DNA of 64,000 nt from the NCBI RefSeq assembly GCF_003958625.1, contig NZ_RSEL01000005.1, positions 124,001-188,000 of the forward strand. The letters run 5' to 3'. Both the position numbers and the translations under genes were made by a program. The notes under the pieces were generated by a model. The model saw only the letters and a list, made by a program, of their open reading frames with translations, made no database searches and was not told where the DNA came from. Shown one piece after another: positions 1 to 64,000 of this stretch. This stretch comes from Tsuneonella rigui (GTDB taxonomy: Bacteria > Pseudomonadota > Alphaproteobacteria > Sphingomonadales > Sphingomonadaceae). The first letter of the stretch is position 1. Each line of letters opens with the position of its first letter.

Positions 1-1
1 G

Positions 2-337
2 CTCGACGCGCTGTTCGCGGGCTTCCCGGCAGGCACGGTCAGCGGCGCGCCAAAGGTCCGCGCGTGCGAGATCATCGCCGAGCTCGAGCCCGAAGCGCGC
101 GGCGCCTATGCCGGCGGGGTCGGCTATTTCGCGCCAGATGGCACGCTCGATTCGTGCATCGTCCTGCGCACCGGCGTGGTGAAAGACGGCACCCTGCACG
201 TGCAGGCCGGCGCTGGGATCGTCGCCGACAGCGATCCCGAATACGAACTCAACGAATGCTACGCGAAGGCTGGCGCACTCATCGCCGCCGCGCGCGAAGC
301 GGCGCGGATCGCGCAGGAACCGGGGTTCGGGCAATGA
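2..337 (+). CDS. trpE: Anthranilate synthase component I, C-terminal part (cut by window edge)
   Basis: Only the last 111 residues are present; the rest lies left of the window. The frame opens with [18 protein letters not shown] and continues with [15 protein letters not shown] and [16 protein letters not shown]. These are the conserved C-terminal motifs of the chorismate-binding (TrpE/PabB) family. TrpE converts chorismate to anthranilate with ammonia supplied by TrpG, which is encoded 1.8 kb downstream. The stop TGA overlaps the ATG of the next gene by four bases, so translation is probably coupled. PabB is the alternative, but linkage to trpGDC makes TrpE the better call. Confidence 0.93.
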
Positions 338-1146
338 AGCGTCTCGCCCTTCCCCTTCTCGCGCTGCTCGCGGCTTGCAACCAGGAAGCCGGAGGCGAGC
401 CGGTCACGCGGATCAACCTCGAGAACCCCGGTCTCTCCGAGCCTCCGGCGCCTACCCCAACGCCGACCGTCGCCTCGGCGTGCCAGACCGTGACGTTCGA
501 GGACGCTCAGCTCACCGATTGCATCGCAGACCCGGCGAAGCACCGCATCACCACGATGCTCGGCAACCCCCCGTACCGCAGCTTCAAGGCCTACGCCGCC
601 GCACGCCCGGCCAACGCGCCCAAGCTCGCCTTCGTGATGAACGCCGGCATGTTCGACGACACCGGCAAGCCGATCGGCTACTACGTCCGCGGCGGCGAGC
701 GCGGGCACGAGCTCAACCGCAACGACGGGGCCGGCAACTTCCACATGAAGCCCAACGGCGTGTTCTTCGGATCGGGCGGTAAGTGGCGGGTGATGACCGC
801 CGACGCGTTCTACAGCCAGGTCGGCGACCGCCCCGATTTCGGTACACAGAGCGGCCCGATGCTGGTGGTGGACGGTAAACTCCACCCCGAGATAACCGAC
901 GACGGACCCAGCAAGGCGATCCGCAACGGCGTCGGCGTCGACGGCGCGGGCCGCGCGCATTTCGTGATCAGCGAAGGCCCGGTCAGCTTCGGCAAGCTGG
1001 CGCGCTATTTCCGCGACGTGGTGAAGGCACCCAACGCGCTCTATCTCGATGGCTCGGTCTCGGCCTTGTGGGATCCGGCGGCCGATCGCATGGATGCGCG
1101 CGCGCCGATCGGGCCCATGCTGGTGGTCGAGGAGAAAACACAGTGA
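334..1146 (+). CDS. Lipoprotein phosphodiester glycosidase (NAGPA/DUF2233 family)
   Basis: The product has 270 residues. It starts with a lipoprotein signal, [17 protein letters not shown], with lipobox LAAC, so it is predicted to be membrane-anchored in the periplasm. The rest matches the NAGPA-type phosphodiester glycosidase fold: [48 protein letters not shown] and NALYLDGS. Family members cleave a sugar from a phosphodiester-linked substrate; the substrate here cannot be read from the sequence. The start ATG at 334 overlaps the trpE stop, and the gene's own stop overlaps the GTG of the next gene. It is therefore embedded in the trp operon although it has no evident role in tryptophan synthesis. 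Confidence 0.85.
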
Positions 1147-2102
1147 GTGAACGCCGCACCCTCTATCCGCCGATCGAGCCATATGACACCGGCATGCTCG
1201 ACGTCGGCGACGGGCACCAGATCTACTGGGAGCGCGTCGGCACTCCCGGCGCCAAGCCCGCGGTCATGCTGCACGGCGGCCCCGGCGCCGGGTGCAACGA
1301 GAAGCACCGCCGCCAGTGGGACCCCGCGCGCTACGACGTGCTATTGTTCGACCAGCGCGGCTGCGGCCGCTCGACCCCGTTCGCCAGCCTCGAGCACAAC
1401 ACCACCTGGGATCTCGTCGCCGACATCGAGCGGCTGCGCGAGATGTGCGGTCACGAAAAGTGGCAGGTGTTCGGCGGCAGCTGGGGCTCGACCCTGTCGC
1501 TCGCTTACTCCGAGACGCATCCGGAGCGCGTGACCGAGATCATCATGCGCGGCATCTTCCTGTGCGAACAGAGCGAGCTCGACTGGCTCTACAAGTACGG
1601 GGCCAGCGAGCTCTATCCCGAGGAGTGGGAGCGCTTCGTCGCCCACGCCGCCGCGCATGGCGACGACCTCCTGCAGACCTACATCCGCCTGCTCGACGAT
1701 CCCGATTCCGCAGTGCGCAAGGCCGCCGCGAGCGCGTGGAACCGGTGGGAAGGCGTCACCGTCACCCTGCTGCCCGAAGAGGACACCATCGACCACATGG
1801 CCGATGGCGACAACGCGGTCGCCACGGCGCGGATCGAGACGCACTACTTCCAGCACAAGTGCTGGCTCGAGAGCGGGCAGCTGCTGAAGGGCGCGGAGAA
1901 GCTGCGCGGCATCCCCGGCGTGATCGTCCAGGGCCGCCACGACTGCTGCACCCCGCCCGCCGCCGCGTGGGCGCTCAAGAAGGCCTGGCCCGAGGTCGAC
2001 CTGCAGATCGTCCCCGATGCCAGCCATCTGTTCACCGAGCCCGGCATCACCGACGGCCTGGTCCGCGCGACCGATCGTTTTGCGGACGCGCCCCCGCGAT
2101 GA
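1143..2102 (+). CDS. pip: Proline iminopeptidase (alpha/beta hydrolase, peptidase family S33)
   Basis: The product has 319 residues and no signal peptide. It shows the S33 hallmarks: the oxyanion segment HGGPGAG (about residues 44-50), the DQRGCGRS motif (70-77), the nucleophile elbow GGSWGS with Ser113, and downstream GRHD and DASH segments carrying the acid and the histidine. It would release N-terminal proline from peptides in the cytoplasm. The start is GTG at 1143, overlapping the preceding stop as GTGA; no upstream start fits better. Its stop overlaps the ATG of trpG. Its place between trpE and trpG is unusual; contribution to amino-acid salvage is only an inference. Confidence 0.93.
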
Positions 2103-2683
2103 TCCTGGTCATCGACAACTACGACAGCTTCACTTTCAACCTGGTCCATTACCTGATGGAACTGGGTGCCGAAGTGAAGGTGGAGCGCAACGATGCGCTG
2201 ACCGCGGCCGACGCGCTGGCGACGGGGGCGGCCGGCTTCCTGATCTCGCCTGGGCCCTGCACCCCGAACGAAGCGGGGATCAGTCTCGACCTCGTGGCGG
2301 CGTGTGCGGATGCCGCCAAGCCGCTGCTCGGCGTGTGCCTGGGCCATCAAGCGATCGGTCAGCATTTCGGCGGGCGCGTGGTGCGCGGCGGGCTCATGCA
2401 CGGGAAGACTTCGCCGGTCAGTCATGACGGCAGCGGGGTGTTCGCGGGCCTGCCCTCGCCCTTCACCGCGACCCGCTATCACTCGCTGGTGGTCGAGAAC
2501 ATTCCCGCCGAACTGCCGGTCAACGCGACCTCGGACGACACTCACGTGATGGGCTTCCGACACGCCGATCTGCCCATTCACGGAGTGCAGTTCCACCCCG
2601 AGAGCATCGCTACCGAACATGGCCATTCTTTGCTGGCCAACTTCCTGCGGGTGTGCGGGATCGAGCCGGAGGCACGCCCGTGA
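2099..2683 (+). CDS. trpG: Anthranilate synthase component II, glutamine amidotransferase
   Basis: The product is a class I glutamine amidotransferase of 194 residues. It begins [19 protein letters not shown], and carries the nucleophile Cys80 in [10 protein letters not shown] and the His/Glu pair in GVQFHPES near the C-terminus. It hydrolyses glutamine and channels ammonia to TrpE; in many bacteria the same subunit also serves PabB in folate synthesis. The ATG overlaps the stop of the peptidase gene by three bases, and its own stop overlaps the GTG of trpD. Length is normal for the family. Confidence 0.96.
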
Positions 2684-3672
2684 GGACGCTTCCGCAGGCC
2701 GAGCCGCATCTCAATGAGGCGCAGGCCGAGGAAGTCTTCGGAGCGGTCCTCGATGGCGAAGCGAGCGAGGCGGAGATCGCCCGCTTTCTCACGGACCTGT
2801 CCGATCGCGGCGAGACGGCGGACGAGATTGCCGGCGCCGCGCGCGCGCTGCGGGCGCGCATGATCCCGGTCGATGCACCGGCCGATGCGATCGACGTCTG
2901 CGGCACCGGCGGCGACGGGCACCACACGCTCAATGTCTCGACCGCGGTCAGCCTGGTGGTCGCCGCGGTGGGAGTGCCGGTTGCCAAGCACGGCAACCGC
3001 GCGGCCAGCAGCAAGGCGGGCGGTGCGGATACGCTGGAAGCGCTCGGCCTGGACATGGAAGCGGCAGGAAGAACTGCTGAGAAGTCGTTGGCAGACCTTG
3101 GAATTTGTTTCCTGTTTGCTGCGAACCATCATCCGGCGATGCGCCGGATTCAGCCAATCCGCCAGCGGCTTGGGCGGCGCACGATCTTCAACCTGATGGG
3201 CCCGCTCGCCAATCCGGCAGGCGTCCGCCGCCAGCTGATCGGCATCGCCCGGCCGGCCTACGTGCCGATCTACGCGGAAGCCAAGGCTCGGCTCGGCAGC
3301 GAACGCACGCTGATCGTCTCGGGCGACGAGGGGCTCGACGAATTGAGCCTCGCCGGGGGCAATGAAGTGGCCGACGTGCAGGGTCATGAGTGGGAAATGC
3401 GCCGCGCGCGTGCATCCGACGCCGGTCTGCCCACCGCGCCGATCGAAGCCATCCGCGGCGGCGATGCGGCTCACAACGCCAAGGCATTGAAAGCATTGCT
3501 GATGGGCGCGCCGGGACCCTACCGCGACGCGGTGCTGTTCAACGCCGGCGCGGCCTTGATGATCGCCGGGCGCGCGGCCGGCTACGCGGAAGGTGCAACA
3601 CAGGCTGCTGAGGCACTCGACTCGGGCCGGGCTGAGGCACTCCTGGCCCGCTGGATCGACCTCGCCCAATGA
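2680..3672 (+). CDS. trpD: Anthranilate phosphoribosyltransferase
   Basis: The product has 330 residues. The PRPP-binding signature [17 protein letters not shown] is followed by [33 protein letters not shown] and [11 protein letters not shown], all diagnostic of TrpD. It joins anthranilate to PRPP to form phosphoribosylanthranilate. I chose GTG at 2680, which overlaps the trpG stop as GTGA. An in-frame ATG at 2653 would overlap trpG by 31 bases and lengthen the protein beyond the usual N-terminus. The stop overlaps the trpC start. Confidence 0.96.
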
Positions 3673-4454
3673 ACAAGCTCGACGAAATCTGCGCGACGAA
3701 GCGCTTCGAGGTGGCCGAACGGCGCGGCTTTGCGACTGTGAACGACCTCGACCGGCTTGCGCGCGAGCAGAGCGCGCCGCGTGGCTTCCGTGCCGCTCTC
3801 GAGACGAAGGCGCGCGATGGGTTCGCCTTGATCGCAGAGATCAAGAAAGCTTCCCCGTCCAAGGGATTGATCCGCCCCGACTTTCGACCCGCAGAACATG
3901 CCGTGGCGTATCAGCGCGGTGGGGCGGCTTGTCTCTCCGTGCTGACCGATGCGCGCTACTTCCAGGGGCACGAGGACTATCTCGCCGGTGCGCGCCGCGC
4001 CTGCGACCTGCCGGTGCTGCGCAAGGACTTCATGATCGACCCCTGGCAGGTCGCCGAATCACGCGCGATCGGAGCGGACGCGATCCTGATAATCGTTGCC
4101 GCGCTGGAAGACGGTATGATGGCCGAAATTGAGGCTGCGGCAACTGAGCGCGGGATGGATGTGCTGGTCGAGGTCCACGACGAAGCCGAGCTGGAGCGCG
4201 GAAGCCGCCTCAAGTCGCGGTTGATCGGCATAAACAATCGCGATCTGAAGACCTTCCGCACCGATCTTGGGACGACTGAGCGGTTGGCTCCACTCGCACC
4301 CGCAGATTCCTGGCTCGTCGGAGAGAGTGGCATCAACTCACACGCCGATTGCGAACGCCTCGCCGAGTCGGGGGTCAGGACGTTCCTCGTCGGGGAAAGC
4401 CTAATGCGGCAGGACAATGTCGAGGCGGCCACCCGCCGCCTGCTCAAAGGATGA
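3669..4454 (+). CDS. trpC: Indole-3-glycerol phosphate synthase
   Basis: The product is a 261-residue TIM barrel with the family's active-site segments: [11 protein letters not shown] (catalytic Lys), [34 protein letters not shown] and LVGESGI. It converts carboxyphenylamino-deoxyribulose phosphate to indole-glycerol phosphate. The start ATG overlaps the trpD stop (ATGA). It is the last gene of this trp operon and is followed by an intrinsic terminator. trpF, trpB and trpA are not in the window, as expected if they form a separate cluster. Confidence 0.96.
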
Positions 4455-4526
4455 GCCGGAGCGTCGGCACTGTCCTACATGCTGCGATCTTGGCATACAT
4501 CGGCTGATGCACCGTTTCGTCCCTTT

Positions 4527-4567
4527 CACCGCCGTCGATGGAATTGGTCCCGCGGCGGTGGAGTTTT
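4527..4567 (+). terminator. Intrinsic terminator of the trp operon
   Basis: A perfect 8-base stem, CACCGCCG at 4527-4534 and CGGCGGTG at 4553-4560, encloses an 18-base loop. It is followed by GAG and five T residues. It lies 72 bases after the trpC stop and before moaC, so it most likely ends trp transcription. The 72 bases between trpC and the stem (4455-4526) hold no gene. Confidence 0.75.
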
Positions 4568-4569
4568 TC

Positions 4570-4596
4570 CCAGAACAGTGTGACAAGTGTGACAAG
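4570..4596. repeat. Dispersed intergenic repeat with TGTGACAAG doublet, copy 1
   Basis: This 27-base segment ends in two tandem copies of TGTGACAAG. It is matched at 26 of 27 positions by 39065-39091, 34 kb away and also intergenic. Here it lies between the trp terminator and the moaC start codon, so it is in the moaC leader or promoter region. About 100 bases upstream (4468-4479) is CACTGTCCTACA. A similar GCTGTCCTACA precedes the second copy. Function unknown. Confidence 0.7.
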
Positions 4597-4613
4597 TCCA
4601 ACAGGCGGGCCGC

Positions 4614-5099
4614 TTGTCTAAGTTGACGCATCTCGACGATTCGGGCGCCGCGCGGATGGTCGACGTCGGCGCGAAGCCGGCGACTGCACGCTCAGCCACC
4701 GCCGCTGGTACGATCCGTATGAATCGCCAAGCGCTCGATGCCATGCGCGAGGGTAGCGGCCCCAAGGGCGATGTTCTCGCCGCGGCGCGGATCGCCGGCA
4801 TCATGGGGGCCAAGAAGACCGCGGAGTTGATCCCGCTGTGCCACCCGATGGGGCTCGAATGGGTGACGGTCGATTTCGCTTTCTTCGCCGACGGTATCGC
4901 GGTCACCGCGACCGCCGGGCTCACCGGTCGGACCGGCGTTGAAATGGAAGCAATGACAGCATGTTGCGTGTCGCTACTGACAATCTACGACATGGCCAAG
5001 GCGCTCGATAAAGCGATGGTCATTGGCGATGTGCGGCTGCTCGAAAAGGTGGGCGGAAAGAGCGGGACATGGCGCCGCGACGGAGATTTATCGGCCTGA
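4614..5099 (+). CDS. moaC: Cyclic pyranopterin monophosphate synthase
   Basis: The product has 161 residues with the MoaC signatures [46 protein letters not shown] and [23 protein letters not shown]. It acts early in molybdenum cofactor synthesis, forming cyclic pyranopterin monophosphate together with MoaA. The start is TTG at 4614 (TTG TCT AAG TTG ACG), giving MSKLTHLD as in typical MoaC; no ATG or GTG fits. It is followed closely by lexA. No other Moco gene is adjacent. Confidence 0.94.
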
Positions 5100-5100
5100 C

Positions 5101-5129
5101 TTGACGGCTGTTCATAAGTTGCCTAATTG
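5101..5129 (+). promoter_or_regulatory. Candidate sigma-70 promoter of lexA
   Basis: TTGACG at 5101-5106 and TAATTG at 5124-5129 are separated by exactly 17 bases. This gives a plausible -35/-10 pair directly after the moaC stop and 46 bases before the lexA ATG. The -10 abuts the SOS box, which is the layout expected for LexA autorepression. Inferred from sequence only. Confidence 0.6.
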
Positions 5130-5143
5130 TTCCGCGTTCGTTC
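5129..5143 (+). promoter_or_regulatory. SOS box (LexA operator) upstream of lexA
   Basis: GTTC at 5129-5132, seven bases, then GTTC at 5140-5143 matches the direct-repeat GTTC-N7-GTTC operator of alphaproteobacterial LexA. It overlaps the predicted transcription start and ends 31 bases before the lexA ATG. An inverted pair GTTCC/GGAAC (5140-5144 and 5151-5155) overlaps its right half. Confidence 0.85.
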
Positions 5144-5174
5144 CCGAATTGGAACGGTTGGCAAAGGACCGGCC

Positions 5175-5855
5175 ATGCTCACCGCCAAGCAACGCGAACT
5201 CCTCCAGTTCATCACCGTCCGTCTCGAGGACAGCGGGATCTCGCCCTCGTTCGAGGAAATGAAGGAAGCGCTCGATCTCAAGAGCAAATCCGGCGTTCAC
5301 CGCCTGATCTCTGCGTTGGAAGAGCGCGGCTTCATCCGACGCCTGCCTAATCGCGCCCGAGCGCTCGAGGTCATCCGGCAGCCGGAAGATTCGGTCGCGG
5401 CGCCGCGTGTTCGCGCGAACGATAACGTCGTGCCGCTCCGCCGGCCTGAGCCGGCTCGCCAGCCGGCGAACGATATCATCGAACTGCCGCTCCATGGCCG
5501 GATCGCCGCGGGTGTGCCGATCGAAGCGCTGGAAAGCCACAGCACGCTGCCCGTTCCGGCCGCGTTGCTCGGCCCCGGTGAGCACTACGCGCTCGAGGTA
5601 TCGGGGGATTCGATGATCGAGGCGGGTATCTTCGACGGCGACTTCGCGCTCGTCCGCAAGACCGATGTCGCCCGCGATGGCGAGATCGTCGTCGCGCTGG
5701 TCCGCGACGAGGAAGCGACGCTCAAGTACCTCCGCCGCGAGAACGGCATGGTCCGTCTCGATCCCGCGAACGGGGCGTACGAACCCCAGATATACCGCCC
5801 GGGCGAGGTCAAGGTACAGGGCAAGCTAGCGGGGCTGCTGCGCCGGTATCACTGA
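5175..5855 (+). CDS. lexA: SOS-response transcriptional repressor LexA
   Basis: The product has 226 residues. An N-terminal winged helix starts [12 protein letters not shown], with the recognition region [22 protein letters not shown] (about 35-56). The C-terminal S24 peptidase domain has the autocleavage site Ala112-Gly113, nucleophile Ser146 in GDSM and Lys184. It represses SOS genes until RecA filaments trigger self-cleavage. The start ATG at 5175 follows AAAGGA. Upstream lie an SOS box and a promoter, so autoregulation is likely. The 3' end overlaps the convergent comEC gene by 30 bases. Confidence 0.97.
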
Positions 5856-8048
5856 GCGAAACGGACGCGGCTCGGGACGGCTGGCGATCCACCATGGATG
5901 CGCGCCCTGGCTGTCGGCTACGGCGGTGACGCGCTCGTCTGCGAGATAGAGTGCTAGCCCTCCGCGTTCCTCCAGGAACGAGCGGTCGGCCTTGAGCCAG
6001 CGCGGGCGGCAGCTGGCAGGCAGCCAACGGTCGGAGATCACGACATCCGCCCTCTCGCATGCCGCAGCAAGGGCCCGCTCCTCGATGCGCGACCGGTTGC
6101 GGCTCATGAGCAGATGCCAATCCCGCCCACCGCGCTGGAGCGTCAAGTTGCAGAAATCCGCGCTGCACTGCGCGCCGGGCCAGTCCTCGATCACCACCGG
6201 CTCTCCGCCTATCCCCGCGAGTTCCATCAAGTTGTCGCGCGCAAAATCGCTGCGTCCCTCCCGCAGCATCAAGAGCCGATCACCCTCCCCTGCCACGCCC
6301 ACATTGCGCCCATCTCCCGACACCAACACGTCTGGCGCAGGTGTGCTCACCAGCATTACCACCGCGCATACAATCGGTAACAGGCCGTACAGTCGCTGCC
6401 TGCCGTGCCACAGCGCAAGCCATAGTTCGCGGATCACGAACAGGGCGAAAGTCAGGGCGCTCATCTGCGGCATCAGCTTCACCGCGCCCGGCTGAGCGGC
6501 AGTAAAGTGCGCGATGTCGAGCATCAGATCGAGTGAAGCGCCGACTGCCGTCCACACCGGTTCGCCAACGCCGAGCACATCAAGCAGCAGGGCGAGACCT
6601 ATGAGCGGCATGGTAACGAACGTCACCAACGGGATCGCGACGACGTTGGCGATCGCGCCATAGAACCCGGCGCGGTGAAAATGGAACAACACGATGGGCA
6701 TCAGCGCCAGTTCGATGGCCACGCCGGTCAGCAAGAGCATCACCCCGCGACGGCCGATGCGGATGGCGAAGCTCTCCTCCCGCGGCGCGAGGAATGCTCG
6801 CACCGGTGCCGCCTCATGCAACGCGACGATCGCGATCACCGCGGCGAAGCTCATTTGGAAGCCGGGGCTGACGACGGCCTCGGGCCAGACGAGCATGACC
6901 AAAAACGCTGCCGCCGCGACCATGCGCAGCGACAGCGGCTCCCGTCCCAAAGCGAGTGCTCCGAGTACGAGCAGCGATCCGACGCAGCTGCGGACCGTCG
7001 GCACTTCGGCGCCGGTGAGAAGCGTATAGGCGATACCCGCGCCCGCCCCGCACGCCGCCGCGATCAACGGCAACCGCACCCGCAGGGTGAGCCATGGCCA
7101 CAGTGCGAGCAAACGAAGGGCAAGGAAGTACACGCACGCGATCACCGCGCTGACGTGCAGGCCGCTGATCGACAACAGGTGCGTCAATCCCGCGTCGCGC
7201 ATCGCGTCCTCATCCGCAGACGAAATTCCGCCCCGGTCTCCGCTCGCGAAGGCTGCGGCGATCGCGCCTGCTGAGCCACCAAGCTGTGCGCGAACATGCG
7301 CCGACAGCGCACGCTGGATGGCGGCAAGGCTGCCATCGGCCGCACCTGGTTCGATCACGGTCACCGGCCCGATTGCACCCCCGGTCGCCGACAGGCCCTG
7401 GAACCAGGCCGTGCGCGCAAAGTCGTAGGCACCGGGCACCATCGGCGGACCGGGCGGCATCAACCGTGCGCGCACCCTGACCAGCGAATCCTCGACCGCC
7501 TCTGCCGGCGCATTCTTCAACGGCACGTTTACCCGCACTTTGCGCGCAAACCCGGCTTCTGCATCGCGGTAAGCTATCGTCAATCGCACCCGGGCCTCGG
7601 CAGGTTGGTTCTCCCGCTCGAGCAACCGGCCTTCGATCCATGTCACCGCCGGGCGCTCGATTGGATCGGCGCCGACGATGGCCGAGCGCAGCCACACCCA
7701 CGCGAGTCCGACTGCGATCAGCAGCGCCAGGGCGATGATCGCTCGGCGGAGGTGCAAGTGCTCGTCGCGCCGCGCTCCCAGCCCCGCGCCGGCCAGCGCC
7801 AGCAGCAAGCAGGCGCCGATCGCCCCCAGCCACGCGATCGGCCCCGGCAGAGCGAACCATGCGACGACCCCGCCCGCCAAGGCGATCGCCAGCCACGGCG
7901 CGCGATCGAATCCCGCGCGGTCGAGCCACTCTTCGGCGGCATCCCAAAGGCTGGACAAGCGCCGCGCCTTGGGCCAAGGCGGCTGCTGCACTGCAGCATC
8001 GTCCGGATCGCCTCCGAATGGCACGATCGGCGCTACGCTGCTGGCCAT
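5826..8048 (-). CDS. comEC: ComEC/Rec2-family DNA uptake channel protein
   Basis: The product has 740 residues. Several N-terminal membrane segments flank a soluble DUF4131-type region (about 115-235). The competence core follows, with [16 protein letters not shown] and [17 protein letters not shown]. ComEC forms the inner-membrane channel that imports single-stranded DNA. The C-terminal part after the last helices is short and lacks the histidine-rich metallo-beta-lactamase motifs of full-length ComEC, so any nuclease function is doubtful. I prefer ATG at 8048; an in-frame TTG at 8084 would overlap gltX. The start is 29 bases from the divergent gltX start. No other competence genes are nearby. 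Confidence 0.87.
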
Positions 8049-8077
8049 GCAACCATTGGATAAGGAAGCGAAATCGG

Positions 8078-9511
8078 ATGGCAAGCGCTAGCGCAGAGGT
8101 GGTCACCCGCTTTGCGCCCTCGCCGACTGGATTTCTGCATATCGGCGGCGCGCGCACCGCGCTGTTCAATTGGCTTTATGCGCGGCATCATGGCGGCAAG
8201 GCCCTGCTGCGGATCGAGGATACCGACCGCAAGCGCAGCACCACCGAGGCGATCGGCGCAATCATCGACGGCCTGTCGTGGCTCGGGCTAGACTACGACG
8301 CGCCCCCGATTTTCCAGTCCGAACGCGCCCCGCGGCACGAGGAAGTGGCGTTTCAGCTGCTCGCTTCGGGCAACGCCTACAAGTGCTTCGCCACGCCCGA
8401 GGAGCTCGAAGCAATGCGCGAGGCGCAGCGCGCGGCCAAGCAGCCGCTGCGCTACGACGGCCGCTGGCGCGACCGCGATCCCTCCGAAGCCGCGCCGGGG
8501 GCACCGTTCGTCATCCGCCTGAAAACGCCCAACGAGGGCGAGACGGTCATCGAGGACAAGGTCCAGGGCCGCGTCACCGTTCGCAATGCCGAACTCGACG
8601 ACTATGTCCTGCTGCGGGCCGACGGCACGCCGACTTACATGCTGGCGGTGGTGGTCGACGACCACGACATGGGCGTCACCCACGTGATCCGCGGCGACGA
8701 CCACCTCAACAACGCCTTCCGTCAGCTCCCGATCTATCGCGCAATGGGCTGGCCGGAGCCGGTTTACGCGCACATCCCGCTGATCCACGGTGCCGATGGG
8801 GCGAAGCTGTCGAAGCGTCACGGCGCACTCGGCGCGGAGACCTACCGCGACGAGTTCGGCATCCTGCCCGAAGCGCTGTTCAACTACCTGCTGCGCTTGG
8901 GCTGGGGCCACGGCGACCGCGAGGAGATTACGCGAGACGAGGCGATCGAATTGTTCGAGCTGTCCGGCGTCGGCAAGAGCCCGAGCCGGTTCGACCTCAA
9001 GAAGCTGCACAATCTCAACGGCCACTACATTCGCGAAGCGGACGACGCGCGGCTTGCCGAACTGGTCGCGCCGAGGATTGGTCCCGATGCTGACCGCGCG
9101 CTCCTGACCGAGGCGATGCCGCAGTTGAAGCTTCGCGCGAAAGACCTCGATGAGCTTGCCGCGGGAGCGGCCTTCCTCTTCAAGCAGCGGCCGCTTTCGC
9201 TCGATGAGAAGGCGGCCGCGCTGCTCACGCCCGAGGCGCGAGACCTGCTCGCAAAAATTTCTGCCCGTTTGCAAACCCAAAGCGACTGGACCGTCCCCGC
9301 GCTCGAGGCCACGCTCAAGCCCTTCGCGGAGGAGCTCGGCCTGGGGCTCGGCAAGCTTGCGCAGCCGATGCGCGCGGCCTTGACCGGGACGACCACCTCG
9401 CCGGGCATATTCGATGTTCTAGCCCTCCTTGGCCGGGAGGAATCGCTCGCGCGGATCGATTGCGCAAGCGGCTCCGGCCGAGGCGGACAGCCAAGTTTAA
9501 GGAGACCGATC
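8078..9511 (+). CDS. gltX: Glutamate--tRNA ligase, reading on into gltA without a stop
   Basis: This is a class I aminoacyl-tRNA synthetase with the HIGH-type motif HIGG (residues 21-24), [11 protein letters not shown] and the KMSKS-type motif KLSKRHG. The family's C-terminal anticodon-binding region ends at [19 protein letters not shown]. It charges tRNA-Glu with glutamate. The ATG at 8078 has AAGGAAG nine bases upstream. There is no stop codon after this region: the frame continues through about 18 linker codons straight into the ATG of gltA at 9512 and ends at 10798, giving a potential 906-residue product. The end given here is the last base before gltA. In a neighbouring frame, ATT at 9459 leads to TAA at 9498-9500, so a small indel near 9455-9460 could have removed the original stop. 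Confidence 0.88.
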
Positions 9512-10798
9512 ATGGCGGACAAACAGGCGACGCTGACCTATAACGACAAGACGATCGACCTTCCGGTCCTGGAAGGCAGCGTCGGTCCCGAAGTGATCGA
9601 TATCCGCAAGCTCTACGGCCAGACCGGCGCGTTCACCTACGATCCGGGCTACAAGTCGACCGGCAGCTGTGAAAGCGCGTTGACCTATATCGACGGCGAC
9701 GAGGGCGTGCTGCTCCATCGCGGCTATCCGATCGGCCAGCTCGCCGAGCAGTCGAGCTTTATGGAAGTGAGCTACTTGCTGCTCAATGGCGAACTGCCGA
9801 CGCAGAAGGAGCTCGACGAGTTCACCCACACGATCACCCGCCACACGATGCTGCACGAGCAGCTCGCGACATTCTACCGCGGATTCCGCCGCGACGCGCA
9901 CCCGATGGCGATCATGTGCGGCGTGGTCGGCGCCCTGTCGGCGTTCTACCACGATAGCGCCGACATCTCGGACCCCGAGCAGCGCAAGATCGCGAGCCAC
10001 CGGCTGATCGCCAAGATGCCGACGATCGCGGCGATGGCGTACAAGTATTCGGTTGGGCAGCCGTTCCTCTATCCCGACAATTCGCTGTCCTACACCGGCA
10101 ACTTCCTGCGCATGACGTTCGGCGTGCCGGCTGAGCCTTACGAGGTGCTGCCGGCGGTCGAGAAGGCGATGGACCGGATCTTCATCCTCCATGCCGACCA
10201 CGAGCAGAACGCATCGACGTCGACCGTGCGCCTGGCCGGTTCGTCGGGCGCCAATCCGTTCGCGTGCATCGCAGCGGGCATCGCCTGCCTGTGGGGCCCG
10301 GCGCACGGCGGCGCGAACGAAGCGGCGCTCAACATGCTCCGCGAGATCGGCACGCCCGACAAGATCCCGCACTACATCGACCGCGCGAAGGACAAGAACG
10401 ATCCGTTCCGCCTGATGGGCTTCGGCCACCGGGTGTACAAGAACTACGACCCGCGTGCGACGGTGATGCAGCAAACCGTGCGCGAGGTGTTCGACGCGCT
10501 GAAGGTCAACGACCCGCTGTTCGAGACCGCGCTGCGGCTAGAGGAACTGGCGCTGAAGGACGAGTACTTCATCGAGAAGAAGCTGTTCCCCAACGTCGAT
10601 TTCTACTCGGGCGTGATCCTGTCGGCGATCGGCTTCCCGACCACCATGTTCACCGCGCTGTTCGCGCTTGCCCGTACGGTCGGTTGGGTGGCGCAGTGGA
10701 ACGAGATGATCTCCGACCCCGCGCAGGTGATCGGCCGTCCGCGCCAGCTCTACACTGGGCCGACGCAGCGCGATTACGTGCCGGTCGACAAGCGCTGA
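9512..10798 (+). CDS. gltA: Citrate synthase (type II)
   Basis: The product has 428 residues, normal for hexameric bacterial citrate synthase. It shows [52 protein letters not shown] and [15 protein letters not shown], which carry the active-site histidines. It condenses acetyl-CoA and oxaloacetate in the TCA cycle. ATG 9512 has a strong AAGGAGA (9499-9505) six bases upstream, so independent initiation is expected. Even so, the gene is in frame with gltX and no stop separates them. Confidence 0.96.
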
Positions 10799-10808
10799 GA
10801 CGCGCGTC

Positions 10809-11006
10809 GTGCGGTTGACCGCCAAGATCCTCGGCGCCGTGCTCGCATTCGCCGGGGTGTTCTTCGCCCTGCAGGGAGCGGGCGTCATCATGTGGCCGGC
10901 GGACAGCTTCATGCTCGCCGCGTCGGCATGGATCACTTACGGGCTGATTATCGCGGCGGTCGGCGTGCTGCTGTTCTGGTGGGGTAGCCGCCGGCCGCGC
11001 ATCTAG
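10809..11006 (+). CDS. Small two-helix membrane protein
   Basis: The product has 65 residues, with two hydrophobic helices (about 5-28 and 38-58) and a basic C-terminus, GSRRPRI. The GTG start lies ten bases after the gltA stop, suggesting co-transcription. I do not recognise a family. Its TAG overlaps the stop of the convergent kinase-like gene by four bases. Confidence 0.6.
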   Translation: MRLTAKILGAVLAFAGVFFALQGAGVIMWPADSFMLAASAWITYGLIIAAVGVLLFWWGSRRPRI

Positions 11007-12376
11007 GCCGCGGGAAGCTCCAGGATAAAGCGCGCGCCTTCCCCAGGCGCGCTCTCCACGCTGAGTTCGCCGCCCATGGCGCGGGCCAGCTTGCGCGAGA
11101 TGTAGAGGCCCAAGCCAGAGCCGCCGTCACCACTGCGGCCGAGACGCTCGAACTTCTCGAACACGCGCGCGGCTTGTTCGGGCGCCAAGCCTGGTCCTTG
11201 ATCGACAACCGCAACGCTCACTCGCTGACTACCGGTTCCGAGTTCGAGCAAGACCTGCGATCCTGCCGGTGAGTAGGCGATCGCATTGCCGACGAGGTTG
11301 AGCAGCACTTGGAGCACGCGGCGGAATTCGCCGATTGCGGGCACGCTTTCGTCCGCCCCGGGTGCCAGCAGAGTAATGTCTTTGGCCCGAGCGCGCACGC
11401 CAAGGATACCAACGGCCCGCCGCGCCACGTCGGCTAGGTCGATCCGGTCAGGCGCGGTGGCGAAATCGCCCGCTTCGACGACTTCCAGGTCCGACAAGTC
11501 CTCGATCAGCGACAGCAAGTGCTGCCCGGCCGCCGCGATGTCCGCCGCGTAGTTGCTGTATTCTTCAGCGAGCGGACCGGCGAGGCGTGACCGGATGGTT
11601 TCGGCATTCGCAATGATACGCGCAATCGGCTGCCGGAGAACCGGCGTCAGGTCGCGGCCAAAGGCAGTGGGTGAAGGTTGTTCTGCGGGCGGGCCGGGTA
11701 CAATCTCAGCCAGCGGTGCGTCAGCGACTAATAGCAACTCGAACCCCGCACTCCCCGGTTCCGGACGGCCGAGCGGAACCAGCGTGACGGTCCACGTGCG
11801 CTCCGAGCCCGGCACCTCGCAGCGGGCGCCGTCGAGCAGGCGCCAGTGCAACGGCTGGCGGTGCGTCAGATCCGGAAACGAAACGAAATCGCTCCACAGG
11901 CTGCCCTGCCCTTCGCGCATTGCCGTCACGACTTGCTCGAGATCGGCCGCGTGGCCCTCGACCGCGATTAAGCGTTGCGCGGGGTCGAGCCTGGCGGTGA
12001 GCTCGGCAAGTTCCCGGTCAATCGCCGTGCGAAGGGCCGCCGCGTCCTCGTCCGACAGCGGAATGTTTGGCACGCTGGACCAGGCGCCGACCGCGATCGA
12101 ACATCCGCCTTCGCCTTCGGCGTTGTCCGGCGCAACCTCGACCCAGGCGCGCACGGTCTCGTCGCCATCGAGCGCGGTGATCGTGCGTGCGAGCTTGAGG
12201 CCCAGCGTGCGCGCCTTGCGGACCACTTCGAGCAGTTGCGGGACAGCGACGGTGCCGGGAAGGTCGCCTCCACAGCGCCGCTGCAGTCCGGCCAGCGGCT
12301 CATCCGCCTCGATCAGCCGATCGGCGGCGTCGGTTCGAGCGCGCGCCAGCACGGCATCGTGCGCGGCCATGTTCAC
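11003..12376 (-). CDS. Histidine-kinase homologue lacking the phospho-acceptor histidine
   Basis: The product has 457 residues with no membrane segment. The N-terminal 240 residues are an unassigned sensory region. The H-box position that normally reads S-H-E-L-R-T-P reads T-P-V-L-R-Q-P here (244-250), so the histidine is Pro245 (codon CCG). The ATPase domain looks complete: N-box LLNLVGNAIAYSP with Asn360 and Asn364, G1 box DQGPGL (392-397), F-box VFEKFERLG and G2 GSGLGLYISRKL. It should therefore bind ATP but cannot autophosphorylate at the usual site. It is translationally coupled to the upstream gene (ATGA overlap) and is last in a minus-strand signalling cluster. It may act as an allosteric pseudokinase; the partner is unknown. 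Confidence 0.85.
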   Translation of the reverse strand: MNMAAHDAVLARARTDAADRLIEADEPLAGLQRRCGGDLPGTVAVPQLLEVVRKARTLGLKLARTITALDGDETVRAWVEVAPDNAEGEGGCSIAVGAWSSVPNIPLSDEDAAALRTAIDRELAELTARLDPAQRLIAVEGHAADLEQVVTAMREGQGSLWSDFVSFPDLTHRQPLHWRLLDGARCEVPGSERTWTVTLVPLGRPEPGSAGFELLLVADAPLAEIVPGPPAEQPSPTAFGRDLTPVLRQPIARIIANAETIRSRLAGPLAEEYSNYAADIAAAGQHLLSLIEDLSDLEVVEAGDFATAPDRIDLADVARRAVGILGVRARAKDITLLAPGADESVPAIGEFRRVLQVLLNLVGNAIAYSPAGSQVLLELGTGSQRVSVAVVDQGPGLAPEQAARVFEKFERLGRSGDGGSGLGLYISRKLARAMGGELSVESAPGEGARFILELPAA

Positions 12377-13335
12377 GCAGCCGACTTCCGCACCGACGAC
12401 GCAAGCAATTCCATCGCGCGGTCGGCGCGCAGTGCATCGAACCCCTCCGGCAGCGACACGTCGGGGTGAATGTAGAGGAATTGCTCCTCGATATCCTTCG
12501 GCTTGAGGCCCGCTGCACGCAGTGCCAGCGCCAGGCGGGCAAGCTGGCGGTCGTTGGTAGCGATCACCGCCAGTTCGCGCTCCTGCTGCGAGGCGGCCGC
12601 GAGTGCGCTGAGGAAGATGGCCGCGCCGGCATGGCTGATCGACAGCGCGGCGAGCACGCCAGCGCCCATGCCGTGTACCAGCCTGCCGAGTAGCCCCAGC
12701 CGGCCGACACTCTCGTCATAGTCCTCGCGCAGCCTGGCCGCCGCGGTCATGGCGGACTTGGCATCCTCTGCCGAGACTTGCTCGAGCCACGCGGTCAGTG
12801 CCTGCTGGAAGTGTTCGGCGGGGAGCTCCCCCAAGGGCAACTCCATCCGCCGCTGGCGCTGGGCGAAGCGAGCCTGCGCGGCAAGAGCCGCCATCGCGGT
12901 AGCCGCAGTCGGCGCATCGTCCGACGCGACCAATGCCTGCAACAACGGCGAGAGCACGGGATCGATTGCGTTGCGGGCCTCCAGCCGCGTGGTGAGCTGC
13001 CATTCGAGCGCCAATGCGTGGCAATGTGCCACCAGGCGCGCATTGGTGAGCAAGGCCTGGGTCAATCGTCCCTGCCAACGCTCGGCATATCCACGAGGAT
13101 CGAACTCTTCGGCCGCTTCCGCCTGCGCGGTGAGCATTTGCCGCGCGATGTCGCCGATCATGCCCCGCACGCGGCTGACGATCTCGTCGCTGAACAGCGA
13201 ATGGTCGTGGTTCGCGAGCAGATGTCCGAGCACCGGCCCTATCGTGCCAAGCACGACATCGCCGTGCGCGAGTTCGTCGCGCAGGATCGCCTCGACCGGC
13301 GCCTCGCTCGATTGGGTCATGACCGTATCGTCCAT
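12373..13335 (-). CDS. Hypothetical all-helical protein of the pseudokinase operon
   Basis: The product has 320 residues, rich in Ala, Leu, Glu and Arg. I recognise no catalytic motif, signal peptide or clear transmembrane segment, apart from an Ala/Gly-rich stretch GMGAGVLAALSISHAGAAIFLSALAAA (about 223-249). It looks like an alpha-solenoid or helical bundle. The ATG at 13335 is used; MTQSSEAP, five codons in, is an alternative start. Its stop overlaps the start of the kinase homologue, so the two are probably made in fixed ratio and may interact. Family unknown to me. Confidence 0.7.
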   Translation of the reverse strand: MDDTVMTQSSEAPVEAILRDELAHGDVVLGTIGPVLGHLLANHDHSLFSDEIVSRVRGMIGDIARQMLTAQAEAAEEFDPRGYAERWQGRLTQALLTNARLVAHCHALALEWQLTTRLEARNAIDPVLSPLLQALVASDDAPTAATAMAALAAQARFAQRQRRMELPLGELPAEHFQQALTAWLEQVSAEDAKSAMTAAARLREDYDESVGRLGLLGRLVHGMGAGVLAALSISHAGAAIFLSALAAASQQERELAVIATNDRQLARLALALRAAGLKPKDIEEQFLYIHPDVSLPEGFDALRADRAMELLASSVRKSAA

Positions 13336-13360
13336 CGCCTTCGGCCTTAGCAGCGCGTGG

Positions 13361-14533
13361 TTAAACCCGCGTTAGCTGCGATGCACGCGGCCAGAACAGG
13401 CGTAAGGCGAGGCCGAGCAGTCCCAATCCGGCCATGGTCAAGCCGAATGCGCCACTTGCTGAGGCAATGGTGAGCACAGCGAAGACCAGCGTGCGATCCG
13501 AAAACGGATGCAGCGGACGAGGCGCTTCTGCCTCAGAGCCAAGATGGATGACCGCGATCAACACCAAGGCGGCAAAGGCGACGGACCAGCCCTCGAACTC
13601 GCTCGGACTGGCGGCGATGGCGACGAGCGTCAGGTCGAGCAGTGCATGACGCGCCTCACCCAGCCACGAGCGCTCCTTTTCACCCGAGCCCGCGCGAGCG
13701 AGTTGAGCAAGCGCGGAACCGACCGCCATCAACGCGGCGGCTACGGTTAGGCCCGCCACTCCGGCGACTGTATGACCGAGATACCCGGCAACGGCACTGC
13801 CAACCGCTATTAGGGACCCGCCTGCAACGAAGCCTAATGCGCTGCTTGCGGCATTGCGCATCCGGTCGACCACGCCCCGCGCTATTCGGTGTGCGAGAGC
13901 CGATGCAGGCCGATCGAGCGCCGGCGCCGGGACATGCCGCAGATACCATGCCGCTTGGTACTGCTCTGCCTTCGGTTGGCTCCTCACTAGCGCCCAGCGG
14001 CCGTCGTCGAGCCACTTGTCAGGCACATTGACCGCGCCCGCCCCTCGCTGCAGCGCCACGCGGAGAAGGCCCCCGATGGGATCGGCATCCGGCGGCAGCA
14101 CCGTGAGCGCCTCGACCGCATCGCCGCGCGTCGAGAGAACCCCCGCCCACGCGCGTTCGCGGTCGATCCGTTCGAACCCTTGCTCGACCGCGCCTTCCGC
14201 CGGTAGCACGGCCACCCCTGCCCGCGCACCGAAAGCCTGCGAAAGCCACTCGCGATCCGGCAGCACGCCCGGCGCGAATGCCACCAGCGTGTCGCCTGCG
14301 TTGACCAGACCCGACAGCGCGCGGTGATGGGTTACCGCATGAAACGCCAGCCCGCGCCGCTCGGCATCGCGCTGCAGTGCCGCTAAGTCGGGCCCCGGCG
14401 CCTCGGCCAGGCAGATGATCCGCTCGCACGCGAGCGCGATAGCCGCCTGCAACTGGTGCCAGGCAAGCGGATGCCCGGCGAGACGCACCTCGCCCGCGCC
14501 GTCGTTCATCATCGAGATCAGCGCGATGCGCAC
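13361..14533 (-). CDS. Membrane protein with nucleotidyltransferase-like N-terminus, function unknown
   Basis: The product has 390 residues and a GTG start. The first ~200 residues are soluble and begin MRIALISMMNDGAGEVRLAGHPLAWHQ, with features vaguely like a GT-A/NTP-transferase fold. The last ~180 hold about six hydrophobic segments in three pairs. This recalls bifunctional nucleotidyltransferase/CDP-alcohol phosphotransferases, but I do not see the DG-AR-G-D-D catalytic signature in the membrane part, so no enzymatic function is assigned. It lies 25 bases upstream of the helical unknown, on the same strand as the pseudokinase. Confidence 0.65.
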   Translation of the reverse strand: MRIALISMMNDGAGEVRLAGHPLAWHQLQAAIALACERIICLAEAPGPDLAALQRDAERRGLAFHAVTHHRALSGLVNAGDTLVAFAPGVLPDREWLSQAFGARAGVAVLPAEGAVEQGFERIDRERAWAGVLSTRGDAVEALTVLPPDADPIGGLLRVALQRGAGAVNVPDKWLDDGRWALVRSQPKAEQYQAAWYLRHVPAPALDRPASALAHRIARGVVDRMRNAASSALGFVAGGSLIAVGSAVAGYLGHTVAGVAGLTVAAALMAVGSALAQLARAGSGEKERSWLGEARHALLDLTLVAIAASPSEFEGWSVAFAALVLIAVIHLGSEAEAPRPLHPFSDRTLVFAVLTIASASGAFGLTMAGLGLLGLALRLFWPRASQLTRV

Positions 14534-14602
14534 GCTTCGCGGGCCCTCCCGGTCACGGGCGGTACCTAGGGAACCGGAAGTAGCTTGGCTAGGGCGGCGC
14601 GC

Positions 14603-14905
14603 TCAGCCGGCGATGAAGCGGTCGCGGTACCGTTCGATCCGACGCACGACGGTCGGTTCGCCCGGCGCGGCGCCGATCGCCTCGTCCGCCAGGTCGATCA
14701 GTTCGCTGGCGTGGAAGCTGGCAGCGAGGCCCTTCAGTCGCTGCGCAGCGATCGCCCAATTGCCGTCGCAGCGTGCGCGCTTGAGCAGGTCGAGATGGCG
14801 CTCCAGACTTTCGCAGAATGCCGCGCGCAACTCCGCGAACAGCTCAGGATCCTGACCCGCAGCGGCCGTAAGCGTCGCATCGAATGCACCCTGTTCGTAT
14901 GCCAT
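14603..14905 (-). CDS. Hpt-like domain protein with glutamine at the phospho-histidine position
   Basis: The product has 100 residues, the size of a single histidine-phosphotransfer domain. The diagnostic helix reads AAQRLKGLAASFHASELIDLADEAI (residues 53-77), which aligns with A-H-x-L-K-G-S of Hpt domains except that the histidine is Gln55. A downstream His65 is not in the usual place. It is thus a degenerate Hpt protein, possibly a docking or inhibitor module. GAGGAAG precedes the ATG. It is first in the minus-strand run leading to the pseudokinase and is divergent from the TipN-like gene. Confidence 0.75.
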   Translation of the reverse strand: MAYEQGAFDATLTAAAGQDPELFAELRAAFCESLERHLDLLKRARCDGNWAIAAQRLKGLAASFHASELIDLADEAIGAAPGEPTVVRRIERYRDRFIAG

Positions 14906-14920
14906 CGCCGCTTCCTCTAG

Positions 14921-14951
14921 CAGTGTGATGATTAAGACACTGTTTAACCAT
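14921..14951. promoter_or_regulatory. Candidate CtrA-type site between Hpt-like and TipN-like genes
   Basis: The 72-base divergent gap contains TTAACCAT at 14944-14951, which matches the alphaproteobacterial CtrA half-site. It is preceded by another TTAA at 14932-14935 (spacing eight, one more than the classical seven). An inverted repeat CAGTGT/ACACTG occupies 14921-14926 and 14937-14942. The site ends 26 bases before the TipN-like ATG. Binding is inferred, not shown. Confidence 0.4.
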
Positions 14952-14977
14952 GTTCCGATGGTGTAATTCCCAAGGCC

Positions 14978-17608
14978 ATGAGCGGGGGTTCACACATCCG
15001 GGCAATCGGCCCCGGCAGCGGCGCACAAGCGCCTGACGATGGCGCGCAGCAGGGCGACGAGCCGCTGACGCTGGACGAAAGCTGGGCCGAGGAGCCGGTT
15101 TACGAGGAGGCGTGGGAAGAGCCTGCCCCCCGCCGCTGGCGTGCGCTGATGGCTCCGGTCGTCGCCATGCTGGCGGTGGCCGGGTGGACCGCCTTCTTTG
15201 CCTGGGCCCACGTGGCCGAACTGCGTGGCGGCATTTCGCCCCAGGCTGGATCGCAACTGCTGATCGACTGGTCGGTACCGACATTGCTGGTAATCGGGAT
15301 CTGGCTGCTCGTCATGCGGACGAGCCGTCGTGAGGCTTCCCGGTTCAGCGATGCCGCGTCGTCGCTTCGAGGCGAAAGCGCAGCGCTCGAGACTCGCCTG
15401 TCGGTCGTCAACCGCGAGCTGAGCCTGGCGCGCGAGTTCCTCGCCTCGCAGACCCGCGAACTGGAAACTCTGGGCCGAGTGGCGACGCAGCGCCTGTCCG
15501 AGCATGCCGACCGCCTGCAAGCTCTGGTGCAGAACAATGGGGCCGAGGTCGAAGCGATCGCGGGCGTCAGCCGCATCGCGATGGAGAACATGGACCGGCT
15601 GCGGGACGATCTCCCGGTCATCGCCAACGCCGCGCGCGATGTGTCGAACCAGATCGGCGGCGCGGGCAACACCGCACACTCGCATCTCGCCGAGCTCATC
15701 GCGGGCTTCAATCGGCTTAACGAGTTCGGCCAGGCGAGCGAGCGACAGGTCGGCGCGCTGCGTGCCAAAGTCGATGCCGCGATCGCCGGGTTCGAAGCGC
15801 AGGCCGCGCAACTCGACGAGATCACCGGCGCCCGCTTCACCGCCTTGCGCGAGAAGAGCGATGCGTTCCGCGCCGAGCTCGACGGGCGCGAGGTGGATGC
15901 CCTGGCCGCCATGCGCCACCGCGCGGATCGTTTGCGGGAGGAGATCACGTCCGCTGCGGCAACGCTCGAAGCCCACGAAGAGGAGCTGCTCAAGTCGCTC
16001 CAGGCGCGCATTGCTGCGGTGCGCGACGGCGCGGTCACAGTCGGGGACGGCCTCGCCGGGACCGAGCGCGAAGCGATGGCTGCGTGGAGCAAGCGGCTCG
16101 AAGTGATGAAGGCCGATCTCGAAGCCGCCATCCGGCAGGTCGAAGCGATCGACGCCGCCGCGAAGAGCGGGGCGGAAGAGCGGCTGCGCATCATCCGTGA
16201 AGAAGCTACCGCAGTCGACGGCAAACTCACGCAATCGCATGCGATGTTCGTCGGCGAGGTCGAGAAGCGCCGCGCTGAAGCAGCCGCGCTCGCCATGGCG
16301 CATGCCGAGCAAATCGACGCGCAGTTGGCGGCGCTCGATAGCTCTATAGCCGATCGCCGGGCAGCGCATGCAGCGCAATCGGTCGTGTTGGCTGAGCACG
16401 GCGAAACCGTCGCCGCGCTGCTTGTGTCATTGGGCGCCGAGATGGAACGCGCCGCTGGTCAGGGACGCGATGCCGAGACCGCGCTGGCCGCAGCCATCGA
16501 CGCGCTCGCTACGCGGCTGTCGGCAAGCCGCGAGGCATTGAGCGATACCGATCGCGCGGTGGCCGAGCTGACTGACGCCAGCGTTCGCCTACTCGAACTG
16601 ATCCGGGCCAGCGCCGAGCACACCCGCGCCGACCTGCCTGCTGCGCTGGGCAACGCCGAGGAACGCTTGTCCGAACTGGCCGAGCGCGGTGAGAAGCTGA
16701 GCCTCATGATCGGCGCCGCCGGGGACCGCAGCCGCGAGCTGTCCGACTACGTTATCGCGGCCAGCCGCGACAGTGCATCCGCGATGGGCGAGCTCAAATC
16801 CTTCCAGGGCCAGATCGCCGCCGCGCACGATGCGAACGGCGCGCGCGTGAGCGAGCTGCGCGCGCAACTCGATGCCTTGGTGAACGACAGCCGCACTGCG
16901 GCCGAAACCGCGCAAGGTCCGCTTCGGGAGGCGATCGCCCTGCTCGAGACTTCCGCGCGTGACGCGATCGCTTCGCTTCAGACCGACAGCGCGAGCCAGA
17001 TCGCGGCGATCGCCGGACAGATCGGGAGCGAGGCTGCGGGTGCGATCGACCGGGCGCTACAAGTCCACGTCGGCGCCGCGATCGCAGAACTCGACCAGAC
17101 CGCCGCGCAGGCCGCTGGTGCGGGCCGCGAGGCCGCCATGCAGCTCCGCGATCAGCTCGCGCGGGTGAACGAGCTCGCGGCAAATCTCGAGAGCCGCGTG
17201 GCGCATGCGCGCGAGCGCGCGGAAGAACAGATCGACACCGACTTCTCCCGCCGGGTCGCGCTGATCACCGAGAGCCTCAATTCGAACGCGATCGATATCG
17301 CCAAGGCGCTCTCAAGCGACGTCACCGATACTGCGTGGGCCAGCTACCTTCGCGGCGATCGGGGCATCTTCACCCGCCGCGCCGTCCGCCTGATCGACAA
17401 CACCGAAGCGCGCGACATCGCCGAGCTGTTCGACAGCGACAGCGAGTTCCGCGAGCACGTCAGCCGCTACATCCACGATTTCGAGGCGATGCTGCGGACG
17501 ATGCTGTCGACGCGTGACGGTCACACCATCGGCGTGACCCTGCTGAGCAGCGACATGGGCAAGCTCTACGTCGCGCTGGCACAGGCGATCGAGCGCCTGC
17601 GCGACTGA
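14978..17608 (+). CDS. TipN-like polarity factor: two TM helices plus long coiled coil
   Basis: The product has 876 residues. An acidic N-terminus (1-55) is followed by two membrane helices (about 57-79 and 98-114). About 650 residues of Ala/Glu/Arg-rich coiled coil come next, then a conserved-looking C-terminal domain with WASYLRGDRGIFTRRAVRLI and RYIHDFEAMLRTMLSTRDG (about 785-876). Topology and length closely match Caulobacter TipN (about 890 residues, two N-terminal TM, coiled coil), which marks the new pole and guides division and flagellum placement. The call rests on architecture and memory of the family. It is transcribed away from the degenerate phosphorelay genes with a CtrA-like box between. 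A generic structural coiled-coil protein is the alternative. Confidence 0.65.
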   Translation: MSGGSHIRAIGPGSGAQAPDDGAQQGDEPLTLDESWAEEPVYEEAWEEPAPRRWRALMAPVVAMLAVAGWTAFFAWAHVAELRGGISPQAGSQLLIDWSVPTLLVIGIWLLVMRTSRREASRFSDAASSLRGESAALETRLSVVNRELSLAREFLASQTRELETLGRVATQRLSEHADRLQALVQNNGAEVEAIAGVSRIAMENMDRLRDDLPVIANAARDVSNQIGGAGNTAHSHLAELIAGFNRLNEFGQASERQVGALRAKVDAAIAGFEAQAAQLDEITGARFTALREKSDAFRAELDGREVDALAAMRHRADRLREEITSAAATLEAHEEELLKSLQARIAAVRDGAVTVGDGLAGTEREAMAAWSKRLEVMKADLEAAIRQVEAIDAAAKSGAEERLRIIREEATAVDGKLTQSHAMFVGEVEKRRAEAAALAMAHAEQIDAQLAALDSSIADRRAAHAAQSVVLAEHGETVAALLVSLGAEMERAAGQGRDAETALAAAIDALATRLSASREALSDTDRAVAELTDASVRLLELIRASAEHTRADLPAALGNAEERLSELAERGEKLSLMIGAAGDRSRELSDYVIAASRDSASAMGELKSFQGQIAAAHDANGARVSELRAQLDALVNDSRTAAETAQGPLREAIALLETSARDAIASLQTDSASQIAAIAGQIGSEAAGAIDRALQVHVGAAIAELDQTAAQAAGAGREAAMQLRDQLARVNELAANLESRVAHARERAEEQIDTDFSRRVALITESLNSNAIDIAKALSSDVTDTAWASYLRGDRGIFTRRAVRLIDNTEARDIAELFDSDSEFREHVSRYIHDFEAMLRTMLSTRDGHTIGVTLLSSDMGKLYVALAQAIERLRD

Positions 17609-17610
17609 CG

Positions 17611-17871
17611 TCAGGCCAGGTCCATCAGCATATCCGGCGTGAGCCAACCGTAGACGTAGTTCGCGACATAGAGGCCGGTCAGTGCCAGCGACAGCACGGT
17701 CGCGCGCAACATCAGCTTTCCGGGCTGGAAATTACCGGGTGCGCTGTCCGCTTGCCCCGGCACCTTCTCGAGCCCTAACTCCTCGTGCGTCTTGATCCCA
17801 AACGGGAGCAGCACAAACGCGCTGGCGACCCAGAACAGGAAGTAGATCGCGAGGATCGAAGTCCACCTCAT
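17611..17871 (-). CDS. DUF1467 family small membrane protein
   Basis: The product has 86 residues. Two hydrophobic helices (about 4-22 and 52-72) flank LLPFGIKTHEE, a motif I associate with DUF1467. The start ATG at 17871 overlaps the rnj stop by four bases (ATGA). In-frame codons further upstream would run deep into rnj and are not used. It is the last gene of the long nuo-birA-coaX-rnj run and ends two bases from the convergent TipN-like gene. Function unknown. Confidence 0.8.
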   Translation of the reverse strand: MRWTSILAIYFLFWVASAFVLLPFGIKTHEELGLEKVPGQADSAPGNFQPGKLMLRATVLSLALTGLYVANYVYGWLTPDMLMDLA

Positions 17872-19519
17872 CGCGCGGCTTCCTTCGGCAGCATCACCCG
17901 CACCTGCGGCCGCTTGCCGGACCACCGCGTGGCGGCGCGGCGGGCGGCAAGGCGGGCGGCCTCGATTACGCTTTCGCGATCGCGGGCCGCGGCGCCTTTG
18001 AGCTTGCCGATCGCGTCGGCGATGTCGCCTTGTGCTTCGGTGCAGAACGCCTCGTAATCCTCGTCTAGCGGGAGGCCGATGCCCTCGACTTGCGCCCTAC
18101 CCTGCGGACCGAGCGCGACGATCACCAGCCCTTCGCGCGATATCCGCCGGCGCATGACCATCGCCTCGCCGTCGGCGGGTGAGATGATGTCGCCATCGAG
18201 CAGCAGCCGTCCGGCGCGCACTTCGGCGATCTTGCCCGGCTTGCCCGGGGCGATGCGGACCATGTCGCCGTTCTTCTGTACCACCGCGTGCGGAATGCCG
18301 CACTCGAGGCCGAGCCGCGCCTGCTCGGTCATGTGACGCATCTCACCGTGGACCGGCACGAGGATCTGCGGTCGGAGCCAGGTATAGAGCGCCTCGAGCT
18401 CCGGCCGGCCCGGATGGCCCGACACGTGGATCGCGCTCTGGCGGTCGGTCACCATCACGATGCCGCGTTCGGCCAGCAGGTTCTGCACGCGCCCGACCGC
18501 GATCTCGTTGCCGGGGATCTGCCGGCTGGAGAACAGCACGACATCGCCCGCGCTCAGTTCGATAGGGTGCTGCTTTTCGGCAATTCGCGCCAGCGCCGCG
18601 CGCGGTTCGCCTTGCCCGCCGGTGGCGACGATTAGCACTTCGCCTCGCGGCAGGCTCATGGCGGTATCGAAATCGACGACTTCCGGAAATTCGGCGAGGT
18701 AGCCGTTGTCCTGGCTGACCTCGATCATGCGATCGAGCGAGCGCCCTGCGACGCACAATCGCCGCCCAGTCGCCTGCGCCACTGCGCCCAGCGTGTGCAG
18801 CCGCGCGACGTTACTGGCGAAGGTTGTGACCAGCACGCGCCGGCCCTCCCAGCGCGCTACCTCGTCGTGGAGCGCGCGGTACACTGCGCCTTCGGAACCG
18901 CTCTCGGCGGGATTGAACACGTTGGTCGAATCGCAGACCATGGCGAGTACGCCCTCGTCCCCGATCTCGCACAGCTCTTCCTCGGTGGTCGGGTCGCCGA
19001 TGATCGGCTCCTCGTCGAGCTTCCAGTCGCCGGTGTGGAACACGCGTCCGTACGGCGTGTCGATCAGCAGCGCGTGCCCCTCGGCGATCGAGTGCGCGAG
19101 CGGAACATACGATATGTCGAACGGCCCGAGCGCGAAGCTGTCGCTGCCTTCGATCACGTTGAGCTCGATCTGGTCGACCAGGCCGGCCTCGGCGAGCTTG
19201 CGGCGCACCAGGTCAGCCGTGAACGGCGTCGCATAGAGCGGCACGCCGAGGTCCTGCGCGAAGTATGGCACCGCGCCGATATGGTCCTCGTGCGCATGAG
19301 TCAGCACCACGCCGACGAGGTAACTGGTGCGCTCCTCGATGAATTCGAGATCGGCGAACACGAGGTCGACGCCCGGATATTCGTTGCTGCCGAAGGTCAT
19401 CCCCAGGTCGACCATTAGCCACTTGCCCTGGCAGCCGTAGAGATTGACGTTCATGCCGATCTCGCCCGACCCGCCAAGGGCGAGGAACAGCAGTTCGTCC
19501 TCAGGGGTGAAATCTTTCT

Positions 19520-19523
<4 letters not shown>
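17868..19523 (-). CDS. rnj: Ribonuclease J
   Basis: The product has 551 residues, typical length. The beta-CASP metallo-beta-lactamase fold is evident from [17 protein letters not shown] at the N-terminus, the zinc motif [14 protein letters not shown] (about 75-88), [22 protein letters not shown] and SGHPGRPE. It is a 5'-3' exo- and endoribonuclease in mRNA and rRNA processing. The start is GTG at 19523, giving [12 protein letters not shown] and overlapping the coaX stop as GTGA. RNase E is also encoded in this window (51326), so both main decay nucleases are present. Confidence 0.95.
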
Positions 19524-20296
<773 letters not shown>

Positions 20297-20307
20297 GGGC
20301 GGTTCCT

Positions 20308-21018
20308 TCAACCGAGCATCACGTCGCCGGCGTGGATAGGCCGGACCGAGCCGTCTTCCAAGCGCAGCAGCAGCGAACCGTCGGGATCGAGGCCGGCGAA
20401 GGTGCCGGAGATCTTGCCGCCAGCGGGTTCGTGAACTGATAGCGGCGTGCCGACGGGGTGCGCAGCCGCGAGCCAGCGGCGCAGCAGCGGCTCCGTGCCG
20501 ACGGTACGCCAGCGTTCGAGTTCGCGGTCGAACGATTGCGCGAGGGCGTGGGCGAACGCATCGCGCGATGGCGCCGGGCCAAGGGCGGAAAGCGCTACTG
20601 TCTCGCGCCCATCGACCGGCGGCGCGGCGGCGAGGTTGACGCCGATGCCGACGATAACCGCCTCGCCTTCACGCTCCAGCAGTATGCCGGCGAACTTGGC
20701 CCGGCCCAGCAGCAGGTCGTTGGGCCACTTGAGCGACAGCGCGGCGGGCTCGGCGATCAGCGGCGCGACCGCTTCGTAGAGCGCGAGGCCCGTCATCAGC
20801 GCCAGCGTGGGCGCCGGCGGATCGTGCGGGCCCGGGCGCACCACCGTCGAGCCCATGAAGTTTCCGGTGCTGTCGAACCACTGCCGACCCTGCCGCCCGC
20901 GCCCGGCGGTCTGGCGGTCGGCGATCAGCCACGCGCCCTCACTCAGCCGCTCGCCGCCGCGCAGGGCAGCGGCGAGGTCCGCGTTGGTCGAGCCGGTTTC
21001 GGGAACGAAAGTGAGCAG
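20308..21018 (-). CDS. birA: Biotin--[acetyl-CoA carboxylase] ligase (non-ATG start)
   Basis: The product is a BPL/LplA-type ligase of about 236 residues, without the DNA-binding N-terminus of E. coli BirA. Key motifs are ETGSTNADL, the biotinyl-AMP loop [19 protein letters not shown] and GIGVNL. It attaches biotin to carboxylase carrier domains. The first ATG (20856) would delete the GRGRQGR loop, so the true start must be upstream. No ATG, GTG or TTG is available there. CTG at 21018, just after the nuoN stop, is the most plausible start, with CTG at 21027 as alternative. The start coordinate is therefore uncertain. Confidence 0.87.
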
Positions 21019-21019
21019 G

Positions 21020-22483
21020 TCAGGCAGCGAGGAACAGCGCCGCGCTCGCCTTGCCGGCGAGGTTGTCGAACCAGCCGGTCAGCAGGTAGCCGAGCGGCGA
21101 GTTGAACAGCGTCGCGATCAGCAGCAGCGCCCAGTGCGCCCAGTCGCTGGCGCCCTTCACCTGGTCGGCCGGCTCGTCGAAGAACATCGTCTTGCAGACC
21201 ATCAGGTAGTAGTAGGCGCTGATCACGCTACCCACGATCGCCAGCGTCGCGAGCGCGATCATGTCGGCGTCGACTGCGGCGCGGAACACCACCAGCTTGC
21301 CCCAGAAGCCGAACAGCGGCGGGATGCCGGCGAGGCTCAGCATCATCACCAGCAGGCACCAGCCGAGCAGCGGCCGTGTGCGCGAGAGGCCAGCCATGCT
21401 GGCGATGCTCTCGATCTGGTTGCTCTCTGCATCGCGCAGCATGAGCACTGCAACGAAGCTGCCGATCGACATCATCACGTAGATCGCGAGGTACACCAGC
21501 ATCGCGCTCGCGCCCGCCTGCGTCGCGGTGGCGAGGCCGACGAGGATGAAGCCGACGTTGTTGATCGACGAATAGGCGAGCAGCCGCTTGATGTTGCTCT
21601 GCCCGATCGCACCCAGCGCGCCGACCACGATCGAGGCGAGCGCGGCGAACACCACCACCTGGCGCCAGGCATCGGCCTGGTTGCCGAACGCTTCCAGCGC
21701 GACGCGCATGGTCAGCGCGATCGCGGCGACCTTGGGCGCGGTGGAGAAGAACATCGTCACCGGCGTCGGCGCGCCTTCGTAGACGTCGGGCGTCCACATG
21801 TGGAACGGTACCGCTGAGATCTTGAACGCGAGCCCCGCGAGAACGAGGATCACCCCGAACAGCGCGCCGGTCGAGAGTTGGCCGGTGAGCGCGGCGTGGA
21901 TGCCCGCGAAGCTGGTCGTGCCGGTGAAGCCGTAGGTCAGGCTCATGCCGTAGAGCAGGATGCCGCTCGCGAGCGCACCGAGGACGAAGTACTTGAGGCC
22001 CGCTTCCGCCGAGCGGTTATCCACCCGCAGGAACGAGGCGAGCACATAGGCCGCAAGGCTGTTCATCTCGAGCCCGATGTAGAGCGTCATCAGGTCGCCG
22101 GCGGAGACCATGATGCCGGTGCCGAGCACCGCGAAGACCAGCAGCACCGGATACTCGGCGCGCATCGCGCGGAACTGCTCGAAGAAGCGCGGCGCGATCA
22201 TCAGCGCGGCAGCGCCCGAGACGTAGATCAGCAGCTTGGCGTAGGCCGCGAAGGCATCGGCGCGGAACTGGCCAAGGAACGCTTGCGTGTCGGGCCCCAT
22301 GGCCCCGCCGGACAGCGTGGGCACCGTAACAGCGGCCGCAGCCACCAGCAGTGCGACCGAGGCGATCGAAATCGCGCGGCTCGCCTTGTCGCCCAACCAC
22401 GCGGCAGCGAGCAGCAGGACCAGCCCGCCGATGCTGAGGATTTCCTCGGGCAGGATCAGGCGCAGGGATTGGGCGAATTCCAT
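21020..22483 (-). CDS. nuoN: NADH-quinone oxidoreductase subunit N
   Basis: The product has 487 residues with about 14 membrane helices. It is the antiporter-like subunit of complex I, with LKYFVLGALASGILLYG, KISAVPFHMWTPDVYEGAPTP and the KRLLAYSSINNVGFILVG segment. It is one of three proton-pumping modules in the membrane arm. The ATG shares one base with the nuoM TAA (TAATG). It is the last nuo gene, followed directly by birA. Confidence 0.97.
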   Translation of the reverse strand: MEFAQSLRLILPEEILSIGGLVLLLAAAWLGDKASRAISIASVALLVAAAAVTVPTLSGGAMGPDTQAFLGQFRADAFAAYAKLLIYVSGAAALMIAPRFFEQFRAMRAEYPVLLVFAVLGTGIMVSAGDLMTLYIGLEMNSLAAYVLASFLRVDNRSAEAGLKYFVLGALASGILLYGMSLTYGFTGTTSFAGIHAALTGQLSTGALFGVILVLAGLAFKISAVPFHMWTPDVYEGAPTPVTMFFSTAPKVAAIALTMRVALEAFGNQADAWRQVVVFAALASIVVGALGAIGQSNIKRLLAYSSINNVGFILVGLATATQAGASAMLVYLAIYVMMSIGSFVAVLMLRDAESNQIESIASMAGLSRTRPLLGWCLLVMMLSLAGIPPLFGFWGKLVVFRAAVDADMIALATLAIVGSVISAYYYLMVCKTMFFDEPADQVKGASDWAHWALLLIATLFNSPLGYLLTGWFDNLAGKASAALFLAA

Positions 22484-24045
22484 TAGTGGCCCTCCCCTTC
22501 ACCGGCAGTTTCATGATGCGGCATCGCGTTGGCAGCGTGCGTGCGCACCTGCTCCTTGCGGGCGGGCGCGAGCTTGCTGTCACCGGCGGGTTTGGCCGCC
22601 GAGAGGCGCGCGTCGAGGGCGGCGATGTCCTTCCGCATGGGGGCGAGGAAGCTTTCGGGATAGACGCCCATCCACAGCACGGCCGCGGCGATCGGGCCGA
22701 GCATCAGCCACTCGCGGGCGTTGAGATCGGGCATCGCGGCCGCATCGGCGTTCTTCTGCACGCCGAACGCCACGCGCCAATAGAGATAGAGCATGTAAGC
22801 CGCGCCCAGGATGATGCCGGTGGTGCAGACGAGGGTTACCCAGGTCGAAACCTGATAGATTCCCGCCAGCGCCAAAAATTCGCCGACGAAGTTGCTGGTG
22901 CCCGGCAGGCCGACGCTCGCCATGGTGAACAGCAGGAACAGCGTCGCATAGCGCGGCATGTTGATGCTGAGCCCGCCGTAGCGGTCGATCTCGCGGGTAT
23001 GCAGCCGGTCGTAGATCACGCCCACACACAGGAACAGCGCGCCCGAGACGAGGCCGTGGCCGAGCATGACCATCATGCCGCCCTCAATCCCCTGCACGTT
23101 GAAGGCAAACAGTCCGATGGTGACGATCGCCATGTGCGCGACCGAGGAATAGGCGATCAGCTTCTTCATGTCGTGCTGCACCAGCGCGATCAGCGAGGTG
23201 ACGACCACCGCGATCATGCTCAGCGCGAAGATCAGCCACGCAAGCTGCGCGCTTGCTTCGGGAAACATTGGCAGGCTGAAACGGATGAAGCCGTAGCCGC
23301 CCATCTTGAGCAGCACCCCCGCCAGGATCACCGAGCCCGCGGTCGGCGCCTGCACGTGCGCGTCGGGCAGCCAGGTGTGCACCGGCCACATCGGCATCTT
23401 CACCGCGAAGCTCGCGAAAAAGGCCAGGAACAGCCACGTCTGCGCCTGCACCGGGAAATCGTACTGCATCAGCGTCGGGATGTCGGTCGTGCCCGCCTCG
23501 CGGATCATCCACAGCATCGCGACCAGCATCACCACCGAGCCGAGCAGGGTGTAGAGGAAGAACTTGTAGCTGGCGTAGATGCGGTCCGCCCCGCCCCAGA
23601 TGCCGATGATCAGGTACATCGGTATGAGGCCGGCCTCGAAGAAGATGTAGAACAGCAGCAGGTCCTGCGCGGCGAACACGCCGATCATCAGCAGTTCCAT
23701 GAACAGGAACGCCGCCATGTATTCGCCGACGCGCTTCTCGATGCTCTCCCAGCTCGCGAGGATGCAGATCGGCATCAGGAACACGCTGAGCACGATCAGC
23801 AGCAGCGCGATCCCGTCGATGCCGAGCGCATACTGGAAGCCCGCGAACAGCGCGGCGCGCTCGGTGAACTGCCACTGCGCGCCGCCGATGTCGTAGTTCG
23901 CCCACAGCACGATGCCGAGCGCGAGGTCGATCAACGTAGCGACCAGCGCGACCATGCGCGCCGCCTTCGCCTCGAGGAAAAAGCAGGCCAGCCCGCCGAC
24001 CAGCGGGACGAGCAGCATCAGCGAAAGAATGGGCACGCCCCCCAT
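22483..24045 (-). CDS. nuoM: NADH-quinone oxidoreductase subunit M
   Basis: The product is a 520-residue antiporter-like membrane subunit of complex I. Conserved pieces are YIFFEAGLIPMYLIIGIWGG, KMPMWPVHTWLPDAHVQAPTAGSV and KKLIAYSSVAHM. The start ATG 24045 overlaps the nuoL stop by one base (TGATG-like arrangement); an in-frame start 16 codons earlier would lie inside nuoL. The His/Glu-rich C-terminal end HHETAGEGEGH follows a soluble tail of about 45 residues. Confidence 0.97.
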   Translation of the reverse strand: MGGVPILSLMLLVPLVGGLACFFLEAKAARMVALVATLIDLALGIVLWANYDIGGAQWQFTERAALFAGFQYALGIDGIALLLIVLSVFLMPICILASWESIEKRVGEYMAAFLFMELLMIGVFAAQDLLLFYIFFEAGLIPMYLIIGIWGGADRIYASYKFFLYTLLGSVVMLVAMLWMIREAGTTDIPTLMQYDFPVQAQTWLFLAFFASFAVKMPMWPVHTWLPDAHVQAPTAGSVILAGVLLKMGGYGFIRFSLPMFPEASAQLAWLIFALSMIAVVVTSLIALVQHDMKKLIAYSSVAHMAIVTIGLFAFNVQGIEGGMMVMLGHGLVSGALFLCVGVIYDRLHTREIDRYGGLSINMPRYATLFLLFTMASVGLPGTSNFVGEFLALAGIYQVSTWVTLVCTTGIILGAAYMLYLYWRVAFGVQKNADAAAMPDLNAREWLMLGPIAAAVLWMGVYPESFLAPMRKDIAALDARLSAAKPAGDSKLAPARKEQVRTHAANAMPHHETAGEGEGH

Positions 24046-26108
24046 CAGAACAGCACCCAGGTAATCGCGCCGACGACGCCGACCAGCATCCACAGCGCGT
24101 AAGTGGTGAGATAGCCCGACTGCACGCGGGTGTTGCCGACGCTGCCCAGCGCCACGACGCGCGCGGCACCATCAGGGCCGAAGCGATCGATGATGCCTTG
24201 GTCGCCGACCTTCCAGAACTTACGGCCGAGCCAGAACGCCGGCCGCACGAACAGGAAGTGGTAGAGCTCGTCGAAATACCACTTGTTGAACAGGAACGAA
24301 TAGACCGGGCCGAGCTGCCTGGCCGCACGTTCGGGCATGCCGGTGTCGCGGATGTAGCCGAGCCAGGCAATGCCGAAGCCGATCAGCATGACCACGGTCG
24401 CGGTGAGCTTCACCCACAGCGGCACCGCGTGCATCGCGTGCATCAGGTTTTCGTTGAAGAAGATCGCGCCCTTCCAGAACCCTTCGGAATTCAGGAACTG
24501 CGGGTTGAACAAATAACCCGCGAACACCGCGCCCAGGCTCAGCACGCCGAGCGGGATGAGCATGGTCAGCGGGCTCTCGTGCGGGTGATAGCCCGCGGTG
24601 CCATCGCCGTGATCGGAATGCGGCACATGGTGCGCGACATCGTGGCCGGCGTCTTCCTGCGCGGGCGGGTTGTCATGCTCGCTATCGGCATGGCCGTGCG
24701 CGTCGTGCACCGCATGCTGAATGTGCTCGCTCTCGGCCCAGCGCGGCTTGCCGAAGAAGGTCAGGAAGATGAGCCGCCAGCTATAGAAGCTGGTCAGCAG
24801 CGCCGCGAACGCGCCGAGCCAGAAAGCGAAGTGGGAGATTTCGGTCCCGCGCGCCCACGATACTTCGAGGATCGCATCCTTCGAGTGATAGCCGGCGAAC
24901 CCGCCGACCTCGTAGATGCCGACACCGGTGATCGCCAGCGTGCCCGCCATCATCGCCCAGAAGGTGAGCGGGATTCTCTTACGCAGTCCGCCGTAGTACC
25001 GCATGTCCTGCTCGTGGTGCATCGCGTGGATCACGCTGCCCGCGCCCAGGAACAGCAGCGCCTTGAAGAAGGCGTGCGTGAACAGGTGGAACATCGCCGC
25101 GTTGTACGCGCCGACGCCCGCGGCGAAGAACATGTAGCCAAGCTGCGAGCAGGTCGAATAGGCGATCACCCGCTTGATGTCCCACTGGGTCGTGCCCACG
25201 GTCGCCGCGAACAGGCAGGTTGCCGCGCCGATGAAGGTCACGAACATCAGCGCGATCGGGGCGGTCTCGAACATCGGCGACAGGCGGCAAACCATGAACA
25301 CACCGGCGGTCACCATCGTCGCGGCGTGGATCAGCGCCGAGACCGGGGTCGGGCCTTCCATCGCGTCGGGCAGCCAGGTGTGGAGTCCGAGCTGGGCCGA
25401 CTTGCCCATCGCGCCGATGAACAGGAGGATGCAGAGTACATCCATCGTGTCGACGCGGTAGCCGAGGAAGCCGATCGTGCTCCCTGCCATCCCCGGCGCG
25501 GCGGCGAGGATCTCGGGGATCGATACGGTGCCGAACACCAAGTAGGTGCCGAAGATGCCGAGCATGAAGCCGAGGTCGCCTACCCGGTTGACCACGAAGG
25601 CCTTGATCGCCGCCTTGTTGGCGCTCGGCTTGCGGAACCAGAACCCGATCAGCAGGTAGCTGGCGAGGCCGACGCCTTCCCAGCCGAAGAACATCTGCAC
25701 CAGGTTGTCCGCCGTCACCAGCATCAGCATCGCGAAGGTGAACAGGCTGAGATAGGCGAAGAACCGCGGCTGATCCGGGTCCTCGTCCATGTAGCCCCAG
25801 CTGTAGAGGTGCACGAGAGCGGAGACAGTCGTGATTACCACCAGCATCACCGCGGTCAGCGTGTCGACCCGCAGCGCCCAGTCGAAGCTCAGGCTACCGG
25901 ACTGCACCCACTGCAGCACCGGCACGACGGTTGGGGTGTAGCTCTCCCCCAAGAACCCGAGGAAGATCGGCCAGCTCAGCGCGCACGACAGGAACAGCGC
26001 GCCGGTGGTGATCGATTTCACCACGGTGCTGCCGAGCGCCTTGTTTCCCAGCCCGCCGATGATGGCGGCGGCCAGCGGCGCGAAAACGATGATGAGGATC
26101 GGATGCAA
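24045..26108 (-). CDS. nuoL: NADH-quinone oxidoreductase subunit L
   Basis: The product has 687 residues and is the largest antiporter-like subunit, at the distal end of the membrane arm. Motifs include [65 protein letters not shown] and [15 protein letters not shown]. The C-terminal region with the long lateral helix is present. A His/Asp-rich cytoplasmic loop (about residues 455-500, with several DHGDG/HAHGHAD-like stretches) could bind metal. It starts six bases after nuoK. Confidence 0.97.
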
Positions 26109-26114
26109 GGGTGC

Positions 26115-26420
26115 TTATCCCTTCAGCCGGTCGACGCTGTCGACCGCGATGGTGCCGCGGCCGCGGAAGTAGATGACGAGAATGGCGAGCCCGATCGCCG
26201 CTTCGCCGGCGGCGACGGTCAGCACGAACATCGCGAAGATCTGCCCAGTCAGGTCGTGCAGGAAGCTGCTGAACGCGACCAGGTTGATGTTAACCGCCAA
26301 CAGGATCAGTTCGATCGCCATCAGGATGACGATCACGTTCTTCCGGTTAAGGAAGATGCCCAGCACGCCGAGTACGAACAGGACCGTGCCGACGACGATA
26401 TAGTGTTCCAGGCCGATCAC
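26115..26420 (-). CDS. nuoK: NADH-quinone oxidoreductase subunit K
   Basis: The product has 101 residues in three helices, with the family core [30 protein letters not shown] and [15 protein letters not shown]. The two conserved membrane glutamates of NuoK lie in MAIELIL and AAGEAAIGL. It overlaps nuoJ by four bases (ATGA). Confidence 0.97.
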
Positions 26421-27034
26421 AGCTGCACCCCTTCGCCGATCTCCGGCCGCATGTTGACGGTCGCGTCCTGCGGCCGGCGGCGGTTCTGCTTGCTAATGTT
26501 CTGCGGTCGGGTGTCCTTGCGGTCGCGGTGCGTCAGCACGATTGCGCCGACCATTGCCACCAGCAGGATGATTCCGGCGCTTTCGAACAGGAACAGGTAT
26601 TTGCCGTAGAGGACCTGCCCTATCGCCGCGATGTTGCTCGCTGCCATCGGGGCTGCTTCGGTTGCGCCGGCGGGGGCGAGGTCGATCGAGCCGGCGCGCC
26701 AAGCGCCGATGCCGAATACCAGCTCCGCCAGCAGGACCAGGGCGATCAACATGCCGAGTGGGAAGTTGCGCACAAATCCGGCGCGCAGCTCGGCGAAGTC
26801 GATATCGAGCATCATCACCACGAACAGGAACAGCACCGCGACCGCGCCGACGTAGACGATCACCAGCAGCATCGCGATGAACTCGGCGCCCGCGAGCACC
26901 ATCAGCCCCGCCGCGTTGAAGAACGCCAGGATCAGCCACAGCACCGAATGCACCGGGTTGCGCGACATGATCACCAGCACCGCCGAAAGGATCGCGAGCG
27001 TGGCGAACAGATAGAAGGCGAGGACCTGGATCAT
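26417..27034 (-). CDS. nuoJ: NADH-quinone oxidoreductase subunit J
   Basis: The product has 205 residues in five membrane helices, followed by a basic tail with [19 protein letters not shown]. Conserved parts are [19 protein letters not shown] and [26 protein letters not shown]. It is part of the E-channel region of complex I. It begins 15 bases after the nuoI stop. Confidence 0.96.
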
Positions 27035-27049
27035 CGTTGCGCGCGGCCC

Positions 27050-27535
27050 CTAACGGTAGGGCGCATCGGCTTCAAGGTTCGCGGCCAGCGCCCGCTCCCA
27101 CTTGTCCCCGTTGGCCAGCAGTTTAGCCTTGTCGTAGAGCAGCTCTTCGCGCGTTTCGGTCGCGTATTCGAAGTTCGGCCCCTCGACGATCGCATCGACC
27201 GGGCAGGCTTCCTGGCAGAAGCCGCAGAAGATGCACTTGGTCATGTCGATGTCATAGCGCGTGGTGCGGCGGCTGCCGTCCTCGCGCGGTTCGCTCTCGA
27301 TGGTGATCGCCTGCGCCGGGCACACCGCCTCGCACAGCTTGCACGCGATGCAACGCTCCTCGCCGTTGGGATAGCGGCGCAGCGCATGCTCGCCGCGGAA
27401 GCGCGGGCTCAGCGGGTTCTTCTCGAACGGGTAGTTGATCGTCGCCTTGGGCTTGAAGAAGTACTTCAGCGTGAGGGCGTGCGCCTTCACGAACTCCCAC
27501 AGGGTGAACGACTTGATGAGGTGAGCGATGCTCAT
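27050..27535 (-). CDS. nuoI: NADH-quinone oxidoreductase subunit I (2x[4Fe-4S])
   Basis: The product has 161 residues. It has two ferredoxin motifs, Cys62/65/68/72 in [12 protein letters not shown] and Cys101/104/107/111 in [12 protein letters not shown], which ligate clusters N6a and N6b in the peripheral arm. The start ATG 27535 overlaps the nuoH stop by four bases. The amphipathic N-terminus and [20 protein letters not shown] are typical. Confidence 0.97.
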
Positions 27536-28575
27536 CCGTACCTCGTGAACATCAGCCAGCCCGAAACGAGCACCACGAACAGGAGCGACAGCGGCAGGAA
27601 CACCTTCCAGCCGAGCCGCATCAGCTGGTCGTAGCGGTACCGCGGCACGGTCGCCTTCACCCAGCTGAAGATGAAGAAGAAGAATAGAATCTTGAGGCAG
27701 AGCCAGACGAAGCCTGGAATCCAGTAGAGGAACTCGATCTCGAGCGGCGGCAGCCACCCGCCCCAGAACAGCGTCGCATTGAGCGCGCACATCAGGAGGA
27801 CGTTGGCGTACTCGCCGAGCCAGTAGAGCGCGAAGCTCATGCTCGAATATTCGGTCTGGTAGCCGGCAACGAGCTCGCTTTCCGCCTCGGTCAGGTCGAA
27901 CGGCGCGCGCGCGGTTTCGGCCATGCTGCTGATCAGGAACATGACCCACATCGGGAACAGCAGCAGGTTGAACCAGAACCCGTTGACAATGCCGAGGCCT
28001 GCACCCCGCTGCGCCTCGACGATCGCGTTGAGATTGAAGCTGCCCGCCCACAGCACGACGCAGATCAGGATGAAGCCGATCGAGACTTCGTAGCTGATCA
28101 TCTGCGCCGCGGCGCGCATCGCGGAGAAGAACGGGTACTTCGAGTTACTCGCCCAGCCCGCGATCACCACTCCGTAAACGCCGAGCGAGCTGATCGCGAG
28201 GACGTAGAGCAGGCCGACGTTGATGTCCGCCAGCACCGCGCCCGAATTGAACGGGATCACCGCCCACGCCATCAGCGCGACGGTGAAGGTGATGATCGGC
28301 GCGATCAGGAACAGGCCCTTGTTCGCGGCCGAGGGGATGATGGTCTCCTGCAGGAACACCTTCAGCCCATCGGCGAAGCTCTGCAGCAGGCCGAACGGCC
28401 CGACCACGTTGGGCCCGCGCCGCAGCGCCATCGCCGCCCAGATCTTGCGGTCGGCATAGATGATCATCGCGACGGCCAGCATCAGCGGCAGCGCGATGAG
28501 CAGGATGCCCGCGATGGTCGCGACGAACCACGCCCAGTCGTAGGTCATGCCCCAGTTAACGAAGGTCTGCGTCAT
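27532..28575 (-). CDS. nuoH: NADH-quinone oxidoreductase subunit H
   Basis: The product has 347 residues with eight predicted helices. Typical segments are [59 protein letters not shown] and [24 protein letters not shown], the last lining the quinone-binding cavity. It links the peripheral and membrane arms of complex I. The start overlaps the nuoG stop by four bases. Confidence 0.97.
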
Positions 28576-30563
28576 TCCGCCGCCTCCGCGAGGTCTTCGC
28601 CGTGGAGCAGTTCGGCCGAGCAGCGCTGCATCACCACGCTGGCGCGGGCGATCGGATTGGTGAGATAGAAGTCCTGGATCGGGTAGCGGATCGCGCCCTT
28701 GGCTTTGGTCTTTCCGGCCTTGGGCAGTTTGCCATAGCTCGCCAGCCCCTCGACCCCCAGCGCCGGGACTTCCGAGATCATCTTCGCCTGCAGTTCGGCG
28801 AGGCTGTCGAACCCGACTCTCACCCCGAATGCATCGGCCAGAGCGCGCAGGATCGTCCAGTCCTCGCGCGCATCGCCGGGGGCGAACACGGCCTTTTCGG
28901 CGAACTGCACCCGGCCCTCGGTGTTGACGTAGGTGCCGTCCTTCTCGCTGTAGGCGGCCGCCGGCAGGATGATGTCGGCCGCATGCGCGCCCTTGTCGCC
29001 GTGGTGGCCGATATAAACCTTGAGGCTGCCGGCGAACTGCGACCAGTCGACCTCATCCGCGCCGAGCGCGAGCACGACCTTGGGCTCGGCGCGCGCGATG
29101 TCGGCGATGCCGCCCTTTTGCGCAAAGCCGAGCATCAGCCCGCCCATCCGGCTCGCTGCCATGTGGAGCACGTTGAACCCGTTCCACCCGTCGCGCTGAA
29201 CGTCGAGCGCGAGAGCTGCGTCGAGCACACCGGCCGCCAGCCCTGCCCCGCCCACGATCACCGCCGGCCGTTCGGCTTTGGCGAGCGCTTCGGTCACATG
29301 GCCCGGCAGCTCGTGCACCACCGCGGCATCGTCGCCGAGGAACTCGGCCGGGAAAGTCGTCTCCCAGTGCGGCCCGACCACGAACACCTTGGCGCCGCGC
29401 TTGACCGCCTTGCGCAGCCGCACGTTGACCAGCGGCGCTTCCCAGCGAACGTGACTACCGACGATCAGGATCGCATCGGCGGTCTCGATCCCCGCGAGGG
29501 TCGAGTTGAAATTCACCGCCGCGAGGTTGCCGGTCGGGTAGCTCATCCCGGTCTGCCGGCCTTCGAGCAGGGTCGAGCCCATCGCGCCCAGCAGCGTCTT
29601 GGCCGCGAACATCGTCTCGCAATCGACCACATCGCCCGCGATCGCGGCGATGCTGGCCCCGGGCTTGGCGCGCTTGATCGCGGCGAAGGCGTCGAGCCAA
29701 GTCGCCGCCTGCAGCTTGCCTCCCTTCCTGATCCACACCTTGTCGAGCCGCCGGCGGGTCAGCCCGTCGACCATGTAGCGGCCCTTGTCGCTCAGCCACT
29801 CCTCGTTCACGTCGTCGTTGATCCGCGGAAGCGCGCGCAGTACTTCGCGCCCGCGGCTGTCGAGGCGGATATTGGCCCCGACGGCGTCGGAAACGTCGAT
29901 CGACAGTGTCTTCTTGAGTTCCCACGGCCGCGCCTCGAACGCGTAGGGCCGCGAGGTCAGCGCGCCGACCGGGCACAGGTCGATCACGTTCGCCGACAGC
30001 TCGTGCGCAGCGGCCTTTTCCAGATAGGTCGTGATCTGCATCGACTCGCCGCGATAGAGCGCGCCGATCTCGTCCACCCCGGCGATCTCTTCCGAGAATC
30101 GCACGCAGCGGGTGCAGTGGATGCAGCGGGTCATGACCGTCTTGATCAGCGGTCCCATGTACTTCTCGGTCACCGCGCGCTTGTTCTCGTAATAGCGCGT
30201 GCCGCCGCGGCCGTAGGCGACCGACTGGTCCTGCAGGTCGCACTCGCCGCCCTGATCGCAGATCGGGCAGTCGAGCGGGTGATTGATGAGGAGGAACTCC
30301 ATCACCCCCTCGCGCGCCAGCTTGACCATCTGGCTGTCGGTGCGGATTTCCTGCCCCTCGGCGGCCGGCAGCGCGCAGCTCGCCTGCGGCTTGGGCGGTC
30401 CGGGCTTCACCTCGACCAGGCACATCCGGCAGTTGCCAGCAATGCTCAGCCGCTCGTGGTAACAGAAGCGCGGGATCTCCTTGCCGGCAAGCTCGCACGC
30501 TTGCAGCACGGTCGCCCCATCCGGGACCTCGATCTGCTCGCCGTCAATGGTAACTTTGGGCAT
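28572..30563 (-). CDS. nuoG: NADH-quinone oxidoreductase subunit G
   Basis: The product has 663 residues. N-terminal ligands are complete for three clusters: Cys34/45/48/63 ([2Fe-2S] N1b), His95 with Cys99/102/108 (N5) and Cys147/150/153 with Cys197 (N4). A molybdopterin-oxidoreductase-like domain without cofactor ligands follows. The extra N7 cluster of E. coli-type NuoG is not seen. The length fits the alphaproteobacterial/mitochondrial 75-kDa type. The ATG is adjacent to the stop of an inserted exported-protein gene. Confidence 0.97.
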
Positions 30564-31252
30564 CAGGAAGTGGTCCCTGCAGAACGGATCGAGCGGAAGG
30601 CGGCAGTGGCGAGCATCGCACGCAGGCCAGCAGGGCTGACCGAAAGCGGCTTGTTAGCCTGCGCTGCCTGCGCGCATAGACCCATCGGCGTAGCGAGTGC
30701 GTCGATCGCGGCGGCTTCCTCGGCGCTGTCTCGCTTGGTTTCGAACAAAGTGGCGACGTCGCCCGGGACCGACCTTACGACGCAAATCGCCACCTTGTCG
30801 GTGAACGAGAACCCCTTGGTCGCCGGGCTAGCGGCGGCGCGCGCCAGGGCGGTGCCGATGGGGATGCCGTCGCTCTCGAGCAGCGCTTCGGCCATCTCGC
30901 CGGCGAACAGCAATCCGCCGGCGCGCAACGTGCCGCGGAAGCCGATGCATGCTCGGACTTCTTCAGAGAGCATCTTGAGCGCGCGGTCGTAGGTGGGCGA
31001 GGTAAAGTCCATTTTCAAAACACGGGTCGCCTCGCCCACGTTCTTGCGCGCGAGGCAGCCGGCCCAATCCTCGAGAGCGACCCGCGAAAGCTTGTCGGTC
31101 CGCGCGGCCCCGCGATCGCGCTCCGCACGCTCGAGCATCTTGTCGAGCTTCGCATCTTCTTCCGCCGGATGCGCCTTGGGATCCGGCTCTTCCTGCGCCG
31201 CGAGAGGCCCAGCGGCCAGGGTCGCCGCCGCGAGAGCTGCGAGCCACCTCAT
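30563..31252 (-). CDS. Exported protein of unknown function between nuoF and nuoG
   Basis: The product has 229 residues. The N-terminus [20 protein letters not shown] is a Sec signal peptide with an AAQ-type cleavage site. The mature part is mostly helical, with four cysteines (in [24 protein letters not shown] and GLCAQAAQ) that could form disulfides. I recognise no family. It overlaps nuoF at its 5' end by four bases and the nuoG ATG at its stop, so it is translated as part of the complex I operon. Candidate periplasmic accessory or assembly factor, by context only. Confidence 0.8.
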
Positions 31253-32538
31253 TCCGCCGCCTCCGCCAGGTTGCCGGCCTCGGCGATGCGCCGTTCGAGT
31301 TCGGGCCGGAAGTGCTTGATCAGGCCCTGGATGGGCCAGGCCGCCGCATCGCCGAGCGCGCAGATGGTGTGCCCTTCGACCTGCTTGGTGACCTGCTGCA
31401 GCATGTCGATCTCATCGATGTGCGCGTCGCCGGTGCGCAGGCGCTCCATCACGCGCCACATCCACCCGGTGCCTTCGCGGCAGGGGGTGCACTGGCCGCA
31501 GCTCTCGTGCTTGTAGAAATAGCTGATGCGGCTGATCGCGCGGACCACGTCGGTCGACTTGTCCATCACGATCACGCCCGCGGTGCCGAGGCCGGAGCCG
31601 AGCTCCTTGAGCCCGTCGAAATCCATCGGGCAGTCCCAGATCTGCTCCGCCGGGACCAGGGGGACCGAGGAGCCACCGGGAATCACCGCCAGCAGGTTGT
31701 CCTTGCCGCCGCGGATGCCGCCGCAGTGCTTCTCGATCAGCTCGCTGAACGGGATGCTCATCGCCTCTTCGACGACGCACGGCCGGTTCACGTGTCCGCT
31801 GATCTGGAACAGCTTGGTGCCCTTGTTGTTCTCGCGCCCGAAGCTCGCGAACCACGAAGCGCCGCGCCGCAGGATCGTCGGCACGACCGCGATGCTCTCA
31901 ACGTTGTTGACCGTGGTCGGGCAGCCGTAGAGCCCCGCGCCGGCGGGGAACGGCGGCTTGAGGCGCGGTTGGCCCTTCTTGCCTTCGAGGCTCTCGATCA
32001 TCGCGGTCTCTTCGCCGCAGATGTACGCGCCCGCGCCGCGGTGGACGAAGACGTCGAAGTCGTAGCCTGAGCCGGCCGCGTTCTTGCCCAGCAGGCCCGC
32101 GTCATAGGCCTCGGCGACCGCCTTGAAGAGCGTCTCAGCCTCGCGGATGAATTCGCCGCGGATGTAGATGTAGGCCGCCCGCGCGCGCATCGCGAAGCCG
32201 GCGACCAGTGCGCCTTCGACCAGCTTGTGCGGATCGTGGCGGATGATCTCGCGGTCCTTGCAGGAACCGGGTTCGGATTCGTCGGCGTTGATGACCAGGA
32301 AGCTCGGCCGGCCGTCCTTCGATTCCTTGGGCATGAAGGACCACTTCATGCCGGTGGGGAAGCCCGCCCCGCCGCGCCCGCGCAGGCCGGAGTCCTTAAT
32401 CTCCTGGATGATCGAGTCCTGCCCGCGAGCGATGAGCGCCTTGGTATCGTCCCAGTCGCCGCGCTCCTGCGCTGCCTTCAGGCCCCAGTCCTGGAAGCCG
32501 TAGACGTTGGTGAAGATGCGATCCTTATCGGCCAGCAT
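31249..32538 (-). CDS. nuoF: NADH-quinone oxidoreductase subunit F
   Basis: The product has 429 residues. It carries the FMN-binding glycine-rich loop [50 protein letters not shown] and the [4Fe-4S] N3 ligands in [11 protein letters not shown] plus the later Cys in [12 protein letters not shown]. It oxidises NADH. ATG 32538 abuts the stop of the small upstream gene (TGATG); more distal in-frame starts lie inside that gene and nuoE. Confidence 0.97.
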
Positions 32539-32678
32539 CAGCCCATGCCCCCCTGGGTCAGGAAATAGATCGCCGCGACCAGGATCAGCGCGATCAGGCC
32601 GAACTTGATCACGCCCTTCACCACCTTGAAGGCGATGAACATCAGGACGAGCGCAATGACGATAGTGAGGACGCTCAT
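32538..32678 (-). CDS. Tiny membrane protein between nuoE and nuoF (46 aa)
   Basis: The product has 46 residues, beginning [20 protein letters not shown] and ending QGGMG, with one long or two short hydrophobic helices around a central [19 protein letters not shown] precedes the ATG. The stop overlaps the nuoF ATG by one base, and the start overlaps the previous small gene's stop (ATGA). These tight junctions on both sides argue that it is a real gene. Family unknown; possibly a small complex I assembly or stability factor. Confidence 0.7.
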
Positions 32679-32866
32679 TGCCCCCGCTCCTGCCCGGCGT
32701 CATCGGCTTTTTTCGCGGCAGCCGACAGGGCGGCGAACGTCGCGACCTGCGACATTGCGATCGCGAACATCGCCGCGGCGAGCGCGATGTTGCCGCTCAC
32801 GAAGAAGTAAACGGCCATCGCCAGCAGCAGCACGGCGAGCGGGACGAGAAGCTTGCGCACGTCCAT
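32675..32866 (-). CDS. Small two-helix membrane protein after nuoE (63 aa)
   Basis: The product has 63 residues: [20 protein letters not shown], then a second hydrophobic helix (about 26-48) and a charged C-terminal end [15 protein letters not shown] take ATG 32866, which overlaps the nuoE stop by one base; another in-frame ATG two codons earlier is possible. It is coupled to the next 46-residue gene by an ATGA overlap. Not recognised; context suggests a link to complex I. Confidence 0.7.
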
Positions 32867-33534
32867 CACCATTCGCCCCGGTAGTCGTGGTTCTCGGTCA
32901 TCATCGCGGCGAGGTTGGTCGGTTCGCCGACCGGCTCGACGGTGTGCCGCGCCGGGTCCTGCGTGCCTTCCTTGGGGAAGCGGCCCGCGGCCAGCTCGTC
33001 GAGCACGTGGTCGAGCCGCTCCGGCGTCAGGTCCTCGTAGTTCGCGTCGTTGATCTGGACCATCGGCGCGCTGGCGCAGTTGCCCATGCATTCCACCTCG
33101 GTCAGCGTCCACAGGCCGTCGTCGGTGGTGTGGCCCTTGGCCATGCCGCGCTTCTTGCACGCCGCGAGGAGATCGTCGGAGCCGCGCAGCATGCACGGCG
33201 TGGTGCCGCACACCTGCACGTGGAAACGGCCTACCGGAGCGATATTGTACATCGTGTAGAACGTCGCGACCTCGAGCACGCGGATCACCGGCATGTCGAG
33301 CTCGCGCGCGACGAACTCGATCACCGGGATCGGCAGCCAGCCTTGCGTATTGGTCTCCGCGCCGACCTGGTACTGCGCCAGGAACAGGAGCGGCATCACC
33401 GCCGAACGCTGCCGCCCTTCCGGATATCGCGCGACGATCTTCTTCGCCTCCTCGGCATTGGCGGGAGTCCACGCGAAGCTGCCCCAGCGCTCGCGCAGTT
33501 CGAGGGTGTCGGGATGAGGGGCGCGGTCAGCCAT
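32866..33534 (-). CDS. nuoE: NADH-quinone oxidoreductase subunit E
   Basis: The product has 222 residues of thioredoxin-like [2Fe-2S] fold. Ligands Cys109 and Cys114 (CGTTPC) and Cys149 and Cys153 (CMGNC) bind cluster N1a. RVLEVATFYTMYN is a family signature. The C-terminus after residue 180 extends into a polar tail. The start ATG 33534 shares one base with the nuoD TAA. Confidence 0.97.
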   Translation of the reverse strand: MADRAPHPDTLELRERWGSFAWTPANAEEAKKIVARYPEGRQRSAVMPLLFLAQYQVGAETNTQGWLPIPVIEFVARELDMPVIRVLEVATFYTMYNIAPVGRFHVQVCGTTPCMLRGSDDLLAACKKRGMAKGHTTDDGLWTLTEVECMGNCASAPMVQINDANYEDLTPERLDHVLDELAAGRFPKEGTQDPARHTVEPVGEPTNLAAMMTENHDYRGEW

Positions 33535-34745
33535 TATCGGTCGCACTCCCCGAACACCACGTCGATCGCACCGAGGATGGCGGTCGCGTCGGGCAGCATG
33601 TGGCCCTTGGACATGAAGTCCATCGCCTGCAGGTGACTGAACGCGGTCGGGCGGATCTTGCAGCGGTAAGGCTTGTTGCTGCCGTCCGACACCAGGTACA
33701 CGCCGAACTCGCCCTTGGGGCTTTCGGTGGCGACGTAGACCTCGCCCGCGGGCACGTGGAAGCCCTCCGTGTAGAGCTTGAAGTGGTGGATAAGCGCTTC
33801 CATCGACTGCTTCATCTCGCCGCGCTTCGGCGGGACGACCTTGCGGTCGGTGCTCGAGACCGGGCCTTCGGGCATTTCGGCGAGGCACTGCTTCATGATG
33901 CGCGCGGACTGGCGCACTTCCTCGACCCGGACCATGAACCGGTCGTAGCAGTCGCTCGCGGTGCCGACGGGGATTTCGAAGTCCATCCGGTCGTACACGT
34001 CGTAGGGTTGGCTCTTGCGCAGGTCCCACGGGATTCCGGCGGCCCGGATCATCGGGCCGGAGAAGCCCCACGCGATCGCGTCCGCCTTGCTCACCACCGC
34101 GATATCGACGTTGCGCTGCTTGAAGATGCGGTTGTCGATGACGAGGCTCATCGCGTCCTCGAACAGTCGCGGCAGGCGGGTGTCGAGCCAATCCGCGATG
34201 TCGGTCAGCAGCTTGAGCGGCACGTCCTGGTGCACGCCGCCGGGGCGGTACCACGCCGCGTGCATGCGCGCGCCGCTCGCCCGTTCGAAGAAGTTGAGGC
34301 AATCCTCGCGGATCTCGAACAGCCACAGGTTCGGCGTCATCGCGCCGACGTCCATCACGTGGCTGCCGAGGTTGAGCATGTGGTTGCAGATGCGGGTCAG
34401 CTCGGCGAACAGCACCCGCAGGTATTGCGCGCGCACCGGCACCTCGAGATTGAGCAGCTTCTCGATCGCGAGGACATAGCTGTGCTCCATGCACAGCGGG
34501 CTGCAGTAGTCGAGCCGGTCGAAATACGGCAGCGCCTGCAGGTAGGTCTTGTGCTCGATCAGCTTCTCGGTGCCGCGGTGGAGCAGGCCGACGTGCGGAT
34601 CGATCCGCTCGATAATCTCGCCGTCGAGCTCCATCACCATGCGCAGCACGCCGTGCGCCGCGGGGTGCTGGGGCCCAAAGTTGATCGTGTAGTTGGTGAT
34701 GACCTCGTCGCCGGTGGTGGGCGACTGTTCCAGCTGCATGCTCAT
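33534..34745 (-). CDS. nuoD: NADH-quinone oxidoreductase subunit D
   Basis: The product has 403 residues of the 49-kDa family. Signatures are [14 protein letters not shown] near the N-terminus (quinone site His), [29 protein letters not shown] and [28 protein letters not shown] at the end. It is a separate gene, not fused to nuoC. ATG 34745 overlaps the stop of the inserted lipoprotein gene (ATGA); Met3 is a possible alternative start. Confidence 0.97.
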
Positions 34746-35245
34746 GCCGCGCAGCTCCAGGTTCCGGGGGTGAAGATCGTGTCGCCTTGCGGGCCCGAGA
34801 CCTTGAGGCCGGCCACGCCGCGCTCATTGCCCGCCGCGCGTGAGACGCTGACGGTGTAGCCCGCGCCGGCGAGCGTGACGCCGCCGTCGGCTGCTTCCGA
34901 GCCCGGAAGGATGATCTGCTGCCCCTCGATGACGAGCAGCCCCTCGATATCGCCGCCCGCCTTCACCGGCGGCCGGACGACCAGGATCTGGCGGCCCTGA
35001 TAGGCGAACGTGCACCCGCCCTTGTACTGGCCGAGCGCCTTGGGCGCCTCTGCAGTCAGTGCGGCGAGCTTGGCGCTGCCGGTGGGGGCAACGATCGGCT
35101 GCGCGTTCACCTCGGCCACAGCGGGCGATGCGGTCGCGAAGCCGGCGCGCTGGGCGTAGTCGGCGGCGCTATCGCCCTCGGACTCCTTGGAGCCCGAGCA
35201 CGCCGCCAGCAGCGACATCGCGAGGATGGGAAGCAGCGCCCTCAT
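34742..35245 (-). CDS. Lipoprotein of unknown function between nuoC and nuoD
   Basis: The product has 167 residues. The N-terminus [20 protein letters not shown] has a clear lipobox (LAAC) with Ser at +2. The mature part is Ala/Gly-rich and probably beta-rich, with [18 protein letters not shown] and a terminal TWSCAA; the two cysteines could pair. No family recognised. It is coupled by 4-base overlaps to nuoC upstream and nuoD downstream, so its expression is locked to complex I. A periplasmic or outer-membrane lipoprotein inside nuoCD is unusual. Confidence 0.8.
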
Positions 35246-36165
35246 GCCTCACCCTTCGGCTTGCGCACGCGCTTTGGCTTGGGCTCGGTGGCGCCCTTGG
35301 TGTCCTTGGCGGTCGTCTTGCGCGGCTTCCTCGCCGGACGGCTTTCGGCCGGCTCGGGTGCGCCGGGCTCGGCCTTGGCGGTGGTGACGGGAGCGGGATC
35401 GCCCTGCCCTTGTCCCGAGACGGTGCCACCAGTCGAGGCAGGCGCGACCTTGTCGTCGGCCTTGCTGTCGGTCGGTTCGCCCGCGCCACTCTGGCCCTTC
35501 TTCTCGGTGGTCTTCGGCTCGGCGACGGGCGGCGGAGGCGGCGCGGCGGCCGCTTTCTCATCGCCCGGCAGCACGTAATCGGCGCCTTCCCACGGGCTCA
35601 TGAAATCGAACTGGCGCAGATCCTGCGGCAGCTCGACGGGCTCATACACCACGCGCTTCTCGTCTTCGGAATAGCGCAGCTCGGTATAGCCGGTGAGAGG
35701 GAAGTCCTTGCGCTGCGGGTGACCCTCGAATCCGTAGTCGGTGAGGATACGGCGCAAGTCCGTGTTGCCGGCGAACAGCACGCCGTACATGTCGAACACC
35801 TCGCGCTCGAGCCACCCGGCGTTGGGCCACAGCCTGGTCGCGGTCGGCACCGGCGTGTTTTCGGCCGCGGTGCATTTGACGAGGATGCGGTGGTTCTTCG
35901 TCAGGCTGAGCAGCATGTAGACGACTTCGAACCGCTCGGGCCGGCTCGGGTAGTCGACCCCGGCCATTTCCATCAGCTGCTGGTAGTCGTGCTCGTCACG
36001 CAGCAGGCGAAGCGCGTCCTCGATGCTGTCGCGCGCGACGGTGAGCACGATCTCACCGTGCTCCTCCTTGGCGGACAGCAGCATCGAGCCGAGCGCGCTC
36101 GACAGCGCGTCCTGCACGCCCTCGTTCGAGGCGATCCTCGGCGCGGGATGGAAAACGGTGGCCAT
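35242..36165 (-). CDS. nuoC: NADH-quinone oxidoreductase subunit C with long basic C-terminal tail
   Basis: The product has 307 residues. The 30-kDa subunit domain (about 1-200) has WLEREVFDMYGVLFAGNTDLRRILTDYGFEGHPQRKDFPLTGY and ends LRQFDFMSPWEGADYVLPGDEK. Residues 202-307 are a low-complexity extension: Ala/Pro, then Ser/Gly/Asp-rich, finishing in a Lys/Arg-rich stretch of repeated KPK/RKP units. Ordinary NuoC is about 200 residues, so the tail is an addition, probably disordered and facing the cytoplasm. It follows nuoB by three bases. Confidence 0.95.
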   Translation of the reverse strand: MATVFHPAPRIASNEGVQDALSSALGSMLLSAKEEHGEIVLTVARDSIEDALRLLRDEHDYQQLMEMAGVDYPSRPERFEVVYMLLSLTKNHRILVKCTAAENTPVPTATRLWPNAGWLEREVFDMYGVLFAGNTDLRRILTDYGFEGHPQRKDFPLTGYTELRYSEDEKRVVYEPVELPQDLRQFDFMSPWEGADYVLPGDEKAAAAPPPPPVAEPKTTEKKGQSGAGEPTDSKADDKVAPASTGGTVSGQGQGDPAPVTTAKAEPGAPEPAESRPARKPRKTTAKDTKGATEPKPKRVRKPKGEA

Positions 36166-36168
36166 GCT

Positions 36169-36774
36169 CTAGCGCTCGACCGTGCCCGAACGGCGGATCT
36201 TCCGCTGGAGCTGCATCACGCCGTAGAGCAGCGCCTCGGCGGTCGGCGGGCAGCCCGGCACGTAGATATCGACCGGCACGATCCGGTCGCACCCGCGCAC
36301 GACGCTGTAGCTGTAGTGGTAGTAACCGCCGCCGTTGGCGCACGATCCCATGGAGATGACGTACTTCGGGTCCGACATCTGGTCGTAGACCTTGCGCAGC
36401 GCCGGGGCCATCTTGTTGCACAGCGTGCCGGCGACGATCATCACGTCCGACTGGCGCGGGGATGCCCGCGGCGCGACGCCGAAGCGCTCCATGTCGTAGC
36501 GCGGCATGTTCACGTGGATCATCTCGACCGCACAGCACGCGAGGCCAAAGGTCATCCACCACAGCGAACCGGTGCGCGCCCACTGGAACAGCTCCTCGGT
36601 CGAAGTGACGAGGAAGCCCTTGTTGTCGAGCTCGGTCGAAAGGCCGTTGAAGAAGCTCTGGTCTGGGGCCTTGCCCTCGGGATGCAGCACCCAGTTCTCG
36701 CCCGGCCCGCTGACGGTCGAGGCGGCGGGATTGGCAAGCTCGTGGCTCAGAGAAGGCTGGCGGTTCACTCCCAT
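36169..36774 (-). CDS. nuoB: NADH-quinone oxidoreductase subunit B
   Basis: The product has 201 residues. Cluster N2 ligands are Cys80-Cys81 (GLACCAVEM), Cys145 ([10 protein letters not shown]) and Cys175 ([11 protein letters not shown]). It passes electrons to quinone next to NuoD. The start ATG 36774 gives MGVNRQPS and overlaps the end of nuoA by ten bases; longer in-frame starts lie wholly inside nuoA. The N-terminal extension before [14 protein letters not shown] is about 54 residues. Confidence 0.96.
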
Positions 36775-37139
36775 TCCAGCGCTCCCTTCTTCCACGCGTA
36801 GGCAAGGCCGATGGCAAGTTCGCCCAGGAACACCATCATGGTGATCCAGCCCGGCCAGCCGGTCATGTCGAGGCTGACCGCCCACGGAAACAGGAACGCC
36901 GCTTCCAGATCGAAGATGATGAACAGGATCGCGACGAGGTAGAAACGCACGTCGAACTGGCTGCGCGGATCCTCAAACGCGGGGAACCCGCATTCGTATT
37001 CGCTGAGCTTTTCCGCATCGGGGTTGTGCGTGCCGGTCAGGCGCGAAACGCCCATCGGCAGGAACACGAACAGCGACGACAGCGCGAGCGCGATGCCGAG
37101 GAAGATCAGGATCGGCAGATATTGCGACAGGTCGACCAA
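36765..37139 (-). CDS. nuoA: NADH-quinone oxidoreductase subunit A
   Basis: The product has 124 residues in three helices, with the conserved [41 protein letters not shown] core. It is the first gene of the nuo operon. The start is TTG at 37139 (TTG GTC GAC CTG); a stop lies seven codons upstream and no ATG or GTG is available before the conserved helix. The promoter should lie in the repeat-bearing region 37140-37396. Confidence 0.95.
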
Positions 37140-37274
37140 GAGGGCTGACTCGATTGATTACGGGTTCGTGCGCGCCTCTAGGCCGGGGCCTAGCCGGGTG
37201 CAAGGGCGCGTCAGTTGCAAACTTCAGAACCGGCGTTGCGATGGGCGGATTGAGGTCGAAATCAACAGCTTCGT

Positions 37275-37297
37275 CACCCCGGACTTGATCCGGGGTG
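37275..37297. repeat. REP-like hairpin repeat (CCGGA-CTTGA-TCCGG), left copy
   Basis: This is a perfect 9-base stem CACCCCGGA / TCCGGGGTG with loop CTTGA. It forms an inverted pair with 37335-37355. It lies in the 257-base gap between the aldehyde dehydrogenase gene and nuoA, in front of nuoA. The rest of that gap holds no gene that I can see. Confidence 0.8.
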
Positions 37298-37334
37298 GTG
37301 CTGCCATTCAGGGGCGCGCTTCAAGACAAGCACT

Positions 37335-37355
37335 GGCCCGGATCAAGTCCGGGCC
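37335..37355. repeat. REP-like hairpin repeat, right copy in inverted orientation
   Basis: This is a perfect 8-base stem GGCCCGGA / TCCGGGCC with loop TCAAG, the complement of the left copy's CTTGA. Together the two copies could form one larger hairpin or two small ones. They may terminate the dehydrogenase transcript (stop at 37397, same strand) before the nuo operon, or be a remnant of a mobile REP/MITE-type element. Confidence 0.8.
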
Positions 37356-37396
37356 GACGGGGACGAGGAGCGCAAGGCTGGTCTTTAGCGCCGCGC

Positions 37397-38827
37397 CTAC
37401 TTCATCATGCCCTTGATCGCCTTCGCGGTCGCGGCGCCGTAGGGCGGCTTGAACCCGCCGAGCTTGGCGATATCGATTTTCGGCTGGGTATAGACGCTGC
37501 GCGCGTGGCTGAATTCGCGGAAGCCCTCGATCCCGTGGTAGCTGCCCATCCCCGACGGCCCGACGCCGCCGAACGGCAGGTCTTCCATCGAGACGTGGAA
37601 CACCACGTCGTTGACCGTCACGCCGCCTGAGATGGTCTTGGTCAGCACCTTCTCGCGCTCGCCGGAGTCCTCGCCGAAGTAGTAGAGGCCGAGCGGGCGG
37701 TCGTGCGCGTTCACGTATTCGATCGCCTCGTCGATTGCCTTGTAGGTCTTCACCGGCAGCACCGGCCCGAAAATCTCCTCCTGCATCGCCGCCATGTCGT
37801 CGGTCACGTTGCGCAGGATGGTGAGCGGCATCTTGCGCGCGTTGGAGGAGCCGAAATCCTCCTCGCCCGGATTCACCTCGATCACCTCGGCGCCCTTCTC
37901 GCGCGCGTCGCTGACCAGGCCCTTGAGCCGGTCGAAGTGCCGGTCGGACACGACGCTGGCGTAGTCCTCGTTGTCGAGCAGCTTGGGGTACATCTCGTGC
38001 ACCCCGAGCTGGACAGCGGCGACCGCACCTTCTTCGTCCTCTTCCGGCACGTAAAGGTAATCGGGCGCGAGGCAGATCTGGCCGGCGTTCATCATCTTGC
38101 CCAGCGCGATACGCTCTCCCGCCTTTTTGAGATCGGCGTTCTTGCCGAGGAACACCGGCGACTTGCCGCCGAGCTCGAGCGTCACCGGGACGAGGTTCTT
38201 GGCCGCCGCCTCCATCACCTTGCGGCCCGTTGCGGTCGATCCGGTGAAGACCAGATGATCGAACGGCAGCTCACTGAACGCGTGCGCGACCTCAGGCCCG
38301 CCGTTGACCACCGCGCATTCCGCTTCGTCGAAGCGTTTGGCGACCAGTTCGGCCATCAGCTCGCTGGTGCGCTCGGTGAACTCGCTCGGCTTGATCATCG
38401 CCCGGTTGCCGGCCGCGAACACCTGCATCAGCGGGCCGAAGCTGAGGTTCACCGGGAAGTTCCACGGCGCGAGGATGCCGATCACGCCCTTGGGCTCGTA
38501 GCGCAGCTCCGCCTTCGCGCCGAGCAAGCCGAGCGGGAACTGGACCTTGCGCTTCTCTGACTTCGACCACTGGCCGAGGTGCTTGAGGCAGTAGCGCCCG
38601 AACCCGACCGTGCCGGCGATGTCGGTGATCATCGACTGATGCGGGCTGCGGTTGCCGAAGTCGGCGCTCATCGCGCGGCACAGTTCCTCGCCGTGCTCCT
38701 TGAGTAGCGCCATCGCGCGCTCGATCCGGTCGCGGCGCACGTCGAGCGGTTCGGGCCGCGCGGCGGTGAACGCGGCGCGTTGCTTTTCGAGCAGCGCGGT
38801 CAGCTCGGCTTTGCGGTTGTCGGCCAT
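37397..38827 (-). CDS. Coniferyl-aldehyde-type aldehyde dehydrogenase
   Basis: The product has 476 residues of the ALDH superfamily: GILAPWNFPVNL, KPSEFTERTSE, FTGSTATGRKVMEAA, catalytic Glu218 in LELGGKSP and Cys252 in MMNAGQICLAPDYLYVPEE. The context around the cysteine and the short length point to the coniferyl aldehyde dehydrogenase subgroup rather than ALDH2-type enzymes. It would oxidise aromatic or fatty aldehydes with NAD(P)+. ATG 38827 has GGAGAG nine bases upstream. Substrate assignment is by subgroup resemblance only. Confidence 0.88.
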   Translation of the reverse strand: MADNRKAELTALLEKQRAAFTAARPEPLDVRRDRIERAMALLKEHGEELCRAMSADFGNRSPHQSMITDIAGTVGFGRYCLKHLGQWSKSEKRKVQFPLGLLGAKAELRYEPKGVIGILAPWNFPVNLSFGPLMQVFAAGNRAMIKPSEFTERTSELMAELVAKRFDEAECAVVNGGPEVAHAFSELPFDHLVFTGSTATGRKVMEAAAKNLVPVTLELGGKSPVFLGKNADLKKAGERIALGKMMNAGQICLAPDYLYVPEEDEEGAVAAVQLGVHEMYPKLLDNEDYASVVSDRHFDRLKGLVSDAREKGAEVIEVNPGEEDFGSSNARKMPLTILRNVTDDMAAMQEEIFGPVLPVKTYKAIDEAIEYVNAHDRPLGLYYFGEDSGEREKVLTKTISGGVTVNDVVFHVSMEDLPFGGVGPSGMGSYHGIEGFREFSHARSVYTQPKIDIAKLGGFKPPYGAATAKAIKGMMK

Positions 38828-38963
38828 CAGGTCTCTCCGTCTCGATTTGCCACCGATGTTCGGCGATAGCTGCGCGCTTGGCAAGTGAGCGCTGTCCTAC
38901 AGGCATCCGAATGTGCCATGCCGCGTTGCGATGTACGAAAGCCCAAGCCATTTCAGCGCCTTG

Positions 38964-39055
38964 CAAGGCGACATTGTGACCGCGCAAGGCGACGCCGTCC
39001 GTGCGCAAAGCGACGTGCGTGAGCCACAAGGCGACGCGAATCCGCCTAAGGCGAC
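38964..39055. repeat. Imperfect 21-base tandem repeat with CAAGGCGAC core
   Basis: CAAGGCGAC or a one-base variant starts at 38964, 38985, 39006 (CAAAGCGAC) and 39027, exactly 21 bases apart. A fifth AAGGCGAC follows at 39048 with spacing 20. The 12 bases between cores vary. It lies in the 365-base gap between two divergent genes (38828-39192), just before the dispersed TGTGACAAG repeat. It is not a CRISPR: spacers are too short and the units too degenerate. Confidence 0.8.
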
Positions 39056-39064
39056 AAACTTTCG

Positions 39065-39091
39065 CCAGGACAGTGTGACAAGTGTGACAAG
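39065..39091. repeat. Dispersed intergenic repeat with TGTGACAAG doublet, copy 2
   Basis: It is identical to 4570-4596 except for one base. AGGACAG at its left end (39067-39073) is the inverted complement of CTGTCCT at 38892-38898, so the 180 bases between, including the tandem repeats, are flanked by 7-base inverted repeats. It lies 101 bases upstream of the thiolase gene. Apart from these repeats the gap 38828-39192 shows nothing gene-like. Confidence 0.75.
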
Positions 39092-39192
39092 CCCGGGATG
39101 ACGCGCCAGCAGTCGAACTTGCAGGGCGTGCGATTGCCAATGCCGCAGTGCAGCATTAAGTCGCCGGAAAGCTCATACGAAAGGCCGCAGCC

Positions 39193-40389
39193 ATGACCAC
39201 CTTCTCCGCCGCCGACCCCGTCGTCATCCTCTCCTACGCGCGCACCCCGATGGGCGGGATGCAGGGCGTGCTCTCGGATGTTTCGGCGACCGATCTGGGC
39301 GCCACCGCGGTGAAGGCGGCGGTCGAGCGCGCGGGCGTTGCGGGTGAGGATATCGAGCGGATCTACATGGGCTGCGTGCTTCCGGCCGGGCTCGGCCAGG
39401 CCCCTGCCCGCCAGGCGGCGCTCAAGGCCGGGCTCCCCAAGTCAGTGCAGGCGACCACCGTCAACAAGGTCTGCGGCAGCGGCATGCAGACGGTGATCAT
39501 GGCGAGCGAGGCGATCGCCGCGGGCTCGATGGATGTCGCCATCGCCGGCGGCATGGAGAGCATGACCAACGCGCCGTACCTCCTCAAGAAGCACCGTTCG
39601 GGCGCGCGGATCGGGCATGACACCGCTTACGATCACATGTTCCTCGACGGGCTAGAGGACGCGTACGAAGCGGGCCGCGCAATGGGCACTTTCGCGCAGG
39701 ATACCGCCGACGAGTACCAGCTCACCCGCGAGGCGCAGGACGATTACTCGGTCGAGTCGCTGCGCCGCGCGAACGAGGCGATCACCGGCGGCGCCTTCGC
39801 CGACGAGGTCGTCCCGGTGACGATCTCGGGCCGCAAGGGCGACGTGACCGTCGACACCGACGAGCAGCCGCCCAAGGGCAACCCCGACAAGATCCGCAGC
39901 CTGCGCGCCGCGTTCGCCAAGGAAGGCACCATCACCGCTGCCTCGTCGAGCTCGATCAGTGATGGCGCCGCCGCGGTGGTTCTGGCGCGCGAGAGCGTGG
40001 CGAAGGACAAGGGCCTCGCCCCGGTCGCCCGCATCGTCGCGATGGCCGCGCACGCGCATGAGCCGAAGGACTTCACCACCGCTCCCGTCGGCGCGATCGA
40101 GAAAGTGCTGGCCAAGGCCGGCTGGAGCAAGGCCGACGTCGACCTGTTCGAGATCAACGAGGCGTTCGCCTGCGTCGCGATGTTCGCGATTCAGGACCTC
40201 GGGCTCGATCACGCCAAGGTCAACGTCAACGGCGGCGCGACCGCGCTCGGCCACCCGATCGGCGCCAGCGGCACGCGGATCATCGTAACGCTGCTCAATG
40301 CGCTCAAGCAGAAGGGTCTGAAGCGCGGTGTCGCCTCGCTGTGCATTGGCGGCGGAGAAGCCACGGCGGTCGCGGTGGAGCTGGTCTGA
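39193..40389 (+). CDS. Acetyl-CoA C-acyltransferase (thiolase)
   Basis: The product has 398 residues. The acyl-accepting Cys94 lies in [11 protein letters not shown]; the C-terminal active-site motifs are [20 protein letters not shown] and [21 protein letters not shown] is also present. It either condenses two acetyl-CoA (PhaA-like, PHB or mevalonate-independent routes) or cleaves 3-ketoacyl-CoA. The sequence looks most like biosynthetic acetoacetyl-CoA thiolases, but no phaB or fadB neighbour confirms this. AAAGG precedes the ATG. Confidence 0.93.
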
Positions 40390-40456
40390 TCGCTTTCGTT
40401 TCGCCACGGCTTCCGGTATCACGCGCGCGGGTCGCCCTTTGAGGGGGAGACCTGAC

Positions 40457-40879
40457 ATGCGCACATTGATTTTCGCCGCCGCCGCGACCCTGGCGCTTTC
40501 GGCGTGCAACCAGAAGACCGACGAAGCACCCGCCGCTACCGACACGCCGATGGCCGATGCCACGCCGATGGCCGCCGACACCGGCACGGCGCCAGGCACC
40601 TACACCGTCAAGGACGCCAGCGGCAAAGAGATGGGCACGACCACGATCAACGCCGACGGCACCTATGTCGACACCGACAAGGACGGCAAGCAGATGAAGG
40701 GGACCTTCGCCCGCAAGGACGGCAAGGACTGCTTCACGCCCGAGGGCGGCAAGCCCGAAGAGTGCTGGACGACCACCGCTCCCGGCGCGGATGGGTCGTT
40801 CACGGCCACCTCCGCCGACGGCAAGCAGGTGCTCACGATCACTCCGGCGACAGCGGCGCCCGCGCCGGCTGCAACCTGA
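40457..40879 (+). CDS. Small lipoprotein, unknown function
   Basis: The product has 140 residues. The signal MRTLIFAAAATLALSACNQK has lipobox LSAC. The mature part begins with an Ala/Thr/Pro/Met-rich linker, then a repetitive Gly/Asp/Thr domain with TYTVKDASGKEMG, TTTINADGTYVDTDKDGKQMKG and SADGKQVLTI, suggesting short beta-hairpins. GAGGGGGAGA gives a good ribosome site. A hairpin lies nine bases after its stop. Family not recognised. Confidence 0.8.
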   Translation: MRTLIFAAAATLALSACNQKTDEAPAATDTPMADATPMAADTGTAPGTYTVKDASGKEMGTTTINADGTYVDTDKDGKQMKGTFARKDGKDCFTPEGGKPEECWTTTAPGADGSFTATSADGKQVLTITPATAAPAPAAT

Positions 40880-40888
40880 TCGATGATG

Positions 40889-40913
40889 GGGAGCGGGCGG
40901 CGCGTCCGCTCCC
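40889..40913 (+). terminator. Hairpin between convergent genes, possible terminator
   Basis: A perfect 8-base stem GGGAGCGG (40889-40896) / CCGCTCCC (40906-40913) with a nine-base loop lies just after the lipoprotein stop and touches the stop of the convergent SH3 gene. No T-run follows on either strand, so termination is only likely, not certain. Confidence 0.45.
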
Positions 40914-41371
40914 TACAACTCCGCCGAGCCCCACAGCCGCTCGGCACGCATATACCCTCGGCGGCCGCCGACATCGAAGTCGCACCAACCAGCTTCGCAG
41001 TCGTCGATCCGCCCGACCACGCCCGGCTCTGCATTCCATCGGAGCTTGGAGTTGTCCGACGGCTTCTCCCGGATCGCGGCGAGACCCTGCCCGATCACGA
41101 TCCCGCCGCGCTCCTTGCTCAGCAGGTTCGCAGTTACCCAGCCCTCGTCGCCCGCCGGATCGCGGACGAGCCGCCAGCCCTCGTGCACCCGAACGACCTT
41201 CAACGGCAGTCCGGCACGATGATAGACCCAGCGTACCGGATAGTCCCGGCCCGGCCCCGCTCGCAAATTGAGAACCTCCGCCTTGATCGAGGCCCAGTAC
41301 GGCACCTCGCGTTCCTGCGCGGCAAGCGGCGCGGCGACGAGGACAAGGGCGGCAAGAACGATACGGCGCAT
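40913..41371 (-). CDS. Exported SH3b-domain protein
   Basis: The product has 152 residues with signal peptide MRRIVLAALVLVAAPLAAQ. Two SH3-like repeats follow: VLNLRAGPGRDYPVRWVYHRAGLPLKVVRVHEGWRLVRDPAGDEGWV, and a second one ending GWCDFDVGGRRGYMRAERLWG. Such bacterial SH3 proteins bind peptidoglycan or modulate wall enzymes in the periplasm. It is divergent from the hydroxyacid dehydrogenase gene with an 85-base gap. Confidence 0.87.
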   Translation of the reverse strand: MRRIVLAALVLVAAPLAAQEREVPYWASIKAEVLNLRAGPGRDYPVRWVYHRAGLPLKVVRVHEGWRLVRDPAGDEGWVTANLLSKERGGIVIGQGLAAIREKPSDNSKLRWNAEPGVVGRIDDCEAGWCDFDVGGRRGYMRAERLWGSAEL

Positions 41372-41456
41372 GCGAGTTGCGATAGCCCGAGCACCGGGTC
41401 CGCTTCAAGCGAGCGCTTGACCATCGCGGCCCCAAACCACTAGCCCCTGTCCACCG

Positions 41457-42464
41457 ATGACTGATCGCCCCGCCCCGCGCCGGACCACCAAGCCCAAGGT
41501 CATGGTGACCCGGCACCTACTGCCGTCGATCGAGTGGCGGCTCGGAGAGCTGTTCGACGCGAGCTTCAACACCGAGGACATCCCGCTGACCCGCGACCAA
41601 CTGGCCGCCGGGATGCACGAAGCCGATGTGCTGGTGCCCACGGTCACCGATCGCATAGATGCAGCGCTGATCGAGCAAGCCGGCCCGCAGCTCGGCTTGA
41701 TCGCCAGCTTCGGCGCGGGCGTCGATCACATCGACCTCGCGGCCGCCCGCGCTCGCAAGATCATCGTCACCAACACTCCGGGCGTCTTCACCGAAGACAC
41801 CGCCGACCTCACGATGGCGCTCATCATCGGCGTGCCCCGCCGCCTGCGCGAAGGGACCTCGCTCATCCGCCGCAACGAGTGGACCGGCTGGGCGCCGCTC
41901 AGCCTGCTCGGGCGCAAGCTCGGCGGCAAGGTGCTCGGCATCGTCGGCATGGGCCGGATCGGGCAGGCGGTAGCCTGGCGCGCCCGGGCGTTCGGGCTGA
42001 CGATCCGCTATCACAATCGTCATCGCCTCCCGTCGTCGGTCGAGAGCATGTTCGGCGCCGAGTATGTCGACGATCTCGATACACTGCTGAGCGCATCCGA
42101 CATCGTGACCCTGCACTGTCCATCGAGCGAGACGACCCGCGGCATGCTGAATGCCGCACGGATCGCCGCGATGAAGCCGGGCGCGACGATCGTGAACACC
42201 GCCCGCGCCGATCTGATCGACTACAACGCGATGATCGACGCGCTCGAGAACGGCCACCTCGGCGGCGCCGGCCTGGATGTCTACCCCGGCGAACCCGAGG
42301 TCGATCCACGGCTGGTCGCGCTTCCCAACGTCATCGCGCAACCGCACATCGGCAGCGCCACCATCGAAGGCCGCGAGGCAGCGGGTGAGAAGGTGATCGC
42401 CAACATCCGCTTCTGGGCCGACGGCCACCGGCCACCCGACATGGTGCTGGAAGGCCTCGTCTGA
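41457..42464 (+). CDS. D-2-hydroxyacid dehydrogenase (glyoxylate/hydroxypyruvate reductase type)
   Basis: The product has 335 residues. The NAD(P)-binding motif is GIVGMGRIGQAVAWRARAFG, with catalytic Arg in NTARADLID, Glu in DVYPGEPEVDPRL and His in AQPHIGSAT. The close spacing and lack of a regulatory domain fit glyoxylate or hydroxypyruvate reductase rather than SerA. The exact substrate is uncertain. Its stop may overlap the start of the following cysteine-cluster gene. Confidence 0.9.
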   Translation: MTDRPAPRRTTKPKVMVTRHLLPSIEWRLGELFDASFNTEDIPLTRDQLAAGMHEADVLVPTVTDRIDAALIEQAGPQLGLIASFGAGVDHIDLAAARARKIIVTNTPGVFTEDTADLTMALIIGVPRRLREGTSLIRRNEWTGWAPLSLLGRKLGGKVLGIVGMGRIGQAVAWRARAFGLTIRYHNRHRLPSSVESMFGAEYVDDLDTLLSASDIVTLHCPSSETTRGMLNAARIAAMKPGATIVNTARADLIDYNAMIDALENGHLGGAGLDVYPGEPEVDPRLVALPNVIAQPHIGSATIEGREAAGEKVIANIRFWADGHRPPDMVLEGLV

Positions 42465-42490
42465 GCGACCCCGATGCGAGCGCCGGCGAG

Positions 42491-42982
42491 GTGAAGGCCG
42501 ATCCTGCGAGCGCGCTGTGCCTGTCCTGCGGCCTGTGCTGCGATGGTGGGCTGTTCGTTTGGGTCTCGCTGAACGACAGCGACCGGGAGCGTCTTCGATC
42601 GAACGGACTGTACGCTCCCGAGCGGCTGCCACATCCTTGTCCGAACTACAGCACGCCGGCGTGCACCATCTACGCGATCAGGCCCCGGCAGTGCCGCGAA
42701 TACCGATGCGAGGTCTTGAAGGCGCTCGGCGATGGCGAACTCGACGAAAAAGTCGCGCACGGCCTGGTCGCCGAAGCACTGACCATGCGAGCCCGCGTGA
42801 CCACGCTGCTACCCGAAGGAACCTCGTTCGCCGGCTTCGCCGAGGATTTGAAGACCGGCGCGCCCGAAAGCCGTTCACCCGCTCGACTGCCGGCACTCGC
42901 CCGGTTTCTCGCCTATCGCATGTTTGTCGAGCGTCATTTCCTCAGCCCCGATTCCCACTGGCTCTCACGGGAAAAAGCATAG
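42491..42982 (+). CDS. YkgJ-family cysteine-cluster protein
   Basis: The product has 163 residues. The family's zinc or iron-binding cysteines are in CLSCGLCCDGG, CPNY, ACTIY and QCREYRC within the first 75 residues. GTG 42491 is the conservative start. A CTG at 42461 overlapping the previous stop (CTGA) would add ten residues, MSDPDASAGE, and is also plausible. The function of this family is unknown; it is probably co-transcribed with the upstream dehydrogenase. Confidence 0.85.
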   Translation: MKADPASALCLSCGLCCDGGLFVWVSLNDSDRERLRSNGLYAPERLPHPCPNYSTPACTIYAIRPRQCREYRCEVLKALGDGELDEKVAHGLVAEALTMRARVTTLLPEGTSFAGFAEDLKTGAPESRSPARLPALARFLAYRMFVERHFLSPDSHWLSREKA

Positions 42983-43036
42983 CGCCGCCGACGGTATCTT
43001 TGCAGCCGCAGACCTGTCCTGTAGTGGCCGCAAATC

Positions 43037-43465
43037 ATGGACCATTTCGCCGCCAAGATCGAAACGCTCGAGCATCAGTCGATGCGCTCGTGGATGCAAC
43101 GCGACCGCAACGCGATGAAAGCACTCGCCTCGCGCGATTTCATTTTCCTGCTCGGGTCGACCAAGCCGGCGATCCTCGACCGGGCGAGTTGGCTGGAGGC
43201 GGCGACCACCCGCTTCCGCCTGACGTCTTATCGCTTCGGCGAGGTCTACGTGCGGCGGCACGGTTCAGCGGCGGTGTTCGCCGCGCCGATTACGCTCGAA
43301 GCGTCGCTCGGGGAGGACGACTGGTCGGGCACGGCGTGGCTGACCGACCTATGGGGCCGCTCCGCGGTCCGCCGCAAATGGCGGCTGATCGAACGCGTGC
43401 TCTCACGCCCCGACACCAACGAGAACGCCCCGCCCGCGATCCGCTCGATGCAGCTCTGGCGCTAG
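43037..43465 (+). CDS. NTF2-like (DUF4440/SnoaL) protein
   Basis: The product has 142 residues with the cone-shaped NTF2-like pattern: an N-terminal helix with WMQRDRNAMKALASRDFIFLLGS, then ITLEASLGEDDWSGTAWLTDLWGR and KWRLIERVLSRP. Such domains are small enzymes or ligand-binding proteins; nothing here defines a reaction. It is convergent with the flavin oxidoreductase gene, stops nine bases apart. Confidence 0.75.
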   Translation: MDHFAAKIETLEHQSMRSWMQRDRNAMKALASRDFIFLLGSTKPAILDRASWLEAATTRFRLTSYRFGEVYVRRHGSAAVFAAPITLEASLGEDDWSGTAWLTDLWGRSAVRRKWRLIERVLSRPDTNENAPPAIRSMQLWR

Positions 43466-43474
43466 GTCGCCGGC

Positions 43475-44881
43475 TCAGTCGCCGGTCAAGATTCGGTCGA
43501 CCAGTTCCTTCACCGTCGGGGTGAAGTTGTTCGAGTAGAACGGGTCCTGCTTGAAACGGTAGGCTGCGTGCCCCGCGAACATCAGATTGTCGGCGACCGG
43601 CTGGCCATGCGCGATGTCCTGCAGGGTTTTCTGGATGCAGAAGCTGCGCGGGTCGGCGAGGCGGCCGGTCGTGTAGTCGTCGTGATCCTTCCAGCTCGAA
43701 AACTGGCAATGGGACAGGCAACCCATGCAGTCCTTCTGGTCCTGGCGGATGATGTCGCGGCTCGTCGGAGTCACGTAGACGATGGTGTCGTCTGGCGTCT
43801 TGAGCGCCTCGGTATAACCTTGCGCGAACCACGCACAGGCGCGTTCGTAGTCCTTCGGTGCTACCCAGAAGTTCTTGCCGCGCACGCCGACATCGAGCTG
43901 CCGGGTGTGCTCGCCGGCGGCCACTTTGCTGAACGGGATTTGCCGTTCGGAGCGGTGAATGAGGTCCCACAGGAAATCGTTCTTCACCGCCGAGCTGTAG
44001 AAGCCAGTGGGTGAGAACTTGTGCAGCAGCACGTCGCCGTCGTCGAGCTCGCGCAGCGCGTCCTTCCAATCCTGCGGGATCGGGCTTTCGACGGTCAGCA
44101 GCGGACGGGTGCCGAACTGGAACACGATCTTGCCGAGCTCGGGATTGTCGATCCAGTCGTTCCATTCGCGCAGGAACCACACGCCGCCGGCCATGACGAT
44201 CGCGGTGTCCTCGGACACGCCTTCGGCGCGCATGGTCTCGCGCAGCGCCTTGACCCGCGGATAGGGATCTTCGGGCTTCAGCGGGTCTTCAGCGTTCGAG
44301 AGGCCGTTGTGCCCGCCAGCAAGCCAGGGATCCTCATAGACCACCGCGGCCATCAGGTCTGCGACCTTGCTGTAGCTGCGCTTCCACAACGCGCGAAATG
44401 CGCGCGCGGAGCTGATGATCGGCAGATAGTGAACGTTGAAGCGCTGGGCGATCTCGGCCAGCTTGTAGGGCATTCCCGCCCCGCAGGTCACCCCGGTGAC
44501 CATGCCGCGGGTCCGTTCCAGCACGCCTTCTAGAACCTGCTGCGCGCCGCCCATTTCCCACAGCACATTGATGTTGATCGCGCCCTTGCCACTGGCGACA
44601 TCGTAAGCGCGCTTCACCTGCTCGACCGCGCCGTCGATGGCGTAGCGGATCAGCTGCTCGTGCCGTTCCTTGCGGGTTAGCGCGTCGTAGACCTGCGGGA
44701 TGATCTTGCCTTCGGCGTCGTAGCTGTCGGCGTTGACCGCGCTGACCGTGCCGATGCCGCCCGCGGCCGCCCACGCGCCCGAACTCATATGATTGGTCGC
44801 CGAGACGCCCTTGCCGCCTTCGACCAGCGGCCAGACTTCGCGTCCGCCGTAGAGTATCGGCTGCAATCCCTTGAACGCCAT
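43475..44881 (-). CDS. Nitronate monooxygenase-like FMN oxidoreductase
   Basis: The product has 468 residues, a TIM-barrel NPD/YrpB-type protein: GGIGTVSAVNADSYD near the N-terminus, VTGVTCGAGMPYKLAEIA, PIISSARAFRALWKR and VMAGGVWFLREW. It is longer than usual nitronate monooxygenases. The C-terminal extension carries a cysteine cluster in KDCMGCLSHCQFSSW, which may bind a metal or an Fe-S cluster. ATG 44881 is used; the preceding in-frame codons look like non-coding DNA. Substrate unknown. Confidence 0.82.
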   Translation of the reverse strand: MAFKGLQPILYGGREVWPLVEGGKGVSATNHMSSGAWAAAGGIGTVSAVNADSYDAEGKIIPQVYDALTRKERHEQLIRYAIDGAVEQVKRAYDVASGKGAININVLWEMGGAQQVLEGVLERTRGMVTGVTCGAGMPYKLAEIAQRFNVHYLPIISSARAFRALWKRSYSKVADLMAAVVYEDPWLAGGHNGLSNAEDPLKPEDPYPRVKALRETMRAEGVSEDTAIVMAGGVWFLREWNDWIDNPELGKIVFQFGTRPLLTVESPIPQDWKDALRELDDGDVLLHKFSPTGFYSSAVKNDFLWDLIHRSERQIPFSKVAAGEHTRQLDVGVRGKNFWVAPKDYERACAWFAQGYTEALKTPDDTIVYVTPTSRDIIRQDQKDCMGCLSHCQFSSWKDHDDYTTGRLADPRSFCIQKTLQDIAHGQPVADNLMFAGHAAYRFKQDPFYSNNFTPTVKELVDRILTGD

Positions 44882-44909
44882 CGAGCTTACCAAATCCTCT
44901 GTTGCCGGG

Positions 44910-45656
44910 TCAGTGCGCCGCGGCGCCGGCGGTTCCCGGGTCTTGCCGGCACCCCTTGATCGCTTGCGGTTCAGGTCGCTTAGCCGCTCGCTTGAACTGT
45001 GCATAGTACCCCGCCAGTTCGGGGGCGTCCTTGAACGTCTCGAGCGTGAAGCCGACCCGCTCGAACTCGCAGCTCAGCAGCAGCGGATCGATGCCGTGAC
45101 GGTTGGTCGGACGGTTGACGTCGACCACGATGATCCGGCCGTCGGCCTTGAGCGACGGCCATAGCCGCCAGAGGAACGCGTAGGGCTCCTGCACCTCGTG
45201 GTACATGTGGATCAGGAACACGCGATCGAACGAACCGTCAGGCAGCTTGGGGTCATCCGGCGTGCCGAGCCGGATCGACACGTTGTCGAGCCGTTCGCGC
45301 TCGACCCGCTGCCCAAGCCGCTCGAGTGCGCCGCGGTCGATGTCCTCCGCCAGCACGCGCCCGTGGGCGCCGACTTTCTCCGCGAGGCGGATCGTGTAGT
45401 AACCCTCGCCCGCGCCGATATCGGCGACGGTCATGCCCGGCTTGATCTCGGCGAGGTCCATGACTTTCTGCGCCTCGCCGACGCTGTCGCGTTCGGTCTC
45501 GGTCGAGAACTGGTTCGAGCCGAGCTCCGATACGGCACGCTGGGCGCGCGGGAAATCTCGCGATGTCTCCGGACGATCGGCGTTCTCATCCGAAGCCGCC
45601 GGATTGCAGCCCGCGAGCAGCAACGTCAGCAACGCAATCTGCGCGCGAAGGCGCAT
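44910..45656 (-). CDS. Class I SAM-dependent methyltransferase with lipoprotein signal
   Basis: The product has 248 residues. Rossmann methyltransferase motifs are clear: TVADIGAGEGYYTIRLAEKVG (motif I), EDIDRGALERL, DGSFDRVFLIHMYHE and ADGRIIVVDVN. The N-terminus, MRLRAQIALLTLLLAGCNPAAS, is a strong lipoprotein signal (LAGC), implying a periplasmic location where SAM is not expected. The ATG overlaps the prfB stop by one base, so it is coupled to prfB. Confidence 0.82.
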   Translation of the reverse strand: MRLRAQIALLTLLLAGCNPAASDENADRPETSRDFPRAQRAVSELGSNQFSTETERDSVGEAQKVMDLAEIKPGMTVADIGAGEGYYTIRLAEKVGAHGRVLAEDIDRGALERLGQRVERERLDNVSIRLGTPDDPKLPDGSFDRVFLIHMYHEVQEPYAFLWRLWPSLKADGRIIVVDVNRPTNRHGIDPLLLSCEFERVGFTLETFKDAPELAGYYAQFKRAAKRPEPQAIKGCRQDPGTAGAAAH

Positions 45657-46783
45657 CAGTCGGCATCCTCGACATCGACGCTCTCGCCGGTCACCCGCTG
45701 CGCCAGGGCGGCGGAGATGAACGGGTCGAGCGCACCATCAAGCACATCATCCGGTGCGGGCGAGGTGTACCCGGTGCGCAAGTCCTTCACCATCTGGTAC
45801 GGCTGCAGGACGTAGCTGCGGATCTGGTGGCCCCAGCCAATGTCGGTCTTGCTCGCGTGCTCGGCGCTGGCGGCTTCCTCACGCTTGCGCATTTCCTCTT
45901 CGAACATGCGCGCCTTGAGCATGTTCATCGCGATCTCGCGGTTCTTGTGCTGGCTGCGGTCGATTTGGCTCGCGACGATGATGTTGGTCGGTACGTGAGT
46001 GATCCGCACCGCGCTGTCCGTCGTGTTCACGTGCTGTCCACCCGCGCCCGATGCGCGGTAGGTATCGATACGAAGGTCAGCGGGATTAATCTCGATCGAG
46101 ATATTGTCGTCGATCACCGGATAGACCCACACCGAGCTGAAACTGGTGTGCCGCCGCGCGCTCGAATCGTACGGACTGATGCGAACCAGGCGGTGGACGC
46201 CGCTCTCTGTCTTGGCGTAGCCGTAGGCGTTCTCGCCCTTCACCAGCAGCGTCGCGCTCTTGATGCCCGCCTGGTCACCCGAGTGGTAGTCGACCAGATC
46301 GACCTTGAAGCCGCGCCGCTCGGCCCAACGGGTGTACATCCGCTGGAGCATTTCGGCCCAGTCCTGGCTCTCGGTGCCGCCCGCGCCCGCGTGGATTTCG
46401 ATGTACGTATCGTTGCCGTCAGCCTCACCGGATAACAAGGCCTGCACCTTGTCGGCATCGGCTCGCTCGGCGAGACGCGCGAGTGTTTCGAGGCCCTCGC
46501 GCTCGATTTCGGTGTCGCTCTCGGCCTCGCCCATTTCGACGAACTCGACCGCGTCGCCCATCTCGGCGGTGATTTGGTTGACCGTGCCGATCGCCGCATC
46601 GAGCCGCCGCCGTTCGCGCATGACCGCTTCGGCGTCCTTGGGGTCGTTCCACAGGTTGGGGTCCTCGACCCGGGCATTAAGCTCGTCGAGCCGGCGCAGC
46701 GCGCGCTCCCAGTCGAGCGACTGGCGCACAAGCGCCAGCGCTGCATTGATGCGATCGATATGGGCCTGCCCTTCGGCACGCAT
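45656..46783 (-). CDS. prfB: Peptide chain release factor 2
   Basis: The product has 375 residues in one uninterrupted frame, so there is no programmed +1 frameshift as in E. coli. The catalytic GGQ lies in RASGAGGQHVNTTDSAVRI. The stop-codon recognition tripeptide, SPF in E. coli, is SPY here (HRLVRISPYDSS). It terminates translation at UGA and UAA. It precedes the lipoprotein methyltransferase gene. I see no HemK-type methyltransferase nearby. Confidence 0.96.
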   Translation of the reverse strand: MRAEGQAHIDRINAALALVRQSLDWERALRRLDELNARVEDPNLWNDPKDAEAVMRERRRLDAAIGTVNQITAEMGDAVEFVEMGEAESDTEIEREGLETLARLAERADADKVQALLSGEADGNDTYIEIHAGAGGTESQDWAEMLQRMYTRWAERRGFKVDLVDYHSGDQAGIKSATLLVKGENAYGYAKTESGVHRLVRISPYDSSARRHTSFSSVWVYPVIDDNISIEINPADLRIDTYRASGAGGQHVNTTDSAVRITHVPTNIIVASQIDRSQHKNREIAMNMLKARMFEEEMRKREEAASAEHASKTDIGWGHQIRSYVLQPYQMVKDLRTGYTSPAPDDVLDGALDPFISAALAQRVTGESVDVEDAD

Positions 46784-46862
46784 GGGAACGTAACTCCAAT
46801 GGAAATGCGGCCCGCCGCTTAGCGGAGGCCGGGGGGAAGCGAAAGGTGCGGACGCGCGATGA

Positions 46863-47408
46863 TCAGGTGCGGCGTTTCGCCTGCAGCTTCTTGACCGCGT
46901 CGAGCGTCAGGCGGACGTGGTCCTTGTAGTCGAGATCGGAGTGCACGAACACGATCCGGCCCTTGCGATCGATGACGTAACTGGTTCGTTCGGTCAGGCC
47001 GGTCTGCTTGCCTTCCGAAACCAGCGCCGCCTGATATGCCGAAACGATCTTGGGCGTGGCTGCGGCAACGGCGAACTTGTCGCGGCATTCTTCCGTCGAA
47101 AAGCGCTTGAGCGTCTCGATATCGTCGTTCGACATCCCGATGACCGTCGCGCCATACTTGGCGAACTCGGGCGTCATCTCGGCGAATTCGTGCGCTTCGA
47201 GCGTGCACCCCTTGGTGAACGCCTTGGGGTAGAAATAGAGCACCACCGGGCCCTTCGCGAGCGCGGTGCGCAGGTTGAAGCCGAACGCCTTGCCGCCCAG
47301 CGCGGCCTGGGTGGCGAACATCGGCGCCTTCGCTCCCATAGGAAGTGCAGCGCTGGCAGGAACTGCCGCGAGAGCAGCGGCGGCGAGGAGTGCGGCTAGC
47401 TTCTTCAT
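46863..47408 (-). CDS. Exported peroxiredoxin (BCP/AhpC-TSA type)
   Basis: The product has 181 residues. A signal peptide, MKKLAALLAAAALAAVPASA, precedes a peroxiredoxin domain with VVLYFYPKAFTKGCTLEAHEF, in which the Cys of TKGC is the peroxidatic residue. A later Cys lies in TEECRDKF. Together they suggest a BCP-type atypical peroxidase acting in the periplasm on hydroperoxides. ATG 47408 has AAGGAA upstream. Most BCPs are cytoplasmic, so the signal peptide is noteworthy. Confidence 0.88.
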   Translation of the reverse strand: MKKLAALLAAAALAAVPASAALPMGAKAPMFATQAALGGKAFGFNLRTALAKGPVVLYFYPKAFTKGCTLEAHEFAEMTPEFAKYGATVIGMSNDDIETLKRFSTEECRDKFAVAAATPKIVSAYQAALVSEGKQTGLTERTSYVIDRKGRIVFVHSDLDYKDHVRLTLDAVKKLQAKRRT

Positions 47409-47439
47409 GTCCGTTCCTTCCTTGGCGTCCGAACCAGGC

Positions 47440-49959
<2,520 letters not shown>

Positions 49960-50002
49960 GAATTGCGCGGGCCTTAGCATCGCCCAACGGCTGGTGGAAA
50001 GG

Positions 50003-50875
50003 TCAATCCTGGCGCGATTGCCGGGCGAAATAGATGCGGATCGCGCGCGCAAGTACGTCGGCGAATTTCTGACGGCCCTCCGGCGATGCCAGCTGGCTCG
50101 CCTCGTCGCGGTTTGAGATGAAGCCGGCTTCGTAGAGCACCGACGGCACATCCGGCGCGCGCAACACGGCCAGCCCCGCCGACCGCCGCGTCTGCGGGTG
50201 AAAGCGCAAAATGCCGGTCCCTTCGCGAGCGATCAGGCGCGAAAATTCCGCGCTATCGGCTTGGGTGCGGCGCTGGGATAGCTCCACCAGGATCGAGTTC
50301 ACGGCATCGCTTTGGCCGGACAGTTCGATTCCGTTCACCGCGTCAGCCGCATTCTCGCGCGCCGCAAACCGGGCCGCGGCCTCGCTCGAGGCCTCGTTCG
50401 AAAGCGTGTAGATGCTGGCGCCCTCCACCTGGTCTTCGGTCCCAGCCGAATCGGCATGGATCGAAAGGAACAGGTCCGCGCCCAACTCCCGCGCGATCGC
50501 GAACCGCTCGCCGAGCACGAGGAAGCGATCGTCGTCGCGCGTGAGCGCCACGCGTATCCCGCCCTCCTTTACCAGCTCGTCCCGCAGCGCCGTGGCCAGC
50601 CCCAGCACGAGGTCCTTTTCGCGGAACCCCTGTCCGCTCGCGCCCGGGTCGTGCCCGCCATGCCCGGCATCGATCACCACCAGCGGCCGCGATTTATCGG
50701 GCGGACCATAAACGCGCGGCAGATCGACCGGCTCTCCCGCTGACGGCAGCTCGAAGCGGATCACGTAACCTCGACCCAATGCCGGCACCGGCAACGTCAA
50801 TCCGAACGCATACAACGCCGCCAGGATCGCCACCGGCGCAAGGAAGACCAACCAAAGCTGCGCTCGCAACGACAT
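50003..50875 (-). CDS. N-acetylmuramoyl-L-alanine amidase (Amidase_3)
   Basis: The product has 290 residues. A signal anchor (about 6-28) leads to a zinc amidase domain: VVIDAGHGGHDPGASG (zinc His), REKDLVLGLA (zinc Glu), LFLSIHADS (zinc His) and YEAGFISN (catalytic Glu). It cleaves the stem peptide from glycan strands, typically at cell separation. It lacks an AMIN domain. A CtrA-like TTAACCAT lies just upstream of the ATG, and PBP1A follows in the same direction. Confidence 0.92.
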   Translation of the reverse strand: MSLRAQLWLVFLAPVAILAALYAFGLTLPVPALGRGYVIRFELPSAGEPVDLPRVYGPPDKSRPLVVIDAGHGGHDPGASGQGFREKDLVLGLATALRDELVKEGGIRVALTRDDDRFLVLGERFAIARELGADLFLSIHADSAGTEDQVEGASIYTLSNEASSEAAARFAARENAADAVNGIELSGQSDAVNSILVELSQRRTQADSAEFSRLIAREGTGILRFHPQTRRSAGLAVLRAPDVPSVLYEAGFISNRDEASQLASPEGRQKFADVLARAIRIYFARQSRQD

Positions 50876-50883
50876 TGCGCACG

Positions 50884-50891
50884 ATGGTTAA
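50884..50891 (-). promoter_or_regulatory. Candidate CtrA half-site upstream of the amidase gene
   Basis: On the minus strand this reads TTAACCAT, the same octamer as at 14944-14951. It lies only eight bases before the amidase start codon, within the ribosome-binding region. No partner TTAA is seen at the expected distance, so support is weak. Confidence 0.3.
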
Positions 50892-51325
50892 GGCGTTGCG
50901 TCATGCGCGCGCAATATGGTTGCTCCCAATAACCCACGATGCTAGCACGCGGGCCGACCGGGGCGACTGCCCGATTGTGCCTGACGAAGCGCTCACTCAC
51001 GCGCCAAGCATGGGCCGGCCCGGCCACCGACCGACGCATCCGCGACGGTTCGTTACCAGGTTGACGCAAGTGATGAGCTTCCCCTCCCAGCAGATCGCGT
51101 CGCCGCCCTCGGGCGGCCGCGCGGGCTTCGCCGGCCGGGGCGCGTATCACGCGCACCAGCGCATCCTTGCAGACACATCATCCCGGCCCGCCGCCCTGCG
51201 CGCGGGCCGGTTCGTATTCGCCGCCCGGCTCTGCAAGCCGGCCGGCGGTTCACCCATAGCGCGCGCGCCCTCCCCTTCACTCGATGGAGATCGAGCCCGG
51301 CCGGCACGCGCACGGAGAAATTACA
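50892..51325 (+). other. Long GC-rich leader upstream of rne
   Basis: These 434 bases between the divergent amidase gene and rne contain no convincing gene. Several GC-rich inverted repeats occur near 51180-51255, for example GGCCCGC / GCGGGCC around 51184-51210. A long structured 5' untranslated region is known to autoregulate rne in enterobacteria. A similar role here is inference. TTGACG at 51061-51066 is a possible -35 without a clear -10. Confidence 0.4.
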
Positions 51326-53980
51326 ATGGCAACGCGCATGCTTATCGATGCGCGCCACCCGGAAGAAACCCGGGTGGCGGTGGTCCAAGGTAACCGGATC
51401 GAAGAATTCGATTTCGAGTCTGCCGAACACAAGCAGATCAAGGGCAATATCTATCTCGCCAAGGTCACTCGGGTAGAACCGAGCCTGCAGGCGGCGTTCG
51501 TCGATTTCGGCGGCAACCGGCACGGCTTCCTCGCCTTCAGCGAGATCCATCCGGACTACTACATGATCCCCAAGGAGGATCGCGAGCGCCTGCTGGCCGA
51601 GGAAGCCGCGGCGGCCGAAGAGGAAGCCGAGCTCCGCGCGCAGGAGGAAGAGGAAGGCCACTCTCCCGGCGAGGAATACGACGCCGATGACGAGACCGGC
51701 GAGTCGCTGGTCGAGGAAATCGCCGAAGACGGCGTCGAGGAAATCGACACCTCCGAGAAGGACGACGTCGCCACGATTGAAGGCGGCCACGTCGAAGACG
51801 GCGAAGACGACGAGCGTACCGACGAGGAGACCGACGGATCTAACGGCGATGATCGCCGTGGCCGCGGCCGCGGGCGCCGCCAGGGCAAAGGCGGCCGCAG
51901 CCGCGCCAAGGAAGTCGACGAAGTCCGCGCCAAGCGCATGGCGCTGCGCCGGCGCTACAAGATCCAGGACGTCATCCAGCGCCGCCAGGTGCTGCTGGTC
52001 CAGGTCGTCAAGGAAGAGCGCGGCAACAAGGGCGCCGCACTGACCACCTACCTCAGCCTCGCCGGTCGTTACTGTGTGCTGATGCCGAACTCGAGCCACG
52101 GCGGCGGCATCAGCCGCAAGATCAGCTCGGCAGCGGACCGCAAGCGGCTGAAGACGATCGTCAGCGACCTGTCGCTGCCGCGCTCGATGGGCCTGATCGT
52201 TCGCACTGCCGGCCTTCAGCGCACCAAGCCGGAGATCAAGCGTGACTTCGACTACCTCGCCCGGCTGTGGGACGAGATTCGCGAGACCACGCTAAAGTCC
52301 AGCGCGCCGGCGCTGATCCACTCGGACAGTGACCTGATCAAGCGCGCGATCCGCGACATATACAACAAGGAAATCGAAGAGGTCGTGGTCGAGGGCGAGC
52401 AGGGCTATCGCCTTGCCCGCGAGTTCATGAAGCTGTTGATGCCGAGCCACGCGCGGCGGGTGAAGGCGTACTCGGATCCCGTGCCGCTGTTCCAGCGCTA
52501 CGGTGCCGAGGATCAGCTGCGTGCGATGTACGATCCGGTCGTGCAGTTGAAGAGCGGCGGGTATCTCGTCATCAACCCGACCGAGGCGCTGGTGTCGATC
52601 GACATCAACTCGGGCCGCTCGACCAAGGAGCACGGGATCGAGGCGACCGCGCTCAACACCAACCTCGAAGCCGCGCGCGAGATCGCGCGTCAGTTGCGCC
52701 TGCGCGACATGGCTGGCCTGGTGGTGATCGACTTCATCGACATGGAGTACAACAACAACATCCGGAAGGTCGAAAAGGCCATGAAGGATGCGTTGAAGAA
52801 CGACCGCGCGCGCATCCAGGTCGGCCGCATCTCGGGCTTCGGTCTGATGGAGATGAGCCGCCAGCGCCTGCGCACCGGCGTGCTCGAGGCGACCACCCGT
52901 GAATGCCCGCACTGTGACGGCACCGGTTTGGTCCGCACGGCGTCGTCGGCCGGTCTCAGCGCCCTGCGCCTGATCGAGGACGAAGCGGCCAAGGGTCGCG
53001 GCACGGTGATCAGCCTGTTCGCCTCGACCGAGGCGGCGGTGTACCTGCTCAACGCCAAGCGCGCCGATCTCGCCGAAATCGAGGACCGCTACGGCGTCAA
53101 CGTCGAGGTCCTGCCGGAGGGCGAGCAGGAAGGCGCCAAGATGCGCGTCGCCAGCAGCGGCCCGCGCCCGACCACCCCGCCCAAGTTCGCGCCGATCGTC
53201 GACGAGATCGACGACGAGCCGATCGAGGACGAGGACGACTACGAGGCGGAAGCCGAGGAGCGGTCCGACGAGGACGAGCGTCCGCGCCGGAACAAGCGCC
53301 GCCGTGGCGGCCGCAACCGCCGCGATCGGGATGACGCGAACGGAAACGAAAGCGCCCTCGCGTCGAGCTCTGACGATGGCGCGGACGAAGAGGCCGGTGA
53401 GGCTCGCGCTGAGTACGCTGACGCGGAAGGCGACGAGGACAAGCCCCGCAAGCGTCGCCGCCGGGGTGGCCGGCGCAGGCGCGGCCGCGGTCGCGGCGAA
53501 GGCGATGAGGCTGTCGCCGGTGAAGAGACCGAAGCAATCGACGAGACCGTAGGCGAGCAGCTGTCCGACGACATCGCGGTCGTCGCGGAGCCGAGCGACG
53601 AAGGCGCCGCCGAAGAGCAGCCCAAGAAGCGTTCGCGCCGCAAGAAGGCCGAGGCCGAGCCCGTCGCGGAGGTCGCAGCGGCTCCGGAGCCTGAAGCGAC
53701 TGCTCCCGAGGCGACCGAAGAGAAGCCAAAGCGCAGCCGCCGGAAGAAGGCTGAACCCGAGGCGGTTGAGGCCGCTGCTCCGGTTCCCGCCGAAGATGCT
53801 CCGACCAAGCCGAAGCGTTCGCGCGCGAAGAAGGCCGCGCCCGAGGCAGCTCCCGCGGAGGCAGTCAGCGCCGATCCCGTCACCGCGCCTGCAGAGGAGA
53901 CGGTGACAGCTGAAGCCGAGGAGCCCGCCTCGCAGCCGGCCAAGCGCGGCGGCTGGTGGCAGCGCACCTTCGGCGAGTGA
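51326..53980 (+). CDS. rne: Ribonuclease E
   Basis: The product has 884 residues. The S1 domain is split by an acidic insertion (about 85-208, very rich in Glu/Asp, ending in an Arg/Gly run). The catalytic core follows, with VSIDINSGRST and LVVIDFIDMEYNNN (metal-binding Asp residues) and the zinc-link CPHCDGTG. From about 620 the C-terminus is a scaffold region with acidic blocks and Arg-rich RGGRRRRGRGRG plus repeated KRSRRKK/KPKRSR motifs, likely binding RNA and degradosome partners. ATG 51326 has GGAGAAA upstream; MEIEPGRH at 51284 is less likely. Confidence 0.96.
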   Translation: MATRMLIDARHPEETRVAVVQGNRIEEFDFESAEHKQIKGNIYLAKVTRVEPSLQAAFVDFGGNRHGFLAFSEIHPDYYMIPKEDRERLLAEEAAAAEEEAELRAQEEEEGHSPGEEYDADDETGESLVEEIAEDGVEEIDTSEKDDVATIEGGHVEDGEDDERTDEETDGSNGDDRRGRGRGRRQGKGGRSRAKEVDEVRAKRMALRRRYKIQDVIQRRQVLLVQVVKEERGNKGAALTTYLSLAGRYCVLMPNSSHGGGISRKISSAADRKRLKTIVSDLSLPRSMGLIVRTAGLQRTKPEIKRDFDYLARLWDEIRETTLKSSAPALIHSDSDLIKRAIRDIYNKEIEEVVVEGEQGYRLAREFMKLLMPSHARRVKAYSDPVPLFQRYGAEDQLRAMYDPVVQLKSGGYLVINPTEALVSIDINSGRSTKEHGIEATALNTNLEAAREIARQLRLRDMAGLVVIDFIDMEYNNNIRKVEKAMKDALKNDRARIQVGRISGFGLMEMSRQRLRTGVLEATTRECPHCDGTGLVRTASSAGLSALRLIEDEAAKGRGTVISLFASTEAAVYLLNAKRADLAEIEDRYGVNVEVLPEGEQEGAKMRVASSGPRPTTPPKFAPIVDEIDDEPIEDEDDYEAEAEERSDEDERPRRNKRRRGGRNRRDRDDANGNESALASSSDDGADEEAGEARAEYADAEGDEDKPRKRRRRGGRRRRGRGRGEGDEAVAGEETEAIDETVGEQLSDDIAVVAEPSDEGAAEEQPKKRSRRKKAEAEPVAEVAAAPEPEATAPEATEEKPKRSRRKKAEPEAVEAAAPVPAEDAPTKPKRSRAKKAAPEAAPAEAVSADPVTAPAEETVTAEAEEPASQPAKRGGWWQRTFGE

Positions 53981-54954
53981 CGACCAGCGAAGCCGCCGCC
54001 GCGCCCCCGGCTCACCACCGGGCCGGCGGCGGCTTTCGCAATCCTCCCGGCAGTCCGCGCCAGACCGCCACGCTGCGCGATTTCCTGCGCTTCATGCTGG
54101 TCGATATGCGCCGCGCGAAGGTGCCGGCCATCCCTGCCGGCCATGTCGCACCCACCGCGCCCGACCTTGCCGCGCTTAGGGAAAACGAAATCGCCTGGCT
54201 TGGCCACGCTTGCTTTGCCTTGCGCATGGCCGGCGAGCTGGTCCTGACCGATCCCTATCTGGGTCCAACCGCTGGTCCGTTCGGATTGGGACCGAAGCGG
54301 TTCATCGCCTCGCCCATCGCGGCGCGTGAGCTACCCCGCGTCGACCTGATCGCGATCAGCCACAATCACTACGACCACATCGATGTCGGCGCGCTCGAGG
54401 CCTATCGCTGGCGGGAAGAGACGCCGGTGATTTGTCCGCTCGGAGTGGCATCACTCATCCGCCGGTGCGGTTTCACCACGGTAATCGAGCTCGACTGGTG
54501 GCAGGATTGGCAGCTCGACGGACTGGCTGTGACCTGTTTGCCCGCCGTGCACTTCTCCGGCCGCGGTCCGTTCGATCGCAACCGCACGTTGTGGTGCAGT
54601 TTCGCCTTCCAGTCCGACAGCCGCAAAGTGTGGTTTGGTGGCGATACCGCGCCGGGTGCGGTGTTCCGCGAGATCGGCGAGCGCGCAGGCCCGTTCGACC
54701 TCGCGATCGTCGGCATCGGCGCCTACGAGCCGCGCTCGATCATGCAAGCCAGCCACGCCACGCCCGAGGAGGCCATCGGCATCGCCCGAGACCTGAAAGC
54801 GCGCACCGCATTGGGCATGCATTGGGGCACGATCATGCTCACACCCGAGGATCCGTTCGAGGCGCCCGAGCGCTTCCGCACGGCCGCGCTCGAGCAGCAA
54901 TTCGGGGAGGCCAATGCGTTGACCATGCCGATCGGCGGCGTGCGGGCGTTCTGA
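53977..54954 (+). CDS. NAPE-PLD-like metallo-beta-lactamase-fold hydrolase
   Basis: The product has 325 residues. The zinc motif ISHNHYDHIDVGALEAY is followed by HFSGRGPFDRNRTLWCSF, VWFGGDTAPG and MHWGTIMLTPEDP. WLGHACFALRMAGELVLTDPYLGP is typical of the UlaG/NAPE-PLD branch, which hydrolyses phosphodiester or lactone bonds. The start is GTG 53977, overlapping the rne stop as GTGA. Its N-terminal 40 residues are Pro/Ala-rich. It is followed by a nucleotidyltransferase-like gene five bases later. Confidence 0.87.
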   Translation: MTTSEAAAAPPAHHRAGGGFRNPPGSPRQTATLRDFLRFMLVDMRRAKVPAIPAGHVAPTAPDLAALRENEIAWLGHACFALRMAGELVLTDPYLGPTAGPFGLGPKRFIASPIAARELPRVDLIAISHNHYDHIDVGALEAYRWREETPVICPLGVASLIRRCGFTTVIELDWWQDWQLDGLAVTCLPAVHFSGRGPFDRNRTLWCSFAFQSDSRKVWFGGDTAPGAVFREIGERAGPFDLAIVGIGAYEPRSIMQASHATPEEAIGIARDLKARTALGMHWGTIMLTPEDPFEAPERFRTAALEQQFGEANALTMPIGGVRAF

Positions 54955-54959
54955 GCCGG

Positions 54960-55781
54960 ATGGCCGTCTCCGCCCTTGTCCTCGCGGGTTCTCGCCCCGG
55001 TCCCGATCCGCTCCTTGCTGGGACCGGGCTTGCGAGTAAGGCCCAACTGCCGATCGCCGGCGTCCCGATGCTGGCGCGCGTCCTCACCGCGCTCCAGACC
55101 GCGCCGGATGTCGGCAAGATCACCGTGGTGGCGCAAGATACCGCGCCCCTCGCCGCCGATCCGCAGGTCGCCGATGCCGCTGCTGGTGTTGCATGGCTCG
55201 ACTCCCCCGGGTCGATTGCCGACGCGGTGCGGGCCGCGATCGAAACCGCGGACGGACCATTGTTCGTGACCACGGCGGATAACGTTCTCCTCACCCCGGC
55301 GATAATCGCGCAGTTCCTGGCCGACGCCAACGGCAGCGATGTCGCAGTCGGCCTCGTCGAGCGCCGCTCGATCGCCGCGGCTGGCCATTCGACCCAGCGC
55401 ACCTGGCTCAAGTTCCGCGGAGGGCAGTGGTCGGGCGCGAACCTGTTCTACCTCGGCGGGCCGCAAGCCCTGCCGCTGGTCGAGTTCTGGCGCGGGCTGG
55501 AGCAGGATCGCAAAAAGGGGATGAAGATCGTCGGCGCGGTCGGTCCGTTGATGTTGCTCGGGGCGCTATTGCGGGTGGTCGACATCCACGGGTTTGCCGG
55601 GCGCGTCGCGCGGCGGTTCGGCCTTAATGGCAAGGTTGTGCCAATGGCAGACGCCGCCGCCTGCATCGATGCCGACAAGCCCGCCGATATCCCGGTGATC
55701 GAAGCGATCCTGGCGCAGCGTCAGGCTGCGGCGAGAGCCTCGTCTACCGCTGCCAGCGCGAGCGCCAGTTCCTCGTCGTAA
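54960..55781 (+). CDS. MobA-like NTP transferase family protein
   Basis: The product has 273 residues. The N-terminal nucleotide-binding segment is ALVLAGSRPGPDPLLAGTGLASKAQLPIAG, with the LAG-x-R and Lys of NTP transferases, followed by TTADNVLLT (metal-binding Asp) and SGANLFYLGG. It probably transfers a nucleotidyl group to a phosphorylated sugar or alcohol; the acceptor is unknown. The last 20 residues are a Ser/Ala run, and this 3' end overlaps the convergent kinase gene by 61 bases. Confidence 0.77.
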   Translation: MAVSALVLAGSRPGPDPLLAGTGLASKAQLPIAGVPMLARVLTALQTAPDVGKITVVAQDTAPLAADPQVADAAAGVAWLDSPGSIADAVRAAIETADGPLFVTTADNVLLTPAIIAQFLADANGSDVAVGLVERRSIAAAGHSTQRTWLKFRGGQWSGANLFYLGGPQALPLVEFWRGLEQDRKKGMKIVGAVGPLMLLGALLRVVDIHGFAGRVARRFGLNGKVVPMADAAACIDADKPADIPVIEAILAQRQAAARASSTAASASASSSS

Positions 55782-56425
55782 GGCATCGTCGCGTCGAGAT
55801 CGACGATCCGCGCTCCGTGGAAACGGAGCTGCGGCACCGTGGCGACCTTCTGCTCGATCAACTTGCGATCGTGATCTGGCTTGCGCGCCATCACCGTATC
55901 GACGTCGATGTTGAGCCGGATGACCAGGGTCGGCACCCAGATCGCCATACCGGCATAGAGCGCGCGCTCACGATGCTGAAGCGCCGCGATGGCCGCGTTC
56001 GGCGCCTTGCCGGCCAGGATCGGCCCGTCGTGCAGGCCAGGCACCTCAAGCTGCGGATAGCGATCGGTGACGATCGTCACCCCTTCCCTGCGCCGCTCCA
56101 GCAAGGCATCGAACCGCGCGCGCCGCTTGCGTGAGCGGCGCAGCGCATAACGCGCCGCCAGCATCCCGGGGATTGTCGCCTGCGGATCGCGCAGGGTATC
56201 GGCCATCCCTTCGAGATAACGCTGCAGCGGCGCGCCGATCAGCGGCCAGCGGCCGATCGCCCTGCCCTGCTCACCGGAGCCGAGCCCGAGATAGCCCATC
56301 TCGGTTGGACGGCTCTTCGCGACATGCGCGAGGATGTCGGCCGCCAGGGTCGACTTGCCCGACCCGTCGCTGCCGACCACCGCGATCAGCGGCGCGACCG
56401 GACGCTCATCGCGCACGGTCGCCAC
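55721..56425 (-). CDS. P-loop kinase, thymidylate-kinase-like
   Basis: The product has 234 residues. Walker A is GSDGSGKST near residue 20. TDRYPQLEVPGLHDGP and RLNIDVDTVMARKPDHD resemble the LID and base regions of thymidylate or other nucleoside-monophosphate kinases. It is not a canonical Tmk, and a role in sugar-nucleotide or polymer metabolism is possible. GTG 56425 follows the ICMT-like gene's stop by two bases. Its 3' end overlaps the NTP-transferase gene tail to tail. Confidence 0.77.
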   Translation of the reverse strand: MATVRDERPVAPLIAVVGSDGSGKSTLAADILAHVAKSRPTEMGYLGLGSGEQGRAIGRWPLIGAPLQRYLEGMADTLRDPQATIPGMLAARYALRRSRKRRARFDALLERRREGVTIVTDRYPQLEVPGLHDGPILAGKAPNAAIAALQHRERALYAGMAIWVPTLVIRLNIDVDTVMARKPDHDRKLIEQKVATVPQLRFHGARIVDLDATMPYDEELALALAAVDEALAAA

Positions 56426-56427
56426 GC

Positions 56428-57159
56428 TCAGCTCAGTTCCTTGAAGAACCCGATCATCTTGAGGCCGCCGATGACGAAGCGCACGACGATCAGCGCGGCG
56501 TAGGCATAGACCCACGAACCGTGCAGCGCGGCAACGTCGAAGCCGGTCCGCGCCCACCAGGTGAGGAACACGCCGGTCGCCAGCAGGAACAGCTTGTTCT
56601 GTTCGCGCCAGATCATCCGCTTCCACCAGAACGGGTACTTCGGCGGCACCCATCCGTGAAAGCGCGGCATCAGCGAGGGTACGTCCTTGGCCCATGCGGC
56701 ATGTGCCTCGCCGAACTTGCCGCGCAGGAATTCTTCCTCGTAAGTCGAGATCCGCTCGTAGATCAGCACCCCGAGCAGGAACACCAGCGCGCCGAACACC
56801 CAGCTACCCGACAGCATCGCGAGCCCGGTGAAGTTTAGGATGCGGCCAACGTAGAGCGGGTTGCGCACCAGGCTGTAAGGCCCGGTCGTATTCAGCTCCG
56901 AGGCCTCGGCCGCAACCTTGGCGCGGCCCGAGGTGCCCAGGGCAGCCCACCCACTGGTAAACACACGCACAAGCGCGCCCAGGCTGGCGACGCCGAGCGA
57001 CAGCCAGAACCACGCGCAATCGCCCTCCATCGTGCGGAACGGTCCCATGTCGCGGGTGCACCACGCGATCAGCGTCGCAATCGCGATGACCGTGTAGATG
57101 TAGGTGCCGCGGATGAAGAACAGGCGCTTGCCGCTGCGGGCGAGTTCGTGCTGGTACAT
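56428..57159 (-). CDS. Isoprenylcysteine carboxyl methyltransferase-family membrane protein
   Basis: The product has 243 residues with about five to six membrane helices. The ICMT/PEMT signature GPYSLVRNPLYVGRILNFTGLAM and a following YEEEFLRGKFGEAH segment form the SAM site of this fold. Bacterial members methylate lipids or small molecules; the substrate is unknown. It lies between the flippase and the P-loop kinase on the same strand. Confidence 0.85.
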   Translation of the reverse strand: MYQHELARSGKRLFFIRGTYIYTVIAIATLIAWCTRDMGPFRTMEGDCAWFWLSLGVASLGALVRVFTSGWAALGTSGRAKVAAEASELNTTGPYSLVRNPLYVGRILNFTGLAMLSGSWVFGALVFLLGVLIYERISTYEEEFLRGKFGEAHAAWAKDVPSLMPRFHGWVPPKYPFWWKRMIWREQNKLFLLATGVFLTWWARTGFDVAALHGSWVYAYAALIVVRFVIGGLKMIGFFKELS

Positions 57160-57208
57160 GGGAGTGGGGTCGCCGTGCTGGCCCGCCGCGAATGCGCGCG
57201 CGGGCGAG

Positions 57209-57240
57209 GAAAATCCGGCGCGCCCTTAGCGGGAGGCGCC
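57209..57240 (-). terminator. Possible intrinsic terminator after the flippase gene
   Basis: Read on the minus strand, an imperfect GC stem GGCGC / GCGCC around GCTAA (57217-57240) is followed by GGATTTTCC. It lies just after the flippase stop and before the ICMT-like gene. The T-run is short, so partial termination is more likely than complete. Confidence 0.4.
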
Positions 57241-57248
57241 CCGTTTCG

Positions 57249-58805
57249 TCAATGGACCGGGGTCCCCGCCCGGACGAGCCGCAGGCGCAGCGCCACCTTG
57301 CCGAGCGAAGCGCGATCGTCCAGCGGCAACGAGATCCGCAGCGACGCCCAGATCGACAGCGCGCCGATCACGATGATCGCCGGGATGGCCAGCTCGTTGG
57401 TCAACGCGACGTCCGCGATGTCCGCTGCGATGCCGCCGATCAGCGCGATCGCGGCGACCTTCAGCGTGACGAGCGGAAAGCGCCGGTCGAAGGGATGCAA
57501 GTTCTCAGTCACGAGGAGCTGGATCATCGGGATAAGGGCCATGGTCACGAAGCCGATCGCCATCGCGAGGGTGATGCCAGTGAGCGCATCGAGAGGTCCC
57601 ACAATCTCGCGCCCCGCCAGCACCGCGACCGCAACGCCGAACACACTGGCGGTGATCTGGTGCTTATAGTGCGCGATGACCTGCAGGACTGGCAGCGAGA
57701 TACCCACCACCGCTTCCAGCGCACGGCCGAAGACCAGGATCACCACGGCCGCAGCAGCCACGTCGGCCTGTCCGCCGAACAGGCTCAGGATCGAATAACG
57801 CCCTCCAGCGATGACCGCCGCCAGCGGAAAGGCGATCGCGACGATCACCCGGACCGCGTAACTGTAGATCGCGGCCACTTGCGCGCGGTCGGCCTTCTCC
57901 GCACTCGCCGCGAGGGGAGCCATCACGTACACGAAGGCGATCCGCACTAGTTGCACCACGCTCGAGAGCTTGCGGGCGATGGTGAACAGCCCCGATGCCT
58001 TTGCGCCGGCCGCGCCAGGCAGCAACTGGTTGAGGATCAGCGCCGGGGATTCGCTGAAGATCCGCGCGACGATATTCGACGGCAGCACCGACAGGCCCGC
58101 CCAGAAGGTATGCCGCGCGCACTCGCCCCACCAAGCCCCGGTAAACAGGAGATCGAGGCGGTAGTACTGGCGCAGAAGCCGCACGCACAGGATTGCGGTG
58201 AGGAACAGAGAAATGATGTGCGCGATGAACAGCCCGCGCAGGCCCATCCCCAGTAGGAAGAACAACCCCGCCAGCACGAGGCGGATGATCTGCTCCCACA
58301 CGATCCTGAGACGGATTTCCGCGCCGAACACCATGCGTGCTCGAAGCGCCGAGGTGGCGATCTCGACAAACGCCCACAGCGGCAGGGTCCAGATGAACAG
58401 GCGCACCGCCGGTATCAGCAGGTGCTCGTCGTCTTCGGCGACGTTGAGCAGCGGCGCGAGATCGGCCGCGTAGAACGAGATCAGCGCGGCAATCACGATG
58501 CACGGCCCCACCCCGAACAGCATTGCTGTGCGCAGCGCCTCCGCCGCCTCTTCGTCGGTCGCGGACTTCGGCACGGTGCGCTGCATTGCGCTGGTCATAC
58601 CGAGGTCGAAGATGTTCTCGATCAGGTTCACCGTCGACCACATCACCGCGTACATGCCGTATCCGGCCAGGCCGAACATCAGCACGTAGAGCGGCTGCGC
58701 GACGATCTCGACCACCGCACCCATGCGCGCGAGGATCGTCGAGCCGAGCCCGCGGGCTACGCGGCGGCTGTCGATGCTTTCGGGGGGAGTCTCGCTGTCG
58801 CTCAT
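57249..58805 (-). CDS. Oligosaccharide flippase (MOP superfamily, Wzx-like)
   Basis: The product has 518 residues with about 12-14 membrane helices, typical of lipid-linked saccharide flippases. The start SRRVARGLGSTILARMGAVVEIVAQPLYVLMFGLAGYGMY and the segment SGLFTIARKLSSVVQLVRIAFVYVMAPLAA fit the polysaccharide-biosynthesis family. It would move a lipid-linked glycan across the inner membrane. ATG 58805 is used. It is divergent from sdhB across 155 bases with no other gene. No glycosyltransferase lies next to it. Confidence 0.87.
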   Translation of the reverse strand: MSDSETPPESIDSRRVARGLGSTILARMGAVVEIVAQPLYVLMFGLAGYGMYAVMWSTVNLIENIFDLGMTSAMQRTVPKSATDEEAAEALRTAMLFGVGPCIVIAALISFYAADLAPLLNVAEDDEHLLIPAVRLFIWTLPLWAFVEIATSALRARMVFGAEIRLRIVWEQIIRLVLAGLFFLLGMGLRGLFIAHIISLFLTAILCVRLLRQYYRLDLLFTGAWWGECARHTFWAGLSVLPSNIVARIFSESPALILNQLLPGAAGAKASGLFTIARKLSSVVQLVRIAFVYVMAPLAASAEKADRAQVAAIYSYAVRVIVAIAFPLAAVIAGGRYSILSLFGGQADVAAAAVVILVFGRALEAVVGISLPVLQVIAHYKHQITASVFGVAVAVLAGREIVGPLDALTGITLAMAIGFVTMALIPMIQLLVTENLHPFDRRFPLVTLKVAAIALIGGIAADIADVALTNELAIPAIIVIGALSIWASLRISLPLDDRASLGKVALRLRLVRAGTPVH

Positions 58806-58960
58806 CGGACAGCGGCGCCGTATCGGCAAATCGGGCGGAGGGAAAGCATGGCCGTGCAATCAGGTGTTTGGATGTTGCGGTTATGACAATCGCCCGCCCT
58901 TGCCCTCTTGACCCGACGCGTTAGAGAGACCGCGACCGACACCTCGCAGGACCGCCGCCG

Positions 58961-59743
58961 ATGGCCACCTTCACGCTGCCCAAGAACTCCAAGATCAACG
59001 GCAAGGGGCGCAGCCACCGCGCCGAGGGCGCCCAGCGGATCAAGTCCTTCCGCATCTATCGTTTCGACCCCGATAGCGGCGAGAACCCGCGCTACGACAC
59101 GTTCGAGATCGACCTCGACGACTGCGGGCCGATGGTCCTCGACGCGCTGATCAAGATCAAGAACGAGATCGATCCCACGCTCACCTTCCGCCGCTCGTGC
59201 CGCGAGGGCATCTGCGGGTCGTGCTCGATGAACATGAACGGCCGCAACGGCCTCGCTTGCACCACCGCGATGGAGGACCTCGACGGCGACGTGCGGATCA
59301 CCCCGCTGCCGGCGATGCACGTGATCAAGGATCTGGTCCCCGATTTCACGCACTTCTACGCGCAGTACGCCTCGATCAAGCCGTGGCTGCAGACCGTCAC
59401 CCCGACGCCCTCGGGCAAGGAGCGGCTGCAGAGCCCTGAGCAGCGCGAGCGCCTCGATGGTCTTTACGAGTGCATCCTGTGCGCATGCTGCTCGACGGCG
59501 TGCCCCAGCTATTGGTGGAACGCCGACCGCTTCCTCGGCCCGGCTGTCCTGCTCCAGGCTTATCGCTGGCTGGCCGATAGCCGCGACGAGATGACCGGCG
59601 AGCGGCTCGAAGCGCTGGAGGACCCGTTCCGCCTCTACCGCTGCCACACGATCATGAACTGCGCCAACGTCTGCCCGAAGGGTCTGAGCCCGGCCAAGGC
59701 GATCGCCGAAATCAAGAAGCTGCAGGTCGAAAAGCACGCCTGA
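58961..59743 (+). CDS. sdhB: Succinate dehydrogenase iron-sulfur subunit
   Basis: The product has 260 residues. The [2Fe-2S] motif is in [22 protein letters not shown]; the [4Fe-4S] and [3Fe-4S] motifs are [12 protein letters not shown] and CANVCPKGL with the preceding Cys in YRCHTIMNC. It links the flavoprotein SdhA to the membrane anchor in complex II. sdhC, sdhD and sdhA are not upstream; a flippase lies there on the opposite strand. The gene therefore has its own promoter, within 58806-58960. Confidence 0.97.
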
Positions 59744-59744
59744 G

Positions 59745-60206
59745 GTGGAGCGCGAAGAAGACAAGCGCTTCTTCCGCTACAAGCCGGCGGAGGACCACCC
59801 GGGCTGGTACACCTGGAACATCATCGACGAGACCCGCTTCAACCACGCGGTGATGGGCCCGATGCTTATCCGGCTCGAAGGCGACAAGTGCCGGGTCCGC
59901 ATGACGCCCGAGCGCAAGCACTCCAACCTGCAGGACATGATCCACGGTGCGGTGACGCTGGCGTTGATCGATATCTCGCTGTTCGCCGGGATGCGCACGC
60001 TCACTGACAACGAAGGCGCGCGGGCGGTGACGCTGGAGCTGTCGACCCAGTTCATCGGCGCGGGGCGGATGGAAGAACCGCTCGATTCGGTGGTCGAGGT
60101 GCTGCGCGAGACCGGGCGCATGGTCTTCATGCGCGGGCAGGTCGAACAGGCTGAGCACCTCGTCGCGTCGTTCTCGGGACTGGTTCGCAAGGCGCCCCGG
60201 CCGTGA
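59745..60206 (+). CDS. PaaI-type hotdog thioesterase
   Basis: The product has 153 residues of hotdog fold, with HSNLQDMIHGAVTLALIDISLFAGM as the active-site helix region and VTLELSTQFIGAGRMEEPLDSVVEVLRETGRMVFMRGQV in the sheet. It hydrolyses acyl-CoA thioesters of unspecified chain. The start is GTG 59745, one base after the sdhB stop, and its stop overlaps the zapE GTG. Confidence 0.88.
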   Translation: MEREEDKRFFRYKPAEDHPGWYTWNIIDETRFNHAVMGPMLIRLEGDKCRVRMTPERKHSNLQDMIHGAVTLALIDISLFAGMRTLTDNEGARAVTLELSTQFIGAGRMEEPLDSVVEVLRETGRMVFMRGQVEQAEHLVASFSGLVRKAPRP

Positions 60207-61318
60207 GCCAGCTGATGGCGCGTTACGACGCGCTGGTTGCCGCGGGCGAGCTCAAGCCCGACCCCGACCAGCAGAACGCCGCGCGTGCACTCGCCGCGTT
60301 GCAGGGCCAGCTCGAGGCGGCCGAAAAAGGCGGCTTCCTCGGCAAGCTGCTCGGCCTCAAGCCAGCGACCATTCGCGGCATTTACCTGTGGGGCGGCGTG
60401 GGACGCGGCAAGTCGATGTTGATGGACCTGTTCGTCGAGACGCTCGCAATCCCGGACAAGCGCCGCGTCCACTTCCACGCTTTCATGCTCGAGGTCGACG
60501 GCCTGATCCGCGAGGAGCGCGCGAAGGAAGCGGGCGACCCGATCGCTCCCAGCGCCGCGCGCATCGCCGAGCAGGTCCGCTGCCTTGCCTTCGACGAAAT
60601 GGTGGTCACAAACACCGCCGACGCGGCGATCATGGCGCGCCTGTTCACCGCGCTGATTGTCGACGAGGGCGTCACGGTGGTCACCACCAGCAACCGGCCG
60701 CCACGCGACCTCTACAAGGATGGGCTCAATCGGTCGCTGTTCCTGCCGTTCATCGACCTCGTCGAGCAGCGGTTCGACGTGATCCCGCTCAACGGCGCGA
60801 CCGACTACCGGCTCGACCGTCTCGCCGGCATCGACACCTGGCATTCGCCGCTGGGAGACGAGGCCACCGCCAAGGTGCGCGAAGCCTTCTTCCGCCTCAC
60901 CGACTACAACCCCGAGGATGCCGCCAACGTCCCCAGCGCCGAGATGGACCTCGGCGGCGGCCGGACGCTGCATGTTCCCAAGAGCCTCAAGGGCGTCGCG
61001 GTATTCAGCTTCAAGCGGCTGTGCGGCGAGAACCGCGGCGCGGCTGACTACCTCGCGATCGCCCACGCCTATCACACGGTGATCGTGGTCGGCATCCCGG
61101 TGATGGACCGCGACAACCGCGACCAGGCGCTGCGCTTCACCAAGCTGATCGACGCGCTCTACGAAAACAACGTCAAGCTCTTCGCCACCGCCGCTGCCGA
61201 ACCTGATGCGCTCTATCCGTCAGGCGACGGCAGCTTCGAATTCGCCCGCACTGTCAGCCGGCTCGAGGAAATGCGCAGTGCCGAATACATGGCGCACGGT
61301 CACGGCGTGGAGGGTTGA
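60203..61318 (+). CDS. zapE: Cell division protein ZapE (AFG1-like ATPase)
   Basis: The product has 371 residues. Walker A is YLWGGVGRGKSMLMDLF, Walker B-like LAFDEMVV, and TTSNRPPRDLYKDGLNRSLFLPFI is strongly conserved in the AFG1/ZapE family. ZapE acts at the Z-ring late in division, and AFG1 relatives support respiratory-chain protein turnover. The start is GTG 60203 overlapping the thioesterase stop. Linkage to sdhB suits the respiratory association. Confidence 0.93.
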   Translation: MSQLMARYDALVAAGELKPDPDQQNAARALAALQGQLEAAEKGGFLGKLLGLKPATIRGIYLWGGVGRGKSMLMDLFVETLAIPDKRRVHFHAFMLEVDGLIREERAKEAGDPIAPSAARIAEQVRCLAFDEMVVTNTADAAIMARLFTALIVDEGVTVVTTSNRPPRDLYKDGLNRSLFLPFIDLVEQRFDVIPLNGATDYRLDRLAGIDTWHSPLGDEATAKVREAFFRLTDYNPEDAANVPSAEMDLGGGRTLHVPKSLKGVAVFSFKRLCGENRGAADYLAIAHAYHTVIVVGIPVMDRDNRDQALRFTKLIDALYENNVKLFATAAAEPDALYPSGDGSFEFARTVSRLEEMRSAEYMAHGHGVEG

Positions 61319-61388
61319 ACCGCCTGAGCCGGCTCGCCACATAAGGATCATTCCGGCGGCAACACCCCGCCGATGTGGACTGAATCCC

Positions 61389-62087
61389 ATGATCGACATT
61401 CGCCCTCACGCCGGCCTGGCGCACCGCGACCACGGTTGGCTCGACACCCGCTATCACTTCAGCTTTTCCGACTACCACGACCCCTCCCGCATGGGCTGGG
61501 GTGCGTTGCGCGTGTGGAACGACGACAAGATCGCGGCCAAGAGCGGATTTCCGCCGCACTCGCACAGCGACATGGAGATCGTCACCTTCGTGCACTCGGG
61601 CGCGATCACCCACCAGGATTCGCTCGGCAACCGCGGCCGCACCGGCGCGGGCGACGTGCAGGTGATGAGCGCCGGCACGGGCATCACCCACGCCGAGTAC
61701 AACCTCGAGGACGAGGACACGACGCTGTTCCAGCTCTGGATCATCCCCGACCGCGCCGGCGAGCAGCCGAGCTGGGGCGCGCGCGAGTTCCCGCACGACG
61801 ACCGCGCCGGACGCTGGGTCACGCTGGCGAGCGGCCAGAGCGGCGCTGACGATGCCCTGCCGATCCGCGCCGACGCCAGCGTGCTGGCGGCCACCTTGCG
61901 CGCGGGCGAGAGGGTTTCCTACCCGGCCGATGCCGGGCGGCACCAGTATCTCGTCTCGATCAACGGCAAGGTGCGGGTCAACGGCCACGACGCCGGGGCG
62001 CGCGACGGGGTGGCGATCACCGGCGAGAGCGCGATCGAGGTTGAGGCGATCGAGGACGCGGAACTGGTCCTCGTCGATACCCGCTGA
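61389..62087 (+). CDS. Pirin family protein
   Basis: The product has 232 residues of bicupin fold: GFPPHSHSDMEIVTFVHSGAITHQDSLGN (metal-binding His residues), GDVQVMSAGTGITHAEYN and LFQLWIIPD. Bacterial pirins act as quercetinases or regulators. ATG 61389 is taken because the sequence before MIDIRPHAG is not conserved-looking. It is convergent with the asparagine synthetase homologue, three bases apart. Confidence 0.93.
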   Translation: MIDIRPHAGLAHRDHGWLDTRYHFSFSDYHDPSRMGWGALRVWNDDKIAAKSGFPPHSHSDMEIVTFVHSGAITHQDSLGNRGRTGAGDVQVMSAGTGITHAEYNLEDEDTTLFQLWIIPDRAGEQPSWGAREFPHDDRAGRWVTLASGQSGADDALPIRADASVLAATLRAGERVSYPADAGRHQYLVSINGKVRVNGHDAGARDGVAITGESAIEVEAIEDAELVLVDTR

Positions 62088-62090
62088 CGC

Positions 62091-63986
62091 CTAAGCGGCG
62101 CCCAGCCGCGTCAGCGATTTGTCCAGCATGAGCAGCTGCCACAGCAGCCGCGAGTGATCGCTGCGGCCGGAGATATGCGCTTCCGCGAGCGCGGAAATCC
62201 GGCCGCTGTCGAACCATCCCGTACGAGCGAGCGCGGCGCCGCGCCCGATCGCGCGTGCCTCGCTCGCCAAGGGCCCGCGCAGCCACTGCGCGATCGGTGT
62301 CACGAAGCCCTGCTTCGGACGGTAGAGCACCTCGTTAGGTAGGTACCGCTCCATCGCGTGCTTGAGCAGCCACTTGCCCTGCCCGCGGCGGATGCGCAGG
62401 TTCTCGGGGAGTGTGGCGGCGAACTCGATCAGCCGGTGGTCGAGCAACGGCTCGCGCGCCTCCAGGCTCACCGCCATGCTGGTGCGATCGACCTTGGTGA
62501 GAATATCGCCCGGCAACCAGAACATAAGATCGGCATACTGGGCGCGGTCGAGGCCCGAGCGCGCGGGCGCGCCGCGCATCAGCGCGGTAAGAGGTTGCTC
62601 GGCACGATAGTCACCCAGCTCTCCCCGAAACGCGTCGCTGTAGAGGCTTGCGCGGATTTCCGGCGCGGTCACGGCGAGTGCGCGAGCGTATCCCTCCTCA
62701 CCCGAAGCGGCGAGTGACTGAAAAGTGGTCTTGGCCCTGAGCGCACGCGGTGCCCAGTCGGCCTTGGGCCAGAGTTTTCCGAGTGCGCCGAAGACCGGCG
62801 CGCGCAGTCCGTGCGGCATCAACGAGCGGGCGCGTTCTTCGGCGGCATGGAACCCCTGGCGCCGGTAACCGGCGAACGCCTCGTCCGCTCCATCGCCCGA
62901 CAACGCCACCGTGACCGTCTCGCGCGCGAGCTGGCACACCCGCCAGGTCGGCAGTGCGGAGGCGTCGGCGAACGGCTCGTCGAACATCGCCGCGAGCCGG
63001 TCGATTTCGCCGAAATCGTGGGCCGAGACGATCCGCTCGCGGTGGTCGGTCGCGAACCGTGCGGCGACCTGTCGAGCGTACGAGGTTTCATCGAGGCCCG
63101 CCTCGTCGAATCCGATCGAGCAGGTGCGCACCGGCTCGCGTGAGGCTTCCGCCATCAGCGCGACGACGCTGGAGCTATCGACGCCGCCCGACAGGAACGC
63201 GCCGAGCGGCACGTCGGCGACCATCCGGCTCGACACCGCCTCGCGGAGGCGAAAAAGCAGCTCGGCTTCGAGATCCTCAGACCTGTCGCGCCGCCGCTCG
63301 GCAAACGAGATGTCCCACCAGCGCACCGGAGCGGCCGGCGGCGCATCATGCTTGAGCAGGCGGTAGTGGCCCGCGGGCAGCTTCTCGACACCCGACAGGA
63401 TCGAGCGGTGATCGGGCACGTAGCCCCACGTCAGGTAATCCTCGACCGCCAGCGGATCGATTTCGCGCCGTAGCAGCGGGTGGGCGAGCAGCGCCTTGAG
63501 CTCGGACGCAAACGCCAGGCTGCCATCGCTCAGCAGCGCGGTGAAGAGCGGCTTCACCCCGAGCCGGTCGCGTGCGAGAAACAACTCGCGCCGATTGAGG
63601 TCGTAGATTGCGAAGGCGAACATGCCGTTGAATCGGCTCAGGCACGCGGGCCCCCACTGCTGCCACGCGGCCAGGATGACCTCGCTGTCGCCTTGCGTGC
63701 GGAAGCGCGCGCCCAGCGTCTCAAGTTCGCGCCGCAACTCCCTGTAATTGTAGATTTCGCCGTTGTAGACGAGCATCGCTCGCTCGTCGAACGAGGGCAT
63801 GGGTTGCGGCGATCCAGCAAGGTCGATGATCGACAGCCGGCGATGGCCGAGCCCCACTCCGGGCGCTGTCCACACGCCTTCCCCGTCCGGCCCCCGATGC
63901 GCGATCGCATCGCACATCCGGCTGACCCGCGCGGGATCGACTGGCTTGGGCGTGCCGCAATGAAAGATCCCCGCAATCCCGCACAT
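62091..63986 (-). CDS. Asparagine synthetase-like amidotransferase, exosortase-A-system type
   Basis: The product has 631 residues. The N-terminal class II glutaminase starts MCGIAGIFHCG (Cys2 nucleophile), with AHRGPDGEGVW and YNGEIYNYRELR. The synthetase domain has the PP-loop GAFLSGGVDSSSVVALMAE and SGDGADEAFAGYRR. The overall sequence resembles the amidotransferase of XrtA/PEP-CTERM exopolysaccharide clusters more than housekeeping AsnB. It would amidate a sugar or carboxyl group during polysaccharide assembly. That system's other genes, if present, lie beyond the right edge. Plain asparagine synthesis is the alternative. Confidence 0.85.
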   Translation of the reverse strand: MCGIAGIFHCGTPKPVDPARVSRMCDAIAHRGPDGEGVWTAPGVGLGHRRLSIIDLAGSPQPMPSFDERAMLVYNGEIYNYRELRRELETLGARFRTQGDSEVILAAWQQWGPACLSRFNGMFAFAIYDLNRRELFLARDRLGVKPLFTALLSDGSLAFASELKALLAHPLLRREIDPLAVEDYLTWGYVPDHRSILSGVEKLPAGHYRLLKHDAPPAAPVRWWDISFAERRRDRSEDLEAELLFRLREAVSSRMVADVPLGAFLSGGVDSSSVVALMAEASREPVRTCSIGFDEAGLDETSYARQVAARFATDHRERIVSAHDFGEIDRLAAMFDEPFADASALPTWRVCQLARETVTVALSGDGADEAFAGYRRQGFHAAEERARSLMPHGLRAPVFGALGKLWPKADWAPRALRAKTTFQSLAASGEEGYARALAVTAPEIRASLYSDAFRGELGDYRAEQPLTALMRGAPARSGLDRAQYADLMFWLPGDILTKVDRTSMAVSLEAREPLLDHRLIEFAATLPENLRIRRGQGKWLLKHAMERYLPNEVLYRPKQGFVTPIAQWLRGPLASEARAIGRGAALARTGWFDSGRISALAEAHISGRSDHSRLLWQLLMLDKSLTRLGAA

Positions 63987-64000
63987 AGGCGCGCGGCCTA

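Follow-up and report, generated by a model that had tools for sequence, protein, structure and literature searches.

A candidate non-catalytic pseudo-phosphorelay module beside a TipN-like coiled-coil gene in Tsuneonella rigui and its family

Introduction

In plants, pseudo-Hpt proteins of the AHP6 type have the Hpt fold without the acceptor His and could block a phosphorelay. On the kinase side, the closest described bacterial system is DivL of Caulobacter, which, as described in PMC4211667, functions without kinase activity, is placed at the cell pole and uses its histidine kinase core as a receiver sensor. It is the described example of such a core converted to sensing alone. Among polar scaffolds, TipN is given in PMC13170164 as a protein of 882 aa, and the Agrobacterium growth pole ring protein GPR is called similar to TipN in PMC8546619. 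With regard to cell-cycle circuitry, Sphingomonadales are described by Brilli et al. 2010 (PMC2877005) as keeping CckA-ChpT-CtrA, with DivJ-PleC-DivK degenerate or lost. Searches of an open-access library returned no paper on DUF2336 and none on TipN with Sphingomonadales, and nothing on the gene set considered here among the matches listed.

This gene set lies in a 64,000-nucleotide stretch of the Tsuneonella rigui genome (RefSeq assembly GCF_003958625.1, contig NZ_RSEL01000005.1, positions 124,001 to 188,000), which is referred to below as the window. A sequence-only reading of the window had proposed a degenerate phosphorelay operon that faces a gene for a TipN-like protein, forming a non-catalytic signalling module. 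The follow-up compared the five proteins with genomes of the window's family, of other Sphingomonadales families and of the class; genomes and loci are given by our working labels (G and L numbers) where they have to be told apart.

Organization of the Locus and Identity of Its Members

Four genes on the minus strand are arranged in one direction and diverge from a fifth on the plus strand, and the reading frames agree with the sequence-only reading in coordinates, strands and the length of the gap between them. The pseudo-histidine kinase (11003..12376, minus strand) has 457 aa from a GTG start; an N-terminal region of ~235 aa without any Pfam match is followed by a DHp domain with Pro245 at the His site and by an intact-looking HATPase_c domain. 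Its start is overlapped by 4 bases by the stop of the gene for a helical, probably diverged DUF2336 protein (12373..13335, minus strand, 320 aa). The two other minus-strand genes encode a Rossmann-membrane protein related to nucleotidyltransferase/CDP-alcohol phosphatidyltransferase fusions (13361..14533, 390 aa) and a pseudo-Hpt protein of 100 aa with Gln55 at the His site (14603..14905). The coiled-coil protein (14978..17608, plus strand, 876 aa) has two hydrophobic segments near its N-terminus, identified by visual inspection, and a conserved C-terminal domain, predicted to be helical (17258..17605, plus strand).

The divergent gap (14906..14977) spans 72 bp and contains TTAA-N8-TTAA. The CtrA box consensus is TTAA-N7-TTAA, so the window box is one base longer and off-consensus. 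Among the 25 gaps read in the window's family (window included), a length of 69-72 bp is found in 21, TTAA-N8-TTAA in 8 and TTAA-N7-TTAA in 1, and the motif is thus not strictly kept. The "CtrA-like box" of the sequence-only reading stands as a pair of TTAA half-sites, but its spacer is N8 rather than N7 and it recurs in a minority of related gaps. A scan of positions 10780-17950 with the sigma-70 consensus found no site.

The helical protein had been listed as an unknown, but it can be placed near DUF2336. Pfam gives no match for the window protein itself; PF10098 is matched by 4 of the 17 members of its family alignment (best 3.3e-63), while hhalign against DUF2336 proteins of other families gives a weak match (probability 30%, E 5.5e-4). 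Together with the same kinase partner, these alignment members and the weak profile match suggest that it is probably a diverged DUF2336 protein. A single-sequence structure model (pLDDT 40) was useless.

The membrane protein, whose gene is as previously described, can also be placed near a known family. Its profile aligns with nucleotidyltransferase/CDP-alcohol phosphatidyltransferase fusions of other families (hhalign probability 97.3%, E 2.1e-11), and PF01066 is found in 2 of 15 alignment members. The catalytic motif D-x2-D-G-x2-A-R is absent from the window protein and, at the fetched loci, from 30 of the 32 family genomes with a match (present in G013 and G027); of 10 matching genomes from other families, 5 have it. 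By these profile and motif comparisons, the protein is a relative of such fusions without the catalytic motif.

The coiled-coil protein belongs, as judged from profile searches, to a widespread alphaproteobacterial family. A relative was found in 57 of the 60 genomes searched (its own included), and its profile matched at least 107 of 240 genomes of the class, three from the window's family; as no more than three candidates per genome were scored, this count is a minimum. TipN architecture had been assigned to it on account of N-terminal hydrophobic segments and a long coiled coil, and both features are apparent by eye in the sequence. Alignments of the C-terminal domain contain invariant columns; the best of five single-sequence models reached a pLDDT of 72 and the next 51, the model had no fold match in the PDB at E <= 0.001, and NCBIfam and Pfam offered no family for the domain, their sporadic matches involving no more than 2 of the 16 members. 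Of 40 genomes from a Caulobacter-like family, 30 carry the domain, 21 of these 30 in frames of 830-960 aa; this family was chosen because one of its members had the highest DivJ score among the sampled genomes of the class (443 bits, under the model's cut-off). At 7 loci of the Caulobacter-like family, an N-terminal hydrophobic stretch was seen by eye. Architecture and shared C-terminal domain together are consistent with a kinship of the coiled-coil protein with TipN.

Conservation of the Gene Order

The neighbourhoods of the 56 other coiled-coil matches were searched with profiles of the five proteins. Counting the window, 23 of the 36 family genomes have the five-gene order (22 of the 35 others). 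In the 13 remaining genomes the set is incomplete, split or on broken contigs, or, in G032 (67% complete), no coiled-coil match was found. At the locus, G013 and G023 retain the membrane-protein and coiled-coil genes but show none of the remaining three: the DUF2336-like profile had no match in either genome, and the Hpt search returned nothing in G013 and, in G023, a single weak match elsewhere (4.2e-5). This pattern may reflect joint loss or ancestral absence. One stop codon each is present in three family matches (DUF2336 in G025, Hpt in G028 and Hpt in G015), possibly where the match ends, and the membrane protein of G017 is split over two frames.

Conservation of the order across Sphingomonadales had been suggested as a check, and it was found within the window's family but not at the 22 loci fetched from outside it. 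In other Sphingomonadales families, a DUF2336 gene and a histidine kinase gene are paired elsewhere in the genome (19 of 20 fetched loci; L077 shows no kinase). The Hpt gene is the only member of the set that adjoins the coiled-coil gene outside the family, at 11 of 22 fetched loci.

The strongest competing explanation is that only the neighbourhood is conserved: the kinase/DUF2336 pair and the Hpt protein would act apart from the coiled-coil protein, as a non-catalytic regulator of CckA-ChpT-CtrA or of a stress pathway. This is an unlikely but serious contender. It draws on the separate position of the pair in other families, where 8 genomes have a flagellin-domain match (FlgL-like on visual inspection) no more than ~6 kb from the pair, 6 of these 8 matches being below the Pfam cut-off, on the Hpt gene as the sole neighbour of the coiled-coil gene outside the family, and on G030, in which the coiled-coil gene stands at the locus without the remaining genes. 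Weighing against it are the retention of the full order in 23 genomes and the recurrence of an Hpt gene with intact His near the coiled-coil gene at 8 of 20 further chosen loci of the class, in five families outside the order. At the 7 fetched loci of the Caulobacter-like family, no Hpt gene was found near the coiled-coil gene, which counts against a joint module.

Loss of the Phospho-Acceptors

The kinase homologue is matched by HATPase_c (3.4e-26) and more weakly by HisKA (2.6e-7). In family alignments Pro245 falls in the column of the acceptor His (TPVLRQP versus SHELRTP), which bears out the earlier call of a kinase without its His. The replacement extends further, as the window reads P-V-x-x-Q in place of H-E-x-x-T, so that the His-adjacent acid has given way to V246 and the phosphatase Thr to Gln. 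Both the N and the G1 box of the ATP site are present, the latter as D392-G394-G396 (D-x-G-x-G), and among the 31 scored kinases of the window's family the N-box Asn is found in 31 and the G1 motif in 30, the exception being G029 (L021), in which G1 is damaged. The ATP site thus looks intact in sequence, as had been stated. Across 22 of the 23 kinases with Pro (all but L021), the DHp domain is the most conserved, with a mean identity of 0.74 in a set whose Pro is invariant by choice, followed by 0.66 for the CA domain and 0.47 for the N-terminus. Within the genome (29 HATPase matches), the next most similar HATPase match to the pseudokinase scores 162 bits versus 316 for itself.

The Hpt-like protein matches Pfam Hpt at 0.0077, below the Pfam cut-off. 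The absence of its His could nevertheless be confirmed: Gln55 occupies the acceptor-His column of the family alignments (AAQRLKG versus AHKLKG), and the protein is tied to His-bearing relatives in the same position by phmmer (best 5.6e-7). A profile built from His-bearing and His-less relatives finds as its best PDB match the histidine phosphotransferase 2ooc (7.5e-11, profile positions 5-95), which is Caulobacter ShpA. When the profile was built from the His-less proteins alone, it found no Hpt in the PDB.

Loss of the acceptors extends through the family. Scoring was restricted to kinases that adjoin a DUF2336-like gene; G035 was left out of the count, as its kinase, beside the coiled-coil gene on a short contig, is unpaired with a DUF2336-like gene and has a gap at the His column. 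The His is lost in 28 of 31 kinases (window included) and kept in G017, G022 and G034, the last without the adjacent acid. The replacing residue is Pro in 23, with N, D, K, R and T once each. Of 27 scored Hpt proteins, 25 have lost the His and two (G015 and G017) keep it; its place is taken by Q in 12, L in 6, M in 3, W in 2 and E and A in one each, a variety which indicates that no single new residue has been selected there. Both proteins could be scored in 27 family genomes: 25 lack both residues, G017 has both, and G015 lacks the kinase His only. The kinases and Hpt proteins of other Sphingomonadales families retain the His wherever they could be scored, in 18 of 18 kinases (L075 is cut) and 11 of 11 Hpt proteins. 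In a maximum-likelihood tree of 49 kinases, which has several long-branched rows and an unsettled bootstrap, the His label needs 2 changes, and none of 500 shuffles was as low.

Relatives with both His residues, which had been named as a sign of local decay, do exist, but those outside the family are unlinked and the family holds only one, G017. As the kinase and Hpt genes are unlinked outside the family, the His-bearing state represents the ancestral condition rather than a sign of local decay. Local decay was rejected on two grounds: the loss of His extends across the family, and dN/dS values are low (see below).

Given the preserved ATP-site boxes, the kinase might still be catalytic, phosphorylating another residue or another protein in trans, with a phosphate-free Hpt protein that docks a target. 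This is improbable: the window kinase lacks the neighbouring acid and the phosphatase Thr as well as the His, different lineages have different residues at the acceptor position, and one family member has a damaged G1 box.

Purifying Selection on the Five Products

Nei-Gojobori dN/dS was obtained for the window against seven of ten genomes of the same genus, with ratios divided by hand from dN and dS; they are rough because dS is high. The Hpt protein is the most constrained of the five (0.07-0.17), followed by the kinase (0.12-0.20 over six values, dS being saturated in the seventh), the DUF2336-like protein (0.14-0.20), the coiled-coil protein (0.15-0.27) and the membrane protein (0.18-0.34). 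A motif R-C-D-x-N-W is present in 11 of 12 aligned His-less Hpt proteins, its R, D and W in all 12, and was not seen in the 13 aligned His-bearing rows. Set beside the unlinked, His-bearing genes of other families, these comparisons indicate that separate loci were joined and their acceptors lost, with the products under purifying selection.

A slow, clade-wide decay, in which the proteins are relics of a former phosphorelay being lost, would suit the absent acceptors in both proteins, the missing catalytic motif of the membrane protein, the 13 genomes without the full order and the few interrupted matches, but it is very unlikely in view of the low dN/dS, lowest of all for the Hpt protein, the R-C-D-x-N-W motif and the highly conserved DHp and CA domains. 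Loss of both acceptors, an intact-looking ATP site, linkage and purifying selection together argue for a non-catalytic module rather than for decay; to this extent the signalling module proposed from the sequence is upheld at the level of sequence comparison.

Cell-Cycle and Flagellar Context

The pseudokinase had been described as clearly different from DivL, and this was substantiated: the same genome encodes a separate DivL relative, L178, whose best PDB match is DivL (3.3e-29) and which has Tyr in the acceptor column. With Pro instead of Tyr and this separate gene, an identity of the pseudokinase with DivL was rejected, and the pseudokinase is therefore a second, independent pseudo-histidine kinase. 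It scores higher against three other PDB kinases than against DivL. When the ancestral kinase was tested for PleC/DivJ/PdhS affinity with NCBIfam on four kinases, other kinases outranked DivJ and no listed match reached the cut-off. A look-up of DivK covered the 30 of 44 receiver matches that had loci, with crude motif filters.

A flagellin-family gene is present in 10 of the 28 family genomes with a His-less kinase and was found in none of the other 18, which include all 11 searched genomes of the window's genus. Loss of the flagellum as the sole cause of His loss was rejected on account of the former 10. Since the pseudokinase is kept in genomes with and without such a gene, it is not only a flagellar relic. 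All three His-keeping genomes (G017, G022 and G034) have a flagellin-family gene, so a partial link between flagellum and His may exist.

Proposed Model

The explanation that accounts best for these observations, to which we give about an even chance, is that the window's family has a conserved non-catalytic ("pseudo-phosphorelay") module, with partner binding by analogy to DivL and the coiled-coil protein as the placing factor. The comparisons show that a histidine kinase/DUF2336 pair and an Hpt gene, unlinked and His-bearing in other Sphingomonadales families, lie together here beside a TipN-like gene, that the kinase and the Hpt protein have lost their phospho-acceptors in most of the family, and that the products are under purifying selection. 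The kinase homologue may dimerise and bind ATP through its CA domain, and its conserved DHp surface could hold a receiver-domain or adaptor partner with neither phosphorylation nor dephosphorylation, as DivL does. The pseudo-Hpt protein might occupy a receiver or kinase surface as a competitor or adaptor, the DUF2336-like protein might act as a partner, and the inactive membrane protein might serve as a membrane anchor. The coiled-coil protein would place this assembly at the cell pole or division site, and this tie to polarity is the least certain step of the mechanism.

In a bolder form, which we regard as speculative and would not expect to hold, a whole phosphorelay has become a binding-only machine of pseudokinase, pseudo-Hpt and inactive lipid-synthesis enzyme beside a polar landmark gene, taking over part of the role of DivJ-PleC-DivK. 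If the module is real, a conserved set with an inert kinase and an inert phosphotransfer protein next to a polarity-type scaffold would demonstrate that an entire relay can become a protein-interaction circuit. It would also be a concrete candidate input to CckA-CtrA and polarity in Sphingomonadales (compare the circuitry outlined in PMC2877005), and the unlinked, His-bearing relatives in sister families would offer a natural before-and-after comparison.

Comparison with Known Systems

Like DivL as described in PMC4211667, the pseudokinase has a histidine kinase core in which the acceptor His is replaced and the ATP boxes are kept; unlike it, the window kinase has Pro, whereas DivL has Tyr and PAS domains. 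The pair of DUF2336 and histidine kinase genes in other families corresponds to the window in both gene pair and order, but its kinases have PAS matches (5 of 5 scanned) and an intact SHE-L-R/K-TP motif, and they do not stand beside a coiled-coil gene. With Hpt proteins such as 2ooc the window protein shares the profile match reported above and differs in the missing acceptor His. The AHP6-type proteins of plants resemble it, by description only, as Hpt proteins without His; here, the protein is encoded at a bacterial locus with a neighbouring pseudokinase. To TipN and GPR the coiled-coil protein is similar in N-terminal hydrophobic segments, long coiled coil and size (882 aa for TipN, PMC13170164), and its C-terminal domain is common to the Caulobacter-like family, TipN itself being compared by description. 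Pseudo-histidine kinases, Hpt proteins and TipN-like scaffolds are thus known kinds, and what appears to be new, judged by the literature matches listed, is that a kinase and an Hpt protein encoded together next to a scaffold of this type, in a conserved set of genes, are both inactivated.

Genomic context and conserved domains

In eight loci from other genomes, representing five families outside Sphingomonadales, the TipN-like coiled-coil gene (14978-17608, + strand, in the window) is accompanied by a nearby Hpt gene whose His is intact, a recurrence suggesting that the Hpt-scaffold neighbourhood is old. The TipN-like proteins share a conserved C-terminal domain, encoded in the window at 17258-17605 (+ strand), for which comparison with Pfam and NCBIfam yielded only scattered weak matches. 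For the membrane protein (13361-14533, - strand), a myo-inositol-1-phosphate synthase-like gene, recognized by eye, lies near its relatives in four loci, a hint that the ancestral context of this protein was the synthesis of inositol lipids.

Elsewhere in the window, gltX (glutamyl-tRNA synthetase) and gltA (citrate synthase) occupy a single unbroken frame (7859-10798, + strand); according to a motif check, they form two separate frames in those relatives for which both genes fell within the fetched locus. Either the two genes are truly fused here, or the single frame results from the absence of a stop codon or from an error in the sequence.

The window's own genome also encodes, at a separate locus, a relative of DivL, the Caulobacter pseudo-histidine kinase, with Tyr at the acceptor site and PDB entry 4q20 as its top structural-database match.
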